Shown here in pieces: positions 1 to 64,000 of a stretch of 64,000 bases of DNA. This stretch comes from Comamonas terrigena NBRC 13299. GTDB lineage: Bacteria; Pseudomonadota; Gammaproteobacteria; Burkholderiales; Burkholderiaceae_C. The DNA lies in assembly GCF_006740045.1 (NCBI RefSeq), contig NZ_AP019749.1, positions 2,313,001 through 2,377,000 on the forward strand, given 5' to 3'. Below the pieces are notes generated by a model. It was not told the origin of the DNA, searched no databases, and saw nothing but the letters and a program-made list of their open reading frames with translations. Both the position numbers and the translations under genes were made by a program. Positions within the stretch are counted from its first letter, which is position 1; each line of letters begins with the position of its first letter.

Positions 1-1343
1 CCCGAAGCCTTGAGCGAGTCGAACAGCGCTTTTTCCGCCTTGTCCCAGACTTCGTCCGAGCCAATCCGCGCTTCCGGACGGGTTGCGACCTTGTAGATGA
101 TGTCGGTGAAACCGAAGTCGGCGTAGACCTTTTGCAGCAGCTGCGTGAAGTCAAGCACTTCCTTCTGGATCTGGTCTTCGGTACAGAAGATGTGGCCATC
201 GTCCTGGGTGAAGCCGCGCACGCGCATGATGCCGTGCAGACCGCCCGTGGGTTCGTTGCGGTGGCACTGACCGAATTCACCGTAGCGCAGCGGCAGGTCG
301 CGGTAGCTCTTGATGCCTTGCTTGAAGATCAGGATATGGCCCGGGCAGTTCATGGGCTTCAGCGCGTAGTCGCGCTTTTCCGACTCCGTGATGAACATGT
401 TGTCGCGGTACTTGTCCCAGTGACCGGTTTTTTCCCACAGGGTCTTGTCCAGAATCTGGGGGGCCTTCACTTCTTCGTAGCCGTTTTCACGGTAGACGCG
501 GCGCATGTACTGCTCCACCTCCTGCCACACGCGCCAGCCCTTGGGGTGCCAGAACACGGTGCCGGGCGAGCATTCGTCGATGTGGAACAGGTCCAGCTCG
601 CGACCCAGGCGACGGTGGTCGCGCTTCTCGGCTTCTTCGATGCGGGTGATGTAGGCCTGCAGATCCTTCTTGTCCGCCCAGGCCGTGCCATACACGCGCT
701 GCAGCTGCTCGTTCTTGGCGTCGCCGCGCCAGTAGGCGCCAGCCAGCTTGGTCAGCTTGAAGACCTTCAGGAAGCGGGTATTGGGCACGTGGGGGCCACG
801 GCACATGTCGACATATTCCTGGTGGTAGTACAGGCCCATGGCGGTTTCATTGGGCATGTCTTCGACCAGGCGCAGCTTGTAGTCTTCGCCGCGTTCCTGG
901 AACACCTTGATGACTTCGGCGCGCGGAGTCATCTTCTTGACGACGTCGTAGTCCTGCGCAATCAGCTCCTTCATGCGAGCTTCGATGGCGGCCATGTCTT
1001 CGGGCGTGAACGGGCGCTCGTAGGAGATGTCGTAGTAAAAGCCCTCCTCGATCACCGGACCGATCACCATCTTGGCCGTGGGATACAGCTGCTTGACGGC
1101 GTGACCGACCAAGTGGGCGGTGGAGTGGCGAATGATCTCCACGCCTTCGTCGTCCTTGGGCGTGATGATCTGCAGCTTGGCGTCTTCGCTGATCAGATCG
1201 CAGGCGTCGACCAGACGGCCGTTGACGCGGCCGGCCACCGTGTTCTTGGCCAGACCGGCGCCGATGGACTGGGCCACCTGCATGACGGTGACCGGGCCGT
1301 CGAATTCACGTTGCGAACCGTCGGGAAGCGTAATTTTCAGCAT
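1..1343 (-). CDS. thrS: Threonyl-tRNA synthetase (5' part; gene runs off the left edge)
   Basis: Charges tRNA-Thr with threonine in the cytoplasm. The visible 447 codons begin [16 protein letters not shown] (TGS domain), followed by the second additional/editing domain with [11 protein letters not shown] (about residues 72-82) and the start of the class II catalytic core, with MNCPGH and [12 protein letters not shown]. The family is about 635-640 residues, so roughly 190 C-terminal residues lie outside the window. The ATG at 1343 gives the normal family N-terminus. A leader peptide and a terminator precede it, so expression is probably set by attenuation. The identity is very secure. Confidence 0.97.
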
Positions 1344-1390
1344 GGAAATCCTTGGAAACCTAATGTGGGATACGGGGCCGCGGCCAGTGC

Positions 1391-1427
1391 TTTGAAAAGC
1401 AAAAAGCGCGGAACAGGTCCGCGCTTT
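1391..1427 (-). terminator. Attenuator terminator in the thrS leader
   Basis: On the minus strand AAAGCGCGGA (1427-1418) pairs perfectly with TCCGCGCTTT (1412-1403) across a 5-nt loop, followed by a T-rich stretch (TTTTTGCTTTTC). It ends about 60 nt before the thrS ATG and follows the Thr-rich leader peptide, so it would stop transcription before thrS. This placement makes it an attenuator, since no other gene lies between it and the aceA terminator. Confidence 0.85.
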
Positions 1428-1510
1428 GGATAAGAGGGAGAAAAGACTCCGGGCAGGCGCGAACTCGCAGCCTCAACGGCTGCACAACCTTTGCAAGGTA
1501 CTCGTTCGCG
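1403..1510 (-). promoter_or_regulatory. thrS attenuator with mutually exclusive pairings
   Basis: Four segments can be read on the minus strand. Segment 1 is CGCGAACG (1510-1503), inside the leader peptide codons. Segment 2 is GTTCGCGCC (1464-1456). Segment 3 is GCGCGGA (1424-1418) and segment 4 is TCCGCGC (1412-1406). 1 pairs with 2, 2 can pair with 3 (seven pairs, one of them G-U), and 3 pairs with 4 as the terminator. Between 1 and 2 lies a GCAGCC/GGCTGC hairpin over the leader stop codon. A ribosome stalled on the Thr codons would cover segment 1, free 2 to pair with 3 and prevent termination. The pairings are seen; the mechanism is inferred from known amino-acid attenuators. Confidence 0.75.
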
Positions 1511-1517
1511 GTGTCAT
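1473..1517 (-). CDS. Thr-rich leader peptide of thrS (14 aa)
   Basis: An ATG at 1517 opens MTPRTSTLQRLCSR followed by TGA (1475-1473). Codons 2, 5 and 7 are ACA, ACG and ACC, giving three Thr in the first seven positions. A purine-rich AGAAAGG lies about ten bases upstream of the ATG. The peptide precedes alternative hairpins and an intrinsic terminator, which is the layout of ribosome-stalling leader peptides of amino-acid operons. It would sense shortage of charged tRNA-Thr. It has no homologue I can name; the call rests on composition and position. Confidence 0.72.
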   Translation of the reverse strand: MTPRTSTLQRLCSR

Positions 1518-1579
1518 AACCAGACTGCCTTTCTCGCTCTTGTAAATGGATACTGGCAACCATTTTAACGCCGTATGCA

Positions 1580-1611
1580 CAAAAAAGCCCGAAGCAGCAG
1601 CGCTTCGGGCC
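1580..1611 (-). terminator. Rho-independent terminator after aceA
   Basis: On the minus strand GCCCGAAG(C) and (G)CTTCGGGC form a stem around a short GCTGCT loop, followed by TTTTTT. It lies about 110 bp beyond the aceA stop codon and before the thrS leader, separating the two same-strand units. Confidence 0.85.
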
Positions 1612-1718
1612 GAAATGGGTGTCCTGGCGACGGTTTTTAGGCTGCCGCACAGGCCCCAGACAACAAGCTTCCGTCCGTTCTACTGTGCCATGTCAGTGGT
1701 CCAGCAGAGCCGTGCAGA

Positions 1719-3050
1719 TCAGTGGAACTGCTCTTCTTCGGTGGAACCGGTCAGGGCCTTCACGCTGGAAGAGCCGCCCTGGATCACGGTGGTCACGTCA
1801 TCGAAGTAACCCGCGCCCACTTCCTGCTGGTGCGACACAAAGGTGTAGCCCAGTTCGCGTGCCGCGAATTCGGGTTCCTGCACCATTTCCACGTAGTGCT
1901 TCATGCCTTCGCCGCGTGCATAGGCGTGGGCAAACTTGAAGGTGTTGTACCAGTTGCTGTGGATGCCGGCCAGGGTGATGAACTGGAACTTGTAGCCCAG
2001 TGCAGACAGGTCTTCCTGGAAGGACGCGATCTGGCTGTCGTTGAGGTTCTTCTTCCAGTTGAACGAAGGCGAGCAGTTGTAGCTCAGCAGCTTGCCGGGG
2101 CAGGCTGCGTGCACGGCCTGTGCGAATTCACGGGCAAAGCCGATGTCGGGCACGCCGGTTTCGCACCACACCAGATCGGCGTAGGGAGCGTAGGCCACGC
2201 CGCGGCTGATGGATTGCTCCAGGCCGTTCTTGACACGGTAGAAGCCTTCCTGGGTGCGCTCGCCGGTCAGGAAAGGCTGATCGTTGGCGTCGTGGTTGCT
2301 GGTGATCAGGTTGGCTGCCTCGGCGTCGGTACGGGCCAGCACGATGGTGGGCACGCCCATCACGTCCGCAGCAAAGCGGGCGGAAATCAGCTTTTCGCAG
2401 GCTTCACGGGTGGGCACCAGCACCTTGCCGCCCATGTGGCCGCACTTCTTCACGGCTGCCAGCTGGTCTTCAAAGTGCACGCCAGCAGCGCCGGCCTGGA
2501 TCATGTTCTTCATCAGCTCGAAAGCGTTCAGCACGCCGCCGAAACCGGCTTCCGCATCGGCCACGATGGGCAGGAAGTAGTCGATGAACTCCTTGTCGCC
2601 GGGATTCACACCCTTGCCCCACTGGATTTCGTCAGCGCGCTTGAAGGTGTTGTTGATGCGGCGCACCATGGTGGGCACCGAGTCATAGGCGTACAGCGAC
2701 TGGTCGGGGTACATGGTTTCGGACGTGTTGCCGTCGGCAGCGACTTGCCAACCCGACAGGTACACGGCTTCCAGACCGGCCTTGGCTTGCTGCATGGCCT
2801 GGCCGGCAGAGATGGCGCCGAAAGCGTTCACGTAGCCCTTCTTGGAGCTGCCGTTGATCTTCTCCCACAGCACTTCGGCGCCACGCTGGGCCAGGGTGTA
2901 CTCGGGCTGCAGGCTGCCACGCAGGCGCACCACGTCAGCCGCGGAGTAACCGCGCTTGACGCCCTTCCAGCGGGGGTTGGTGGCCCAGTCTTTTTCCAGG
3001 GCGGCGATTTGCTGTTCGCGGCTCAGTTGGGTGTTCAGCGCTTTGGTCAT
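1719..3050 (-). CDS. aceA: Isocitrate lyase
   Basis: Cleaves isocitrate to succinate and glyoxylate, the first step of the glyoxylate bypass needed for growth on acetate and fatty acids. The 443-residue product has the family length and the catalytic signature VKKCGHMGGKVLVPT near residue 200, with NPRWKGVKRGYSAADVVRLRG at the N-terminus. The start is the ATG at 3050 (MTKALNTQLSREQ), preceded by GGAGATCACG on the coding strand; an in-frame longer reading to 3137 lacks family support. It is monocistronic between its terminator and a long AT-rich upstream region with a palindromic operator. No malate synthase is in the window. Confidence 0.97.
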   Translation of the reverse strand: MTKALNTQLSREQQIAALEKDWATNPRWKGVKRGYSAADVVRLRGSLQPEYTLAQRGAEVLWEKINGSSKKGYVNAFGAISAGQAMQQAKAGLEAVYLSGWQVAADGNTSETMYPDQSLYAYDSVPTMVRRINNTFKRADEIQWGKGVNPGDKEFIDYFLPIVADAEAGFGGVLNAFELMKNMIQAGAAGVHFEDQLAAVKKCGHMGGKVLVPTREACEKLISARFAADVMGVPTIVLARTDAEAANLITSNHDANDQPFLTGERTQEGFYRVKNGLEQSISRGVAYAPYADLVWCETGVPDIGFAREFAQAVHAACPGKLLSYNCSPSFNWKKNLNDSQIASFQEDLSALGYKFQFITLAGIHSNWYNTFKFAHAYARGEGMKHYVEMVQEPEFAARELGYTFVSHQQEVGAGYFDDVTTVIQGGSSSVKALTGSTEEEQFH

Positions 3051-3146
3051 CGTGATCTCCTTGAAAGGTAGTGAAACTGGTTTGCCGTGGTGTGCGGCCT
3101 TGGAGACAACTGTAGGCAAAGCGACGGCTCCCAACAATCACTTCTA

Positions 3147-3158
3147 TCTTATATAAGA
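3147..3158. promoter_or_regulatory. Palindromic operator upstream of aceA
   Basis: TCTTATATAAGA is a perfect 12-bp palindrome 97 bp upstream of the aceA ATG, at the edge of a strongly AT-rich stretch (about 3145-3290). Nearly the same sequence, TCTTATACAAGA, lies upstream of the monomeric isocitrate dehydrogenase gene at 12181. Palindromes of this kind are typical of dimeric GntR/FadR-type regulators; that assignment is inference. The rest of 3159-3447 is AT-rich and then ordinary noncoding sequence in which I see no gene. Confidence 0.6.
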
Positions 3159-3447
3159 CGAAAAAATATTCCTTAAAAATCAAATACTTATTTTTATATT
3201 TCTGTATGTGAAATGTTTTTTCTCATATTGAGAAAAAATGCTGCGAAGCAACAAGCATTATTTTCCACATTACGGAAACGCTTTTCTGCAATGCAACATC
3301 CCCGCCAGGAAATGATCACGCCGGACAGGAAAGAAGTACCTCGATAGAGGCGGTTGACAGGCGCCACCTCAGGGCTTCCCGCAAGCTGCTCTGCACCGGC
3401 ATATCCCCTGCAGTCCCATGTCTGCAGATGGCCGTTTTAACAAAATA

Positions 3448-3463
3448 CTGTATTCATGTACAG
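3448..3463. promoter_or_regulatory. LexA box without an obvious SOS gene
   Basis: CTGT-ATTCATGT-ACAG matches the CTGT-N8-ACAG LexA operator and is flanked by TA on the left and T on the right, as in strong boxes. It matches as well as the imuA box at 9830. The genes downstream on the plus strand are a doubtful ORF (3472-3834) and an AhpD-like gene (3831); upstream on the minus strand is aceA, 400 bp away. Confidence 0.7.
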
Positions 3464-3471
3464 TTCCGTGC

Positions 3472-3834
3472 ATGTACGCACTTCAGGATGGCAAGCATGT
3501 CCCTGTCGCCCGCGAGCGAGGCTTTCCGCCGCGCCTGCAGAGGCAGCGTGCGCTACTGCTCCACCGCAGCGCCTGTCCGCCCCTCACCGGGCTGAAGGCC
3601 GGGACAGCGGTCTATCCCATCCGTGATGGCAGCTCTACCGGAGCTTCTCCGCGAAGACGAGCCGTGATGTGCCCTCCTGCACCCCGTGCGCAATCGCTTC
3701 GTATTTCCTTGAAGGCTCCTCTTGTGGGAGCTGCAAATGCCATCTTGGCGCCAGAGATCCAGCAGATTCTGGAGATTGCCAAGAGTCCTCTTATCTTGCC
3801 GCCTGACGGTTCTTTTTCGGAGCATCTTCCATGA
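3472..3834 (+). CDS. Doubtful ORF between a LexA box and an AhpD-like gene
   Basis: The reading frame from the ATG at 3472 (MYALQDGKHVPVARERG) gives 120 residues, rich in Arg and Pro, with no domain, signal peptide or membrane segment that I recognise. Two positional facts support it: it starts 9 bp after a LexA box, and its TGA overlaps the ATG of the next gene (ATGA). Its composition looks like a translated noncoding frame, so it may not be real. A competing 35-codon frame (3488-3595, MASMSLSPASEAF) starts nearby. Confidence 0.25.
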   Translation: MYALQDGKHVPVARERGFPPRLQRQRALLLHRSACPPLTGLKAGTAVYPIRDGSSTGASPRRRAVMCPPAPRAQSLRISLKAPLVGAANAILAPEIQQILEIAKSPLILPPDGSFSEHLP

Positions 3835-4262
3835 GCACTTTGCGTCTGCCCTATTCCACCCTCTCGCCTGCTGCCTACCAGGGTCTGCTGGCCACCAAGT
3901 CCGCACTGGACCACAGCAGCCTGGGCAAGCCTTTGATCGAGCTGGTCTATCTGCGCGTGTCCCAAATCAATGGCTGTGCCTTCTGCCTGGAGATGCATGC
4001 CAAGGCCTTGCGCGCCGGAGGCATGGCACAGGCCAAGCTCGACAGCCTGGCCGGCTGGCGGGTCAGCGCCCAGTTCGATGCCCGGGAACGCGCGGCACTG
4101 GGCTGGACGGAATCCCTGGTCGATGTGGCCCATACCCACGCACCGGACACCGACTTTGCATCGCTGCAGCCACACTTCAGCGATACCGAAATTTCCGACC
4201 TGAGCTTTGCGATTGCGCTGATGAGCGCCTTCAACCGCCTGGCCATCGGCATGCGCCAGTAG
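3831..4262 (+). CDS. Carboxymuconolactone decarboxylase / AhpD-like protein
   Basis: A 143-residue protein of the CMD/AhpD superfamily. The redox motif INGCAFCLEMHAKALR (about residues 46-61) has the Cys-X2-Cys-X3-His arrangement of alkylhydroperoxidase D, which usually reduces peroxides or disulfides. It starts MSTLRLPYSTLSPAAYQGLL with GGAG nine bases upstream of the ATG. An upstream ORF overlaps it by 4 bp and a LexA box lies 370 bp before it, so DNA-damage control is possible but unproven. The substrate is unknown. Confidence 0.88.
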   Translation: MSTLRLPYSTLSPAAYQGLLATKSALDHSSLGKPLIELVYLRVSQINGCAFCLEMHAKALRAGGMAQAKLDSLAGWRVSAQFDARERAALGWTESLVDVAHTHAPDTDFASLQPHFSDTEISDLSFAIALMSAFNRLAIGMRQ

Positions 4263-4476
4263 CAACTAGTCAACGTACCTTCTTGTCCATGGGTGTGCTG
4301 CGGGAGCCCAACCCCGGTCCACGCCGACCGGCACGGAATAGGCCGTGCAATGCACGGTTCGCTCTCCAGCACAAGCGAAAGTGGCTTGCGCGGCGATGGC
4401 CCTCTCCACACGGTGGGCCGCATCGTTGCGGCCCATGGCGGCTGCCACCCAAATTCGTGCCCCTGCGCCGTGCGGA

Positions 4477-4641
4477 TTAGGTCTTGTACTTGGCCTTTAA
4501 TGGACCGTTTTCCAACGACAAGGCCTGGACGAAGGTGACCTACTCCGGCTTTTCACCCTGGTTCAGGCTTGCGGGTTGGGTGACCTGACCAGGGATCGGG
4601 ACCTGAACCTTTTCCCAGCCAAACAGGCGATATGGGTGCAT
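4477..4641 (-). pseudogene. Small ORF downstream of dnaE2, split by an in-frame amber codon
   Basis: Eleven bases after the dnaE2 stop, a GGGAGG site precedes an ATG (4641) reading MHPYRLFGWEKVQVPIPG for 33 codons to TAG (4542-4540). The same frame then continues for 20 codons (VTFVQALSLENGPLKAKYKT) to TAA at 4477. Both halves have protein-like composition, so I read them as one 53-residue protein broken by one nonsense change, or as a 33-residue peptide followed by chance. It is probably cotranscribed with imuA-imuB-dnaE2. I do not recognise the family. Between it and the AhpD-like gene is a 9-bp perfect hairpin (4414-4435) without a T run. Confidence 0.45.
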
Positions 4642-4651
4642 GGGGCCTCCC

Positions 4652-7600
4652 TTATTTGAAATCCCGGCTCTCGGTGGCCAGCCGGCCGAGCAAATGCGAC
4701 AAGTCGGCCATGCGCTCGGCGATCAGATTGCACACCGGTCCCTGGCGCTGCCATGTACCCTCCACCGCCAGCAGGCGTGAGCCCACCAGCACCTGCCGAT
4801 ACGCGTCGCGCACGTCGCGCCAGACGATGACCTGGGTGCAGCCATGCTCGTCCTCCAGCGACACAAAGACGGTCCCGTTGGCGGTCCCCGGCTGCTGCCG
4901 CAAAGTCACAATGCCGGCAGTCCGAACCCGCTGGCCGTTGGATAGACGGCGCAGCTCCTGCGAGGTTTTGACCTTCCAGCGGTCGAGCTTGGGGCGCAGC
5001 AGCCGCATGGGATGGCTGCGCAGCGTGAGGCCCGTGGAGGCATAGTCCCAGACCACTTCTTCACCCTCGGGCGCTTCAGGCAGCGCCAGCAAGGCTTCAT
5101 CGAAGCGAGCTTCTTCCAGCAGCTCAGGCGCGGCGTTCAGGGCCGCGGCCTCCCAGACCTGCTGGCGGCGGTGTCCCGACAAGCTGGCCAGGGCCCCTGC
5201 TGCGGCCAGGGACTTCATCTCCTGCTGATCCAGGCGCGTGCGCCGGGCCAGTGCTTCGGCGCTGCCGAAAGGAGCCTGGCGGCGGTTCTCCTCGATGCGC
5301 CGGGCACTGCTGCGGCCCAGGCCCGAGACCATGCGCAGGCCCAGCCGGACTGCCGGCTGCAGCTTGCCGGTCTCTTCCAGCGTGCAGTCCACATCGCTGT
5401 GCATCACATCCACGGGCCGTACTTCGACCCCGTGGCGGCGCGCATCCTGCGTCAATTGGCTGGCGGAATAAAACCCCATCGGCTGGCTGTTGAGAATCGC
5501 CGCCAGGAAGACCGCAGGCTCGTGGCGCTTGATCCAGCTGGACGCATAGACCAGCAGAGCAAAGCTGGCCGCGTGACTTTCCGGGAAGCCGTATTCCGAG
5601 AAGCCCTTGATCTGCTCGAAGATGGATTCGGCAAAGTCGCGTTCGTAACCGCGCGTGGTCATCCCTTGCACGATCCTGTCGTAGTACTTCTCCAGCCCCC
5701 CTTTGCGCTTCCAGGCCGCCATGGCCCGGCGCAGGCCATCAGCCTCGCCGGGGGTGAAACCGGCGGCCAGCATGGCGATCTGCATGACCTGTTCCTGGAA
5801 CACCGGCACCCCCAGCGTACGGCCCAGTGCCTGTTTCAAGGCCTCGCTCGGGTAGACCACCGGGTCCTTGCCCTGGCGCCGGCGCAGATAGGGGTGGACC
5901 ATGCCGCCCTGGATGGGGCCCGGCCGCACCAGCGCCACTTCCACCACCAGGTCGTAGAACTTGCGCGGGCGCAACCGGGGCAGCATGGACATCTGCGCCC
6001 TGCTCTCGATCTGGAACACACCGATGGTGTCGGCGCGGCAGATCATGTCGTAGGTGGCCGGATCCTCCGGCGGGATGTCCTGCATCGTGAACGCGCAGCC
6101 TCGGCGCTGACCGATGAAGTCCAGGGCGCGGCGGATCGCCGACAGCATGCCCAGGGCCAGCACGTCCACTTTGAGCAGCCCTGCCGCGTCCAGATCGTCC
6201 TTGTCCCACTCGATGACCGTGCGGTCGTCCATGGACGCGTTCTCCACAGGCACCATGCGGCACAGCAGGCCGCGCGTGAGCACAAAACCGCCGGTGTGCT
6301 GGGACAGGTGGCGGGGGAACCCGATCAACTGCTCGGTCAGTGTGGTCAGCTGCTGCACGGCCAGGGAGCCCGCATCCAGCCCCAGCTCTGCAAAACGCTC
6401 CTGCCGGATGCTGCGCCCATCGAACCACTGCTGCCCCTTGGCGATGGCGTCCACCACAGCGAGGTCGAAGCCCAGGGCCTTGCCCACATCCCGGATGGCC
6501 GAGCGCGGCCGGTAGGAGATCACGGCCGCAGCCAGAGCCGCGCGGTCGCGGCCGTACTTCGCATAGAGGTACTGGATCACCTCTTCGCGGCGCTGGTGCT
6601 CGAAGTCGATGTCAATGTCTGGGGGCTCGTTGCGCTCCTTGGAGATAAAGCGCTCGAACAGCACGGCAGTGCGGTCCGGGTCCACCTCGGTCACGCCCAG
6701 GCAGTAACACACCGCGCTGTTGGCAGCGGAACCGCGGCCCTGGCACAAAATGCCGCGCGAGCGCGCGAAGACCACAATGTCGTAGACGGTCAGAAAGTAC
6801 TGCTCGTACTTCAGCTCGCAGATCAGATCCAGCTCGTACGCGATCTGGCGTTGGACTTTCTCGGGGATGCCCGCAGGCCAGCGCCGGTGCGCGCCGTCAT
6901 AGCTTGCCTGGCGCAGGTAGCTGGCCGCCGTGTGCCCTGCAGGCACCACCTCATCGGGGTACTGGTACTGGAGTTCGTCCAGGCTGAAGCTGCAGCGCGC
7001 CACCACGGCCAGGGTCTGGGCCAGCAGCTCCGCAGGAAAGGTCTGGGCCAGGCGCAGGCGGCTGCGCAGGTGGCGCTCGGCGCTGCGCTGCAGGGCGTAG
7101 CCGCATTCGGTCAGTGGCTTGCCCATGCGGGTGGCAGTCAGCACGTCCTGCAGCGGTTTGCGCGAGCGCACATGCATGTGCACGTCGCCCACGGCCACCA
7201 GGGGCACGGCGGTCAGCGCCGACAGCGCGCGCATGCGGTACAACCACAGCTCATCGTCCAGGCGCCGTACCAGATCCACGCCGATCCAGCAGCGGCCCGT
7301 GAAGTGGGTCAGCGTCCAGCGGCCCATGGCCTCCAGCTGCGCATCGGTGGCCTTGCGCTCCGGGCACAGCAGCACCAGACAGTCCTGCAGCTCCTGGCCG
7401 GTGATGCAGCCCAAGTCCAGGTGGTAAGTGCCTTTGTCCGAAGCGCGCCGCAGCTTGGTGATGAACTGGCACAGATTGCCGTAGCCGTTCAGATTCTGGG
7501 CCAGTACCACCAAAGTGAAAGGTGCTTCGCCGGCATCGCGTGGCTGGATGCAGAACTGGGCGCCCAGCAGCAAGGTCAGGCCCTGCTGCCTGGCGGCCAC

Positions 7601-7768
7601 ATGGGCGCGCACAATGCCCGCCAAGGAACATTCGTCGGTGATGGCCAAGGCACTGTAGCCCAGCGCCTTGGCACGCTCCACCAGCTCCTCCGGGCGGCTG
7701 GCCCCCCGCAGAAAGGTGAAATTGGAGATGCAGCGCAGCTCGGCGTACGCGGGAAGAAGGTGTTGCAT
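4652..7768 (-). CDS. dnaE2: Error-prone DNA polymerase DnaE2 (ImuC)
   Basis: Catalytic polymerase of the ImuA-ImuB-DnaE2 translesion mutasome, which bypasses DNA lesions during the SOS response at the cost of mutations. The 1038-residue product has the N-terminal PHP domain (YAELRCISNFTFLRGASRPEEL), the C-family catalytic motif PDIDIDFEHQRREEVI near residue 385, and helix-hairpin-helix and OB-fold segments at the C-terminus. The length fits DnaE2 rather than replicative DnaE1 (about 1170). It is the last main gene of the operon and starts 6 bp after the imuB stop. The LexA box before imuA gives SOS control. Confidence 0.96.
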   Translation of the reverse strand: MQHLLPAYAELRCISNFTFLRGASRPEELVERAKALGYSALAITDECSLAGIVRAHVAARQQGLTLLLGAQFCIQPRDAGEAPFTLVVLAQNLNGYGNLCQFITKLRRASDKGTYHLDLGCITGQELQDCLVLLCPERKATDAQLEAMGRWTLTHFTGRCWIGVDLVRRLDDELWLYRMRALSALTAVPLVAVGDVHMHVRSRKPLQDVLTATRMGKPLTECGYALQRSAERHLRSRLRLAQTFPAELLAQTLAVVARCSFSLDELQYQYPDEVVPAGHTAASYLRQASYDGAHRRWPAGIPEKVQRQIAYELDLICELKYEQYFLTVYDIVVFARSRGILCQGRGSAANSAVCYCLGVTEVDPDRTAVLFERFISKERNEPPDIDIDFEHQRREEVIQYLYAKYGRDRAALAAAVISYRPRSAIRDVGKALGFDLAVVDAIAKGQQWFDGRSIRQERFAELGLDAGSLAVQQLTTLTEQLIGFPRHLSQHTGGFVLTRGLLCRMVPVENASMDDRTVIEWDKDDLDAAGLLKVDVLALGMLSAIRRALDFIGQRRGCAFTMQDIPPEDPATYDMICRADTIGVFQIESRAQMSMLPRLRPRKFYDLVVEVALVRPGPIQGGMVHPYLRRRQGKDPVVYPSEALKQALGRTLGVPVFQEQVMQIAMLAAGFTPGEADGLRRAMAAWKRKGGLEKYYDRIVQGMTTRGYERDFAESIFEQIKGFSEYGFPESHAASFALLVYASSWIKRHEPAVFLAAILNSQPMGFYSASQLTQDARRHGVEVRPVDVMHSDVDCTLEETGKLQPAVRLGLRMVSGLGRSSARRIEENRRQAPFGSAEALARRTRLDQQEMKSLAAAGALASLSGHRRQQVWEAAALNAAPELLEEARFDEALLALPEAPEGEEVVWDYASTGLTLRSHPMRLLRPKLDRWKVKTSQELRRLSNGQRVRTAGIVTLRQQPGTANGTVFVSLEDEHGCTQVIVWRDVRDAYRQVLVGSRLLAVEGTWQRQGPVCNLIAERMADLSHLLGRLATESRDFK

Positions 7769-7774
7769 CGCGCC

Positions 7775-9079
7775 TCAGGCGTAGTGCCCATGCAGAAACC
7801 AGGCGGTTTCATCGCCAGCCAGGCGGGCCTGAAAAATCCACAGCAGGCCCGCATGCTCGCTGCGCGCAAGCCAGTAGTCGCGCTGCACATTCAACGGCAC
7901 CTCCCCGCTGCCCACCTGGTCACGGTGCCACCAGCCGCCTTCCACACGGTCCGGGCCCAGCAGCAGCTGCAGGGCGCCCTGGTAGATGGGCCTGTTGGCG
8001 CGTTCGACGAGACGCACAGGTGTGCCCAGCATCCAGGTCGGCTGCGGCAGCTCGCACACCAACTCCGGTTTGCTGGGGCGGTGCTGCCCAGCCGATAGCC
8101 ACTGCTGCATCCATTCGGGCCTGTGGTCCGCAGAGAGCACGGGCCGGCGCACGGCATCGTTGCCCAGCCGGGCCTGAATGCGCTCCAGAGCCAGCTTGAT
8201 GGAGGAGCCCTTGCCCGCCAACTCCGGAATCAGGGACCGGCTGTCTTCCACCATGGGCTCCACCTCGGTGGCCAGCAGCTCCAGGTCTCCCACCGGCGCC
8301 AGAAGCGCAACCCGGGCCAGATGCTCGGACAGCAGGCGCGAGAAGTGGTCGACATTCTGTGTCGGTTCTGCCGTGCGAATGGTCAGCTCTCCGCTGCTGC
8401 CGACATCCCGTGCGCGCATGACATCGTGGCACCAGCGCAGCGTGAAGGCGGTCGCGCCCAGTTGGCGGGCCTTCAGCCAACCCGCCATCTGCACAAGCAG
8501 ACGCCGCGCCCCGAACAGCATGGCCGGCGCCAGTTCCACCCGGGACATCAGCTCAAGGCGCGCATGGAAAGCATCCGGAGCCTTCACCCACTCGTAGGTT
8601 TCAGGGCGCAGACCATAGGCCTGGTCCATGGCTTCCAACAGGACCTTGTCGAACCGGCGCGCAATGCCTGCGCGCGGCAGGGCACGCACCTGGCCCAAGG
8701 TCCGGCACCCGACCCGCGCCAATGTCGGTTGGTGGCGCTTCACAGCGGTGATGCATTCCAGCAACAGCCGATCCAGCAGCCGTTCCAAAGGCGCGGAAAA
8801 TCCGTCGACACCTTTCTGCCGCGCAAAGGCCAGAGCAGCCATGCCGGTGGGAGCCCAGGCCACACGGGCACCGAGATCCCAGGCACCCTCTTCCACCAGG
8901 GCGTGCAAGCTTTTTACACCCCCAAACAAACGCAAACTGGCTTCCACTTCGATCAGCACCGCCTCCTCGAACAACGCCACGCGCGGCGTGAACTGGAGGG
9001 CCCAGACGGCAAGCTGCACAGAGTCAATGGGTGAGGTGGTGTCCGGAAGCGGTATGGGAATCAGAGCGGCCCAATGCAT
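7775..9079 (-). CDS. imuB: ImuB, inactive Y-family polymerase homologue
   Basis: Hub protein that links DnaE2 to the sliding clamp and ImuA. The 434 residues show the Y-family-like ImuB fold (VQLAVWALQFTPRVALFEEA, ASLRLFGG) but not the acidic DxD and DE catalytic motifs of DinB/UmuC, as is usual for ImuB. The start at 9079 (MHWAALIPIPLPD) is supported by AAGGAGGT five bases upstream, inside the 3' end of imuA. The two genes overlap by 56 bp, which suggests coupled translation. Confidence 0.93.
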   Translation of the reverse strand: MHWAALIPIPLPDTTSPIDSVQLAVWALQFTPRVALFEEAVLIEVEASLRLFGGVKSLHALVEEGAWDLGARVAWAPTGMAALAFARQKGVDGFSAPLERLLDRLLLECITAVKRHQPTLARVGCRTLGQVRALPRAGIARRFDKVLLEAMDQAYGLRPETYEWVKAPDAFHARLELMSRVELAPAMLFGARRLLVQMAGWLKARQLGATAFTLRWCHDVMRARDVGSSGELTIRTAEPTQNVDHFSRLLSEHLARVALLAPVGDLELLATEVEPMVEDSRSLIPELAGKGSSIKLALERIQARLGNDAVRRPVLSADHRPEWMQQWLSAGQHRPSKPELVCELPQPTWMLGTPVRLVERANRPIYQGALQLLLGPDRVEGGWWHRDQVGSGEVPLNVQRDYWLARSEHAGLLWIFQARLAGDETAWFLHGHYA

Positions 9080-9821
9080 GCAGCACCTCCTTCTGCAGCC
9101 CCCCTGGCGCCTGAAGTTCGCGCATGCGGGGGGTGATCACGGAATTCAAGTTGCCAGGGATCGCCTTCAGGTGCAGCACCTCGGGACACACCGCCCCTCG
9201 TCGCTTTCGGATGCACACATCCAGGTCCCAGCCTGTACCCAGGGCCAGCGACACCCGCAGCGGAGCTGCCGAGGCTTCGGACATGGCCGTCTCCGGGCGG
9301 ACCAGGAACACCGGGGCATCGCAATGGATGGAATGAACTTGCAGGCGGCGGATCTGCTCCGGGCGGGCCTGGGGCAGCCAGGCAATGACCGCACCGGCAG
9401 GTTCGGACTTCAGCAGCTGTTCGGTGACCCACAGACGCTCCTGCGCCCCCTTGGCGTCAATCCAGACCAACTGTTCGGGGGGCAGGCCCAGCTGGGCCAA
9501 TCCCATCGCATGGGGAATCTGGGGCGGTGCGACCAGATAGATACGCGCCGCCTTGTCGGCCAGCAACCCTGGCAAGGCGGGCCCCAGAAGCCGCCATTCA
9601 GACACCGCCGCTTGCGGCTGCAGCAGCTCGCACAGGCTCGCTGTGGGCCAGCCCTGCCCTGGCAGGGCCTTGTCCAGGGCTTCGTAGCCTGTGGGCACCG
9701 TCCGGCTGGCGCAGGTGCTGACCTCGTTTCCACACCACAGCGCGTGTGCAATATGCGCAGGCAGCTTCCCCCGGTCAAGGCCGGGAGCCAGCGAAAGGCG
9801 GGCGTGGTTGGCGTAGGTCAT
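9024..9821 (-). CDS. imuA: ImuA, RecA/SulA-like mutasome protein
   Basis: First gene of the SOS mutagenesis cassette. The 265-residue protein has the ImuA layout: GYEALDKALPGQGWPTASLCELL near residues 45-70 (the region matching the RecA N-terminal core), LGLPPEQLVWIDA, and a basic C-terminal half. ImuA proteins interact with RecA and ImuB. The ATG at 9821 lies 8 bp from a LexA box, so LexA would block its promoter directly. Followed by imuB with overlap. Confidence 0.92.
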   Translation of the reverse strand: MTYANHARLSLAPGLDRGKLPAHIAHALWCGNEVSTCASRTVPTGYEALDKALPGQGWPTASLCELLQPQAAVSEWRLLGPALPGLLADKAARIYLVAPPQIPHAMGLAQLGLPPEQLVWIDAKGAQERLWVTEQLLKSEPAGAVIAWLPQARPEQIRRLQVHSIHCDAPVFLVRPETAMSEASAAPLRVSLALGTGWDLDVCIRKRRGAVCPEVLHLKAIPGNLNSVITPRMRELQAPGGLQKEVLHALGRSDSHTASGHHLTH

Positions 9822-9829
9822 GGCAAATA

Positions 9830-9845
9830 CTGTTTATACATACAG
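9830..9845. promoter_or_regulatory. LexA box of the imuA-imuB-dnaE2 operon
   Basis: CTGT-TTATACAT-ACAG, within the longer near-palindrome ATACTGT...ACAGTAT, sits 8 bp upstream of the imuA ATG on the minus strand. It closely matches the proteobacterial LexA consensus. LexA is encoded in the same window at 41697. Confidence 0.92.
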
Positions 9846-10035
9846 TATATTGAAGTTTGCCTGCGCGCTGAAGGGGGCGTTGAGGGGACATTGAAAGAAC
9901 TTGGTACTGCTTCGCTTTCCGAAGCAGTCTGTCCTGCCCCAACCGGCCGTACCGGCACGGATGGCAACGTCAGATTGCCCAAACCTGATGTGTTCTCGGG
10001 GGCATTGGTTCCTTCGCGGCCGCACACCCGTCCAT

Positions 10036-10061
10036 GAAAAAGGCCGTGCAATGCACGGCCT
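10036..10061 (-). terminator. Terminator after the OmpA-like gene
   Basis: On the minus strand AGGCCGTGCA and TGCACGGCCT form a ten-pair stem around a single T, followed by TTTTC. It lies about 50 bp past the stop codon at 10108. The 9850-10035 stretch between it and the imuA LexA box holds nothing I can identify. Confidence 0.8.
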
Positions 10062-10107
10062 GATGGCTGCAAAGCAAGGGGCTGCCCCTTGCTGAAGCGA
10101 CAGAGGC

Positions 10108-10668
10108 TTACTCGATGATCACCACTTCCACGCGGCGGGCTTCGTCGTTGCTGCCGTCGGCCTGGGTCACTTCGGGCTTGCGCAGCTCCACATTGCCGGC
10201 GACCACGCCCTGGGCAATGATGGACTGCTGCACGGCCTGGGCGCGGCGCTTGGCCAGCTCGGCGTTCACTGCGGCGTTGCCGGTGGCGTCGTGGTAGCCG
10301 GACACCGCCAGCTTCTTGCCGCGCTGGGCGGCAATGCGCACCACATCGGCCAGGGCTTCGTCGGCACCAGCGGCCAGCTCGGCGCTGCCGGTGGCGAAGT
10401 AGAACTTGACCACGCCTTCTTCCACGCGGATGTAGGCGCCATCACCTTGCTGCACGGCACCCGCTGCCAGGGCAGGCGGGGTGCTTTGGCTGGCCACTGC
10501 AGAGTCCACCACGGCCGGAGCCGCCGCAGTAGGCGCGCCCTTGGCTCCGGCGACCGAGCGGTACACCACCGCGCCGACGACGGTGCCGACCACCAGAAGC
10601 ACCAGGGCAAAAATGATGCCGAGGGCAAAGCGCTGTTGGCTGTCGTCGTCCGATGTATTGAAGGCCAT
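10108..10668 (-). CDS. Inner-membrane-anchored OmpA-like (peptidoglycan-binding) protein
   Basis: A 186-residue protein with one N-terminal membrane helix (RFALGIIFALVLLVVGTVVGAVVY, about residues 13-36), an Ala/Pro-rich linker, and an OmpA C-terminal-like domain (VKFYFATGSAELAAGADEALADVV, then GYHDATGNAAVNAELAKRRAQAV). Such domains bind peptidoglycan. The start is the ATG at 10668 (MAFNTSDDDSQQ), with GGAG seven bases before it. Divergent from chaC. The precise cellular role is unknown. Confidence 0.88.
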   Translation of the reverse strand: MAFNTSDDDSQQRFALGIIFALVLLVVGTVVGAVVYRSVAGAKGAPTAAAPAVVDSAVASQSTPPALAAGAVQQGDGAYIRVEEGVVKFYFATGSAELAAGADEALADVVRIAAQRGKKLAVSGYHDATGNAAVNAELAKRRAQAVQQSIIAQGVVAGNVELRKPEVTQADGSNDEARRVEVVIIE

Positions 10669-10866
10669 GAAATTCTCCAGAGGATGTTGTGTGTGATCGT
10701 GCGTTCTTGCAGCCCGAATGCGGGGCATGGCGGAGCCTGTCCAGCCTGCCGCCGCTACGCGGGCCCGCTTGCGGGGGCCCATTCTAGAGGGAGTGCCGCC
10801 TGCATATGTAGTGCGCCTGTAGCCGCGTCGTGCCCATCCCATGGGTTTTGCTCTAGCATCACAGCC

Positions 10867-11532
10867 ATGTCCGAAGTCCCTACTCTTCTGCCCGCCGCAC
10901 CAGGCCGTGATCCACGCACTTTTTTGGAGCAAACGCTGCAGCAATGGGGGGGTGAACAGGATTTGTGGGTATTCGGCTACGGCAGCCTGATCTGGCGGCC
11001 CGAATTTGACTTTGCCGAGCGGCGCGATGCCAAGGTGCACGGCTGGCACCGCGCGCTGAAGATGTGGAGCCGCATCAACCGCGGCACGCCCGAACGCCCC
11101 GGACTGGTGTTTGCCATGCTGCCCGGAGGCAGTTGCCAGGGCGCAGCGTTCCGCATTCCCGCCCGGCAGGGGCATGAGACCCTGCATGCGCTGTGGCAGC
11201 GCGAGATGCCGCTGGCCACCTACGACCCACGCTGGTTGCAGTGCAGCACGCCCGAAGGCCCGGTGCGCGCCCTGGCCTTCACCCTGTCGCGGCACAGCCC
11301 CAGCTACTGCGGCACGCTGCCCCCCGAGCAGTACCAGCGCATCTTTGCCGAATCCGCCGGCATCTACGGCACCACGCGCGACTATGCCCTCGCCACCTAC
11401 GACGGTCTGCAGGCCATGGGCATCCGCGACCGGGCGCTGGAACAGGTGCTGCACTGGGGCAAGGCCTGGGAAGACCGCCAGCCCCCGGCCCCGCCGCAGG
11501 CCCGCACAGGGCACCAGCCCCGGGGGCGCTGA
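10867..11532 (+). CDS. chaC: Glutathione-specific gamma-glutamylcyclotransferase (ChaC)
   Basis: Degrades glutathione to 5-oxoproline and Cys-Gly in the cytoplasm. The 221-residue product carries the substrate-loop signature LWVFGYGSLIWRPEF (about residues 34-48) and the typical ChaC C-terminal part SPSYCGTLPPEQYQRIFAES and GIYGTTRDYALATYDGL. The start is the ATG at 10867 (MSEVPTLLPAAPG). It is transcribed away from the OmpA-like gene; the 198-bp gap between them holds both promoters. Confidence 0.92.
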   Translation: MSEVPTLLPAAPGRDPRTFLEQTLQQWGGEQDLWVFGYGSLIWRPEFDFAERRDAKVHGWHRALKMWSRINRGTPERPGLVFAMLPGGSCQGAAFRIPARQGHETLHALWQREMPLATYDPRWLQCSTPEGPVRALAFTLSRHSPSYCGTLPPEQYQRIFAESAGIYGTTRDYALATYDGLQAMGIRDRALEQVLHWGKAWEDRQPPAPPQARTGHQPRGR

Positions 11533-11651
11533 ACGCCCACGGTTGTCCCATGGCAGGCATGGAGGGCGCTGTAGCGCTCAGCACCCTGACAACCCGCAGC
11601 CCACACCGTGGTCAGTGCAGGCCCGGGCACCGCGGCGACGGTCGCACCATC

Positions 11652-11665
11652 TTGATGCGCATCAA
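11652..11665. promoter_or_regulatory. Perfect FNR/ANR-type box
   Basis: TTGAT-GCGC-ATCAA matches the TTGAT-N4-ATCAA consensus of oxygen-responsive FNR/ANR regulators at all ten positions. It lies 54 bp before the ATG at 11719. A GATAAT hexamer at 11706-11711 would place the site near -60, a class I position, for a promoter starting close to the ATG. Confidence 0.65.
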
Positions 11666-11718
11666 ACCCCGGGACATCCCATCGGACAGCGCCCGGCCTG
11701 CGGCCGATAATCCGCAGC

Positions 11719-12054
11719 ATGTCTGACACCCCTACTTCCGCTCCCGACGGCGCAGCCGACACCACCCCGGACCACGCCGCAACGGCAGGGGCCGACACGC
11801 CCGTGCGCAAGCCACGCCTGGTGCGCTGGCTCATCGGCCTGCCGGTGGCCTTCTTTGCCATCCTGATGGCCATGGGTTATCTGTTCAATACCCCCGAAAC
11901 CGAAGACCGCTGGGTCGCGCGCGAAACCATCCGCCTGTGCTGGAAGGAAGTGCAGAAGCCGCCCAAAGAAGGCAAGCCCGTGCATTTCACCCAGCAATCC
12001 GAATGCGAAAAGCTGGAATTCGACTTCAAAACCCAATATGGGGAAAACCCCTGA
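11719..12054 (+). CDS. Small single-span membrane protein, unknown function
   Basis: A 111-residue protein: an acidic, Ala/Thr-rich N-terminus, a positive stretch (VRKPRLVRW), one membrane helix (LIGLPVAFFAILMAMGYLF, about residues 38-56) and a soluble tail with two Cys (RLCWKEV and SECEKLEF). The orientation suggests the tail is periplasmic. A perfect FNR box lies 54 bp upstream, so it may be induced when oxygen is low. I do not recognise a named family. Confidence 0.78.
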   Translation: MSDTPTSAPDGAADTTPDHAATAGADTPVRKPRLVRWLIGLPVAFFAILMAMGYLFNTPETEDRWVARETIRLCWKEVQKPPKEGKPVHFTQQSECEKLEFDFKTQYGENP

Positions 12055-12180
12055 TTCAGGGGCATGAAATCGGGCGGTCCGCAGGGCGGCATGCCGTGGC
12101 CGGCCGGTGGCGAAGTTACAGCTTGTGCATCGCAGCATAAAACACCGTTCCGTAGTGTGGAAGCTGATGCTAAACTCAAG

Positions 12181-12192
12181 TCTTATACAAGA
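12181..12192. promoter_or_regulatory. aceA-like operator upstream of idh
   Basis: TCTTATACAAGA differs by one base from the perfect palindrome TCTTATATAAGA upstream of aceA (3147). It lies 129 bp before the idh ATG. A shared regulator for the two enzymes that compete for isocitrate is inferred. The remaining 12055-12320 intergenic sequence shows no gene. Confidence 0.55.
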
Positions 12193-12305
12193 GTTGGGAT
12201 TGCGATCGCAGGCCCGCTCTTGTGGTGCGCTACACAGATAGCGAGCCGGGCCTACCCGCCCGGTGCCAATACGCCACGCGCGCAGGCGCGGTTTTTGAAC
12301 CCTAG

Positions 12306-14552
<2,247 letters not shown>

Positions 14553-14601
14553 AGCCAGGTCTGTGCCCTGCCTCTGTGAAGGGGCGGTGGCGACGGCTAC
14601 C

Positions 14602-14640
14602 AAAAACCGGCCGTCCCTTTGCGGGGCGGCCGGTTTTTTT
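14602..14640 (+). terminator. Terminator after idh
   Basis: AAAACCGGCCG(T)CCC and GGG(G)CGGCCGGTTTT form a long G+C-rich stem, followed by a run of T. It ends transcription about 50 bp after the idh stop. Confidence 0.92.
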
Positions 14641-14787
14641 ATGTCCGGGTTATCGCACCGGCCTGGCCTGCGTACAGTGCGGCCATCGTCAGGACTCTCT
14701 TGTGACGCGAATGCATGCGCCATGCACATGCACCACCATGAGGCACAGAACTTGCTGCCTGCACGGTAAAGCTCCGCATGCCCCACC

Positions 14788-16074
14788 ATGACTTCTGCCC
14801 TGCATTACCTGATTGCCGTCCGCCGCTGTGAAATGGGCGAGCTGGAGCAACTGCTGCACACCAGCACCCTGGTGCGCCAACTGGGTGCGCTGATCCATGC
14901 GCTGCAGGCCGAGCGCGGCCTGTCCAACATCGTGCTGGCCAGTGGTGGGCAGCGCGGCACCAGCGTTCGGCTGGCGCAGGTCCAGACAGCGGACCGCTGC
15001 ACGGCACAGCTGCACCAGGCACTGGCGCAACTCGATCTGAATGCCTTCCAGGGCGGTCACGGTGCGCGGCTGTTCAACCATATCGCCTATGTGTTGCAGG
15101 GGCTGGACGCCTTGCCCGCGCTGCGCCAGCAGGTCAGCGCGCTGGCGCTGACACCCGATGCCGCCACAGCGGCCTATATCCGCCTGATCGCTGGCCTGCT
15201 GGCCGTGGTCTTCGAGGCGGCCGACAGCGCCACCGAGCCAGGCATTTCCCGCCTGCTGGTGGCCATGTTCCACTTCATGCAAGGCAAGGAGCTGGCCGGC
15301 CAGGAGCGAGCCACCGGGGCCGCTGCCTTTGGCAGCGGCCGCAGCCAGGCCGCACGCCAGCAGCACTGGCTGCATCTGATCGACGCGCAGGAGCGCTGCT
15401 TTCAGGTGTTTGCCGATTGCGCACCCGCCACGCCATTGGCGCTGTGGGAAAAGACCCAGCACCACAACCCCGAGTTGCTGGTGATCGAGCGCATGCGCCG
15501 CATGGGCTGCACCGCCGCCACCGGTCAGGCCCTGGATGCCGAGCTGAGCACACCCTGGTTTGAAGCCTGCACCGCCCGCATGGATGCCTTGTATGCCATC
15601 GAGGTGCAGCTGGCTGACGAGCTGCAGCAACGCTGCACCGCCCAGCTGCAGGCGGCCCGACAGGCGCCAGAGCCACGGGCACTGTTGCAGCGCAGCGCCG
15701 GTGCGGGTGACGCCCCTGCCCCCGCAGCGCCCGACGGCCTGCCCGATTTCTTCCATGCACCAGCCCCCGAAACCACGCTGCAACTGGGCAACAGCCTGGC
15801 ACCGCAGCTGGGCCAGTCGGTGCTGAGCCTGGTCCAGGAGCAATCCCAACGGCTGCGGGCCATGCAAGCCGAACTGGAAACCGTGCGCTCCGCCCTGACC
15901 GAACGCAAGACGCTGGAGCGCGCCAAGGGTCTGCTGATGGCGCACCGCCAGCTCAGCGAGAGCGAAGCACACAAGCTGCTGCGCCAGACCGCGATGAACC
16001 AGAACCGCCGCCTGATCGATGTGGCCGAGGCCGTGCTGGCCATGGCCGATCTGCTGCCGCCGGCGCAGGGCTGA
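14788..16074 (+). CDS. nasR: NasR-type nitrate/nitrite-sensing ANTAR antiterminator
   Basis: RNA-binding regulator of assimilatory nitrate genes. The 428-residue protein has an N-terminal helical NIT sensor domain (LIHALQAERGLSNIVLASGG near residue 36, the typical AERG segment), and a C-terminal ANTAR domain (about residues 370-425: TERKTLERAKGLLMAHRQLSESEAHKLLRQTAM). In Klebsiella, NasR binds nitrate or nitrite and prevents termination in the nasF leader. The next gene is the nitrate transporter operon with a long hairpin in its leader, which fits. Its own promoter region is 14641-14787. Confidence 0.93.
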   Translation: MTSALHYLIAVRRCEMGELEQLLHTSTLVRQLGALIHALQAERGLSNIVLASGGQRGTSVRLAQVQTADRCTAQLHQALAQLDLNAFQGGHGARLFNHIAYVLQGLDALPALRQQVSALALTPDAATAAYIRLIAGLLAVVFEAADSATEPGISRLLVAMFHFMQGKELAGQERATGAAAFGSGRSQAARQQHWLHLIDAQERCFQVFADCAPATPLALWEKTQHHNPELLVIERMRRMGCTAATGQALDAELSTPWFEACTARMDALYAIEVQLADELQQRCTAQLQAARQAPEPRALLQRSAGAGDAPAPAAPDGLPDFFHAPAPETTLQLGNSLAPQLGQSVLSLVQEQSQRLRAMQAELETVRSALTERKTLERAKGLLMAHRQLSESEAHKLLRQTAMNQNRRLIDVAEAVLAMADLLPPAQG

Positions 16075-16241
16075 CCTTCCCGCACACCATCCGAAACGCA
16101 CCAACACACAGCAGCACTGGCGCCGGCACCCCTGCTGCAGCGCACCAAAACCGCGCTGCCATCCACCGATATGCGCACTGCAAAGCGCATCACCGCGCTC
16201 CATAGGCGGTGCTTCCCTGGGGAAACCCGCCGCTGGCAAGC

Positions 16242-16256
16242 TGGCACGGTTTCTGC
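16242..16256 (+). promoter_or_regulatory. Sigma-54 promoter of nrtABC
   Basis: TGGCAC-GGTTT-CTGC has the -24 GG and -12 GC elements at the exact spacing of sigma-54 promoters. It lies 197 bp upstream of nrtA and 58 bp upstream of the leader hairpin, as in Klebsiella nasF. A TGCGC...GCGCA palindrome upstream (about 16170-16187) might be an NtrC site, but that match is weak. Confidence 0.75.
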
Positions 16257-16313
16257 ATTCCTTGGCGGTGAATCCCGGCCAACGGCGGTCTGGAATCAGC
16301 CCCCACACACAGG

Positions 16314-16371
16314 ACAACGGCGTCCCCATCCCCTGCGCACCGCAGACGGATCGGGACGCCGTTGTGCTTTG
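16314..16371 (+). promoter_or_regulatory. Leader hairpin / candidate NasR attenuator before nrtA
   Basis: ACAACGGCGTCCC (16314-16326) pairs perfectly with GGGACGCCGTTGT (16353-16365). Inside are the pairs ATCC/GGAT and CTGCG/CGCAG, giving a very stable rod. The T tract after it is weak (GCTTTGC). It lies between the sigma-54 promoter and nrtA, where NasR-controlled terminators are found in enterobacteria. I could not identify with confidence the two hexanucleotide-loop hairpins that ANTAR proteins bind. Confidence 0.6.
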
Positions 16372-16452
16372 CAGCGCTGGAAACAGCCCTGTGGTGGGAT
16401 CCGTCGTTCCGTTGAAAAAGCATTCGCCCCACGCACTGGAAGGAGCCGAACC

Positions 16453-17748
16453 ATGGCACAGCACACCCCGGATACCGCTTGCACTCCCCCATCCACCCCG
16501 GCAGACCCCATGGAAGCGGGCAGCCGCCGCCAGTTTCTGCGCCAGGCTGGCGGCATCGCCGCAGGTGCCGCCCTGTACACCCAGTTGGGACATGGTGGCG
16601 TATGGGCCGCCGGATCGGACGCCCCGGAGAAAAAGGAAGTGAAGATCGGCTTCATCCCGCTGACGGATTGCGCCAGCGTGGTCATGGCCTCGGTGCTGGG
16701 GCTGGACCAGAAGTACGGCGTCAAGATCATTCCCACCAAGGAAGCCAGCTGGGCCGGCGTGCGTGACAAGCTGGTCAACGGCGAGCTCGACTTCGCCCAT
16801 GTCCTCTACGGCCTGGTCTACGGGCTGCACCTGGGTGTGAGCGGGCCCAAGAAGGAAATGGCCGTGCTGATGACGCTCAACCAAAACGGCCAGGCCATCA
16901 CCCTGTCCAAGAAACTGGCGGACAAAGGCGCAGTGGATGCCGCCAGCCTGGCCAAGCTCATGGCCAGCGACAAGCGCGAATACACCTTTGCCCAGACCTT
17001 CCCCACCGGCACCCATGCCATGTGGCTCTATTACTGGTTGGCATCGGCCGGGATCGACCCGCTCAAGGACGCCAAGGTCATCACCGTGCCACCGCCGCAA
17101 ATGGTGGCCAATATGCGCATTGGCAATATGGATGGCTTCTGCGTGGGCGAACCCTGGGGCCACCGCGCCATCATGGACAACATCGGCATCACCGCCGTCA
17201 CCACGCAGGACATCTGGCAGGGCCACCCCGAAAAAGTGCTGGGCACCACAGCCGAATTCGCACAGAAAAACCCCAACACGGCGCGCGCCGTGATGATGGC
17301 CATTCTGGAAGCCGGCCGGTGGATCGACGCCAGCCTGCAGAACAAGCTGAAGATGGCCGAGACCATTGCCGGCAAAGCCTATGTGAACACCAGCGTGGAC
17401 GCCATCAACCAGCGCATCCTGGGCCGTTACCAGAACGGTCTGGGCAAGACCTGGGACGACCCGAACCACATGAAGTTCTTTGCCGATGGCGCGGTGAACT
17501 ACCCCTACCTGAGCGACGGCATGTGGTTCCTGACCCAGCACAAGCGCTGGGGCCTGCTCAAGAGCCACCCCGACTACCTGGCAGTGGCCAAGCAGATCAA
17601 CCGCACCGACCTGTACAGCCAGGCCGCGGCACAGCTGAAGGTGAACGTGCCCAAGGACACCATGCGCAGTAGCAAGCTGATCGACGGCGTGGTGTGGGAC
17701 GGCAAGGACCCCACCAAGTACGCCGACAGCTTCAAGGTCAAGGCCTGA
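16453..17748 (+). CDS. nrtA: Nitrate ABC transporter, substrate-binding protein
   Basis: Captures nitrate (possibly also nitrite) in the periplasm for import. The 431-residue product has a Tat signal, SRRQFLRQAGGIAAGAALYTQ (about residues 24-44), then the NrtA/CmpA-like fold starting KIGFIPLTDCASVVMASVLGL, with GFCVGEPWGHRAI in the binding cleft. The start is the ATG at 16453 with GGAAGGAG upstream; a longer frame from 16171 would run through the leader hairpin. First gene of nrtABC. Confidence 0.95.
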   Translation: MAQHTPDTACTPPSTPADPMEAGSRRQFLRQAGGIAAGAALYTQLGHGGVWAAGSDAPEKKEVKIGFIPLTDCASVVMASVLGLDQKYGVKIIPTKEASWAGVRDKLVNGELDFAHVLYGLVYGLHLGVSGPKKEMAVLMTLNQNGQAITLSKKLADKGAVDAASLAKLMASDKREYTFAQTFPTGTHAMWLYYWLASAGIDPLKDAKVITVPPPQMVANMRIGNMDGFCVGEPWGHRAIMDNIGITAVTTQDIWQGHPEKVLGTTAEFAQKNPNTARAVMMAILEAGRWIDASLQNKLKMAETIAGKAYVNTSVDAINQRILGRYQNGLGKTWDDPNHMKFFADGAVNYPYLSDGMWFLTQHKRWGLLKSHPDYLAVAKQINRTDLYSQAAAQLKVNVPKDTMRSSKLIDGVVWDGKDPTKYADSFKVKA

Positions 17749-17787
17749 GCCACTACCGCCCTTCATTGATTTTTCAGGAGAAGCACC

Positions 17788-18753
17788 ATGGTCAGTGCCA
17801 TCTTTCATTCCCCGCGCGGTGATGCAGCCCCGCCCCAGGGCGCCATCGCCGCCGCGGCCGCCAACGACGCCACCCACAGCGCCCCTGCCACGGCACACAG
17901 CAGCACCGCTGCCAGCGCCCATGCACCCACCACTGGCCCCATGCCGACGGCCCCTTCACGCCTGCGCCAGCTGCTGGCGGCACTGGCACAGACCGTGCTG
18001 CCCCCCATCATGGGACTGGCACTGCTGGTGGGCCTGTGGTCGCTGGTGTCAGGCAGCACCGGTCAGGCCATTCCAGGGCCGCTGGACACCTGGCAGCAGG
18101 CCGTCGAGGTGTTCAGTGACCCGTTCTACCGCAACGGCCCCAACGACCAGGGAGTGGGCTGGAACGTGCTGGCCTCGCTGCAGCGCGTGGGCCTGGGCTT
18201 CGGGCTGGCCGCGCTGGTGGGAATTCCGCTGGGATTTGTGATCGGTCGCTTCCGCTTTCTGTCCCGCATGTGCAACCCGCTGATCAGCCTGCTGCGCCCG
18301 GTCTCGCCGCTGGCCTGGCTGCCGATTGGCCTGCTGGTGTTCAAGGGCGCCAACCCCGCCGCCATCTGGACCATCTTCATCTGCTCCATCTGGCCCATGG
18401 TCATCAACACCGCGGTGGGCGTGCAGCGCGTGCCCCAGGACTATATGAACGTGGCCCGCGTGCTGAACCTGAGCGAATGGAAAATCGCCACCACCATCCT
18501 CTTCCCCTCGGTGCTCCCCTATCTGCTGACCGGTGTGCGCCTGGCCGTGGGCACGGCCTGGCTGGTCATCGTGGCCGCCGAGATGCTGACCGGCGGCGTG
18601 GGCATCGGCTTCTGGGTCTGGGACGAGTGGAACAACCTGAACGTCAAGAACATCATCATCGCCATCTTTGTGATCGGCATCGTGGGCCTGCTGCTGGAAT
18701 GGGCACTGGTGAAACTGGCTTCGGCCTTTACGTTTGAAGAGGTGAAAGCATGA
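17788..18753 (+). CDS. nrtB: Nitrate ABC transporter, permease
   Basis: Inner-membrane channel subunit. 321 residues: an unusually long Ala/Pro/His-rich N-terminal tail (about 60 residues), then five to six membrane helices with the BPD_transp_1 motif near residue 215-235 (QDYMNVARVLNLSEWKIATTILFPSVLPY). The start at 17788 has AGGAG eight bases upstream. Its stop codon overlaps the nrtC start (ATGA), so translation is coupled. Confidence 0.95.
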   Translation: MVSAIFHSPRGDAAPPQGAIAAAAANDATHSAPATAHSSTAASAHAPTTGPMPTAPSRLRQLLAALAQTVLPPIMGLALLVGLWSLVSGSTGQAIPGPLDTWQQAVEVFSDPFYRNGPNDQGVGWNVLASLQRVGLGFGLAALVGIPLGFVIGRFRFLSRMCNPLISLLRPVSPLAWLPIGLLVFKGANPAAIWTIFICSIWPMVINTAVGVQRVPQDYMNVARVLNLSEWKIATTILFPSVLPYLLTGVRLAVGTAWLVIVAAEMLTGGVGIGFWVWDEWNNLNVKNIIIAIFVIGIVGLLLEWALVKLASAFTFEEVKA

Positions 18754-19580
18754 ACCATCCGACCTTGCACAACCCGTCGCTCTCCACCAAGTTCATCCAG
18801 ATCCAGGGTGTGGAGCAGACCTTCACCACGACCAAAGGGCTATTCCCTGCACTGCGCGACATCAACCTGAACATTGCCAGGGGCGAGTTCGTGAGCCTGA
18901 TCGGCCACTCGGGCTGCGGCAAATCCACCCTGCTGAACCTGATTGCCGGGCTGACCACCCCCACCGCCGGCAATCTGCTATGCGCCAACAAGGAAATCAA
19001 AGGCCCGGGCCCCGAGCGCGCCGTGGTGTTCCAAAACCATTCCCTGCTGCCCTGGCTGACCTGCCATGCCAACGTCCATCTGGCCGTCGAGCGCGTGTTC
19101 GGCAAAAAGGAAACCAAGGCCCAGCTCCAGGCCCGCACTGCGGCTGCCCTGGAACTGGTGGGGCTGAGCCATGCAGCGCACAAGCGGCCGGGCGAAATCT
19201 CCGGCGGCATGAAGCAGCGCGTGGGCATTGCCCGGGCACTGTCCATGGAGCCCCAGGTGCTGCTGATGGACGAGCCTTTTGGTGCACTGGACGCCCTCAC
19301 CCGTGCCAAGCTGCAGGACGAGTTGCTGGAGATCGTGGCACGCACCCGGAGCACCGTGGTCATGGTTACCCATGATGTGGACGAAGCCGTGCTGCTCTCC
19401 GACCAGATCGTGATGCTCACCAACGGTCCCGCCGCCACCATTGGCGAGGTGCTGCAGGTGCCGCTGGCGCGCCCGCGCAACCGCGTGGCACTGGCCGAAG
19501 ACCGGGACTACCAGCGCTGCCGCAAGGCGGTGATCGATTTTCTCTACACCCGCCAGGGCCATGTAGAAAAAGCGGCTTGA
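18750..19580 (+). CDS. nrtC: Nitrate ABC transporter, ATP-binding protein
   Basis: Cytoplasmic ATPase of the importer, 276 residues. Walker A is GHSGCGKST (about residue 51), the signature motif is ISGGMKQRVGIARAL, Walker B is VLLMDEPFGALD and the switch His is in VMVTHDVDEAV. It is a short NasD-type subunit, lacking the extra NrtA-like C-terminal domain of cyanobacterial NrtC. Last gene of nrtABC; the next 318 bp hold the nirB control region. Confidence 0.95.
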   Translation: MNHPTLHNPSLSTKFIQIQGVEQTFTTTKGLFPALRDINLNIARGEFVSLIGHSGCGKSTLLNLIAGLTTPTAGNLLCANKEIKGPGPERAVVFQNHSLLPWLTCHANVHLAVERVFGKKETKAQLQARTAAALELVGLSHAAHKRPGEISGGMKQRVGIARALSMEPQVLLMDEPFGALDALTRAKLQDELLEIVARTRSTVVMVTHDVDEAVLLSDQIVMLTNGPAATIGEVLQVPLARPRNRVALAEDRDYQRCRKAVIDFLYTRQGHVEKAA

Positions 19581-19651
19581 CCCCGTCCACAGACGCCGGG
19601 CACCGCAGGCGTGCACTGCGGTGGGCCACGGCACGCGCTGAACACACCACG

Positions 19652-19670
19652 AACGCACCACCACGGTGCG
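19652..19670. promoter_or_regulatory. Candidate NtrC-binding site upstream of nirB
   Basis: ACGCACC-ACCAC-GGTGCGT is a perfect 19-bp interrupted palindrome with the GCACC-N5-GGTGC core of NtrC enhancer sites. It ends 50 bp upstream of the sigma-54 promoter at 19721. This fits activation under nitrogen limitation. Confidence 0.65.
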
Positions 19671-19720
19671 TTGCAATACCGGGTGAAGCACCCGCTCCCG
19701 GGCAAGTTCCTGGAGCCAAC

Positions 19721-19735
19721 TGGCACAGAAACTGC
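19721..19735 (+). promoter_or_regulatory. Sigma-54 promoter of the nirB operon
   Basis: TGGCAC-AGAAA-CTGC matches the sigma-54 consensus, with -24 GG and -12 GC at the correct 10-bp separation. It lies 31 bp ahead of the leader hairpins and 163 bp ahead of nirB. The same arrangement precedes nrtA. Confidence 0.78.
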
Positions 19736-19766
19736 TTGAAATGAACGAGGCCACCGCTGGCCCGCA

Positions 19767-19858
19767 GACCTGCTATGCAATGGCGCAAAGCAGGTCGCAC
19801 AAGACAAAGGCGTCTTTTCCCCGCAGCACACCGCTGCCCGGAAAGGACGCCTTTTTTG
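19767..19858 (+). promoter_or_regulatory. Leader hairpins and terminator before nirB (candidate NasR attenuator)
   Basis: Hairpin 1 is GACCTGCT (19767-19774) pairing with AGCAGGTC (19789-19796). Hairpin 2 is AAAGGCGTC (19806-19814) pairing with GACGCCTTT (19846-19854), with inner pairs TTTCC/GGAAA and GCAGC/GCTGC, followed by TTTTTTGTTTT, a strong intrinsic terminator. It sits between the sigma-54 promoter and nirB, so transcription would stop unless antitermination occurs. The nrtA leader shows the same plan with a GGCGTCC-type stem, which points to shared control by NasR. Confidence 0.75.
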
Positions 19859-19898
19859 TTTTCGAACCTGGAATGAAGCAACCACCCACGGGGGCACG

Positions 19899-22403
19899 AT
19901 GAAAAAATCCCAACTGGTTCTGGTAGGCAACGGCATGGCCGGTGTGCGCGCCCTGGAAGAGCTGCTGAAGATTGCACCCGATCTGTACCAGATCACGGTC
20001 TTCGGCGCAGAGCCCCACCCCAACTACAACCGCATACTGCTCTCGCCCGTGCTGGCCGGCGAGCAGACGCTCGATGAAATCGTGCTCAACGACTGGTCCT
20101 GGTACCAGGACCATGACATCCACCTGCACACCGGCTGCACGGTGACCGAGGTGGACCGGGTGCGCCGCGTGGTGCATGGCGTGGATGCGGCGGGCAACAC
20201 CATCAGCGCCCCTTATGACCGCCTGGTGCTGGCCACCGGCTCCAACCCCTTCATCCTGCCGCTGCCCGGCCACGATCTGCAGGGCGTACTGGCCTACCGC
20301 GACATTGCCGACACCCAGGCCATGATCGACGCGGCCACCCGCTACCGCCATGCCGTGGTCATCGGTGGCGGCCTGCTGGGGCTGGAAGCGGCCAACGGAC
20401 TGATGAAGCGCGGCATGCAGGTGACGGTGGTGCATGCCAGCGAATGGCTGATGGAGCGCCAGCTCGACGATGTGGCCGGCCGGATGCTGCAGCAGTCGCT
20501 GGCCGAGCGCGGCATGCAGTTCCTGATGCAGGCCCAGACCCAGGAGCTGCTGGCCGGCGACACCGGCCGCGTGCGTGCCGTGCGCTTCAAGGACGGCAGC
20601 GAAGTCCCGGCCGATCTGGTGGTCATGGCCGTGGGCATCCGCCCCAACACCGCCCTGGCCCAGCGCATGCACCTGCATGTGGACCGTGGCATTGTGGTCA
20701 GTGACACGCTGCAGACCGTGACCGATCCGCGTATCTACGCGGTGGGCGAATGCGCCGCCCACCGCGGCGTGGCCTACGGCCTGGTGGCCCCGCTGTTCGA
20801 GCAGGGCAAGGTGCTGGCCAACCACCTGGCCGAATGGGGCATCGGGCGTTACCAGGGCTCGCTGACCTCCACCAAGCTCAAGGTCACCGGCATCGACCTG
20901 TTTTCGGCCGGCAACTTCCAGGGTGGTGCGGACACGGAAGAAATCGTGCTGCGCGACCCCTATGCCCCCGGCGGCGGCGTCTACAAGAAGCTGGTGATCC
21001 AGGGGGACAAGCTGGTGGGCGCCTGCCTGTATGGAGACACCGTGGACGGCAGCTGGTACTTCAAGCTGCTGCGCGAAGGCCGCTCGGTCGCCGACATCCG
21101 CGACCGGCTGATGTTTGGCGAGTCGAACATCGGTGACACCGGCCACGAAGGCCACAGCAAGGCCTCGGCCATGGCCGACAGCGACGAGGTCTGCGGCTGC
21201 AACGGCGTGACCAAGGGTGCCATCTGCAAGGCAATCAAGGACAAAGGCTTGTTCACGCTGGACGAGGTGCGCAAGCACACCAAGGCCAGTGCCAGCTGCG
21301 GCTCCTGCACCGGGCTGGTGGAGCAGATCATCATGTTCACCGCCGGTGGCGACTATTCCAGCACGCCCAAGACCAAGGCGGTGTGCGGCTGTACCGACCA
21401 TGGCCACCAGGCCGTGCGCGAGGCCATCACCCAGCACCACCTGCTGACCACGGATGCGGTCTTCCGCTTCATGGAATGGCGCACGCCCAATGGCTGCGCC
21501 ACCTGCCGCCCGGCCGTGAACTACTACCTGATCAGCACCTGGCCCAAGGAGGCGCAGGATGACCCGCAGAGCCGCGCCATCAACGAGCGCAGTCACGCCA
21601 ACATCCAGAAAGACGGCACCTACAGCGTGATTCCGCGCATGTGGGGTGGCGAGACCACGGCAGACGAGCTCCGCCGCATTGCCGATGCGGTGGACAAATA
21701 CCAGATCCCCACGGTCAAGGTCACCGGCGGCCAGCGCATCGACCTGCTGGGGGTGAAGAAAGAAGATCTGCAGGCGGTGTGGAACGACATCGGCATGCCC
21801 AGCGGGCACGCCTACGCCAAGGCACTGCGCACCGTCAAGACCTGCGTGGGCAGCGAATGGTGCCGCATGGGCACGCAGGACAGCACCCAGCTGGGCAAGG
21901 ATCTGGAACGGGCCATGTGGCGCATGTATGCGCCGCACAAGGTGAAGTTCGCCGTCAGCGGCTGCCCGCGCAACTGTGCGGAATCGGGCATCAAGGATGT
22001 GGGCATCATCGGCGTGGACAGCGGCTGGGAGATGCACATCGCGGGCAACGGCGGCATCAAGACCGAGGTGGCGCATTTCTTCACCAAGCTCAGGACTGCC
22101 GAAGAAGTTCTGGAGTACACGGGCGCCTTCATGCAGCTTTACCGCCTGGAAGGCTGGTACCTGGAGCGCACGGTGCACTACGTGAATCGCGTGGGCCTGG
22201 ACTACGTGAAGCGGCGCATTCTGGAAGACGCCACCGGCCGTAAGGCCCTGTGGGAACAGCTGCAGTTTGCCCTGGATGGCGAACCCGACCCCTGGTTCGA
22301 GCTTGACAAGGCCCATGTGGATGCCCGCCAGTTCCAGCGCGTCATCCCCATTCTCCCGGCCATGACACCGCTGGCGGCTCCCACCCAGACCGCCAGCGTG
22401 TGA
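19899..22403 (+). CDS. nirB: Assimilatory nitrite reductase [NAD(P)H], large subunit
   Basis: Reduces nitrite to ammonium with six electrons from NAD(P)H. The 834 residues show, in order: FAD binding (LVLVGNGMAGVRALEELL), NAD(P) binding (VVIGGGLLGLEAANGL, about residue 150), a BFD-like [2Fe-2S] region with CGC and CGSC (about 430-475) and a second Cys cluster (CGC...CATC, about 495-540), and the siroheme/[4Fe-4S] ligands CVGSEWC and SGCPRNCAE (about 648 and 687). First gene of nirB-nirD-nasA-siroheme methyltransferase. Confidence 0.96.
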   Translation: MKKSQLVLVGNGMAGVRALEELLKIAPDLYQITVFGAEPHPNYNRILLSPVLAGEQTLDEIVLNDWSWYQDHDIHLHTGCTVTEVDRVRRVVHGVDAAGNTISAPYDRLVLATGSNPFILPLPGHDLQGVLAYRDIADTQAMIDAATRYRHAVVIGGGLLGLEAANGLMKRGMQVTVVHASEWLMERQLDDVAGRMLQQSLAERGMQFLMQAQTQELLAGDTGRVRAVRFKDGSEVPADLVVMAVGIRPNTALAQRMHLHVDRGIVVSDTLQTVTDPRIYAVGECAAHRGVAYGLVAPLFEQGKVLANHLAEWGIGRYQGSLTSTKLKVTGIDLFSAGNFQGGADTEEIVLRDPYAPGGGVYKKLVIQGDKLVGACLYGDTVDGSWYFKLLREGRSVADIRDRLMFGESNIGDTGHEGHSKASAMADSDEVCGCNGVTKGAICKAIKDKGLFTLDEVRKHTKASASCGSCTGLVEQIIMFTAGGDYSSTPKTKAVCGCTDHGHQAVREAITQHHLLTTDAVFRFMEWRTPNGCATCRPAVNYYLISTWPKEAQDDPQSRAINERSHANIQKDGTYSVIPRMWGGETTADELRRIADAVDKYQIPTVKVTGGQRIDLLGVKKEDLQAVWNDIGMPSGHAYAKALRTVKTCVGSEWCRMGTQDSTQLGKDLERAMWRMYAPHKVKFAVSGCPRNCAESGIKDVGIIGVDSGWEMHIAGNGGIKTEVAHFFTKLRTAEEVLEYTGAFMQLYRLEGWYLERTVHYVNRVGLDYVKRRILEDATGRKALWEQLQFALDGEPDPWFELDKAHVDARQFQRVIPILPAMTPLAAPTQTASV

Positions 22404-22467
22404 TGCACCGCCCCGGCAGGCCTCCATGAATCCCCCATCGATACCAGCAGATCCGAAAGGAATAGCA

Positions 22468-22866
22468 ATGACCACCTGGCAAGCCATCTGCGCCGTCCAC
22501 GACATCCCCGTGCTGGGCGCCCGCCGCGTCGCCCGCCCCCAGGGGCTGGACGTGGCCTTGTTCCGCAATGCCGAGGACGAAATCTTCGCCCTGCTCGACC
22601 GCTGCCCGCACAAAGGGGGGCCGCTGTCGCAGGGCATGGTGTTCGGCCGCAGCGTGGCCTGCCCGCTGCACAACTGGACCCTGGACCTGTGCGACGGCCA
22701 GGCCGCTGAGCCCGACGAGGGCTGTACCCCCGCCTTTGCCGTCCAGGTGCGCGACGGCCAGGTGTTCATGGATGCGGCCGAGCTGGCCACCAAGGCCACC
22801 GACCTGACCCGCCCCATCGCCGGGCCGGCCCGCCGCTGCGGCCAGGCCGCCAGCAACGCGGCCTGA
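22468..22866 (+). CDS. nirD: Nitrite reductase small subunit (Rieske-like)
   Basis: Partner of NirB, 132 residues. It has a Rieske fold with CPHKGGPLSQG and CPLHNWTLDL (about residues 45-75), so unlike many NirD proteins it keeps the Cys-X-His and Cys-X2-His positions for a [2Fe-2S] cluster. The start is the ATG at 22468 (MTTWQAICAVHDIPVLG) with AAAGGAA upstream; a 14-codon in-frame extension to 22426 is less likely. 64 bp after nirB. Confidence 0.93.
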   Translation: MTTWQAICAVHDIPVLGARRVARPQGLDVALFRNAEDEIFALLDRCPHKGGPLSQGMVFGRSVACPLHNWTLDLCDGQAAEPDEGCTPAFAVQVRDGQVFMDAAELATKATDLTRPIAGPARRCGQAASNAA

Positions 22867-22951
22867 ACGCAGCACCACTCTCAAGCTCAAGCATGGTGGC
22901 ATGCACAGACCCGTCTGCACACGCCGCTCCCCACCTCGGAAAGCCCACGCC

Positions 22952-25813
22952 ATGGCCGAAACCCCTTCCACCTGCCCGTACTGCGGCGTCGGCTGCGGTG
23001 TGATCATCCAGTCCGAAGGGTCGCAGATCACCGGCGTGCGCGGCGACCCCCTGCACCCGGCCAACCACGGCCGCCTGTGCACCAAGGGCAGCACGCTGCA
23101 CTTGACCGCCGCCCCCGCACTGGCCCAGCAAACCCGGCTGCTGCAACCACTGCTGCGCGCTGGGCGCGGGCAGGCGCCCCAACCCACAGACTGGGACACC
23201 GCACTGGACCTGGCCGCCACCCGCATGGCCAATACCGTGCAGCAGCACGGGCCGGATGCCGTGGCCATCTACGCCAGCGGCCAGTTGCTAACGGAAGACT
23301 ATTACGTCTTCAACAAGCTGGCCAAGGGCCTGCTGGGCACCAACAACCTGGACACCAATTCCCGCCTGTGCATGAGCAGCGCCGTTGCCGGCTACAAAGC
23401 CACCCTGGGCGCCGATGCCCCGCCTGCCTGCTATGACGATCTGCAGCATGCCCGTTGTCTGTTCATCGTGGGCAGCAATGCGGCCTGGGCCCACCCCATC
23501 CTGTTCCGGCGCATCGAAGACGCCAAGGCCGCCAACCCGCAGCTCAGGATCATCGTGGCCGACCCGCGCCGCACCGAAACGGCCGAGATCGCCGACCTCT
23601 TCCTGCCGCTGCAACCCGGCACCGATGTGCAGCTGTTCCACGGCATGCTGCACGCCATGCTGTGGGAAGGCTGGCTGGACACGGACTATATCGCCCGCCA
23701 CACCAGCGGTTTCGATTCCCTCAAGGCCCTGGTGCGCGAAGCCACCCCCGAGCGCGTGGCACGCGACTGCGGCCTGGACATGCAGGATGTGCTGCAGGCC
23801 GCGCGCTGGTTTGCACTGGGTGGCGAAGACGGCAGCACCGCCCAGCGCGCCCCCACGCTCAGCCTGTACTGCCAGGGCCTGAACCAGAGCAGCAGCGGAA
23901 CGGCCAAGAACGCCGCGCTGATCAATCTGCACCTGGCCACCGGCCAGATCGGCAAGCCGGGTGCCGGCCCGCTGTCGCTGACCGGCCAGCCCAACGCCAT
24001 GGGCGGCCGCGAAGTGGGAGGCATGGCCAATCTGCTCAGCGGCCACCGCGATCTGGCCAATGCGCAGCACCGTGCCGAAGTGGCTGCCTTCTGGGGCGTG
24101 CCCAGCGTGCCGGCCAGTCCCGGCAAGACCGCCATCGAACTGTTTGAAGCTGCCGCCGACGGCCAGATCAAAGCCCTGTGGATCGCCTGCACCAACCCGG
24201 CCCACAGCCTGCCGGACCAGGCCACCGTGCGCCGCGCACTGGAGCGTGCAGACTGGGTCGTGCTGCAGGATGCATTCGCCACCACGGCCACCGCCGCCTA
24301 CGCCGACCTGCTGCTGCCCGCCACCACCTGGGGGGAAAAGCTGGGTACCGTCACCAACAGCGAACGCCGTATCTCCCGCGTGCGCGCCGCCGTGCCGGCG
24401 CCAGGCCAGGCCCGGCACGACTGGCAGATTGCCACGCAGATCGCGCAGCGCATCGAGGCCCGCCTGCGCCCCGGCCAGCCCAGCCTGTTCACCTATGACA
24501 CCGGCAACGCCGCAGCAGGCGCCGAGCGGATCTGGAACGAACACCGCGACAGCACGCGCGGACGGGATCTGGACATCACCGGCCTGTCCTGGCCACTACT
24601 GGAATCCGCAGGCCCGCAGCAATGGCCGCTGCCCGCCGGTGCGCAGGCAGGGACGGCACGCCTGTATGCCGACGGCATCTTTCCCACCGCCGACGGCCGC
24701 GCCCGCTTTGCCGCCCAGCCCTACCGTCCAGTTGCCGAGCCGCGCAACGCGGGCTTTCCCCTTAGCCTGAACACCGGCCGCCTGCGCGACCAGTGGCATG
24801 GCATGAGCCGCACCGGCCAACTGGGCCGCCTGTTCGCCCACCAGAGCGAACCCGTGCTGAACATGCACCCGCAGGACATGGAGCGCAGCCGTCTGCAGCC
24901 CGGCCAGCTGGTGGCGGTGCGCAGCCGCCACGGCCAGATCGTGCTGCCGGTGCAGGCCGATGCCGGCCTGGGTCTGTCCCAGGTCTACCTGCCCATGCAC
25001 TGGGGCAGCGAGTACCTGAGCGGACGCAATGCCCAGGGCCAGGCCGTGGGGGGCGTGAACGCACTGACCACCCCGGCGTTCTGCCCCCAGTCCAAGCAGC
25101 CGGAGCTCAAGCATGCCGCCGTCAGCGTGCAGGCCGTGGACCTGCCCTGGAGCTTGCTGGCGCGCGTCTGGCTGCCCCCGGAACGCGTCCTCGCTGCACG
25201 CCAGCAACTGGCGGTCTTGCTCCCTGCGTTCGACTTTGCCAGCTGCGTGCCTTTTGGGGAAAACGGTGCCCTGGAGCAAGCCGCCGGCGCCCGCCAGGGC
25301 CTGCTGCTGCGCGCAGCATGCGCCACGGCGCCCGATGCGGCCCTGTTGCAGCACGTCCGCCAGTTGCTGCAGCTGGAGGGGCCGGACCTGCTGCATTACG
25401 CCGATGCACAGCGCGGCCACAGCCGCACGCTGCGCCTGCGCGCCGGCAGCGCTGACACGGCGGGCCAGACCTGGCTGGACGGCCTGCTGCTGTGCGGCGA
25501 CACCCGTGCCGGCGGCTGGCTGTCGGCTTTGCTGGAAAGCGATGCCCCGCTGCAACTGAGCAGCCGGACCTTGCTCAGCCCCGGTGCCGAGCCGCCGAGC
25601 GGCCTAGCCAGTGCCCGCAGCGCGACCGTGTGCAGCTGCTGGGGCGTGGACGAGCAGGCCATCACCCAGACCCTGCACGACTGCCGCGGCAGCGACGCCC
25701 AGCGTCTGGAACAGCTGCAAAGCCAGCTGAAATGCGGCACCCAGTGCGGCTCCTGCCTGCCGCGGCTGCGCCAGCTGGTGCGCGACAGCGCTGCGCACGC
25801 CCTGCCCGCCTGA
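22952..25813 (+). CDS. nasA: Assimilatory nitrate reductase, catalytic subunit
   Basis: Molybdopterin enzyme reducing nitrate to nitrite in the cytoplasm. The 953 residues begin with a [4Fe-4S] site, CPYCGVGCGVII (residues 8-19), then bis-MGD-binding domains (SSAVAGYKATLGADAPPACYDDL, GSNAAWAHPILF, GLNQSSSGTAKNAALINLHLATGQIGKPGAGPLSLTGQPNAMGGREVGGMANLL). The C-terminus carries a BFD-like [2Fe-2S] domain (CSCWGVDEQAI...CGTQCGSC, about 895-940), as in Klebsiella NasA. No separate NasC electron-transfer gene is present. The ATG at 22952 gives the family N-terminus. Confidence 0.95.
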   Translation: MAETPSTCPYCGVGCGVIIQSEGSQITGVRGDPLHPANHGRLCTKGSTLHLTAAPALAQQTRLLQPLLRAGRGQAPQPTDWDTALDLAATRMANTVQQHGPDAVAIYASGQLLTEDYYVFNKLAKGLLGTNNLDTNSRLCMSSAVAGYKATLGADAPPACYDDLQHARCLFIVGSNAAWAHPILFRRIEDAKAANPQLRIIVADPRRTETAEIADLFLPLQPGTDVQLFHGMLHAMLWEGWLDTDYIARHTSGFDSLKALVREATPERVARDCGLDMQDVLQAARWFALGGEDGSTAQRAPTLSLYCQGLNQSSSGTAKNAALINLHLATGQIGKPGAGPLSLTGQPNAMGGREVGGMANLLSGHRDLANAQHRAEVAAFWGVPSVPASPGKTAIELFEAAADGQIKALWIACTNPAHSLPDQATVRRALERADWVVLQDAFATTATAAYADLLLPATTWGEKLGTVTNSERRISRVRAAVPAPGQARHDWQIATQIAQRIEARLRPGQPSLFTYDTGNAAAGAERIWNEHRDSTRGRDLDITGLSWPLLESAGPQQWPLPAGAQAGTARLYADGIFPTADGRARFAAQPYRPVAEPRNAGFPLSLNTGRLRDQWHGMSRTGQLGRLFAHQSEPVLNMHPQDMERSRLQPGQLVAVRSRHGQIVLPVQADAGLGLSQVYLPMHWGSEYLSGRNAQGQAVGGVNALTTPAFCPQSKQPELKHAAVSVQAVDLPWSLLARVWLPPERVLAARQQLAVLLPAFDFASCVPFGENGALEQAAGARQGLLLRAACATAPDAALLQHVRQLLQLEGPDLLHYADAQRGHSRTLRLRAGSADTAGQTWLDGLLLCGDTRAGGWLSALLESDAPLQLSSRTLLSPGAEPPSGLASARSATVCSCWGVDEQAITQTLHDCRGSDAQRLEQLQSQLKCGTQCGSCLPRLRQLVRDSAAHALPA

Positions 25814-25855
25814 CCACGCCTCCCCGATATCCCCTATCCGCCCAGGAGACCCACA

Positions 25856-26677
25856 ATGAACCGCTCCCGCACCACCACCATCGCACCCCGCCCCGCCCTG
25901 ACTGGCTGCTGCACCCTGGTGGGCGCCGGCCCGGGCGATCCGGAGCTGCTGACCATCAAGGCGCTCAAAGCCATCCAGGCGGCCACCTTGCTGCTGGTGG
26001 ACGATCTGGTCTCCCCCGCCATCGTGGCCCATGCTGCGCCCTCGGCCCGCGTGGTGCATGTGGGCAAACGCGGCGGCTGCCAGAGCACGCCCCAGGCCTT
26101 CATCGAAAAACTGATGCTGATGGCGGTGCAGGAAGGAGAGAACGTGGTGCGGCTCAAAGGCGGCGACCCCTTCATCTTCGGCCGGGGCGGTGAGGAAGTG
26201 GAGCATCTGCGCGCCGCAGGCGTGGAGGTGCAGGTCATCAATGGCATCACGGCGGGGCTGGCCGGTCTGACCAGCCTGGGCGCACCGCTGACCCACCGCG
26301 ACCGGGCCCATGGCGTGGTGTTCATCACCGGCCACGCCAAGCCGGGGGACGCCGGCACCGACTGGCGCCAGCTGGCCGCGACCGTCCAGGCTGCCAAGCT
26401 GACCCTGGTGGTCTACATGGGGGTCGCGGCGGCCGGGCAGATTGCGGCCGACCTGTGCGCCGGCGGTCTTGCAGCCGATACCCTGGTGGCGGCCATCCAG
26501 CACGCCAGTCTGCCCCAGCAGCGCCACGCCCTGACCTGCCTGGCCGACCTCCCCGCCGCCCTGGCGCGCGAACAGCTGGGCAGCCCCTGTGTGCTGGTGA
26601 TTGGCGACGTGGTGCGCGGCGTGCAGGAGCTGGCGTTGAACTCGGCCTCGGCCTTGCCGCTGCAGGCCCTGGGCTGA
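25856..26677 (+). CDS. cobA: Uroporphyrinogen-III C-methyltransferase (siroheme branch)
   Basis: Methylates uroporphyrinogen III at C2 and C7 to precorrin-2, the precursor of siroheme used by NirB. The 273 residues contain the SAM-binding motif LVGAGPGDPELLTIKALKAIQ (about 21-41), LKGGDPFIFGRGGEEVE, and GITAGLAGLTSLGAPLTHRD. It has no N-terminal CysG dehydrogenase/ferrochelatase domain, so those steps are encoded elsewhere. 42 bp after nasA with AGGAG before the ATG; last gene of the nitrate operon. Confidence 0.94.
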   Translation: MNRSRTTTIAPRPALTGCCTLVGAGPGDPELLTIKALKAIQAATLLLVDDLVSPAIVAHAAPSARVVHVGKRGGCQSTPQAFIEKLMLMAVQEGENVVRLKGGDPFIFGRGGEEVEHLRAAGVEVQVINGITAGLAGLTSLGAPLTHRDRAHGVVFITGHAKPGDAGTDWRQLAATVQAAKLTLVVYMGVAAAGQIAADLCAGGLAADTLVAAIQHASLPQQRHALTCLADLPAALAREQLGSPCVLVIGDVVRGVQELALNSASALPLQALG

Positions 26678-26855
26678 CGGAAAGGCAGGGGTATCCCCCT
26701 GTTTCGTGGCGGCCCGTGCACACCCCAGCGGCCAGCGCGCCCAGTTCCGCTAATATGGCGTGCTGGCCCGGCCGGTTCCCCTCGTCCACACCGGCATCGG
26801 CTGCCTTCGCAGCCCCAGGGCTCTCATTTCATCGACCACCCACTCCCCCCGCAGA

Positions 26856-27176
26856 ATGCCAAGCTACCAAGAGCTGCTCGACCAAAAAGAAGAACTGGAC
26901 CGCCTGATTGCCCAGGCACAGAAGAAAGAATCCGCCGAAGCCCTGTCCACCGTGCGCCAGCTGATCAAGGAATTCGGCTTTACCGCACAGCAGGTCTTCC
27001 CCTGGGCCGAAGAGAAGAAGGCCAAGGTCGCCGTCAAATACTACGATCCCAACACCGGCTCCAAATGGACGGGCCGCGGCAAGCCCCCCAGCTGGATTGC
27101 CGGCAAGGATTACAGCCAGTTCCTGCTGCCCACCCAGCAGCCGGCAGAAACCAAGCCGGAAATCCTGCTCTGGTAA
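26856..27176 (+). CDS. H-NS family nucleoid protein
   Basis: A 106-residue H-NS-like protein: an N-terminal coiled-coil oligomerisation segment (YQELLDQKEELDRLIAQAQKKE) and a C-terminal DNA-binding domain with the H-NS core YYDPNTGSKWTGRGKPPSWIAG (about 66-87). H-NS proteins bind AT-rich DNA and silence acquired genes. The ATG at 26856 gives the normal family length; a longer frame from 26760 has no support. Own terminator downstream, so probably monocistronic. Confidence 0.92.
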   Translation: MPSYQELLDQKEELDRLIAQAQKKESAEALSTVRQLIKEFGFTAQQVFPWAEEKKAKVAVKYYDPNTGSKWTGRGKPPSWIAGKDYSQFLLPTQQPAETKPEILLW

Positions 27177-27198
27177 TCCAGCCCTGCGCCCGATCAAA

Positions 27199-27225
27199 CG
27201 GCTGCCTTCCCAGGCAGCCGTTTTT
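27199..27225 (+). terminator. Terminator after the H-NS-like gene
   Basis: ACGGCTGCC and GGCAGCCGT form a nine-pair stem around TTCCCA, followed by TTTTC, 22 bp after the stop codon. Confidence 0.88.
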
Positions 27226-27268
27226 CATGGTGCGGGCCCAGCCTCCAGAGCCTGGGTCGCTTTTAGCC

Positions 27269-28687
27269 TTACTGCTTTTGCAGCATGTAGTCCACGGTCA
27301 GGCTAGCCAGTGCGCGCACGCCGTAGATCAGGCCGGACTCGTCCACATAGAAATGCGGTGAATGGTTGGGGGCCGCCTTGGCCGGCTCGGTCCCCTTCGG
27401 GGTCACGCCCAGGTTGAAGAACAGACCCGGTGCCTCCTGCTGGTAGAACGAGAAGTCTTCCGATGCCGACGCCTTGGGCATCACCCCGTAGTTGCCGCTG
27501 CCGGCCACACGTTGCAGGGTGGGCGCCATCTGCGCCGTCAGATCGGGTGGATTCACCACGGCGTTGTACAACTCCACCACCTTCACCTTGGCCGTGGTGC
27601 CGGCACTTTCGGCAATGTTGGTGGCCGTGGTGCTGATGCGCTGGTGGATGTCTTTCTTCATGCCTTCGTCGTAGGTGCGCACGGTACCGGTCATCGACAC
27701 CGCATCCGGCACGATGTTCATGCGGTTGCCGCCGTGGAATGTGCCCACGGTGATCACCGCCGGCTCCAGCGCGATATTGGACTGGCGGCTGATGATGGTC
27801 TGCAGCCCCATCACGATCTGCGAACCGGTGACGATGGGATCGATCCCCTGCCAGGGGCGGGCACCATGGGTCTGCTTACCCTGCACATCGATCCAGAACT
27901 GGTCGGCTGCGGCCATGGCCGGGCCCGGGCGCCAGGCGATCCAGCCGGCCGGGTAGCTGCTCGAGACATGCAGACCGAAGACGGCATCCACCTTGGGGTT
28001 CTGCATCACCCCTTCCTTGATCATCTGCTTGGCGCCCCAGATCTTCTGCCCGTCGGGCTCGAAGGTGGCGGGCGTTTCTTCGGCTGGCTGGAAGATGAAC
28101 TTCACGCTGCCGGGCAACTGCTCCTTCATGCCCGCCAGCACTTCGGCCGTGGCCATCAGGATCGCCACATGCGCGTCATGCCCGCAGGCGTGCATCACGT
28201 CCACGTCCTTTCCCAGGAACACGCCCTTGGCCTTGGAGGCGAACGGCACATCCACCTGTTCCTTCACCGGCAGGGCATCCATGTCGGCACGCAGCGCCAC
28301 CACCGGGCCGGGCTTGCCGCCCTTGAGCAGCCCCACCACACCGGTCACGGCCACGCCGGTCTTCACCTCCATGCCCAGTTTGCGCAGGTGCGCGGCCACC
28401 AGCGCAGCGGTGCGGGTTTCCAGGTTGCCCATCTCGGGATGCTGGTGGATGTCGCGGCGCCAGGCGATCAGCTGTTGCTCGATGGTTTTGGCACGGGTGT
28501 CGATCTGGGCCTGCAGGGCCTGTGCCGCGGGATGGGAGGTAGCGGGCGCAATAGCCGTGGGGGCCACAGCGGCCGCGTTCTGGGCCTGGGCCAGCGGTGC
28601 GGCCGTCCACAGGCAGGCCGCCAGCAGGACGGATGTGGCCGAAGCCACAGCGGTGCGAGGCCATGCCGTAGAGAGGGAAGCAGTCAT
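27269..28687 (-). CDS. Exported M20-family amidohydrolase/peptidase
   Basis: A 472-residue zinc hydrolase of the M20D (IAA-amino acid/hippurate hydrolase) type. It starts with a signal peptide (ASATSVLLAACLWTAAPLAQAQ), so it acts in the periplasm, which is unusual for a mostly cytoplasmic family. Metal-site motifs are ALRADMDALPVKE (about residue 134), HACGHDAHVAILMATAEVL (about 165) and QPAEETP (about 205). CAGGAGACACCA before the ATG gives a clear ribosome site. The substrate is unknown, likely an N-acyl amino acid. Confidence 0.9.
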   Translation of the reverse strand: MTASLSTAWPRTAVASATSVLLAACLWTAAPLAQAQNAAAVAPTAIAPATSHPAAQALQAQIDTRAKTIEQQLIAWRRDIHQHPEMGNLETRTAALVAAHLRKLGMEVKTGVAVTGVVGLLKGGKPGPVVALRADMDALPVKEQVDVPFASKAKGVFLGKDVDVMHACGHDAHVAILMATAEVLAGMKEQLPGSVKFIFQPAEETPATFEPDGQKIWGAKQMIKEGVMQNPKVDAVFGLHVSSSYPAGWIAWRPGPAMAAADQFWIDVQGKQTHGARPWQGIDPIVTGSQIVMGLQTIISRQSNIALEPAVITVGTFHGGNRMNIVPDAVSMTGTVRTYDEGMKKDIHQRISTTATNIAESAGTTAKVKVVELYNAVVNPPDLTAQMAPTLQRVAGSGNYGVMPKASASEDFSFYQQEAPGLFFNLGVTPKGTEPAKAAPNHSPHFYVDESGLIYGVRALASLTVDYMLQKQ

Positions 28688-28962
28688 TGGTGTCTCCTGT
28701 TGTTATGCGGTATGTCTGCGTTGACTCGCCGGGCCACAGCAGGCTGCGGCGGCGCAACCACCTCACCATAGCGCGGGACCAGACGCTCCCGCAGCATGCG
28801 CTGTCCAACGCGCGACTGCACCGTGCGCTGCGGCCCCCTGGACAACGCAAACCGCCCACCTCCCTCGCGGGCTGACACGCAGACTGGAAAGACGGCAGGG
28901 CATGCAAGCTCTCCCGGGCCCGGTGCCTGCGCAAGCTGATGGGCGCCCTCTCCTTGCGCCCA
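28688..28962. other. Noncoding stretch upstream of the M20 hydrolase
   Basis: This stretch would hold the promoter of the minus-strand hydrolase gene and is bounded on the right by the icd terminator. I found no convincing gene, RNA or repeat in it. Confidence 0.5.
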
Positions 28963-28991
28963 CAAAAAAAGGAACGCCGCAGCGTTCCTTT
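28963..28991 (-). terminator. Terminator after icd
   Basis: On the minus strand AAAGGAACGC and GCGTTCCTTT pair around a TGCG loop, followed by TTTTTG. It lies 25 bp past the icd stop. Confidence 0.9.
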
Positions 28992-29015
28992 GGGGGTGTG
29001 GATGGTCCGGAGGGA

Positions 29016-30284
<1,269 letters not shown>

Positions 30285-30507
30285 GTCGTGAAGGTCTCCG
30301 GATAATGTGATGCAGCGATTGCAAACGATTCTATCGACTGCACCCGCGCTTTCGCGCGAACTGCCGACTTTGGCGTGGCACGGGGATGACAGTACGCAAA
30401 CTGCGCCGGCCGCACACTTGCCGCGCATCCCCTGCACCATGGCGCACAATGTGGCGCATGTTGGCCGCCGCCAGGCGGAGTCCAGACTGTTTTTGACGAG
30501 ACCCTTG

Positions 30508-31014
30508 ATGCGCCACGCTCCCGTTCCCCTGTTGATGTCCACACTGCGCCGCCTGGGCGCGCTGTGCCTGCTGGTCAACGCCCTGGCCGGCCCGGCCCAG
30601 GCCCGCACCGAAGCGCCTACTGCGCCCCAGGGCCAGCCCCAGATGAACTTGCCACGCACGGAAATGCACATTGGCATGTACCGCATCGATGCCCAGGTGG
30701 CCCATACCTACGACACGCGCCAGACCGGGCTGATGTTCCGCCAGAGCATGCCTTCCCAGGAAGGCATGCTGTTTGTCTTTTCCCAGCCCGGCGTGCAGTG
30801 CTTCTGGATGCGCAACACCGTGCTACCGCTGACGGCAGCCTTCGTGGCCGACGACGGCACCATTGTGAATCTGGAAGACATGAAACCCATGACCGAGACC
30901 TCGCACTGCTCGGCCCGGCCAGTGCGCTTTGTGCTGGAGATGAACCAGGGCTGGTTTGCCCAGCGCGGCATCAAGGCAGGCACCAAGATTCTGGGCGAGG
31001 CCTTCCGCCCCTGA
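30508..31014 (+). CDS. Exported DUF192 protein
   Basis: A 168-residue protein with an N-terminal signal sequence ([24 protein letters not shown]) and a DUF192 domain: [22 protein letters not shown] and [28 protein letters not shown], ending [18 protein letters not shown]. The function of the family is unknown. I chose the ATG at 30508 because it leaves a normal signal peptide; the open frame extends to 30307 but starts there would run through the icd promoter. Divergent from icd. Confidence 0.88.
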
Positions 31015-31166
31015 CGTTCCGGGGGATGCCCTCTATCCCCTGCCCCTACCTACGCCAGCCAACTTCCGACAACGGCCTGCGCCGACGACGCAGCGCAAAC
31101 CCAGGCGGACAGGGGCTGCTCCGTGCAGCACGGCGCAAACAGCTGAACAGCCGAACAACCAAACGG

Positions 31167-31559
31167 TCACCAGGCGCTGTGTGTGCCGCTCAGCACAATG
31201 GGACCTTTGGGCATGCGCACGCCGGTGCCTGGGTGCGCGAACAAAATGGTGCTTCCACCCTCGGGCAGCACACGCTCGAACACGATGCTGCCATTGCGGT
31301 GCAGATTGACCCACACGCCGGGCTGGTGGTCCGACTCCTTGCGGCACGGGTCGCCGTCCAGGTTCTGCCAGCCATCCTCGGCGCACAGGCTGCGGGTCAC
31401 CACATGGTGCAGCATGCGCCGCGAGGACTCGTGCTCCTGGTTCACCTGCAACCACGACGTCTGCAGGCATTCATAGGCTCCCTGCAGCGTGCTGCAGCGG
31501 GGCAAATGGGCAATGCGGGCAAACAATGCCTGCAACAAGAATTCGTACGAATGCCGCAT
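31167..31559 (-). CDS. Hypothetical protein, 130 aa
   Basis: Unrecognised soluble protein (MRHSYEFLLQALFARIAHLP). The first half is helical; the second half reads like a beta-rich domain (GVWVNLHRNGSIVFERVLPEGGSTILFAHPG). Three Cys are spaced irregularly. GGGAGGTC before the ATG at 31559 is a good ribosome site and the composition is protein-like, so I regard it as real. No signal peptide. It stands alone between the DUF192 gene (opposite strand) and sodB. Confidence 0.7.
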   Translation of the reverse strand: MRHSYEFLLQALFARIAHLPRCSTLQGAYECLQTSWLQVNQEHESSRRMLHHVVTRSLCAEDGWQNLDGDPCRKESDHQPGVWVNLHRNGSIVFERVLPEGGSTILFAHPGTGVRMPKGPIVLSGTHSAW

Positions 31560-31700
31560 GACTGACCTCCCTGGGAGGCGGCTGCATCATGGTGCTGCCG
31601 CTTTTTTGCAAGCATTCTCTTACGACCACCATGCAACACTCGATGCGCTTGCCCATACCCTTGGTCGCACAGGGATATGGTGCGCGCTCATGCCGATGGC

Positions 31701-31732
31701 AAAAAGCAAAAAGCCTCCCAAGGGAGGCTTTT
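31701..31732 (-). terminator. Terminator after sodB (bidirectional)
   Basis: AAGCCTCCC and GGGAGGCTT form a nine-pair stem with a two-base loop. On the minus strand it is followed by TTTTGCTTTTT. It lies about 90 bp past the sodB stop; the plus-strand side also has TTTT. Confidence 0.87.
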
Positions 31733-31819
31733 CTCGCCATCTTTGCAGCCGGAAAGAAGACCGGGCGCAGCGGCGCCAGGGGCCCGCGGCGATGGGTCTG
31801 CCGACAGGCTAGCGCGCCA

Positions 31820-32404
31820 TCAGGCGGCGAAGTTGGCTTCGGCAAACTTCCAGTTCACCAGCTTGTCAAAGAAGGTTTCGACAAACTTGGGACGGGCGTT
31901 GCGGTAGTCGATGTAGTACGCGTGTTCCCACACGTCCACCGTCAGCAGTGCCTTGTCGCCGGTGGTCAGGGGGGTGCCGGCAGCGCCCATGTTGACGATG
32001 TCCACGGAACCGTCGGCCTTCTTCACCAGCCAGGTCCAGCCAGAACCGAAGTTGCCCACGGCCGAGGCCACGAAAGCCTTCTTGAAGTCGGCGTAAGAGC
32101 CCCACTTCTGGTTGATGGCATCCGCCAGAGCGCCGGTGGGTGCAGCACCGCCATTGGGGGTCATGCAGTTCCAGAAGAACGTGTGGTTCCAGATCTGGGC
32201 TGCCTGGTTGTAGATGCCGCCCGAAGACTTCTTGATCACGTCTTCCAGCTCCATGTTTTCAAACTCGGTGCCCACTTGCAGTTCGTTGAGCTTGACCACA
32301 TACGCGTTGTGGTGCTTGCCGTGGTGGTACTCCAGCGTTTCCTGGCTGTAAGCAGGAGCCAGGGCGTCGATCGCGTAAGGCAGTGGGGGCAGAGTGCGTT
32401 CCAT
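31820..32404 (-). CDS. sodB: Superoxide dismutase [Fe]
   Basis: Converts superoxide to peroxide and oxygen. The 194 residues carry the Fe/Mn-SOD ligands in LEYHHGKHHNAYVVKLN (about 20-36), WNHTFFWNCM (about 73) and DVWEHAYYIDYRN (about 158). The sequences AVGNFGSGWTWLV and GGAAPTG favour the iron type. The start is MERTLPPLPYAIDAL at 32404; an in-frame upstream extension to 32521 is not family-like. It follows xseA on the same strand with a 276-bp gap, so it probably has its own promoter. Confidence 0.96.
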   Translation of the reverse strand: MERTLPPLPYAIDALAPAYSQETLEYHHGKHHNAYVVKLNELQVGTEFENMELEDVIKKSSGGIYNQAAQIWNHTFFWNCMTPNGGAAPTGALADAINQKWGSYADFKKAFVASAVGNFGSGWTWLVKKADGSVDIVNMGAAGTPLTTGDKALLTVDVWEHAYYIDYRNARPKFVETFFDKLVNWKFAEANFAA

Positions 32405-32680
32405 GGTGGTGTTCCTCGTGGTTGGATGTTGTGGTGTTCTGCAAGCGCTGCCGCACCCAGGTGCATGCCAGCTGCTTGACCGCAGCCGCGGCAAGGCTGG
32501 CATGGCTTTGATGCAGCGCAAACCAGCTTCAGCTCACTGCGCATTGTAGAAAGAAGCGCGGGCCTGTTGCGGTATTCGCGCACACACGGTGCGCGTTTTG
32601 TGTTGCCGGGATACATGGCATCGCCGGTTTTGCTCTACAGTGCGCGCGCCACCTTGCCCACGCGGTGCCAAAGCACCGAA

Positions 32681-33988
32681 TCACAGCAACTTGGGCTGGG
32701 TGACGGTCACATCGACACTGCCATCCGACAGGTGTGCCTTGAGCGCCGCACCCACCGGGGCGTCCACCACCCGGGTGACCGCGCGGCCAGAGCTGTCGGT
32801 CAGCAGGCTGTAGCCGCGCTGCAGCACGCGGCGCGGGTCCAGCAATTCCAGGCGGTGTGCCAGCTGCGTCAGGTGCTGGCGGCGTTGCTGCAGCTGGCGC
32901 TGCAGCATGGGCATCAGATTGGCCTGCTGTGCCCCAAGCACCTGTGTGTGCTGCTGCACCTGCAACAGCACCGCATGCCGCAGCTGCTGACCCAGGCGCT
33001 CGCAGCGCAGGCGCTGCTGGGCCAGATTGCCCGAGGGGCGGCCCAGGCGCTGCGCCGCCAGATCCAGGCGCTGGCCCTGCCGGTCCAGCCAGCGGTCCAT
33101 GCCGCCCTGCACACGGGATTCCAGCTGGTCCAGCGCAGCCAGCCAGGCATCACGCGGCTGGGCCACCAGCTCGGCAGCCGCCGTGGGCGTAGGGGCCCGC
33201 AGGTCGGCACAGAAGTCGGCAATGGTGAAATCGGTCTCGTGCCCCACCCCGCTGACCAGCGGCACCGGACTGCGCACCACGGTGCGGGCCAGCAACTCAT
33301 CATTGAAAGCCCACAGGTCTTCCATGGAGCCGCCACCGCGCACCAGCAAGATCACATCAATCGGCGGCTCACCGGCACGCGGGTGCAAAGCCCGTGCGTA
33401 GAGCTGTTCCAAGGCCGCCACCAGCGAAGCCGGCGCCGCGGCCCCCTGCACCATGGCCGGGGCCAGCACCACCGGGATGTGCGGCACACGCCGCTGCAAG
33501 GCCGTCGCCACGTCGTGCAGCGCCGCCGCGCCGGGCGAGGTGACCAGGCCGATGCCGCGCGGCATCACCGGCAGCGGGCGCTTGCGGTCGGCATCGAACA
33601 GGCCTTCGCCCTCCAACTGGGCCTTGAGGCGCAGGAACTGCTCGAACAAAGCCCCCTGCCCGGCACGCTGCAGGCTTTCGACGATCAGTTGCAGATCGCC
33701 ACGCTGCTCGTACACGCCCAGACGCCCGCGCAATTCCACCAGTTCGCCGTCGCGCGGCGTAAAGGCCAGGGAGCTGGCGGCGCGGCGGAACATGGCACAG
33801 CGGATCTGGCCCGCCGTGTCCTTGATCGAGAAATAGCAATGCCCGCTGGCAGCACGGGAAAACCCGGTGATCTCTCCGCGCACCGTGACCGGATTGAAAC
33901 GTGCTTCCAGTGCATCGGCCACCGCACGGCACAGTGCGCCCACGGACCAGACTGTAGGAGAAGCAGAGGACTGATAAGGGTCAAACAT
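32681..33988 (-). CDS. xseA: Exodeoxyribonuclease VII, large subunit
   Basis: Catalytic subunit of a single-strand-specific exonuclease. The 435 residues show the N-terminal OB-fold (VRGEITGFSRAASGHCYFSIKD, about 38-59), the core with GIGLVTSPGAAALHDV (about 144), ILLVRGGGSMEDLWAFNDE and VSGVGHETDFTIADFCADLRAPTPTAAAE, and a long C-terminal coiled coil. The small subunit XseB is not encoded here. Upstream is a 360-bp AT-rich gap shared with the divergent exbB operon. Confidence 0.96.
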   Translation of the reverse strand: MFDPYQSSASPTVWSVGALCRAVADALEARFNPVTVRGEITGFSRAASGHCYFSIKDTAGQIRCAMFRRAASSLAFTPRDGELVELRGRLGVYEQRGDLQLIVESLQRAGQGALFEQFLRLKAQLEGEGLFDADRKRPLPVMPRGIGLVTSPGAAALHDVATALQRRVPHIPVVLAPAMVQGAAAPASLVAALEQLYARALHPRAGEPPIDVILLVRGGGSMEDLWAFNDELLARTVVRSPVPLVSGVGHETDFTIADFCADLRAPTPTAAAELVAQPRDAWLAALDQLESRVQGGMDRWLDRQGQRLDLAAQRLGRPSGNLAQQRLRCERLGQQLRHAVLLQVQQHTQVLGAQQANLMPMLQRQLQQRRQHLTQLAHRLELLDPRRVLQRGYSLLTDSSGRAVTRVVDAPVGAALKAHLSDGSVDVTVTQPKLL

Positions 33989-33999
33989 GGCGCGGCCTC

Positions 34000-34351
34000 A
34001 ACTTGCCAGAGCGGCAGAAAGTCGTGCATATCCACAGCGGAACACATTTACCTTCTGGCTGATGTTTGCACAGAAATCTTCCATGAGCACTTGCAAATAC
34101 ATCTTTAATTTATTGAATTCAAAAGGTTTTTTAAATTTTTCCGCAACGCAGCAGATTCACACAAGGTTCACATTGCCTGCGGCTGGCATTCCGGAGCATT
34201 GCTTCCCCACAAAGTTATCCACAGGATTTTTTGTGCTATAGGCGCGCAGGCGAAACCTGCGCGGGCAAAATGCCCCGCTGCGGCGCGTAGGACGGTGCCG
34301 CACTGCGCCATAATGGCCCGCTGCTGCCCCATCACGCGGAAAGAAGAAACC
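34000..34351. promoter_or_regulatory. AT-rich divergent control region with a DnaA box
   Basis: Between xseA and exbB, positions 34060-34165 are clearly AT-rich. TTATCCACA at 34215-34223 matches the DnaA box exactly and ATATCCACA at about 34027-34035 is a near match. Two sites are too few for an origin, so they more likely reflect DnaA-linked control or chance. The region must contain both promoters. Confidence 0.45.
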
Positions 34352-34981
34352 TTGCTCTCGATCATACAAGCCGCAGGCTGGCCGATCTGGCCCCTGATTG
34401 CCTGCTCCATTCTGGCCCTCGCCCTGATCATTGAACGCTTCCTGGCCTTGCGCGATGCCAAGGTGGCGCCGCCCCAGTTGCTGCAGGAAGCCATCTCCGT
34501 CACCCACAACGGCCTGCCCGGTGAGCAGACCGTCACCCAGCTGGCGCAGAACAGTGCCCTGGGCGAAGTGCTGGCCAGCAGCCTGCTACTGCTCACGCGC
34601 AACCCCCATGCCAGCGATGAAGACGTGCGCGCCACGCTGGAAAACACCGGCCGTGCCGTGGCCCACCGCCTGGAAAAGTACCTGGGCGCACTGGCCACCA
34701 TCGCCTCGGCAGCGCCCCTGCTGGGGCTGCTGGGCACCGTGATCGGCATGATCGAGATCTTCGGCTCGCAGTCGGGCGGCGGTGCGGTCGGAGGCGGCAA
34801 CCCGGCCCAGCTCGCACACGGCATCTCGATCGCGCTGTACAACACGGCGTTCGGTCTGATTGTGGCCATCCCCACCCTGATCTTCTGGCGCTATTTCCGA
34901 GCCCGCGTGGACAGCTTCCTGCTGAGCCTGGAGCTGTCGTCCGAACAGTTCGCGCGCCATCTGGCACAGCTGCGCGCTTGA
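34352..34981 (+). CDS. exbB: ExbB/TolQ/MotA-family proton channel protein
   Basis: Inner-membrane subunit that couples the proton gradient to TonB-dependent transport. 209 residues with three membrane helices: GWPIWPLIACSILALALIIE near the start, then ALATIASAAPLLGLLGTVIGMIEIF (about 125-150) and ISIALYNTAFGLIVAIPTLIFWRYF (about 165-190). The start is taken as TTG at 34352 (LLSIIQAAGW), with GGAAAGAAG upstream; no ATG gives the family N-terminus. Followed by exbD at 32 bp. It would power the TonB receptors at 45694 and 57299 if a TonB is present. Confidence 0.88.
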   Translation: MLSIIQAAGWPIWPLIACSILALALIIERFLALRDAKVAPPQLLQEAISVTHNGLPGEQTVTQLAQNSALGEVLASSLLLLTRNPHASDEDVRATLENTGRAVAHRLEKYLGALATIASAAPLLGLLGTVIGMIEIFGSQSGGGAVGGGNPAQLAHGISIALYNTAFGLIVAIPTLIFWRYFRARVDSFLLSLELSSEQFARHLAQLRA

Positions 34982-35012
34982 GCCACGCCCTTACCGAAGC
35001 AAAGACCGCCCC

Positions 35013-35444
35013 ATGGCACTGAACTTCCGCCCCCGCCGCACCGAAGAGCCGGAGATCAATCTGATCCCCTTCATCGATGTGCTGCTGGTGGTGCTCATCT
35101 TTCTGATGCTGTCCACCACCTACAGCCGCTTCACCGAGCTGCAACTGACGCTGCCCGTGGCCGATGTGGAGCAGCAGCGTGACCGCCCGCGCGAGGTGTT
35201 GATCGCCGTCACCGCCGAAGGCAACTATGTGATCGGCAAGCAGGCCCTGGCCGATCGCAGCGTGGACGCTGTGGCCGCAGGCCTGCGCGCGGCCGCCAAG
35301 GCAGGCAGCGACAGCATCGTCATCATCAACGCCGACGCTGCGGCCCCCCACCAGGCCGTGGTGACAGTGATGGAGGCCGCACGCCGCGCCAGCCTGTCGC
35401 AGATCACGTTTGCCACGCAAACGTCTGCCGGAGCGAAGCGCTGA
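35013..35444 (+). CDS. exbD: ExbD/TolR-family protein
   Basis: Partner of ExbB, 143 residues. One membrane helix near the N-terminus (INLIPFIDVLLVVLIFLMLSTTYS, about 15-38) carries the conserved Asp of the proton path. The periplasmic domain follows (VEQQRDRPREVLIAVTAEGNYVI). The start is the ATG at 35013. Second gene of the cluster leading into lpxK. Confidence 0.94.
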   Translation: MALNFRPRRTEEPEINLIPFIDVLLVVLIFLMLSTTYSRFTELQLTLPVADVEQQRDRPREVLIAVTAEGNYVIGKQALADRSVDAVAAGLRAAAKAGSDSIVIINADAAAPHQAVVTVMEAARRASLSQITFATQTSAGAKR

Positions 35445-35520
35445 ACCTGGCCCACGCCGCCCTGGACGCACCACTGCGCCGCCGCGTCGCCCTGCCATAG
35501 CCCTTCACCGATTCACACGC

Positions 35521-36603
35521 ATGGCATCTCCGTCCCCCGCCTCTCCTTCCAATCCCGGCAACAACGCTGGCGGCAGTGCCCGGCGCGCCGCCTGGCTGCG
35601 CCGCATCTGGCAGCGCCGCGGTGCGCTGGCCTGGGCGCTGTGGCCGCTGTCGCTGCTGTACGGCACACTGGCCGCCCGCCAGCGCCGCAGCGATGCCGCC
35701 CACGCCGGGCATGCCGGCTTGCCCACCATCGTGGTCGGCAATGTGATTGCCGGGGGTGCGGGCAAGACGCCGGTCACCCAGGCCATCGTCGGCCACCTCC
35801 AGCGCAGTGGCTGGACGCCCGGCATCATCTCGCGCGGCTATGGCCGCAACACCCAGGATTGCCGTGCAGTGCTGCCCCAGTCCGCTCCCGAGGATGTGGG
35901 CGATGAGCCCCTGCTGCTGGCCCGCAGCACTGGCGTGCCGGTGTTCGTGGCCCCACAGCGCCTGGACGCCGCCCGCGCGCTGCGCACGGCCCATCCGGAG
36001 GTCGACATCCTGGTGTGCGACGACGGCCTGCAGCACACGGCACTGGCCCGGGATGTGGAAATCTGCGTCTTCCACGATGGCGGTATCGGCAATGGCTGGC
36101 AATTGCCGGCCGGGCCGCTGCGCGAGCCCTGGCCCCGCCCCGTGGATGCGGTGTTGCACACCGGCCCGGCGCCGGGGCACACCCCGCCCAGCCAGCCGGT
36201 GTTCGCCATGCAACGCCAGCTCGCGCCCTACGCCCTGCGCTCCGACGGCCACCATGTGCCGCTGGCACAGTTGGCAGACCGCCCGCTGCACGCCCTGGCT
36301 GCTGTGGCCCGGCCCGAACGTTTCTTTGCCATGCTGCAAGACCAGGGTTTGCAGCTGGCACAGGCCCAGGCCCTGCCCGATCACTACAATTTTGAGAGCT
36401 GGCAGCGGCCGGCGGATCCAGACGCGCTACTGATCTGCACCGAAAAAGATGCCGTCAAGCTGTGGCCGCTGCAGCCCGACGCACTGGCCGTGCCGCTGGA
36501 GCTGGACATTCCACAGGCTTTTTTTGACCTGCTGGACCAGCGCCTGACCACCGCCCGCCTATCATCGGCAGCTGTCAACAGCCCCCGGCCCGCCACGCCC
36601 TGA
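35521..36603 (+). CDS. lpxK: Tetraacyldisaccharide 4'-kinase
   Basis: Phosphorylates the lipid A precursor at the inner membrane. 360 residues: an N-terminal membrane-associated helix ([18 protein letters not shown]), the Walker A motif [16 protein letters not shown] (about 78-93), [31 protein letters not shown] and [21 protein letters not shown]. The ATG at 35521 is chosen over an upstream in-frame start that lies inside exbD. Exchange of neighbours with kdsB and ycaR is typical of envelope clusters in Burkholderiales. Confidence 0.95.
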
Positions 36604-36668
36604 GCCCTTTGCGGCGCATGGCAACGCACAGCGCCTGCCTTTTTTACCGAATAACGAAAGCACACGCC

Positions 36669-36851
36669 ATGGATCCCAAACTGCTTGAACTGCTGGTCTG
36701 CCCCGTCACCAAGGGCCCGCTGCGCTACGACGCCGAGCGCAAGGAACTGGTCTCGCGCAGCGCCCGCCTGGCCTACCCGGTGCGCGACGGCATTCCCGTT
36801 CTACTGGAAAACGAAGCCCGCACGCTGAGCGACGAAGAATTGGAAGCCTGA
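36669..36851 (+). CDS. Trm112/YcaR family protein
   Basis: A 60-residue protein, [21 protein letters not shown], of the Trm112 family (YcaR in E. coli). Bacterial members are common between lpxK and kdsB. Only one Cys of the usual zinc-type Cys pairs is present, which is frequent in bacterial forms. Its molecular function is not established. 24 bp before kdsB. Confidence 0.92.
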
Positions 36852-36875
36852 ATTTCCCTGGAAAGCCCTGCCGCC

Positions 36876-37664
36876 ATGTCTTCTGCTGCTCCGTTCACCG
36901 TCCTGATCCCGGCGCGCCTGGCCTCCAGCCGCCTGCCCAACAAGCCGCTGGCCGACATTGCCGGCCTGCCCATGGTGGTGCGCGTGGCGCGCCAGGCTGC
37001 GCAAAGCGGCGCCACCCGCGTCGTGGTGGCCGGTGACAGCCCCGCCATCCTGCAGGCCTGCGCCGAACACGGTGTGCAGGCGGTGCTCACGCGCGAAGAC
37101 CACCCCAGCGGCAGCGACCGCCTGGCCGAGGCCTGCTCCGCGCTGGGCCTGGATGGCGACGACATCGTGGTCAACGTGCAAGGCGATGAGCCCCTGATCG
37201 ATCCGGCATTGGTCGGCGCCGTGGCCTGCCTGTTGCAGGACCGCCCGCAGGCCAGCATGTCCACCGCAGCCCACCCCATCGAGACTCTGGTGGACTACCA
37301 GAACCCCAATGTGGTGAAAGTGGTGTGCAATGCCGTGGGTCTGGCGCACTACTTCAGCCGCGCTCCCATTCCCCACCACCGTGACCAGAATGGCACCGCC
37401 TGGTGGCAGGCCACGCAGACCAGTGCCAGCGCAGGTTATGGCCCACTGCGCCACATTGGAATTTACGCATACCGGGCAGGGTTTTTGCGCCAGTTTCCGC
37501 AGCTCACACCCGCGCCGACCGAGCAGGTGGAAGCGCTGGAACAGCTGCGCGCGCTGTGGCACGGCCACCAGATCGCCGTGCATGTGACACAGCATGCGCC
37601 CGGCGCTGGCGTGGACACGCCCGAAGACTTGGAGCGCGTGCGCGCGCTGCTGGCCGGTCGCTGA
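36876..37664 (+). CDS. kdsB: 3-deoxy-manno-octulosonate cytidylyltransferase
   Basis: Activates Kdo to CMP-Kdo for lipopolysaccharide synthesis. 262 residues with [24 protein letters not shown] at the N-terminus (nucleotide binding), [12 protein letters not shown] and [13 protein letters not shown] (about 100-115, metal binding), and [12 protein letters not shown]. Part of the exbB-exbD-lpxK-ycaR-kdsB run; a large inverted repeat follows before adk. Confidence 0.96.
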
Positions 37665-37677
37665 ACTGTCACAAAGC

Positions 37678-38718
<1,041 letters not shown>

Positions 38719-38766
38719 TCGAATCAGAGCCCTTGCGGCAGTGACGGGCGCTGGCCTGCACTGCCG

Positions 38767-38810
38767 CCCCATAAAAAAGGCTGGTGACAACACCAGCCTT
38801 TTTTATGGGG
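38767..38810. terminator. Bidirectional terminator between adk and a diguanylate cyclase
   Basis: A perfect 20-bp inverted repeat with a four-base loop (CTGGTG-ACAA-CACCAG core, flanked by AAAAAAGG and CCTTTTTT). Both orientations end in a T run, so it serves adk on the plus strand and the convergent gene at 38863 on the minus strand. Confidence 0.93.
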
Positions 38811-38862
38811 CGCGGGAACTGACTGCCTGAATTCCGGACGCGCCTGCCTTGCGCCAAAGGCC

Positions 38863-40344
38863 TCACAGCATGCTGTCGACCCGCCGGTCTTGCGCACGCC
38901 CCGCGTAAAAGCGCATCTTCTCGGCATACATGGCCTGGTCGGCCCGGTGCACCACCGCTTCCATGCTGGCCCCCTCCCGCCCGCAGGCATGGCCCATGGC
39001 CAGATGGATGGTCTGCCCGGGGTAGAACTGGTTGTTCAGCTCCAGCAGCGACAGAATGCGCTCCTGCATGGCCTGGGCACCGCGCTCGTCGGTGCCGGGC
39101 AACAGCACCATGAATTCGTCACCGCCGATGCGCGCCGCGCAGGCCGGCGCATCCACCGCCTTGGTCAGCACCTCGCCAATACGGCGCAGCATGGCATCGC
39201 CTGCGGCATGGCCGTGGTCGTCGTTCACGCCCTTGAGACCGTTCATGTCGATGGCAATCACCGACAGCGGCCATGGCCCCTTACGCGACAACCGGTTGAG
39301 CTCTTCCGTATAGAAGGCACGGTTGCGCAACTGGGTCAGCACATCGTGCTTACCCAGGTATTCCAGGTAGGACTCGGCCTTTTTGCGGGCCGTGATGTCC
39401 ACCAGCGACAGCAGCACCAGATCCCAGTTCCGGACATGGCTGTTCATGATGGCGAACTCCATGTGGATGTGCAGCACATCGCCAGTCAGCGAATAGTTCA
39501 CCACCTCACGCTGCTGCACCAGCTTGCCATCCCACAGATCCTGCAACTGCTCGGCAAAGGAATCGTACATCTCGCCCCGGAACACCTGGGACAGGTTGTG
39601 CAGCAGATTGGCCTTGCTGCTGGCGCCGAACATCTCCAGTGTCTGCTGATTGACGTCGATCACGCGGATTTCCTGCATGCAGCGGGTGACGAACTCAGGG
39701 TGCACCTTCAAGAACGTACGGAAGTCGCGGATGCCGCGCTCGCGCACCTCGTCCAGCAGTTGCTTGACCGCGCTGAAGTCTTCCACCCACAGCGAGACCG
39801 GGGAGTGGGCAAACAAATCCCGCGCGTACTGTTCGCTGGCCTGCAGACGCTGCGTGCTCATCACCTCGGCGGTGATGTCTTCCAGCGACACCAGCACACG
39901 GCTCCAGCTGTCTTCATATCCGGGCAGCACGCGAAAACGCACCTGAATGTCCATGCGCCGGCCATCCAGCGCGTAGTTCACCGAGCGGTTGGCGAAGCTC
40001 AGCTGCCCGTCCCACAGGGCCAGCAGCTCGGCGACGATGCTGTCGTGCATATCGCCGCGGAACACCTCATCCAGGCGATTTTGCAGCGTGGCCTGGTCAG
40101 GGGCCTTGAAAAGCTCCAGCGTGTACTGGTTGACGCGCAGCACCTGGAAGCACTGGCTGCATTGCTGCACGCGCCGGGAGTCCTCGCGGAAAAACTGCTG
40201 CAAATCGGTGACGCCTGCTGCGCGCCATTGCGCGAACAACTGCTTGAGCCCGCTGTAATCCTCCATCCACAGGGATATGGGGGCGAGGTCAAACATGTCC
40301 TCAAAATCCAGGCCGCTCGCGAGAGAATTGGTCACCACTAACAC
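38863..40344 (-). CDS. Diguanylate cyclase with duplicated PAS-type sensor
   Basis: Makes the second messenger c-di-GMP. The 493 residues contain two repeated sensor modules (about 1-155 and 160-320). Each starts with a PhiSLWxEDxS motif (APISLWMEDYSGLKQL, SPVSLWVEDFSAVKQL) and ends with LVSLEDIT or LLSLVDIT. A GGDEF domain follows (about 325-480) with the active-site motif RIGGDEF near 405 and DVLTQLRNRAFY. The residues before GGDEF (VDAPACAA) lack the RxxD inhibitory site. No membrane segment or signal peptide, so it is cytosolic. Ligand unknown. Confidence 0.9.
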   Translation of the reverse strand: MLVVTNSLASGLDFEDMFDLAPISLWMEDYSGLKQLFAQWRAAGVTDLQQFFREDSRRVQQCSQCFQVLRVNQYTLELFKAPDQATLQNRLDEVFRGDMHDSIVAELLALWDGQLSFANRSVNYALDGRRMDIQVRFRVLPGYEDSWSRVLVSLEDITAEVMSTQRLQASEQYARDLFAHSPVSLWVEDFSAVKQLLDEVRERGIRDFRTFLKVHPEFVTRCMQEIRVIDVNQQTLEMFGASSKANLLHNLSQVFRGEMYDSFAEQLQDLWDGKLVQQREVVNYSLTGDVLHIHMEFAIMNSHVRNWDLVLLSLVDITARKKAESYLEYLGKHDVLTQLRNRAFYTEELNRLSRKGPWPLSVIAIDMNGLKGVNDDHGHAAGDAMLRRIGEVLTKAVDAPACAARIGGDEFMVLLPGTDERGAQAMQERILSLLELNNQFYPGQTIHLAMGHACGREGASMEAVVHRADQAMYAEKMRFYAGRAQDRRVDSML

Positions 40345-40625
40345 CTCCGTGCGCGATTATTGCTTACCGCGCTGGGTGCACATTCCTCTTCTCTACCGGT
40401 TGTAAGTTTTTGTGAGAATTTCGTGCGCGCCACGCGACAGCTCCGTACAGCTGGCGCTGTGCAGACCCCGGGTTGGCGAGATTTTCCAGCGGACCTCGAC
40501 TGCAACACGCTATCGCCTGCCTACCTGCGGGTTGGGCTCGCAGGCCTGCACGTATTCACGCCGCGCAACAAGCCCGCCCCCCACCCTATGGCGGCGTGGC
40601 CTGCCGCACCGGCACGGATTTCGGG

Positions 40626-41615
40626 CTAGCGGTCCGTGCGCGGCCAGCCCATCAATTCCAGCATCAGACTGGTGCGCGCCTTCACGGCAGACAAGGCGCT
40701 GACACGGCTGTCATCGGCGTCTTCGGCCTGCACAATGCGCCCGCGCTCGCAACGCGTGCTGCGGCGTACCGCCAGGCCCCGGCTTTGCGCCACTTCGAGT
40801 GCGGCATCCAACGCCTGGTGGGTGGTGCCGTTGCCTGTGCCGGCCACCACCAGCCCGCGCACGCCAGCGCTGCACAGCGCCTGGACCACCGCCTGCATCA
40901 CCGGCCCGCTGCAGCCTGCATGACTAACCAGGATTTCCACCTGAGGCCATTCGGCAGGCGGGCGCAGCGCGCCCACCGGCGGAATCTTCGGCGCCGACAG
41001 AGCGGCCCCGTCCACGGCGCCGGCCCAGCGTACCCGCCCCTCTTCCACCCAGCCCTGCGGGCCCCTGTCACCGCCGTCAAATGCGTCCACCCGGTAGGGA
41101 TGCACCTTGCGCACCTGGCGGGCACTGAACACCAGCCCGGCCATCACGGCCAGCACGCCGCGCCCGGCCGCATGGACATCGGCTGTGCAAATCACAGCAT
41201 CCCGCAGATTGCCAGGCCCATCGGCCGAAATGGCACTGGCCGGACGCATGGCACAGGTCAGCACCACGGGTTTGGCTGGCTGCAGCACACACTGCAAGAA
41301 CCAGGCGGTTTCTTCCAGGGTATCGGTGCCGTGGGTGATGACAATGCCCCCCACATCGGCACGCTCCAGCAATTGGCTGCAGCGCACTGCCAGCGCATGC
41401 CAGGTGGTGTGGTCCATGTCCTTGCTGTCCAGCTGGGCCACTTGTTCGGCCTGCAGTGGTGCTTTTGCAACGCGTTCCAGGTCGGGCACCGCCTGCAGCA
41501 GTTGCGCCACACCCAGCTGTGCCGGACGGTAGCCCACATGGGCCCCCGCAGAGTCCGCGACCCCGGCAATCGTGCCGCCGGTCCCCAGAATGACGATGGT
41601 TTTGCCACTTTCCAC
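40626..41615 (-). CDS. L-asparaginase
   Basis: Hydrolyses asparagine to aspartate and ammonia. 329 residues with both type I/II asparaginase catalytic signatures: [12 protein letters not shown] (residues 7-18, nucleophile Thr) and [17 protein letters not shown] (about 92-108). No signal peptide, so probably cytoplasmic. The start is the ATG at 41615 ([10 protein letters not shown]). It is divergent from lexA, and the LexA boxes at 41633-41667 lie only 17 bp from its start codon, so it may be under SOS control as well. Confidence 0.92.
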
Positions 41616-41632
41616 TTGCAGTCCTTTGCAAA

Positions 41633-41667
41633 CTGGTCAAAAATACAGGTACTGGATGAACGCACAG
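41633..41667. promoter_or_regulatory. Two tandem LexA boxes between the asparaginase gene and lexA
   Basis: CTGGTCAAAAATACAG (41633-41648) and CTGGATGAACGCACAG (41652-41667) both fit CTG-N10-CAG and are three bases apart (19 bp centre to centre). They lie 29 bp before the lexA start. Paired boxes are usual for lexA autoregulation and give cooperative repression. Confidence 0.85.
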
Positions 41668-41696
41668 TATTCATCCCCATTGATCGAGGAATGCCC

Positions 41697-42368
41697 ATGG
41701 ACCACCCCAAGCTCACCCCCCGGCAGCAGCAGATTCTGGATCTGATCCAGTCTGCCATCAGCCGCACTGGCGCGCCCCCAACCCGGGCCGAGATCGCCAG
41801 CACGCTGGGTTTCAAGTCGGCCAATGCCTCGGAGGAACACCTCAAGGCCCTGGCCCGCAAGGGCGTGATCGAGCTGGTCAGCGGCACTTCGCGCGGCATC
41901 CGCCTGTGCGTGGACACCGTGCGCAGCATCAACGCAGCCCGCGGCAACGTCTTTGCCCTGCCTCTTACCGCCATGCAGCCGCTGCTGCTGCCGCTGGTGG
42001 GCCGTGTCGCTGCAGGCTCGCCCATTCTGGCCCAAGAACACATCGACCAGACCTATTCGGTGGAAGCCAGCATGTTCGCCCACAAGCCCGACTACCTGCT
42101 GAAGGTGCGCGGCATGTCCATGCGGGACGCCGGCATCCTGGACGGCGACCTGCTGGCCGTGCAGTCCACCCATGAGGCCCGCAACGGCCAGATCGTCGTG
42201 GCCCGCCTGGGTGATGACGTCACCGTCAAGCGCCTGCGCCGCACCGGCTCGCAGATCGAACTGCTGCCAGAAAACCCCGACTACCCCGTCATCCAGGTCA
42301 ATCCCGAGGAGCCCTTCGCCATCGAAGGGCTGGCCGTGGGCCTGATCCGCAACTCGGCGCACATGTAG
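41697..42368 (+). CDS. lexA: LexA repressor
   Basis: Represses SOS genes and cleaves itself when RecA filaments form on single-stranded DNA. 223 residues: an N-terminal winged helix ([42 protein letters not shown]), the cleavage site Ala-Gly in GRVAAGSPI (about 100-108), the catalytic Ser in [13 protein letters not shown] (about 139) and the catalytic Lys in DDVTVKRL (about 177). The start is taken at 41697, six bases after GAGGA; an ATG two codons upstream sits directly on that site. Presumed regulator of imuA-imuB-dnaE2 at 9821. Confidence 0.96.
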
Positions 42369-42595
42369 CGCACGGCCCTTCTACCGGGCTTCCAGTGGCG
42401 CGCTCAGCGTTGCCACCCAGGCCCTTGACCGCGGAAGCGCCGCCCAGCCGCTTCCGCCACCACCACGGTTCTGTACTGCGGCCTGCGCGGCCGTGCGGGG
42501 CCGTTTTGCCCAGAATTTGTCTCTCCGATCAGGTGTGTGCAGCCTGAGGGAGTAGGTTTGCCCGGAAAACTGCACAACAGAAAGCGAGCTCCCCC

Positions 42596-42901
42596 ATGCG
42601 CCTGTTCACCACCTCCAGCACCCCGGTCGGCTTTACCCTCACTGCCCCCTTGTCCATGCCGATCCAGCGCCATCCGGGCCTGCGCGCCCATCGTGCGGCA
42701 GCGTCTGCTGGCACAAACGCAGCATCCGCCGCCAGTGCCAACGACAGCCGCTATTTCAGCGTGGCCATGGACGACAAGGTGCGCGTCCTGCGTCGCGACG
42801 TGGGCGACCGCGCCCGCATGGTGCTCAGCGGTCGCATGGCCGATGTCTGCGCCGCCCTGGAAAACATGAGCCGCGCCGAAACGGTGTCCTTGGCTGGCTG
42901 A
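42596..42901 (+). CDS. Hypothetical protein, 101 aa
   Basis: Unrecognised small protein. The N-terminal half ([20 protein letters not shown]...) is low in complexity and rich in Ala/Ser. The C-terminal half looks folded ([39 protein letters not shown]). AAAGCGAG lies upstream of the ATG. Codon composition fits its neighbours. Between lexA and pdxH; it could be cotranscribed with either or neither. No signal peptide or membrane helix is clear. Confidence 0.6.
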
Positions 42902-43196
42902 GCCATGCCGCCCGGCGCCGCCATACGCGGCCCGTGTGCGGCACCAGATCCTGCGCAGGGAGAATTGCAGCGTCCGAACTTGCCAGGCCTGCGCGCGCAA
43001 GGGGCGCAATCCCGGAACATCTGGCAGTCCGGCGGACTGCCCCCGTACTGCAGCGCATGCACCACGGCAACCGGCTTCAGGCTCGCCTACACGCCATCTG
43101 CCCCTGGCCGCACCGCCCTGTTCTCGTCTGTCACAGCAGGCAGCACACGGCCTGCACAAATACCGCACTGCTGCACGCAGAGGGCACAATGGCGGC

Positions 43197-43859
43197 ATGA
43201 GCCAGATTTCTGCCCACATCGCCGACCTGCGCAAGAGCTACGAGCGCGCAGAACTCAATGAAGACGCATCCAAAGCGGATCCCCTGGCACAGTTCGACCA
43301 GTGGCTGCAGGAAGCCGTGAGCGCGCAAGTGGCAGAGCCCAATGCCATGACCGTGGCCACGGTAGGCAACGATCTGCGCCCCAGCACACGCATCGTGCTC
43401 ATCAAGGGCTATGACGCACGCGGCATCGTCTGGTACACCAATTACGACAGCCGCAAAGGCAACGAGCTGGCGGGCAACCCGTTTGCAGCACTGCAGTTCC
43501 ACTGGGTAGAGCTGGAGCGCGTGGTCCGCATCGAAGGCCGGGTCGAACGCGTCAGCGACGAGGAAAGCGACACCTACTTCCACAGCCGCCCGCTGGACTC
43601 CCGCATCGGCGCCTGGGCCAGCCCGCAAAGCCAGGTCATATCCAGCCGCAGCGTGCTGGTGGCCAACGCCGCCAAATATGGCGCCCAGTTCCTGCTCAAG
43701 CCTCCGCGCCCCCCGCACTGGGGCGGCTTCCGTCTGGTGCCCGACCGCTGGGAATTCTGGCAGGGCCGCAAGAGCCGCTTGCACGACCGTCTGCGTTACC
43801 GCACCGAAAGCGGGCCAGACGACAGCCAGGTTTGGGTACGTGAACGACTTGCGCCCTGA
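43197..43859 (+). CDS. pdxH: Pyridoxamine 5'-phosphate oxidase
   Basis: FMN enzyme making pyridoxal 5'-phosphate. The 220 residues show [27 protein letters not shown] at the start, [41 protein letters not shown] (FMN and substrate binding, about 43-85), and the C-terminal [25 protein letters not shown]. The start is the ATG at 43197 ([11 protein letters not shown]); a longer frame to 42936 overlaps noncoding sequence. Terminator downstream. Confidence 0.96.
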
Positions 43860-43897
43860 ATAGCGCTTTTTGAACGAAAACCGCTCAAGTCCCCGCA

Positions 43898-43930
43898 GCG
43901 TACGCCGATACAACACATATCGGTGTACGC
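43898..43930. repeat. Inverted repeat after pdxH
   Basis: GCGTACGCCGATA and TATCGGTGTACGC form a 13-bp stem with one G-T mismatch around CAACACA. No T run follows. It may be an RNA 3'-end structure or an operator; nothing more can be said. Confidence 0.4.
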
Positions 43931-43952
43931 GCCAAGTCTAGGCGGTGCGCCC

Positions 43953-43985
43953 AAGCCCCGGCGCTCGCGCAGCCGGGGCTTTTTC
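43953..43985 (+). terminator. Terminator after pdxH
   Basis: AAGCCCCGGC and GCCGGGGCTT form a ten-pair stem around an eight-base loop, followed by TTTTC, about 95 bp past the pdxH stop. Confidence 0.85.
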
Positions 43986-44299
43986 TATGTCCCAGACGCG
44001 GCCCCTGGGCTGTAGCGCATAGGCATCGCGGGACACTGGGCAGCGTCTCAGCCCCTCCCGCGCCCTTGCACCGCCAGCGGGTGCATTGCCTCGCGCCATG
44101 TCCCACGGCCTCGCATCAGTACTGCCTGCAGGCTGTCTGCTGCATACGCCCCATACAACGCAGCAAACCCTGGAAGCCCGCTGCGACCAAGGCCATGGGA
44201 GCGAACGCGCCCCCGATATGTGTGCCCCCGATGTGTCGCAGCCTCACCAATAGCACAGCAGCCCCGCTGTGCCGCACGGTGCAGGCTCACCGCGGTGAC
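43986..44299. other. Noncoding stretch between pdxH and the AEC transporter
   Basis: Both flanking genes end here (convergent). I see no gene, strong hairpin or repeat in these 314 bases. Confidence 0.5.
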
Positions 44300-45250
44300 C
44301 TAGGCCCAGCGCTGCAACACCGTCAGCACCACCGGCAGCGTGACCAGGGCCAGCGCGGTGGAAACCGCAATGCTGGCCGTGACTTCGTCCTCCCCCACTT
44401 CATAGCGCTGAGTAAACAGAAACACATTGGCGCCCACGGGCAAGGCCGCAGCCAGCGCCATGGCGGCCATCGCCGGGCCGCGCAGACCCAGCAACCAGGC
44501 ACAGCCCAGGAATACGGCGGGGTGCACCACAGTCTTCACCACGGCAATGCGCAGCGCAGCACTCAGGTTACCCCGTACCCGGCCATAGGCCAGCGTCACC
44601 CCCACCAGCAGCAGCGACATGGGGCCCAGCGCCTGCCCCATCAACTGCAGCGGCGTATCCACTACCTCGGGCACAGACAAACCGGTCTGGGCGTAGAGCA
44701 CCCCGGCAATGATGGGCAGCGGAATCGGGTGCAGGATGCTGTTCTTCACCGCCTGGGCAATCGTGCGGCCCATGCCGCGCGCATCCGCTTGGCCTGCACG
44801 GCTGGCCTGGCGCGCGGCGGCCAGTTCAAAAATGATGGTGCCGCTGGTCAGCAGCACCAGGGCGTGCACCGAAATCAGGGTGAACAGCGTGACCAGACCC
44901 TGCTCGCCATAGGCCAGGCTCATCAGCGGGATACCGATCATCACCGTGTTGCTGAAGGTATTGGCCAGTGCGCGTGCTGCACCCAGCGTGGTGAAGCCCT
45001 GCACCAGCATGGTCACGGCGAACACCAGGGCCACGGCCAGAAAGTACACCCCGATGGGGGCAAAGTCCAGGTCCGTCAGCTTCACCTGCATCATGGTGCG
45101 AAACAGCAGCGCCGGCGTCAGCACATAGAACACCAGATTCGACAGATCCCGTACGGCAGCGTGGCGCACCCACTGCAGCTTGGCCAGGCAGATGCCCAGG
45201 CCAATCATCAAAATCACAGGCAACAGGGCAGAGAAAGCGGGAGAGTTCAC
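44300..45250 (-). CDS. AEC (auxin efflux carrier) family transporter
   Basis: Inner-membrane carrier of 316 residues with about ten hydrophobic helices (FSALLPVILMIGLGICLA, PIGVYFLAVALVFAVTMLVQGF, PMSLLLVGVTLAYG, TASIAVSTALALVTLPVVLTVL) and the family motif FSNTVMIGIPLM (about 105). AEC proteins in bacteria export or take up small carboxylates; the substrate cannot be told. The start is set at GTG 45250 (VNSPAFSALLPVI), with AGGAA upstream. The open frame continues to 45409 through the heptamer repeat, but that part is not family-like. Confidence 0.88.
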   Translation of the reverse strand: MNSPAFSALLPVILMIGLGICLAKLQWVRHAAVRDLSNLVFYVLTPALLFRTMMQVKLTDLDFAPIGVYFLAVALVFAVTMLVQGFTTLGAARALANTFSNTVMIGIPLMSLAYGEQGLVTLFTLISVHALVLLTSGTIIFELAAARQASRAGQADARGMGRTIAQAVKNSILHPIPLPIIAGVLYAQTGLSVPEVVDTPLQLMGQALGPMSLLLVGVTLAYGRVRGNLSAALRIAVVKTVVHPAVFLGCAWLLGLRGPAMAAMALAAALPVGANVFLFTQRYEVGEDEVTASIAVSTALALVTLPVVLTVLQRWA

Positions 45251-45371
45251 CAAAGATTCCTGAAAAACAACGCAGCAGCGCCCTGCCGAAGACCGCCAGG
45301 ACCTGCACAGCACCTTCACCGCATCCGCACAAAGCGTGCCGGCCCAGCGTTCCGCAAAGTCGCAGTCTTCC

Positions 45372-45420
45372 CACGGGGCACGGGGCACGGGGCACGGGGC
45401 ACGGGGCACGGGGCACGGGC
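45372..45420. repeat. Heptanucleotide tandem repeat (CACGGGG), about 7 copies
   Basis: Six exact copies of CACGGGG and a seventh ending in C run from 45372 to 45420. The array is about 120 bp upstream of the AEC transporter start (minus) and 270 bp upstream of the TonB receptor start (plus). Such arrays change copy number by slipped replication and can alter promoter spacing. Seven is not a multiple of three, so in a translated frame it would switch frames. Confidence 0.9.
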
Positions 45421-45585
45421 AACGCTACGGGGCTTGTGCTGCGGCCCGCATGATAGGCCACGGCAATCCCCTGCGAAGGCAGGATGCTTCGGGATCTGCA
45501 ACGTTCTCGGCATCCGGGGGGGCCGCGACTTCCCCGGACAGCCACAGCGACTTTGGCGACCTTACCGCCCAAACTGCGCATCATT

Positions 45586-45604
45586 CCTATTTATAATCAT
45601 TGTT
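45586..45604. promoter_or_regulatory. Candidate Fur box upstream of the TonB receptor
   Basis: CCTATTTATAATCATTGTT has a good right half (ATAATCATT) compared with the Fur consensus GATAATGATAATCATTATC, and a poor left half. It lies about 90 bp before the ATG in a locally AT-rich stretch that could hold the -10 element. Iron control of the receptor would be expected. Confidence 0.5.
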
Positions 45605-45693
45605 GAGTTTTGTCACCAACCCTCTTTCTGCCGTGCCGCCGCCTGCCCTGCTGACCACAGCGGCCTGAACGCAGCCTCTCCCCCTTCTCTTTC

Positions 45694-47850
45694 ATGTCCT
45701 CTCCCCAATCCCCCCGCACGGCCGGTGTGCGCTGTGCCGTGGCCGCTGCGGCCGCACTGGCCTGCCTGCCCGCCGCCGTCTACGCCCAATCCGCCGAACC
45801 TGTGGTGTCCACGCTGGACTCGGTCACCGTCACCGGCAACTGGCTGGACAACCCCAACCAGGAAAAGGTGCTGGAGCATGCCGGCGCCCGCACCATCGTC
45901 GACCAGCAACGCATCGAGGAAAGCGGTTCGGCCAGCGTGCGTGATGTGCTGCGCCTGGTGCCCGGCGTGCAGGTACAGGACAGCAACGGCACGGGTGGCA
46001 GCGACGTTTCGCTGAACATCGGCGTGCGCGGCTTGACCTCGCGCCTGTCGCCCCGCTCCTATGTGCTGATGGATGGCGTGCCCGTCTCCTACGCGCCCTA
46101 TGGCCAGCCCCAGCTGTCGCTGGCACCGGTATCGCTGGGCAACCTCAGCTCCGTGGACGTGATTCGCGGGGCAGGCTCGGTGCGCTTCGGCCCGCAGAAT
46201 GTGGGCGGCATCATCAACTTCGTCACCCGCGCCATTCCCAAGGAATTCGAGGCCGATGCCAGCGTGGGCGCCGAGTTCTACAGCCACGGCGGCAATGTCA
46301 AGACCACGCCCAGTCTGTTTGTGGGCGGCACCAACGCGGCCGGCCTGGGCGGCGCGCTGCTGTACTCGGGCACGCACGGCAGCGGCTGGCGCGCGGGCAA
46401 TGACAAGACCGACATCGACGATGTGCTGCTCAAGGGCAGCTACCGCCTGACGGGCCAGGACAACCTGAGCGCCTCGCTGCACCACTTTGAAGGCAAGGGC
46501 CGCATGCCCGGCGGCCTGACCACGGCGCAGTACGCGGCCGACCCCTTCCAGAGCACGCGCAGCTACGACCAGTTCACCGGCCGCCGTACCGACGGCTCGC
46601 TCAAGTACACCCACAACGACGGCCGCAACAACGTCGAAGTGCTGGCCTATTACGTGGATTCCTTCCGCGGCAGCTACATCGAGCAGGAAAGCGGCAGCCA
46701 GCGCCGCCTGACCGCAGCCCCCCGCAACTACAACTACCTGGGCCTGGAGCCGCGCTATTCGCGCATCTTTGAAACCGGCTCGGTGGTGCAGGAAGTCAGC
46801 GTGGGCTACCGCTACCTGAAGGAAAAGAGCTCCGAAGTGGCGCTGCGCACGGCCTACTACACGCCGGGCACCGAAGGCAATGCCATGGACCTGCCCATGA
46901 ATGCCTACCAAAACAGCCATGGCGGCACCACGGCGCATGCCTTCTATATCGACGACCGCATCGATATCGGCAACTGGACCATCACGCCCGGTGTGCGCTT
47001 CGAGCGCATCCGTTCCTTCAACCACGTGAAAAACCTGGGCGCGGGCGGTGTGGTGACCAGTGCCATCACCCCCGAATCCGAGGCCGACGAATGGCTGCCC
47101 ACCCTGTCCGTGCTCTACCGCATGAACGACCACTGGTCCGTGTTTGCCAACGCTGGCAAGTCCTTCGGGCCACAGCAGTATGCGCAGCTGGCACAAAGCG
47201 ACCGCGGCCTGCACCCCGAATCGGCCAAGACCTATGAGATCGGCACACACTTCCAGGGCGAGCAATGGGGCGGCGAGCTGACGCTGTTCAACATCGACTT
47301 CGACAAGGAACTGCTGCTGACCCGCGTCGGCGTCGACGGCATCTGGACCGACCTGGGCGCCACCCGCCACCGCGGCCTGGAATCGGCCCTGCGCTATGAC
47401 TTCGGCAAGGCCTTCCCCGCCCTCAAGGGCCTGTCCGCTGGCATGACCTACACCTACACGCAAGCCTCTTCGCAGGCCGGCGACTTTGCGGGCAAGGATC
47501 TGCCGCTGTACTCGCGCCACACGGCGTCGCTGTCGGCACGCTACAGCGTGGACCGCTGGACCTTCAACGCCGACCTGAACGCGCAGTCCAAGCAGCGCTC
47601 TCCCGGATCGGGCACGCAGTACGTGACGCAGGAAGACGCCTCCGGCCGCCTGGGCGATGTGCCAGGCTACGCCACCGTCAACCTGCGCACCGGCTACCAG
47701 ATGGGCAAGGAAGCCCACAACCTGCGCCTGGCCGTGGGGATCAAGAACCTGTTCGACCGCCGCTACTACCTGCGCTCCACCGACAACAACGGTGGCAAGT
47801 ACGTCGGCATGCCCCGCACGCTGTACGTGCAGGCCACGCTGCCGTTCTAA
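45694..47850 (+). CDS. TonB-dependent outer-membrane receptor (ferric siderophore type)
   Basis: Imports a ferric chelate across the outer membrane. 718 residues: a signal peptide (AVAAAAALACLPAAVYA), plug domain (VTVTGNWLDNPNQEKVLEHAGARTI, RDVLRLVPGVQVQDSNG, VLMDGVPVSYAPYGQPQ, VDVIRGAGSVRFGPQNVGGIINFVTR) and a 22-strand barrel ending in the C-terminal aromatic signal ...QATLPF. The plug resembles FecA-type receptors, but no FecIR sigma/anti-sigma pair is here. Followed at 18 bp by a PepSY membrane protein, a common partner of siderophore receptors. Confidence 0.9.
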   Translation: MSSPQSPRTAGVRCAVAAAAALACLPAAVYAQSAEPVVSTLDSVTVTGNWLDNPNQEKVLEHAGARTIVDQQRIEESGSASVRDVLRLVPGVQVQDSNGTGGSDVSLNIGVRGLTSRLSPRSYVLMDGVPVSYAPYGQPQLSLAPVSLGNLSSVDVIRGAGSVRFGPQNVGGIINFVTRAIPKEFEADASVGAEFYSHGGNVKTTPSLFVGGTNAAGLGGALLYSGTHGSGWRAGNDKTDIDDVLLKGSYRLTGQDNLSASLHHFEGKGRMPGGLTTAQYAADPFQSTRSYDQFTGRRTDGSLKYTHNDGRNNVEVLAYYVDSFRGSYIEQESGSQRRLTAAPRNYNYLGLEPRYSRIFETGSVVQEVSVGYRYLKEKSSEVALRTAYYTPGTEGNAMDLPMNAYQNSHGGTTAHAFYIDDRIDIGNWTITPGVRFERIRSFNHVKNLGAGGVVTSAITPESEADEWLPTLSVLYRMNDHWSVFANAGKSFGPQQYAQLAQSDRGLHPESAKTYEIGTHFQGEQWGGELTLFNIDFDKELLLTRVGVDGIWTDLGATRHRGLESALRYDFGKAFPALKGLSAGMTYTYTQASSQAGDFAGKDLPLYSRHTASLSARYSVDRWTFNADLNAQSKQRSPGSGTQYVTQEDASGRLGDVPGYATVNLRTGYQMGKEAHNLRLAVGIKNLFDRRYYLRSTDNNGGKYVGMPRTLYVQATLPF

Positions 47851-47868
47851 ACCAGGGCCGCTGCAAGC

Positions 47869-49002
47869 ATGACTGCACTGCGTTCTCTGTGGCTGCGGCT
47901 GCACCGCTGGCTGGCCCTGGGCCTGGGCTGGGTGCTGGTGCTGGCCGGCCTGACCGGCGCACTGCTGGTGGTGGCCCAGCCGCTGGACCGCCGGCTGCAT
48001 GCCGAGCTGTTCACCGCCCCGGCACCGTCCGGCGCGGCCACGCCCACCGCCCTGGCGCCGCTGTACGCCCGGTTGCGGCAGGAGTTTGGCGACCAGACCA
48101 CCGTCAGCTTCCGTCTGCCCCAGCAGCCCGGCGACAGCCTGTGGGCCACGGTGCGCGGCAGCTGGAACGGCACGCTCTACCTCAACCCCTGGACCGGGCA
48201 GGAACAAGGCCGGCGCGGCGCCACCGAGGGCTTTACCAACACCCTGTTCAAGCTGCACAGCAGCCTGCTGCTGGAATCCACGGGCAAGGCCATCCTCGCC
48301 TGGGTGGCGCTGGCCTATCTGGTGCTGCTGGTCACCGGCCTGGTGCTGTGGTGGCCCCGGCACTGGGCGCAGGCCTGGCGTGTGGAACTGCGCAAGAACC
48401 TGGCCCGCTCCCTGTTCGATCTGCACCGCGTGGGCGGCGCCGCACTGGGGCTGCTGCTGGCCGTCTCCGTGGCCACCGGTGCCTACATGGCCTGGCGCCC
48501 GCTGGCCGGCGTGATCAATGCGTTCGCTGGAGCCAGCCCCGTGGAGCCCCCCAAACTGCCCAAGCTCCAGACGGCAGCTGGCCCCCTACCCTCCGTGGAT
48601 GCCCTGCGGGCAACGGCACAGCGCGCCTTGCCCGAAGGCCAGCTGCGCATGCTGCAGCTGCCTGCGGCGCCCACCAAACCGGTGCGCGTGCGCTTTCTGG
48701 TGCCGGGTGAACCCCATCCCAATGGCGTGAGTTCCGTCTGGATGGACCCACGCACCGGTCAGGTACTGGCGGTGCGTCGCTGGAACGAGGTGGATCCGGG
48801 CGCCGCTGCCGTGGCCGTGATCTACCCGCTGCACACCGGCGAGCTGGGCGGCTGGCTGCTGGAGACCGCCGTCGCCCTGGGCGGACTGGTGCTGGCCGGC
48901 CTGGGCATCAGCGGCCTGTGGCTGTGGTGGAAGCGCCGCCAGGCCCGACAGCGGACCCAGAAGACCCTGGCAGCGGCGCAGCGCCTGCGGTCGCAGGGCT
49001 GA
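47869..49002 (+). CDS. PepSY-associated membrane protein (probable ferric-siderophore reductase)
   Basis: 377 residues with four membrane helices: one at the N-terminus (WLALGLGWVLVLAGLTGALLVV), a pair near 130-155 (ILAWVALAYLVLLVTGLVLWWP) and 190-205 (GGAALGLLLAVSVATGAYMAW), and a last one near 330-350. PepSY domains lie between. Conserved His in RLHRWLALG, KLHSSLLL, DLHRVGGA and PLHTGELG fit the haem-binding pattern of PepSY_TM reductases that release iron from siderophores. Cotranscribed with the TonB receptor. Confidence 0.88.
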   Translation: MTALRSLWLRLHRWLALGLGWVLVLAGLTGALLVVAQPLDRRLHAELFTAPAPSGAATPTALAPLYARLRQEFGDQTTVSFRLPQQPGDSLWATVRGSWNGTLYLNPWTGQEQGRRGATEGFTNTLFKLHSSLLLESTGKAILAWVALAYLVLLVTGLVLWWPRHWAQAWRVELRKNLARSLFDLHRVGGAALGLLLAVSVATGAYMAWRPLAGVINAFAGASPVEPPKLPKLQTAAGPLPSVDALRATAQRALPEGQLRMLQLPAAPTKPVRVRFLVPGEPHPNGVSSVWMDPRTGQVLAVRRWNEVDPGAAAVAVIYPLHTGELGGWLLETAVALGGLVLAGLGISGLWLWWKRRQARQRTQKTLAAAQRLRSQG

Positions 49003-49119
49003 GCTCACCGAGCTCAGCTCAGCCATCGCCATGGGCAGCCCGCCGCTGCCATGGTCATGCGCCCACCACAGCGACTCCCTGCAGACACGGCCATCCACCT
49101 ATCCGGATGGCCGTTGTCT

Positions 49120-50040
49120 TCAGGCCTGCCGGGCACCACCCTGCCCTTGCCCTGTCAGTTGGGCAATCAGCGCCCGCGCAGCGGCAGATTGCCGGCGGTG
49201 CGGCGCGTAAACCACCGAAAACGGCCGGCTGCGCCCGCGCAACTGGGGCAGCACTTCCGCCAGACGGCCGTCCGCGATGCGACTGTGCACAATGAAGTCA
49301 TAGCTCTGGCAGATGCCCATGCCCTGCTCTGCCAGTGAAACCACCCCCAGCACATCGTCCGACACCGTGACGGCGGCCTCGGGCAGCCATTCCACATCCT
49401 CGCCCTGGGCACGGAACACCCAGGGCGCCAGCCTGCCGGTACGCGGCATCACAAAAGGCAGACAGCGGTGCTGCGGCAGATCGGCCAGCGTACGTGGCAC
49501 CCCCATCTGCTGCAGATAGGCCGGCGCCGCCACCAGGCACAGCGGCGCATCCTCCAGCTTGCGCGCCACCAGACCGCTGTCCGGCAGCGGCCCCAGGCGG
49601 ATCACCAGGTCAAAGCCTTCGGCTGCCAGATCCACATTGCGGTTGGTGATGTTCACCTCGATGCGCACCTGCGGGTACTGGGCCGTGAACGGCTGCAGCA
49701 GCGCCGGCAGCCGGTAATGGCCAAAACTGGTGGGCACGCTGATGCGCACGCAGCCGGTCAGTGCCTCGGCGTCGCCCTGGGCGTCGCGCTCTGCATCGTC
49801 CAGCAAGGTGAAGGCCGCACGGACCTGTTCCAGATAGAGGCGTCCGGTGTCCGTCAAGCTTAGACGGCGGGTGGTGCGATGCAGCAACTGCTGGCCCAGC
49901 CGCGCCTCCAGCCGCCCCACGGCACGGCTGAGCACCGAGGCCGTCGACGCCAGACTCACCGCACCCGCCGTGAACGAGCCCTGCTCGGCCACCGCCACAA
50001 AAGCCTCTACATCCGCCACATGATCAAAGCGTCGCGCCAT
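49120..50040 (-). CDS. LysR-family transcriptional regulator
   Basis: 306 residues: an N-terminal winged helix (FVAVAEQGSFTAGAVSLASTASVLSRAVGRLEARLGQQLLHRTTRRLSLTDTG split over residues 13-66) and a periplasmic-binding-like effector domain. It is of the subgroup with RISVPTSFGHYRLPALLQPF. Divergent from the PfpI-like gene with a 100-bp gap full of repeated half-sites, so it likely controls that gene and itself. The inducer is unknown. Confidence 0.93.
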   Translation of the reverse strand: MARRFDHVADVEAFVAVAEQGSFTAGAVSLASTASVLSRAVGRLEARLGQQLLHRTTRRLSLTDTGRLYLEQVRAAFTLLDDAERDAQGDAEALTGCVRISVPTSFGHYRLPALLQPFTAQYPQVRIEVNITNRNVDLAAEGFDLVIRLGPLPDSGLVARKLEDAPLCLVAAPAYLQQMGVPRTLADLPQHRCLPFVMPRTGRLAPWVFRAQGEDVEWLPEAAVTVSDDVLGVVSLAEQGMGICQSYDFIVHSRIADGRLAEVLPQLRGRSRPFSVVYAPHRRQSAAARALIAQLTGQGQGGARQA

Positions 50041-50049
50041 TCATCTTGT

Positions 50050-50100
50050 CTTTCAAAGAACAAATCAAATTCTTGAAAGCCAGTTTACCTCCTTGAAAGC
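50050..50100. promoter_or_regulatory. Repeated CTTTCAAG half-sites between lysR and the PfpI-like gene
   Basis: CTTTCAAAGAA (50050-50060) and TTCTTGAAAG (50070-50079) form an inverted repeat, and CTTGAAAGC recurs at 50092-50100. Three spaced half-sites between divergent genes match the binding pattern of LysR tetramers. Confidence 0.6.
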
Positions 50101-50140
50101 AATCAATACAGTCCATTCCATCGTTCACCAAGGATCTGTC

Positions 50141-50875
50141 ATGCACACCATCCCCGTCCCCACCGCCACTTCCACAGCAGCCAGCCCGGCCTCGTTCGCC
50201 GGCCGCCCGGTGCTGTTCGTGTTGACCAGCCACGCTCGCAAAGGCGACTCGGGCGAGCCCACCGGCTTTTACCTGGCCGAAGTCACCCACCCGCTGCAGC
50301 AGCTGGAAACGGCAGGCATCCCGGTGGAATTTGCGTCCATCCAGGGTGGAGAGCCACCGGTGGATGGCCTGGATCTGCAGGACAGCACCAACGCCCACTA
50401 CTGGGCCGATGCGCAGTTCCGCCAAGCCATCCGCACCACCGCACTCCTGGAGGATGTGGACCCCGCGCGCTATGCGGCCATCTTCTTTGCCGGCGGCCAT
50501 GGAGCGATGTGGGACTTCGCAGACAGCAGCGCCGTCCAACATGTTGCGCGCGCCATCTACGAAGCCGGCGGCGCCGTGGCCGCCGTGTGCCATGGGCCGG
50601 CAGCACTGGTCAACGTCACCCTCAGTGATGGCAGCTATCTGGTGGCCGGCAAGCAACTGGCAGCTTTCACCGACAGCGAAGAGCGCGCCGTGCAGCTCGA
50701 ACAGGTCGTGCCTTTTCTGCTGGCCAGCACGCTGGTGCAGCGTGGTGCCCGGCACCTGCCTGCCGCCGACTGGCAGCCCCAGGTGGTGACCGACGGCAGC
50801 CTGGTAACTGGGCAGAACCCGCAGTCGGCCACCGGCGTGGGCCAGGTCCTGCGCGATCTCATACAGGCGCGCTGA
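50141..50875 (+). CDS. DJ-1/PfpI (type 1 glutamine amidotransferase-like) protein
   Basis: 244 residues of the Hsp31-like DJ-1/PfpI group: PVLFVLTSHARKGDSGEPTGFYLAEVTHP (about 24-52), FFAGGHGAMWDF (about 116) and the nucleophile Cys in AAVCHGPAAL (about 149). Members act as glyoxalases, chaperones or deglycases; which one applies is unclear. The start is the ATG at 50141 with AAGGA upstream. Divergent from the LysR gene and closely followed by an exported yellow-family protein. Confidence 0.9.
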   Translation: MHTIPVPTATSTAASPASFAGRPVLFVLTSHARKGDSGEPTGFYLAEVTHPLQQLETAGIPVEFASIQGGEPPVDGLDLQDSTNAHYWADAQFRQAIRTTALLEDVDPARYAAIFFAGGHGAMWDFADSSAVQHVARAIYEAGGAVAAVCHGPAALVNVTLSDGSYLVAGKQLAAFTDSEERAVQLEQVVPFLLASTLVQRGARHLPAADWQPQVVTDGSLVTGQNPQSATGVGQVLRDLIQAR

Positions 50876-50930
50876 CCCCATGTCTGCCACCCACTCTCAT
50901 CCGGCTCCCCCACCGCCCCGAAAGCCTTTC

Positions 50931-52166
50931 ATGCCCCGCCACTCTCGTCTGTCGAGCACTGCCGCCGTGGCCCTGCTGCTCCACGTGTTTTCCATTGCTT
51001 CTGTCGTCCACGCCGCGGCACCGGAGCAACCACCGACCGCCACGCTGGAACGCTGGCGCAGCTACAGCGGCGTGACCTGGGAGGCGCCTGCGACTTCCCG
51101 CGCAGATGCTGCGCCCGCACCATCGCCCCATTCCGTCGGCGCACCCATTGCCGGCATCCATTTCGACGGCCAGGGCCAGGCCTTTGTCAGCACACCGCGC
51201 CTGGTATCGGCCCAGGCACCGGCCACCCTCAGCCGCCTGGACACCCGTGTCACCAGCGGCCCGGCGCGTCTCACGGCCTTTCCGTCCATCTCCGCCAATG
51301 CCGTGCAGGCCGCGCCACAGCAGGCGCTGCGCAATGTGCTGGGCTTTTATGTGGACCAGCGCAACGGCTGGCTGTGGGCCCTGGACATGGGCTTTGTCGC
51401 CGGGGAAGCCCAGGCGCCCGAAGGGGCGCAGAAAGTGCTGGTCATCGACCTGGCCAGCGGCCAGACCGTGCGCCGCATTGCCCTGGATGGCGTGGCCGAC
51501 CGCAGCGGCAGTTTCTTGAACGACATCGTGGTGGATGAAGCCCGGCGCGTGGCCTATATCTCCGACAGCGGGCTGCGCAGCGCGCCCCAAAACCAGGCCG
51601 CGCTGATCGTGGTGGACTTTGCCAGCGGCCAGGCCCGGCGCGTGCTGCACCGCCACCCTGCGCTGCTGCCCGAGCCCGGTGTACAGGTGTTTTCCCATGG
51701 CGAAGAAGTCTGGCCCGGCAATCCACTGCAGTTGGGCATCAACGGCATTGCGCTGTCGCCCGACCGAGCCACACTGTACTGGACCGTGACCACCGGCCGC
51801 CACGCCTACGCCATTCCCACCGCCGTGCTGCACGACACCGCCGCCACCGATGCGCAGCGCGCCGCACAGATCCAGAACCTGGGCGATGTGGGTGGCAATA
51901 CCGACGGCATTGCCACCGACGCCCAGGGACTGCTCTACATCACCGATGTGACACGCAACGGCATTGTGCGCTACAACCCGCACCGCCGCAGCATGTCGCT
52001 GCTGGCGGCCGACGACGGCATCCGCTGGCCGGATACCGCCACCTTCACGCCGGGTGGCGACCTGCTCTTCACCGCCAGCAATCTGAACCAGCATTTCGCA
52101 GGCGCTGTGCAGCCCGGGCAGGAACGCTATGAGCTGTGGCGGCTGAAACTCTCGCCCCACCGTTGA
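50931..52166 (+). CDS. Exported royal-jelly/yellow-family (dopachrome tautomerase-related) protein
   Basis: 411 residues starting with a signal peptide (STAAVALLLHVFSIASVVHAAA), then a six-bladed propeller of the MRJP/yellow family: VLGFYVDQRNGWLWALDMG, FLNDIVVDEARRVAYISDSG, LGINGIALSPDRATLYWT, GDVGGNTDGIATDAQGLLYITD and the C-terminal NLNQHFAGAVQPGQERYELWRL. Bacterial members are mostly uncharacterised. I prefer the ATG at 50931 (MPRHSRLSS) because it leaves a normal signal; the frame is open from 50880. A decayed copy of its 3' part lies at 56915. Confidence 0.85.
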   Translation: MPRHSRLSSTAAVALLLHVFSIASVVHAAAPEQPPTATLERWRSYSGVTWEAPATSRADAAPAPSPHSVGAPIAGIHFDGQGQAFVSTPRLVSAQAPATLSRLDTRVTSGPARLTAFPSISANAVQAAPQQALRNVLGFYVDQRNGWLWALDMGFVAGEAQAPEGAQKVLVIDLASGQTVRRIALDGVADRSGSFLNDIVVDEARRVAYISDSGLRSAPQNQAALIVVDFASGQARRVLHRHPALLPEPGVQVFSHGEEVWPGNPLQLGINGIALSPDRATLYWTVTTGRHAYAIPTAVLHDTAATDAQRAAQIQNLGDVGGNTDGIATDAQGLLYITDVTRNGIVRYNPHRRSMSLLAADDGIRWPDTATFTPGGDLLFTASNLNQHFAGAVQPGQERYELWRLKLSPHR

Positions 52167-52206
52167 ACGCAAACCGCCACAGCGGCTTCTCGATCAGCCT
52201 GGCCAT

Positions 52207-52236
52207 AAAAAAAAGCGGCGCCCAGCGCCGCTTTTT
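52207..52236. terminator. Bidirectional terminator between convergent genes
   Basis: AAAAGCGGCGC and GCGCCGCTTTTT form a stem around CCA, with A/T runs on both sides. It ends both the yellow-family gene (plus) and the four-gene exported-protein operon (minus). Confidence 0.9.
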
Positions 52237-52252
52237 ACACAAGGTGATCACT

Positions 52253-53680
52253 TCACCATTTATCGTCTTTCTCAGCTGCCGCAGGCGCAGCGCTTGGCTT
52301 TACAGGCGGTGCTTTCGCCGGGGCAGACTGTGACTTGGTTGCCGAGGAAGATGCTGCAGCAGGTGCTGCGCTGGCAGAAACAACAGCTTGCTTGAGTTCA
52401 TTGCGCACCTGCAAACCACCTTCCGGAATGCCATCCAGATCGGTACGCATATTCTCCAAATGCCCATAGGAGAGGTTTGGAGTCACACGATCAATGACCA
52501 ACTCGCAGCAAGGCGACTCCATGCGTCCCAGACTTTGGCCGGTTTGCGGGTCTTTCATTTCCTTGCCTATTGCGGCCATCGCGTAGCGAGATCCTTCGCG
52601 GATGGATTGCCCGCCTTGGCTCAATACGACGTTGGTGCCGTCGCGTGCCACCACCATGACGGGGAAAGTCCGCTGCAAAATGGAGCCGACTATGGCGTTT
52701 GCGGCTTCATCGGTCATGTCTGCAAGCATCTTGTCGCCATCCACGCCGGTTCCCAAGGTGGTTGCCGCACGGTCTGGCGCAGCACCCCGCAGCGAGTCGG
52801 AGACAGTGACCTGGCGTGTGGCCACATTCACCATCTTCTGCGACAAGGACCAACCGCCCGAATAGCTCACCAACTCACGGTCGCTGGTGCGCAACTGGCG
52901 AGCGTGGCGGTTGTAGGCAAAGGTGTTGACACGGGCACTCCATACCAGATCAGCACTGGCAGCCTGGGACAGCTTCGCCAGTTCGGCGCTGGGCGCTTGT
53001 CCGCTCGCAATCATGTCCAGCTCTTGCTCGATTTCGGGGCTGAACTCACGGTCCAGCACCGCAAAGCGGCCTGTCTGCATCAAAGCATCACTGACGCGCT
53101 GGCGCAATGCGGCCGCCACCTGGGCCGATGGCACGGAACGATCCCCCATCGCCAGATGCTGCTGGCCAAATGTCACGGGACCGATCACCACCTTCAGCTT
53201 CTGCATGTCTGCAGAAGGCTTGAATTTGGCGATGCTGGCCTCGATCGTCGCCTTGTAGAGTTTGGGAGGCAGCAACGATGGCTCTTCCAGACTGACCACC
53301 TTCAGGTTCTGGATCACGCCGCCTGATTTTTGCTGAACCAGTTCTGCGAATGCATTTGCGCGCAGCGAAGCACTGTCCTGGTTCAGACTGACATCCAGGC
53401 CATATTTGGCCGTGACACTCTCTGTTTGTACAACGGCACCGTTGACTTGCAGCAAAGCCATCTTCATGGCCTCAGCCATTGCTTCGCCCGCCGTTTTGCC
53501 AAGACCCGTGGCCGTGGTACTCACACTCTCGAGTTTGCCTACATCAGGAACAGCAGGGGCAACCGAGCTGCTGGCGGGGGTGTTGGCAGAGGCCGCTGTG
53601 GCATTTGTCTCTTCAGACTTGGGGCCACAGCCGGCCACCACCATCAGGGCCGACAAGGCCCCGATGAGGTAGTAACGCAT
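52253..53680 (-). CDS. CsgG-like outer-membrane lipoprotein, last gene of an exported-protein operon
   Basis: 475 residues. The N-terminus is a lipoprotein signal with lipobox (ALMVVAGC, Cys 18). Residues about 50-165 (TGLGKTAGEAMAEAMKMALLQVNG, YKATIEASIAKFK) look like the FlgT-N/LPP20 module. Residues about 168-330 (KLKVVIGPVTFGQQH, VAAALRQRVSDALMQTGRFAVLDRE, ADLVWSARVNTF, SGGWSLSQKMVNVATRQVTVSDSLRG) resemble CsgG/LpoB-like domains of outer-membrane assembly lipoproteins. The C-terminal 60 residues are an Ala/Pro/Lys tail. Cotranscribed with the three upstream genes. Exact function unknown. Confidence 0.8.
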   Translation of the reverse strand: MRYYLIGALSALMVVAGCGPKSEETNATAASANTPASSSVAPAVPDVGKLESVSTTATGLGKTAGEAMAEAMKMALLQVNGAVVQTESVTAKYGLDVSLNQDSASLRANAFAELVQQKSGGVIQNLKVVSLEEPSLLPPKLYKATIEASIAKFKPSADMQKLKVVIGPVTFGQQHLAMGDRSVPSAQVAAALRQRVSDALMQTGRFAVLDREFSPEIEQELDMIASGQAPSAELAKLSQAASADLVWSARVNTFAYNRHARQLRTSDRELVSYSGGWSLSQKMVNVATRQVTVSDSLRGAAPDRAATTLGTGVDGDKMLADMTDEAANAIVGSILQRTFPVMVVARDGTNVVLSQGGQSIREGSRYAMAAIGKEMKDPQTGQSLGRMESPCCELVIDRVTPNLSYGHLENMRTDLDGIPEGGLQVRNELKQAVVSASAAPAAASSSATKSQSAPAKAPPVKPSAAPAAAEKDDKW

Positions 53681-53712
53681 AGCTGCTTTCTTCGGGTTCC
53701 GTCGTCAGTCAA

Positions 53713-54351
53713 TCACAGCAGGCTGGTGGCTTCTGCCGGCACTTCAATGCCATTGCTCTTGGCAAAGTCCACCGCGTTCTTCAGCGCTTTCAAGACCTCG
53801 GTCGTCGAAGTGGGGAACTTGGTCACCACGTAGCTGGCAGCGCCCAGGGAAGGCAGCTGGGTCAGAGGAGCACTCTTGAGGCCATCGCCCATGGCAGAGA
53901 CATCCTTGCCCAGACCGGTGTAGCGCACCACACCCTTGGCCAGGCTCAACAGGCCCTGGGTATAAGTGGCCTTGGCTGCTGCATCCAGTGCAGGCTTTTC
54001 CGCCAGCTTGGCAGCGATGGCACCGCCGGTATCTCCCACGGCTGTGGCTGCCTTGGAAGCAGCATCCTTGTCAAAGGTCGAGCCAGACGACAGCTGTTGC
54101 GCAACGGCTTCGGCATCGGCGGCGGTGGCCTTCAGGCCCAGAGCTTCGCCCATCTTGGAGTTGGCTTTGAGCACATCCACGTTGGCTGCCACGAAATTCT
54201 TCACCAGAGTGGTTTGCTGGCCACCCAGGTCAGCAGCCGGGGCGCTGGACTTGCTGCCGCCGAAGCTGGGAATATTGAATTGTGCCGAGGCGGTGTAAGG
54301 GGTGGCCATGCCTGCGCACACCACAGCAATAGCAGTCAAGATCTTCTTCAT
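53713..54351 (-). CDS. Exported helical protein of unknown function
   Basis: 212 residues with a clear signal peptide (MKKILTAIAVVCAGMATPYTASAQ) and an Ala-rich, mostly helical mature part (VKNFVAANVDVLKANSKMGEALG, ATYTQGLLSLAKGVVRYTGLG). No Cys in the mature protein and no membrane span. I do not recognise a family. It lies between the FlgT-N-like gene and the CsgG-like lipoprotein gene with 52- and 32-bp gaps, so it is likely part of the same apparatus. Confidence 0.78.
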   Translation of the reverse strand: MKKILTAIAVVCAGMATPYTASAQFNIPSFGGSKSSAPAADLGGQQTTLVKNFVAANVDVLKANSKMGEALGLKATAADAEAVAQQLSSGSTFDKDAASKAATAVGDTGGAIAAKLAEKPALDAAAKATYTQGLLSLAKGVVRYTGLGKDVSAMGDGLKSAPLTQLPSLGAASYVVTKFPTSTTEVLKALKNAVDFAKSNGIEVPAEATSLL

Positions 54352-54403
54352 TGCAATCTATCTCCTGAATCAAGAATCAAACAAAAATCGGGGAAAACAG
54401 AAA

Positions 54404-55543
54404 TCAGCGCACACCCAGATTGGTGAGCTGACTGGTCAGTTCGCGCGCTGCATTGTTGGCAGCAAGCTTGAGGGCGTTGTTGCGGGCTTCGTCCTCTGTA
54501 GGGCCCACACCGGCGTACTGCACGGGGCCCACAGAAGCCAGGGTGTCGGGAATGGTCTGGCTGATATCCAGCAACTTGGCGTTGACGGTGACCGCCACAC
54601 GCATCAAACCGGTGTTGCCGTCGGTGTCGGCAAGTCCAACATCCAACGTACCCAGTGCCACATAGGGAATCTGTGCGGCACGCATGCCACTGACCAGCGA
54701 TGCCAAAGTGGCAGGCTTCAGATCCATGCCGGACTTGTAGTCGTTTTCCACGGTGGCCACTTTGAACTTGCCGTCCGTATATGGCTCCACCATGGCAGCT
54801 TCAGACACCTTGAATCCCGCACGGGTGAAGTTGGAGGTGAAAACCTGCGTCAAATTGGCACTGGGCAACAAACGGAAGGTCGATTCGCTGGCGCGCCGCG
54901 TCGTGCTACCGCCCGTTTCGATCGACGCTGAACGCTGAAGAGAGCCGTTCACGGAAGTCGATGTGGACGCATTGGTCTGGATCTGGCCGCGACCAAAGGA
55001 CTCCCCTTCCGAGCCCTTTTCGGAAACCTGGACGTTGCCCTTCACATCGGTCTTCTGGTCTACACGCTTGTACACACGGTCGTCAAAGCTGCGGGTACTG
55101 TCCACCTGACGGGACACAAACATGAACGCCAGTGGCGACCGCGCTGCAGTGCCACCTTTGACCACGGCCGAATTCGATTTCACTGCATTGCGCAGGTTCG
55201 CCACGTTGAGCGCCACGCGCACGGCAACCGTGTATTGTTTCTTGTCCTTGTTTTCTTCTTCTGCCAACACCGTCGTGTCGAGAATGTAGCGATCTGGCGC
55301 AGCCAGAATTTTGTCGCGAATCGCATCGAAGTTCTCGGCCTCGGACTGACCCGCTTCCGCGTAATAGAACTCCACCGCTTTCAGCTGTGCTGCCGAAGTG
55401 GCACGCGCTTTATCGTCTGCAGACGCCGACCACCCTTGGTAGCTCACGGTGGCTTTCCCCTTGGCCTGCTGAACCTGGGCCCAGGAACTTCCAGCAAACA
55501 AGGCAATAGATGACCAGACCAATAATTTTTTGATTACTTGCAT
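54404..55543 (-). CDS. Exported protein with FlgT-N/LPP20-like module
   Basis: 379 residues, with a signal peptide (VIKKLLVWSSIALFAGSSWA). Residues about 28-125 (GKATVSYQGWSASADDKARATSAAQLKAVEFYY through YTVAVRVALNVANL) have the pattern of the FlgT N-terminal/LPP20 domain. The middle is Ser/Thr-rich (about 160-215). A further domain (LTQVFTSNFTRAGFKVSEAAMV through ALGTLDVGLADTD) leads to a second LPP20-like helix at the C-terminus (TEDEARNNALKLAANNAAREL). Its start overlaps the upstream gene by 10 bp. Function unknown; domain names are inferred by eye. Confidence 0.78.
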   Translation of the reverse strand: MQVIKKLLVWSSIALFAGSSWAQVQQAKGKATVSYQGWSASADDKARATSAAQLKAVEFYYAEAGQSEAENFDAIRDKILAAPDRYILDTTVLAEEENKDKKQYTVAVRVALNVANLRNAVKSNSAVVKGGTAARSPLAFMFVSRQVDSTRSFDDRVYKRVDQKTDVKGNVQVSEKGSEGESFGRGQIQTNASTSTSVNGSLQRSASIETGGSTTRRASESTFRLLPSANLTQVFTSNFTRAGFKVSEAAMVEPYTDGKFKVATVENDYKSGMDLKPATLASLVSGMRAAQIPYVALGTLDVGLADTDGNTGLMRVAVTVNAKLLDISQTIPDTLASVGPVQYAGVGPTEDEARNNALKLAANNAARELTSQLTNLGVR

Positions 55544-56712
55544 AAATTCATCAACTTGATAGTTTTCTCGATTTGGCTGTCAATATCAGAGGCAGAAGCA
55601 GCCGTCTTTATCCATGGATTGCTTTTCCCGGCAATGGCTTCCGAAAGCTTGACAAACATTCCATTGGCAGAATCATAGTACGCGGGGAAATCGTCGACAT
55701 AGGTTTGCGAAGCCGGTACCACTTTGGTTTCACCATTCTTCAACGAAGTCTGCAAGTACACGGCACCGGAAACTGGCTCATGGATCCGAATATCAGCGTA
55801 CGTGCCATAGACGTAGGAAGTTCCGCCAGCACTTTGGCTGAATTTTATTTTCTTGACGTTTTTAAAATCAACTTCGATTTCGTAATCCGGCTTCGGTAGC
55901 GTGAGATTGAAAACTTCTCCGTCCATGACTTGCATGGACATTACATTCCCTACGGCATAGCCTTTGGTATATGGAACCATGGGCACGCCCACACGGGTGG
56001 AAATGGCCTCTGACACCAAATCAGCAGCCCAGGTTTCCTTGGCTCCGGGTGTCGACTTCAAGTAATCAGGCAGAACTGCGGCCATTTCGGCAGAGAGGCT
56101 GGCGCGGCTCACCTGCACATAGCGGCTCACTTGCTCTGGCAGTGTGGCGCCAGCCATTGCGCTGGCGTAACGGCCGTAGATACCGGGCTTGTTGTCACTG
56201 CCCTCATAAACCAAACGCACGCGTTCCAGAATTTCCTGAGGACTGGGGTCGTGCTGGAAGTTGTCTACATAACCAAAGCTGATTGGATATGCGCGCACCA
56301 CATTCATCGACTTGAAGTCGAAGAACAAGGCCTGACCACGCAGCAGAATGAAAAGCTTGCGAATATTTCCAAAATGCTCCACCGAAACAGTTTCGGAGCT
56401 CATGACCAAAGAGGCGACCAGCGCTTGATCACTTCCCTTCAAATCACCAACAGGCTGGATGGATAAATTGAAATTCTTTGGCTTATTCACTGCAACGTAC
56501 TCATACGTTCTTTTGAACAAGCTGCTTTTCGCCGCCTTCAATTGCTTGTCGTATTGCAACGAATAGGGAAACCGCTGCGCCAAACCTGCAGCCTCCCCAG
56601 CAAAAGCAACCCCTGCAAAAGCGACATCTTTTGTTTGGCCGATGGAGCTTTGCACCATGACCACCAATCCAAGTGCTACTCCCCAGCACTTGAACATCTT
56701 CAAAGCTTCCAT
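55534..56712 (-). CDS. Exported protein of unknown function, first gene of the operon
   Basis: 392 residues from the ATG at 56712; a second ATG at 56697 (MFKCWGVALG) has a better ribosome site (GGAAG) and may be the true start. Signal peptide CWGVALGLVVMVQSSIG. The mature protein has a helical first half and a beta-rich second half (YEIEVDFKNVKKIKFSQSAGGTSYVYGTYADIRIHEPVSGAVYLQTS), ending MNLCK. No family recognised. Base composition is clearly lower in G+C than the flanks (about 43% in 55561-55620), which suggests transfer. The preceding 100 bp are strongly AT-rich and should hold the operon promoter. Confidence 0.78.
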   Translation of the reverse strand: MEALKMFKCWGVALGLVVMVQSSIGQTKDVAFAGVAFAGEAAGLAQRFPYSLQYDKQLKAAKSSLFKRTYEYVAVNKPKNFNLSIQPVGDLKGSDQALVASLVMSSETVSVEHFGNIRKLFILLRGQALFFDFKSMNVVRAYPISFGYVDNFQHDPSPQEILERVRLVYEGSDNKPGIYGRYASAMAGATLPEQVSRYVQVSRASLSAEMAAVLPDYLKSTPGAKETWAADLVSEAISTRVGVPMVPYTKGYAVGNVMSMQVMDGEVFNLTLPKPDYEIEVDFKNVKKIKFSQSAGGTSYVYGTYADIRIHEPVSGAVYLQTSLKNGETKVVPASQTYVDDFPAYYDSANGMFVKLSEAIAGKSNPWIKTAASASDIDSQIEKTIKLMNLCK

Positions 56713-56914
56713 TGATACCCCGCACTTATTTTTAGCAGCGAAGTATACATGCCCAGCTTCTCTCATACCCAATTTGGTGCAAGGAGCACGGCACCGAAAA
56801 AAGACTTCTCCCAAAAATCACATGTTTGTTAGTATTTACACTCGTTAAAATGTTTGGTGAAATTAGGCTAAAAATAAATTTAATTTATTCGCATGGATTG
56901 TCGCCTCCAAATCA

Positions 56915-57190
56915 CCTCGCGGTACAACACAGCAAAACGTCCGCCGCGCTGATTCAGAAGCAGAGCGATGTCGGCGTCCATACCCACAGCATTGCCACCA
57001 GCACCCTGCGCAGGTGCTCCACATGATCGATATGACCTCAACGACATCGTTCGATACGGCCTGCACCGCTGCAGCGCATCTTTGCGGACTGCCTGCAATC
57101 TGAACCCGCATTTCGCAGGCATCGCGCAGCCCGGGCAGGAGCACTACGAACGGTGGCGCTTGCGCCTGCCAAAGGCACTGCCTGCAGGCC
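56915..57190 (+). pseudogene. Decayed 3' fragment of a yellow-family gene (paralogue of 50931-52166)
   Basis: Translated pieces match the C-terminal third of the gene at 50931 in order: GCGATGTCGGCG...GCATTGCCACC parallels the GDVGGNTDGIAT segment, NDIVRYGLHRCSASL parallels NGIVRYNPHRRSMSL, and NLNPHFAGIAQPGQEHYERWRL parallels NLNQHFAGAVQPGQERYELWRL. Frameshifts and a short internal deletion (the IRWPDTATFTPGGDLLF part) break it, and nothing of the 5' two thirds remains. It lies directly upstream of the exported-protein operon. Confidence 0.85.
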
Positions 57191-57252
57191 CCGGAACGGC
57201 CAGCCGCACCACGGCCCGGGCGCGCAGGCTGGTTCGCCACACTCACCACTCG

Positions 57253-57289
57253 TGACCACGGCCGCCGGCATGTGTGGCGGCCGTGGTCA
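57253..57289. terminator. Perfect hairpin after the ZnuD-like gene
   Basis: TGACCACGGCCGCC (57253-57266) and GGCGGCCGTGGTCA (57276-57289) form a 14-bp perfect stem around nine bases. There is no T run, so it may protect the 3' end or terminate weakly. It lies between the pseudogene and the stop codon of the receptor gene. Confidence 0.6.
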
Positions 57290-57298
57290 GCAACAGGC

Positions 57299-59521
57299 TC
57301 AGAAGTCCATCTTCACGCCCAGGGTGATGTTGCGCCCCATCAGCGGCGCTGCGTCCTTGATGAAGCTGGTGTGCGCATAGGCCAGGCGGTTGGTCAGGTT
57401 GCGCCCCTGCACGAACAGCTCCAGCGGCTGGCCCTGGGGCGTGCGCAAGGTGTAGCTGATGCCCGCATGCAGCAGGCCGTAGCCCGGTGTGGGCGACTCC
57501 AGCGGCGCCACGCGCGACTGGCGGGCCGCCTGCACCCACTCCACATTGCCCTTCCAGTCTTGCCAGCTGGCCTGCAACTGGGCCCCCAGGCGGGCCGGCG
57601 GAATGCGCGGCAGGCGGGTGCCATCGGAGCGCTCGGCCCGCACGGCATCGCCCCACAGACGCAGCGCCCAGTTGGCATTGAAGCGGTGGCGCATCTCGGC
57701 CTCCAACCCCGTGAAGCGCGCATCGGCCTGGCTGTATTCCAGCAACTGGAAGCCGTCGTGCACGTCCAGCGTGCGGCCGTAGATATAGCCATCCACCTGG
57801 TGGCGGTACAGGCTCACGCCCCAGGTGGTGTCACCCGCCGTCTTGCGCAGGCCCAGATCCCAGGCGCGGGAATTTTCCCTGCCCAGCTGGCTGTTGCCGC
57901 GTTCATAGGCGTTGGTGGCCAGGTGCACGCCGTCCGAGAACAGCTCCTCGGCCGTTGGCATGCGGCTGGCATGGGTGTAGCTCAGGCTGGCCTGCCAGCC
58001 GGGCTGGAAACGCCATACCGTACCCAGCGAGGCAGAGCTTCCGCTGTGCTCGCGCTCCTCCCCGGTTTCCAGTGCGCGGATGCGCTGGCGGTCATGGCGC
58101 AGCGCGCCCTGCAGCGTCCAGTCGCCCACCTGGTAGCGCTCCAGCCAGAACATGCCCCAGCTGCGCGTGTCCGTGGGCTGGACCGTGGCCTCTTCCCCTT
58201 CGGTGCTGAAGCGGCGCTGGGCACTTTGCACCCCGAACACGCCGCTCAACCCGGCCAGGCCCGGGATGGGCTGGTGCTCCACCTCCAGTCGCAGATCGTG
58301 GGCCCGGTTGCGGAACTTGGTGGCGACTTCGCCTTCGTCCAGTTCTTCATGGCCATAGCGGGTCTTGCTGGCCGTCAGTCGCACCGCCGCAATCCCGGCC
58401 ACCGGGTTGCGCCAGGCACCGCGCAGGTCCCAGCGGTTGCTGCGCATGTCCACCGTGGGAATGTCGGCCCCCTCACCGTGGTCATGGTCGTGATCGTGGT
58501 CGTCATGGCAATGCAGGTGGTCGCCGTGTGCATGGCAGTCCACATGCTCGTGGCCGGGCAAGCCATAACGTGCCTCCTGGCGTGTGTAGGCAAGGCCCAG
58601 ATAACCCTCGCTACCTACCCAGCTCAGGCCCACGCTGCCGGTTTCGCCCTTGGAGTAGCTGCCTCCCACGCGCGAACCACCATCCCAACCGCGGCCCACA
58701 CGGTATTCCTGGGCGTTGCGGCCCATGCCTTCCACATGCACCACCAGCGGGCCCTGTCCACCGGTCAGCGCGAACGCACCGGTTTTGCCACGGTCGGCCG
58801 AGCTATAGCGCGCCTGGGCGCTGCCCTGCACGCCGTTTTCCGGCACCGCCGTAGGAATCTTGCCGTCCAGCACATTCACCACCCCGCCCACGGCACCGCC
58901 GTAGAGCAAGGCGGACGGGCCGCGCAACACCTCGATCTGCTCGGCCAGCATGGAGTCGGCCATGACCGCATGGTCGGGACTGACATTGGAAGCGTCCTGC
59001 ACCGCACTGCCGCCGCTAAGCACCTGCACACGCGGACCATCCATGCCGCGGATCACGGGTCGGCTGGCACCTGCGCCGAAATGCGTGGACTGCACGCCAG
59101 GCTCGCTGGCCAGGGTCTCACCCAATGTGGCGCTGCGGCGTGCCTCCAGGGCCTCGCCTTCCAGTACCTGTACTGGTGACGCCAGCGCTGATTGCTCCAG
59201 GGACCATGCACTCGATCGAATTTCGACTTCATGTAATGTAGATTCAATGCCAGATGCCGGCTTCGCTGCCACTGCATCGGCACCCTGTGCTGCCACGGTG
59301 GTGGGAGCAGGAGTCACTGCGCCAGCTTCTGCGGATGGCGTCTGCGCATGCGCGGCTGCGGTGCCTATCGCCAGGCACCAGCAGGCGAACGCCACGCCGC
59401 CCAGACGGCTGCGCCCTGCCCCCAGCGGTGCCGTCCAGGCAGGCTCGGCAACGGCTGCTGCCGCGGTGGATGAATTGGCCCGGGATTGGGCCGGATGGGT
59501 CGATGCACTCAAAACGTTCAT
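57299..59521 (-). CDS. ZnuD-like TonB-dependent receptor (probable zinc uptake)
   Basis: 740 residues from the ATG at 59521 (MNVLSASTHPAQ). The signal region ends near AAHAQ (about 60). The plug domain reads VEIRSSAWSLEQSALASPVQVLEG, GETLASEPGVQSTHFGAGASRPVIRGMDGPRVQVL and IEVLRGPSALLYGGAVGGVVNVLDG. A His/Asp-rich segment at about 335-365 (HEHVDCHAHGDHLHCHDD and following) matches the metal-binding loop of ZnuD receptors. It ends with the barrel signal ...GVKMDF. The downstream position in a cluster with a Zur-like gene supports zinc. Fully open frame. Confidence 0.9.
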   Translation of the reverse strand: MNVLSASTHPAQSRANSSTAAAAVAEPAWTAPLGAGRSRLGGVAFACWCLAIGTAAAHAQTPSAEAGAVTPAPTTVAAQGADAVAAKPASGIESTLHEVEIRSSAWSLEQSALASPVQVLEGEALEARRSATLGETLASEPGVQSTHFGAGASRPVIRGMDGPRVQVLSGGSAVQDASNVSPDHAVMADSMLAEQIEVLRGPSALLYGGAVGGVVNVLDGKIPTAVPENGVQGSAQARYSSADRGKTGAFALTGGQGPLVVHVEGMGRNAQEYRVGRGWDGGSRVGGSYSKGETGSVGLSWVGSEGYLGLAYTRQEARYGLPGHEHVDCHAHGDHLHCHDDHDHDHDHGEGADIPTVDMRSNRWDLRGAWRNPVAGIAAVRLTASKTRYGHEELDEGEVATKFRNRAHDLRLEVEHQPIPGLAGLSGVFGVQSAQRRFSTEGEEATVQPTDTRSWGMFWLERYQVGDWTLQGALRHDRQRIRALETGEEREHSGSSASLGTVWRFQPGWQASLSYTHASRMPTAEELFSDGVHLATNAYERGNSQLGRENSRAWDLGLRKTAGDTTWGVSLYRHQVDGYIYGRTLDVHDGFQLLEYSQADARFTGLEAEMRHRFNANWALRLWGDAVRAERSDGTRLPRIPPARLGAQLQASWQDWKGNVEWVQAARQSRVAPLESPTPGYGLLHAGISYTLRTPQGQPLELFVQGRNLTNRLAYAHTSFIKDAAPLMGRNITLGVKMDF

Positions 59522-59858
59522 GGAGGAACTTTCCCTCTGCACTCCCCTGCTGCAGCGGCGCACAGCACCGTATGGGCTGCATGCGCAGACCGGCTGACCG
59601 CCGCAGTGGGAGCTTGCGCCGCCCTCCTCAGGCAGCGCTTTTCATATGGTCAGCAGTCCCATGCGCACTGAGTGCGCACAAGCTGCTCTGCTCTTGAACG
59701 GTTCTGATCCAGACGATAGGCCGGCGCGGCATGCGCGCTGCGCCATCAGCAGGCGCAACGGCCCCGCAGCCGTACAGGGGAGACGGAACATGCGCCGCAG
59801 CACACACCATCCACAGCAGGGACAAGCATTGCGGATGCCTCCAGACGCACCAGTCGGA
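59522..59858. other. Noncoding gap inside the zinc locus
   Basis: 337 bp between the ZnuD-like gene and the upstream membrane protein gene. I see no gene I can support. It could carry an internal promoter or a processed leader. Confidence 0.5.
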
Positions 59859-60290
59859 TCAGAAACCAGGGGGCAGGTCCATCCCGGGCGGCCCCCGGGC
59901 CAGCGGAGCCCACCAGCGCTGTGAAGCCAGGGCATGCACTGGTGCGGCCAGAGAAACAGTCGTGGCCCAGCATGCGGGCAGCCACACAAAAGAGGCAAGC
60001 GGCGCCTGGCCGTGTGCCAACTGGTCCAGCGCCTGGCAGTCCAGGCTGCCATGGTGACCAAACAGCGCCTGCACGGTGTGGCCCACGCCATCCGGGGATA
60101 CCGCAGGTAACGCCGGAACTGCCGTGGCAACGGCAGGCGCCAGGCCAGCACCAGGGATGTGCACCACCTGGTGCATGCGCGCTACCAGCGGTGCCAGGCA
60201 GAGCGCCAGCAGCAGCCAGACTGCCAGCCAGCGGCGCAGTGGCAGCGTGGCCGTGGTGCCGCCCGTGGAATGCATGGCCCGCTGGCGCAT
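59859..60290 (-). CDS. Small membrane/exported protein of unknown function in the zinc locus
   Basis: 143 residues from the ATG at 60290, supported by GGGAGGGAG upstream. One strong hydrophobic helix (WLAVWLLLALCLAPLVARMHQVVHIP, about 22-47) is followed by a His-containing periplasmic-looking region (HTVQALFGHHGSLDCQALDQLAHG) and a second hydrophobic stretch (LPACWATTVSLAAP). His and Cys residues could bind metal. Resembles small DUF2946-like proteins found near metal TonB receptors, but I cannot confirm that. Confidence 0.65.
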   Translation of the reverse strand: MRQRAMHSTGGTTATLPLRRWLAVWLLLALCLAPLVARMHQVVHIPGAGLAPAVATAVPALPAVSPDGVGHTVQALFGHHGSLDCQALDQLAHGQAPLASFVWLPACWATTVSLAAPVHALASQRWWAPLARGPPGMDLPPGF

Positions 60291-60445
60291 CACACTCCCT
60301 CCCGTGTGGACCGGCGCACGGACGGAACCCAGCGCTGGTGCGACCACGCGCGCTGACCCGCAGCCCCCTTGGACAGGGCGCATGGGCATCCGGCTCGGCA
60401 GGCAAGCATGCAGCGCATCACGCAGCGTTCATTCCACCCGCAGGC

Positions 60446-60772
60446 TCAATGGCTGTGGCGCATGCCGCAGTTCTTGCCCAGGGCCAGGCCTTTGCAGGCC
60501 AGCTGCAACTGCTTCTGGCACTGGTCTTCGCCTTTGCCTGCTTCCAGGCATTGGGCGGCCTGGGCATGGGCACGTGCCATGGACTGGTGGCGTTCGATGT
60601 CCTCGCGCGTGTGTGCATCCAGCACCGGCTGGCCCGTGGTCGGCTTGGGCGCGGCTTCGGCCGTTACCGGCACAGGCTGTGGCGTGCGGGCGGTCGGCTG
60701 GGCCTGAACACCCACCGCCACCGTGCCGATGAGGGAAAAAACTGCGGCACAGGCCAGAAGACGGAATTGCAT
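60446..60772 (-). CDS. Small periplasmic Cys-containing protein in the zinc locus
   Basis: 108 residues from the ATG at 60772 with GAAAGAAG upstream. Signal peptide LACAAVFSLIGTVAVGVQAQ, a Pro/Thr linker, and a C-terminal helical pair with three Cys (QCLEAGKGEDQCQKQLQLACKGLALGKNCGMRHSH; C-X9-C-X7-C-X8-C counting the last). The terminal HSH may bind metal. Family not recognised. Lies between the Zur-like gene and the membrane protein gene, all on the minus strand. Confidence 0.72.
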   Translation of the reverse strand: MQFRLLACAAVFSLIGTVAVGVQAQPTARTPQPVPVTAEAAPKPTTGQPVLDAHTREDIERHQSMARAHAQAAQCLEAGKGEDQCQKQLQLACKGLALGKNCGMRHSH

Positions 60773-60830
60773 GGAGCTTCTTTCGGAAGAGAGGGTGGAT
60801 GCCAGCGCAGTGCCAGCCATGGAGCTGGAC

Positions 60831-61316
60831 TCAGGCGGCGCTGCACGGTGTGCACAGGCCGTGCAACTGCACTGCCTGCAGCTGCCCCACTGCGGCCGGC
60901 TCCAGCGCGGCCGCCAGGGCCTGTACCGATGCCTGCATCGCAGGCGCGGCGCTGTCCACGGGAAGGTCCTGCGCGCAACGCAGGCAATGAAACTGCACCG
61001 GCATGCGCTGGGCCACAGGCGCCGGCGCAGCACTGGCCTGGGCCCGCCCTGCATCACTGCGCCATTGGAAACGGGTGATGCGGTCATCCTCCACCCGGCG
61101 CTGCAGCAGCCCGGCCTGGGTCAACCGGTCCAGTGCGCGAAACACGGTCACCCGGTTGACAGCCACACCCAGCCGGGCCAGCGCAGCCTCCACCTCGGCG
61201 GCCGACAGGCGGCTGGCAGCCTGGCTGCGCAGCAACGCCACCAGCGCGCGCGTGGCACGGGTGGCCCGCATGCCGGGCGGCAAGGACAATTCCAGGGAAG
61301 AAGCTGGGCGGGGCAT
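60831..61316 (-). CDS. zur: Fur-family regulator, Zur-like
   Basis: 161 residues: a winged helix (RATRALVALLRSQAASRLSAAEVEAALARLGVAVNRVTVFRALDRLTQAGLLQRR, about 19-73 in two parts) and a dimerisation domain with two Cys-X2-Cys pairs (FHCLRCAQ and HGLCTPC) for structural zinc. The usual His cluster before the first Cys pair (HHHxxC) is replaced by MPVQFHC, so the sensing site is atypical. The start is taken at 61316; GTG two codons upstream is possible. Clustered palindromes upstream suggest autoregulation. Assigned to zinc from context. Confidence 0.8.
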   Translation of the reverse strand: MPRPASSLELSLPPGMRATRATRALVALLRSQAASRLSAAEVEAALARLGVAVNRVTVFRALDRLTQAGLLQRRVEDDRITRFQWRSDAGRAQASAAPAPVAQRMPVQFHCLRCAQDLPVDSAAPAMQASVQALAAALEPAAVGQLQAVQLHGLCTPCSAA

Positions 61317-61334
61317 GGACACACTCAAGACACA

Positions 61335-61377
61335 CTGCAATTGCAGCGGGATTGCGATATTAACGCAATTCAATTGC
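61335..61377. promoter_or_regulatory. Cluster of palindromes upstream of the Zur-like gene
   Basis: Three overlapping or adjacent palindromes share a TTGC/GCAA core: CTGCAATTGCAG (61335-61346, perfect), ATTGCG-ATATTAA-CGCAAT (61351-61369) and GCAATT-C-AATTGC (61365-61377). They lie 19-61 bp before the start codon in an AT-rich stretch. They do not match the enterobacterial Zur box I know. Autoregulation by the Fur-family protein is inferred. Confidence 0.55.
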
Positions 61378-61468
61378 AATATAGGGCAGGCACCCGGATT
61401 TTTGCTTTCACAGCCCCTCAGCATCCGCCGCGGACGCCAGCCACCGCCAATGGGCTGGCAAAGCCCTC

Positions 61469-62005
61469 TCAGTCCGGCTTCACGTAGCGGCCAAAGGTGG
61501 CCAGCAGCTTGTGCACCTTGGGAGCCACCACATAGGCGCAGTAGCCCTGCTGTGGATTGCGGGCGAAATAATCCTGGTGGTAGGCCTCGGCCGGCCACCA
61601 GCTGCGCAGCGGCTCGACTTCCGTCACCACCGGCGCCCCGAAAGTCTTGTCCTGCCCGAATTCGCGCAGCAGATCCTGCACCACCTGCTCCTGCGCCGGC
61701 GTGGTCACATACACGCCGCTGCGGTACTGCGTGCCAACATCATTGCCCTGGCGGTTGAGTGTGGTCGGATCGTGCGTGCCAAAAAAGATCTCCAGCACCT
61801 GGCGCAGACCGATCACCTGCGGGTCGAACACCAGCTTGACGGCCTCGGCATGGCCCGTGGTGCCCTCGCACACCTGCTCGTACCGTGGATGGTCCACATG
61901 GCCGTTGGCGTAGCCGCTTTCCACATCGATCACGCCCTGCACGCGGTCGAACACGGCCTCGGTGCACCAGAAACAGCCGCCTGCCAGATAAATGGTTTCA
62001 GTCAT
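61469..62005 (-). CDS. msrA: Peptide methionine (S)-S-oxide reductase
   Basis: Repairs oxidised methionine. 178 residues with the catalytic motif GGCFWCTEAVF (about 9-19) and the conserved YANGHVDHPRYEQVCEGTTGHAEAVKLVFDP and GTQYRSGVY blocks, EVEPLRSWWPAEAYHQDYF near the end. The start is the ATG at 62005; a GTG five codons upstream (62020), with GAGG before it, is an alternative. Stands alone. Confidence 0.95.
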   Translation of the reverse strand: MTETIYLAGGCFWCTEAVFDRVQGVIDVESGYANGHVDHPRYEQVCEGTTGHAEAVKLVFDPQVIGLRQVLEIFFGTHDPTTLNRQGNDVGTQYRSGVYVTTPAQEQVVQDLLREFGQDKTFGAPVVTEVEPLRSWWPAEAYHQDYFARNPQQGYCAYVVAPKVHKLLATFGRYVKPD

Positions 62006-62124
62006 GCCGCTGTTGTACACCAGCCTCAGCCGGCCGCCAGGCCTTGCCCTGCATCAAGTACGGATTTGCCGGCCGCCACCACCGCCACGGCAGTGTTTGA
62101 CAGCGGTGCGCTGCCTTGGCTACA

Positions 62125-62146
62125 TTAATGACCAATCAGTCATTAA
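62125..62146. promoter_or_regulatory. TetR-type operator
   Basis: TTAATGAC-CAATCA-GTCATTAA is a perfect 22-bp interrupted palindrome ending 18 bp before the tetR start codon. This is the usual form and position of an autoregulatory TetR operator. Confidence 0.85.
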
Positions 62147-62164
62147 CTGGATCCCTACCCACCC

Positions 62165-62875
62165 ATGCCCGACAGCAGCACCGACGCCCCACGCCGCAGC
62201 CGCCGCAAAGAAGCGCGTCCGGGTGAACTGCTGGAAGCGGCGCTGTCCCTGTTTCTGGAAAAAGGCTATGCCGCCACCCGCGTGGAGGCCGTGGCCGCCC
62301 GCGCTGGCGTGTCCAAGGGCACGCTGTTTCTGTACTTTCCCAGCAAGGAAGAACTGTTCAAGGCCGTGGTGCGCCACAGCATCAGCGGCTGCTACGCCGA
62401 CTGGCAGCTGGAGCTGGACCGCTACCAGGGCAGCAGCGCCGCCCTGCTGGCCCGGGCATTCGAAGTCTGGTGGCAGCAGATCGCCAGCACCCAGGCCGGC
62501 GGCATCTGCCGCCTGATGTGGGCCGAGGCGGCACATTTTCCGGAACTGGCCGCGTTCTACCGCCACGAAGTAGATGAACCCGGCCACGCGATGCTCGAAC
62601 GTATCCTGCAGCGCGGCATGGACAGCGGCGAATTTCGCCCCATGCCACTGGGTGAAGCCTTGTACCTGGTGCTGACGCCGATGACCTTTGTAATGCTGTG
62701 GCAACCCACCGGCACCCTGTGCCTGCCGATGGACCATGGGCTCACGCCGCACAGCTATCTGCTATCGCAATTTCGCAACTGCCTGCGCGGCCTGCTGCGC
62801 GAGCCGGTGGATGCAGACACCCTGCCCCTGCCCCAGCTGCATCCCACGCTACCCCTCCACACCACAGACATATGA
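62165..62875 (+). CDS. TetR/AcrR-family repressor
   Basis: 236 residues: N-terminal helix-turn-helix (LLEAALSLFLEKGYAATRVEAVAARAGVSKGTLFLYFPSKEELFKAV, about 20-66) and a ligand-binding helical domain. TGA overlaps the start of the membrane-fusion gene (ATGA), so the efflux operon is cotranscribed and repressed through the upstream palindrome. The inducer is unknown. Confidence 0.94.
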   Translation: MPDSSTDAPRRSRRKEARPGELLEAALSLFLEKGYAATRVEAVAARAGVSKGTLFLYFPSKEELFKAVVRHSISGCYADWQLELDRYQGSSAALLARAFEVWWQQIASTQAGGICRLMWAEAAHFPELAAFYRHEVDEPGHAMLERILQRGMDSGEFRPMPLGEALYLVLTPMTFVMLWQPTGTLCLPMDHGLTPHSYLLSQFRNCLRGLLREPVDADTLPLPQLHPTLPLHTTDI

Positions 62876-64000
62876 GCTTGCTCCGCAGATCCTGGTTGCT
62901 TGGGGGCCTGATCGCCCTGGTCGTTCTGGCCCTGGGCTTCAGCGCCTGGCGGGCTGTGGTGGCCAAACGCCAGCAACAGCAGGCCCTGCAGGCGCAGCAG
63001 CAAGCGCCCGCCGCCGTGCTGCAGGCCGGCGCAGCCGACTGGACCACGCTGCAGGTGCGCACACTGCCGCTGCAGGTCCCCGTCAGCGGCAGCCTGTCTG
63101 CGGTGGACAGCGCCCTGATCAAGAGCCGTGTGGCCGGTGCACTGCAGGACTTTACGCTGCGCGAGGGTGACAGCGTGCGCAAAGGCCAGGTGATTGCCCG
63201 CATCGATGCCACCGACAGCGAAGCCCGCTACCGCCAGGCCCGGCTCCAGGCCGATGCCGCCCAGGCGCAGGAAGCCATCCAGCTGCGCCAGCACCAGAAC
63301 AACCAGGCGCTGGTGGACCGGCAGTTCATCTCGCCCACCGCCCTGGCCAACTCCGAAGCCAGCCTGCAGGCCGCCCGCGCCAACACGGCCGCAGCCCGCG
63401 CCGCAGCCGATGCGGCGCGCAAGACGCTGGACGACACCGTGCTGCGCAGCCCCATCGACGGTCAGATTGCCCGCCGCTTTGCCCAGGACGGCGAACGTGT
63501 GAACGTGGAAGCCCAGGTCGCCGAGGTGGTGAACCTGTCCGCGCTGGAACTACAGGCTCCGCTGCCCCCCCCAGGACTCGCTGCGGGTGCAGGTCGGCCA
63601 GACGGCCCTGCTGACGGTGGAAGGCGCCAGCACGCCAGTCTCCGCCCGGGTGGTGCGCATCAGCCCCAGCGCCCAGAGCGGCAGCCGTGCCGTGCCGGTC
63701 TTCCTGCGCGTGCAGCCCGTGGCGGGCTTGCAGCTGCGCTCCGGCCTGTTTGTGCAGGGGCTGATCGCCACCGGCACGGTACAGGCCCTGGCCCTGCCAC
63801 TGGATGCCGTGCGCAACGACCAGCCCCAGCCCTACATCCAGACCGTGGTGAACGGCGCCGTGGCACACCAGACCGTGCAGCTGGGCGCCCAGGCCCTGCC
63901 GGAAGGGACCGACAGCACCGCGCTGTGGGTGGCCGTCCAGGGCGCCAGCGCAGGCAGTACCGTGTTGCGCGGCAGCATGGGGCCTTTGCCGGAGGGCACC
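62872..64000 (+). pseudogene. RND efflux membrane-fusion protein, frameshifted at a C8 run (runs off the right edge)
   Basis: Periplasmic adaptor of an efflux pump. The first 230 codons read MSLLRRSWLLGGLIALVVLALG (membrane anchor), VSGSLSAVDSALIKSRVAGALQDFTLREGDSVRKGQVIARID (lipoyl domain), a coiled coil, and VLRSPIDGQIARRFAQDGERVNVEAQ. At CTG-CCCCCCCC-AG (eight C, 63565-63572) the frame changes. With seven C the sequence would go on as QDSLRVQVGQTALLTVEG and VPVFLRVQPVAGLQLRSGLFVQG, normal for this family. As given, the natural frame ends there, though the shifted frame stays open to the window end. A sequencing error or a slippage switch are both possible. Confidence 0.8.

Follow-up and report, generated by a model that had tools for sequence, protein, structure and literature searches.

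A candidate threonine leader-peptide attenuator in front of thrS in Comamonas and related Burkholderiales

The window analysed here is a stretch of 64,000 nucleotides from Comamonas terrigena NBRC 13299. It opens inside thrS, the gene for threonyl-tRNA synthetase (ThrRS), which lies on the minus strand (1..1343) and runs off the window after its first 447 codons; the full-length gene has 639 codons in the genome. The gene matches the NCBIfam thrS model TIGR00418 with 466 bits, the cut-off being 384. In the genome, the genes infC, rpmI, rplT, pheS and pheT come after thrS, with which they probably constitute one operon. The leader that is the subject of this work stands at the head of this row, which besides ThrRS encodes IF3, PheRS and two ribosomal proteins. 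Upstream of the leader is an isocitrate lyase gene (1719-3137), for which the consensus scanner calls a terminator-like site at 1611-1586. ARAGORN finds no tRNA in the window. The leader is present in a single copy in its own genome.

All elements of the leader are on the minus strand. TAAAAT at 1562..1567 resembles a -10 element and is a putative leader promoter; no good -35 element was found upstream of the leader, and a consensus scan of the window gave no promoter match. The Shine-Dalgarno region CAAGAGCGAGAAAGGCA (1526..1542), which is conserved in alignments of 63 and of 104 leaders, includes the Shine-Dalgarno-like AAAGG (1532-1528). Next comes an 18-mer, GGTTATGACACCGCGAAC (1504..1521), that extends from the start codon to region 1 and is fixed in relatives; it is called the core below. 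The sequence-only reading had described an open reading frame (ORF) of 14 codons with three Thr codons among its first seven, and this ORF, encoding MTPRTSTLQRLCSR, is found at 1473..1517. Its codons are ATG ACA CCG CGA ACG AGT ACC TTG CAA AGG TTG TGC AGC CGT TGA, with Thr at positions 2, 5 and 7. Its assignment as a leader peptide is based on the sequence and on the in-frame enrichment of Thr in relatives, among which a count of three Thr is one of the poorer ones.

Four segments of this RNA can pair in alternative ways. Region 1, CGCGAAC (1504..1510), lies within codons 3-5 and pairs in the local fold with region 2, GTTCGCGC (1457..1464), which was delineated from folds, shuffles and the alignment and is the partner of either region 1 or region 3. 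The fold of the 1:2 segment also contains a small hairpin, GCAGCC/GGCUGC, around the leader stop codon (1466..1484); arms that look similar by eye can be made out in many rows of the 63-leader alignment. Region 3, AAAGCGCGGAC (1417..1427), identified by the scanner, shuffles and the alignment, is the 5' arm of an intrinsic terminator, and region 4, TTCCGCGCTTT (1403..1413), which covaries with region 3 and precedes a T-rich tail, is the 3' arm. The consensus scanner calls this terminator too (1427-1403, 10 pairs). All the segments of the 1:2, 2:3 and 3:4 pairings that had been proposed were located, and the terminator, placed about 60 nt before thrS in that proposal, ends 59 nt upstream of the thrS ATG at 1343. 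The local fold energies are -24.4 kcal/mol for the 1:2 segment, -14.5 kcal/mol for the 2:3 segment and -15.2 kcal/mol for 3:4, and the region 1340-1560 folds better than 200 out of 200 dinucleotide shuffles (z -3.1). No Rfam covariance model reaches its gathering score in the window. Four weak matches are found around the leader up to an E value of 10, none of them a T-box or an amino-acid leader, and seven related loci match tRNAs only.

Relatives were collected with thrS as the anchor, so that the leader itself had no influence on the choice of rows. The search covered 53 genomes of the genus, 150 of the family, 120 of the order and 114 of the class, and the upstream DNA was read for a subset of 36, 109, 100 and 26 loci, respectively. 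Rows in which the thrS start is missing or unreadable (L013, L044, L065, L087 and L115) were dropped, L310 and L379 were oriented by hand, and L031 is a copy of the window. Order loci that have no leader were kept in the counts of the core and of upstream ORFs (uORFs) with Thr runs.

The core is exact in 36/36 same-genus loci. With up to two mismatches it is found in 90/109 family loci, 80 of them exact, in 7/100 order loci and in 0/26 class loci. A scan with up to one mismatch located the core pattern in 305/397 family genomes belonging to 107/126 genera, and a single match was noticed in the reversed-pattern control. The exact core occurs in at least 119 stretches of named genomes; among the matches listed, thrS is positioned 123-306 nt downstream of it in 116/119, and the remaining 3 stretches end too early to tell about thrS. 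The titles with the core include, among the matches listed, Comamonas, Variovorax, Acidovorax, Rhodoferax, Massilia, Janthinobacterium, Burkholderia, Paraburkholderia, Cupriavidus, Undibacterium and Collimonas. The leader is kept in most of the sampled family members and, in a looser form, in part of the order. It spans genera as far apart as Comamonas, Variovorax, Burkholderia, Cupriavidus and Massilia, with no matching Rfam entry.

The set assembled from these loci holds 133 leaders, or 119 after removal of identical ORFs, with lengths of 10 to 27 codons. The start codon is ATG in 118/119 distinct ORFs, and AAAGG lies 10 or 11 nt upstream of it in 107/119. TAAAAT is found 30-85 nt upstream of the leader ATG in 47/119 leaders, compared to 0.5 in shuffles, and 24 of these 47 sites start 48-51 nt upstream of the ATG. 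The sequence CAAGrGCGAGAAAGGCA in the Shine-Dalgarno region is strongly conserved across genera, seemingly beyond what ribosome binding needs.

The Thr codons are conserved as well, as the sequence-only reading had asked of relatives. After codon 5, Thr accounts for 262/1097 in-frame codons (23.9%) across the 119 distinct ORFs, compared to 17/978 (1.7%) and 28/978 (2.9%) in the other frames, and nucleotide shuffles give 83 Thr (sd 8.5) at codon 6 and later. Codon 6 is Thr in 87/119 leaders, written ACG in 41, ACA in 23, ACC in 19 and ACT in 4. All four Thr codons are used there and, therefore, the amino acid rather than the letters is selected. uORFs that carry three or more Thr within seven codons are present in 32/36 genus and 78/109 family loci (shuffles 1.3 and 3.1), in 25/100 order loci and in 1/26 class loci (shuffles 2.5 and 0.7); two of the 25 order uORFs (L091 and L117) fall inside tRNA genes. 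The Thr-richest leader noticed, MTPRTTTTTTSTSTEV, belongs to a Leptothrix MAG (L197). Leaders of another build occur in the order set, namely MSFRTTTTGTLNQG, MFRTSTTTQS, MFKRTTTTRISR and MAVRTTTTHP, and in three order loci (L371, L382 and L388) a tRNA gene is located upstream. Chance is excluded as the source of the leader because the start codon, the Thr codons, region 2 and the terminator recur upstream of the relatives' thrS genes.

Some loci of other descriptions were noted on the way. In L061, from another family of the class, where ThrRS is window-like (76%), the Thr leader before thrS, MSTTTAQR, is unrelated, and a possible terminator is also present. In the family loci L260, L266 and L314 a terminator before thrS is retained with no recognised leader ORF, as judged by eye. 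In many class and order loci (L063-L089, L090-L117 and L317-L390) thrS comes immediately after a tRNA gene, which by eye is tRNA-Val with the anticodon GAC. It was confirmed to be a tRNA in four loci, and thrS may be co-transcribed with it.

Each of the two competing upstream pairings exceeds expectation: over the 119 leaders the mean z against dinucleotide shuffles is -1.37 for 1:2 and -1.47 for 2:3. One and the same region 2 segment is shared by both pairings in 107/119 leaders, compared to 65.7 in shuffles. A terminator 3' of the ORF was found in 119/119 leaders by a permissive scanner that was run without a chance control. Region 2 was also considered as a segment that tracks the leader stop codon. 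The data did not demonstrate this: region 2 begins between -12 and +17 nt from the stop in 99/107 leaders, but its distance to the start codon is tighter.

Covariation was analysed in an alignment of 104 leaders, obtained by leaving out 7 order leaders (112) and applying a similarity filter. Compensatory changes in the stems, which the sequence-only reading had proposed as a check, are clear in 3:4, modest in 2:3 and absent from 1:2. Stem 3:4 is paired in 89.5% of cells and has 49 cells changed on both sides compared to 20.8 when shuffled, with 16 further pair types compared to 12.4. Stem 2:3 is paired in 88.2% of cells, compared to at most 51.2% when slid, and all slid versions score lower both in cells paired and in covariation. 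It has 27 compensatory cells against 18.1 when shuffled, a number reached in 0/500 shuffles; one pair accounts for 22 of the 27, and there is no excess over shuffles in pairs or pair types. Stem 1:2 is paired in 85.0% of cells but has no covariation over the 104 leaders, its 5' side almost never varying, and the three outer pairs are broken in 50, 36 and 12, respectively, of about 102 leaders. An earlier alignment of 63 of the 104 leaders, hand-picked after the pairing had been seen, flatters the figures and is not relied on; in it, 2:3 is paired in 90.9% of cells with 11 compensatory cells and 3 pairs changed on both sides compared to 1.2 when shuffled, and 1:2 is paired in 91.2%. In a hand-anchored covariation count of 82/119 leaders two flanking pairs are above shuffles and two are not. 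RNAalifold predicts a putative GGU/ACC hairpin of 3 bp at the start codon; its pairs hardly vary, with a single change among 63 rows.

The leader is very probably a ribosome-mediated, leader-peptide transcription attenuator of thrS, as the sequence-only reading had it; the conserved ATG, the in-frame Thr codons and the pairing beyond shuffles support this interpretation. The mechanism expected is that of the trp-like attenuators. While RNA polymerase transcribes the leader, a ribosome would begin on the small ORF. If threonyl-tRNA is short, the ribosome would wait at the early Thr codons (2 and 5, and in relatives also 6-8) and cover region 1, and 2:3 would pair before region 4 exists. With 2:3 formed there would be no terminator, and thrS would be transcribed. 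If threonyl-tRNA is plentiful, the ribosome would advance to the stop codon, which lies near region 2, or leave and let 1:2 form; region 3 would then pair with region 4 and transcription would end.

The geometry of this switch was examined with a footprint model, in which the ribosome blocks 17 nt upstream and 13 nt downstream of the A-site start and the transcript ends before region 4. The mean 2:3 probability over the 119 leaders is 0.14 when no ribosome is present. It is 0.49, 0.44, 0.40, 0.41, 0.38 and 0.37 with the A site on codons 2 to 7, respectively, and 0.09 at codon 12 and 0.08 at the stop. With the ribosome at codon 6, the modelled probability is higher than in the free RNA in 108/119 leaders and higher than at the stop in 105/119. 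These values suggest that the Thr codons are placed so that a ribosome waiting on them favours antitermination. In the window leader the model favours 2:3 at codons 2 and 3 only (0.66 and 0.63), the probability being 0.13 at codon 5 and 0 from codon 6, and therefore the near-invariant ACA at codon 2 may be the most important Thr codon in this leader. Full-length minimum-energy folds retain the terminator in every state tried, which means that the switch must be kinetic.

The textbook example of a tRNA-like translational operator bound by a protein is that of E. coli thrS, and the present leader is a candidate for a ribosome-read attenuator at the very gene famous for that operator. An operator of the E. 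coli kind, with leader RNA that mimics tRNA-Thr and a ThrRS that binds it and represses its own synthesis, would concern the same gene, would draw on a textbook case of self-regulation and would agree with the highly structured leader. The accessible part of PMC2965389 names E. coli ThrRS as self-regulating. Such an operator is nevertheless very unlikely here. RNA mimicry would not require the amino-acid-level conservation of the Thr codons, and an anticodon-like CGTA hairpin next to thrS is not found beyond chance in the genus, family or order: it occurs in 0/36 genus and 1/109 family loci, below shuffles (2.0 and 4.1), and in 2/100 order loci, no more than in shuffles. In the class it is present in 11/26 loci compared to 1.2 in shuffles, an example being GTGGTC[CCTCGTATC]GACCAC in L075. 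The contrast with E. coli that had been drawn from the window alone agrees with this distribution. A tRNA-like operator was considered and dropped, a CGU loop being absent.

The ThrRS proteins behind the leader bear on the same question. Two ThrRS clades, about 70-75% identical, stand behind a common leader. Loci L002 and L014 of one genus are 95% identical over 300 nt upstream of the leader and 86% identical in the leader, but 75% identical in ThrRS amino acids. One leader before two clades argues against sensing by ThrRS and is expected if charged tRNA is sensed; in close relatives it amounts to a natural test, which points to control residing in the leader rather than the enzyme. A quick tree sets the window thrS clade apart from the order's usual gene (branch support 100, length 0.33) and groups 27 family and genus rows together with support 90, with relatives elsewhere (L061 and L090). 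Among the loci compared (the window, L002, L003, L014 and L061), the window's clade and the usual type both occur in one genus. In the alignment of L003 and L014 the identity drops after roughly the first 15 codons, and, judging from the sequences, it looks as if the thrS coding sequence has been exchanged behind the leader. An old duplication with losses is a possible alternative origin of the two types.

Two other explanations were considered. The Shine-Dalgarno sequence might pair with the linker that joins region 2 to region 3 and switch translation of the leader or of thrS through access to the RNA, the terminator being incidental. In the minimum-energy fold of the window GAGCGAGAAAGG does pair with CUUUUCUCCCUC, and over 117 leaders this pairing is slightly above shuffles (mean z -0.60, with 20 leaders at p <=0.05). 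The signal is, however, weak and patchy, and the terminator is conserved with covariation and ends, in the window, 59 nt before the thrS start; control by access is accordingly given little chance. It is harder still to believe that 3:4 is an ordinary terminator with read-through into thrS and that the ORF is there by chance. In other families a tRNA gene and a terminator often precede thrS with no recognised leader (by eye), and some members of the family have a terminator but no leader, as this explanation would have it. Yet the start codon and the Thr codons are conserved, and the isocitrate lyase gene upstream already owns a terminator-like site.

Beyond the attenuator, the first five codons of the leader are fixed by letter: CCG in 119/119, ACA in 117, CGA in 113, and ACT in 94 or ACG in 25. 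CGA is rare, accounting for 87/2990 Arg codons in the thrS genes of the loci. In the 93 order loci that lack the core, CGAAC[TG] occurs in 30, compared to 9.8 in shuffles, whereas the other CGN-ACN combinations show no excess (44 compared to 48.9). CGA-AC[TG] is also present in 16/23 order Thr-run uORFs, which were found without using CGA, and three of these 16 have the MTPRT start. The 1:2 pairing was rejected as a full explanation of the fixed start, because region 1 remains unchanged in leaders in which region 2 differs. A pairing test of leaders of the other build used 21/26 ORFs, L326 being a copy of L109, and L100, L110, L347 and L383 being unlike the rest. Downstream pairing of their CGAAC region is little beyond chance (mean z -0.29), and GTTCG is found in 4 of the 21 compared to 1.0 in shuffles.

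Common descent accounts for part of the retention of the CGA-Thr dicodon. The fixed start and the dicodon pose the question of what sets the sensitivity of an attenuator. CGA may be decoded slowly, perhaps via an inosine-adenine pair in the P site. We tentatively suggest that the leader, besides counting Thr, might contain a codon-level sensor, in which the rare CGA directly before ACU or ACG would sensitise Thr decoding or time the ribosome relative to RNA polymerase; the dicodon might be an old component of the order's thrS leaders that persisted while its surroundings and the stems diverged. The fixed start region might also be read in trans, by an RNA or a protein.

Leader-peptide attenuators are known from the amino-acid operons trp, his, thr, leu and phe, and from E. 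coli pheST. Like those of the amino-acid operons, the thrS leader has a short ORF rich in the regulated amino acid, alternative 2:3 and 3:4 pairings with a possible 1:2 pairing, and a terminator before the first gene. It differs from them in its target, thrS, in its occurrence in Burkholderiales, in its five letter-fixed first codons and in the absence of an Rfam family at score. The E. coli thrS operator controls the same gene, but there ThrRS binds a tRNA-like RNA. The trp and his attenuators are discussed in the accessible part of PMC1183508. A short ORF with Thr codons, thrL, is predicted before thrS of Streptomyces lividans, where attenuation has been proposed (PMC8079986, in part). As far as that text goes, the general idea of a Thr leader before thrS is not new, having been put forward for an actinobacterium. 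The S. lividans leader, MKRVRPFLETTPGFVPAR, has two Thr and a leaderless transcript, and in the accessible part of PMC8079986 termination is not clear according to its authors; by eye, it is unlike the MTPRT leaders and unrelated. The uORFC-8-2 motif before cysS of Rhodobacterales, described in the available part of PMC8632094 as having features of ribosome-mediated attenuation, is similar in that a proteobacterial synthetase gene stands behind a uORF with cognate codons, but it concerns cysteine and alphaproteobacteria. The sequence-only reading knew of no described Thr-leader attenuator of thrS in betaproteobacteria, and a literature search of limited coverage, with subscription papers mostly outside it, found no account of one, which is weak evidence of novelty.

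A minor observation concerns the gene that follows thrS. E. coli infC has a non-standard start codon. In L397, infC just after thrS also seems, by eye, to start with an unusual codon (ATA GCT ACT GAA).
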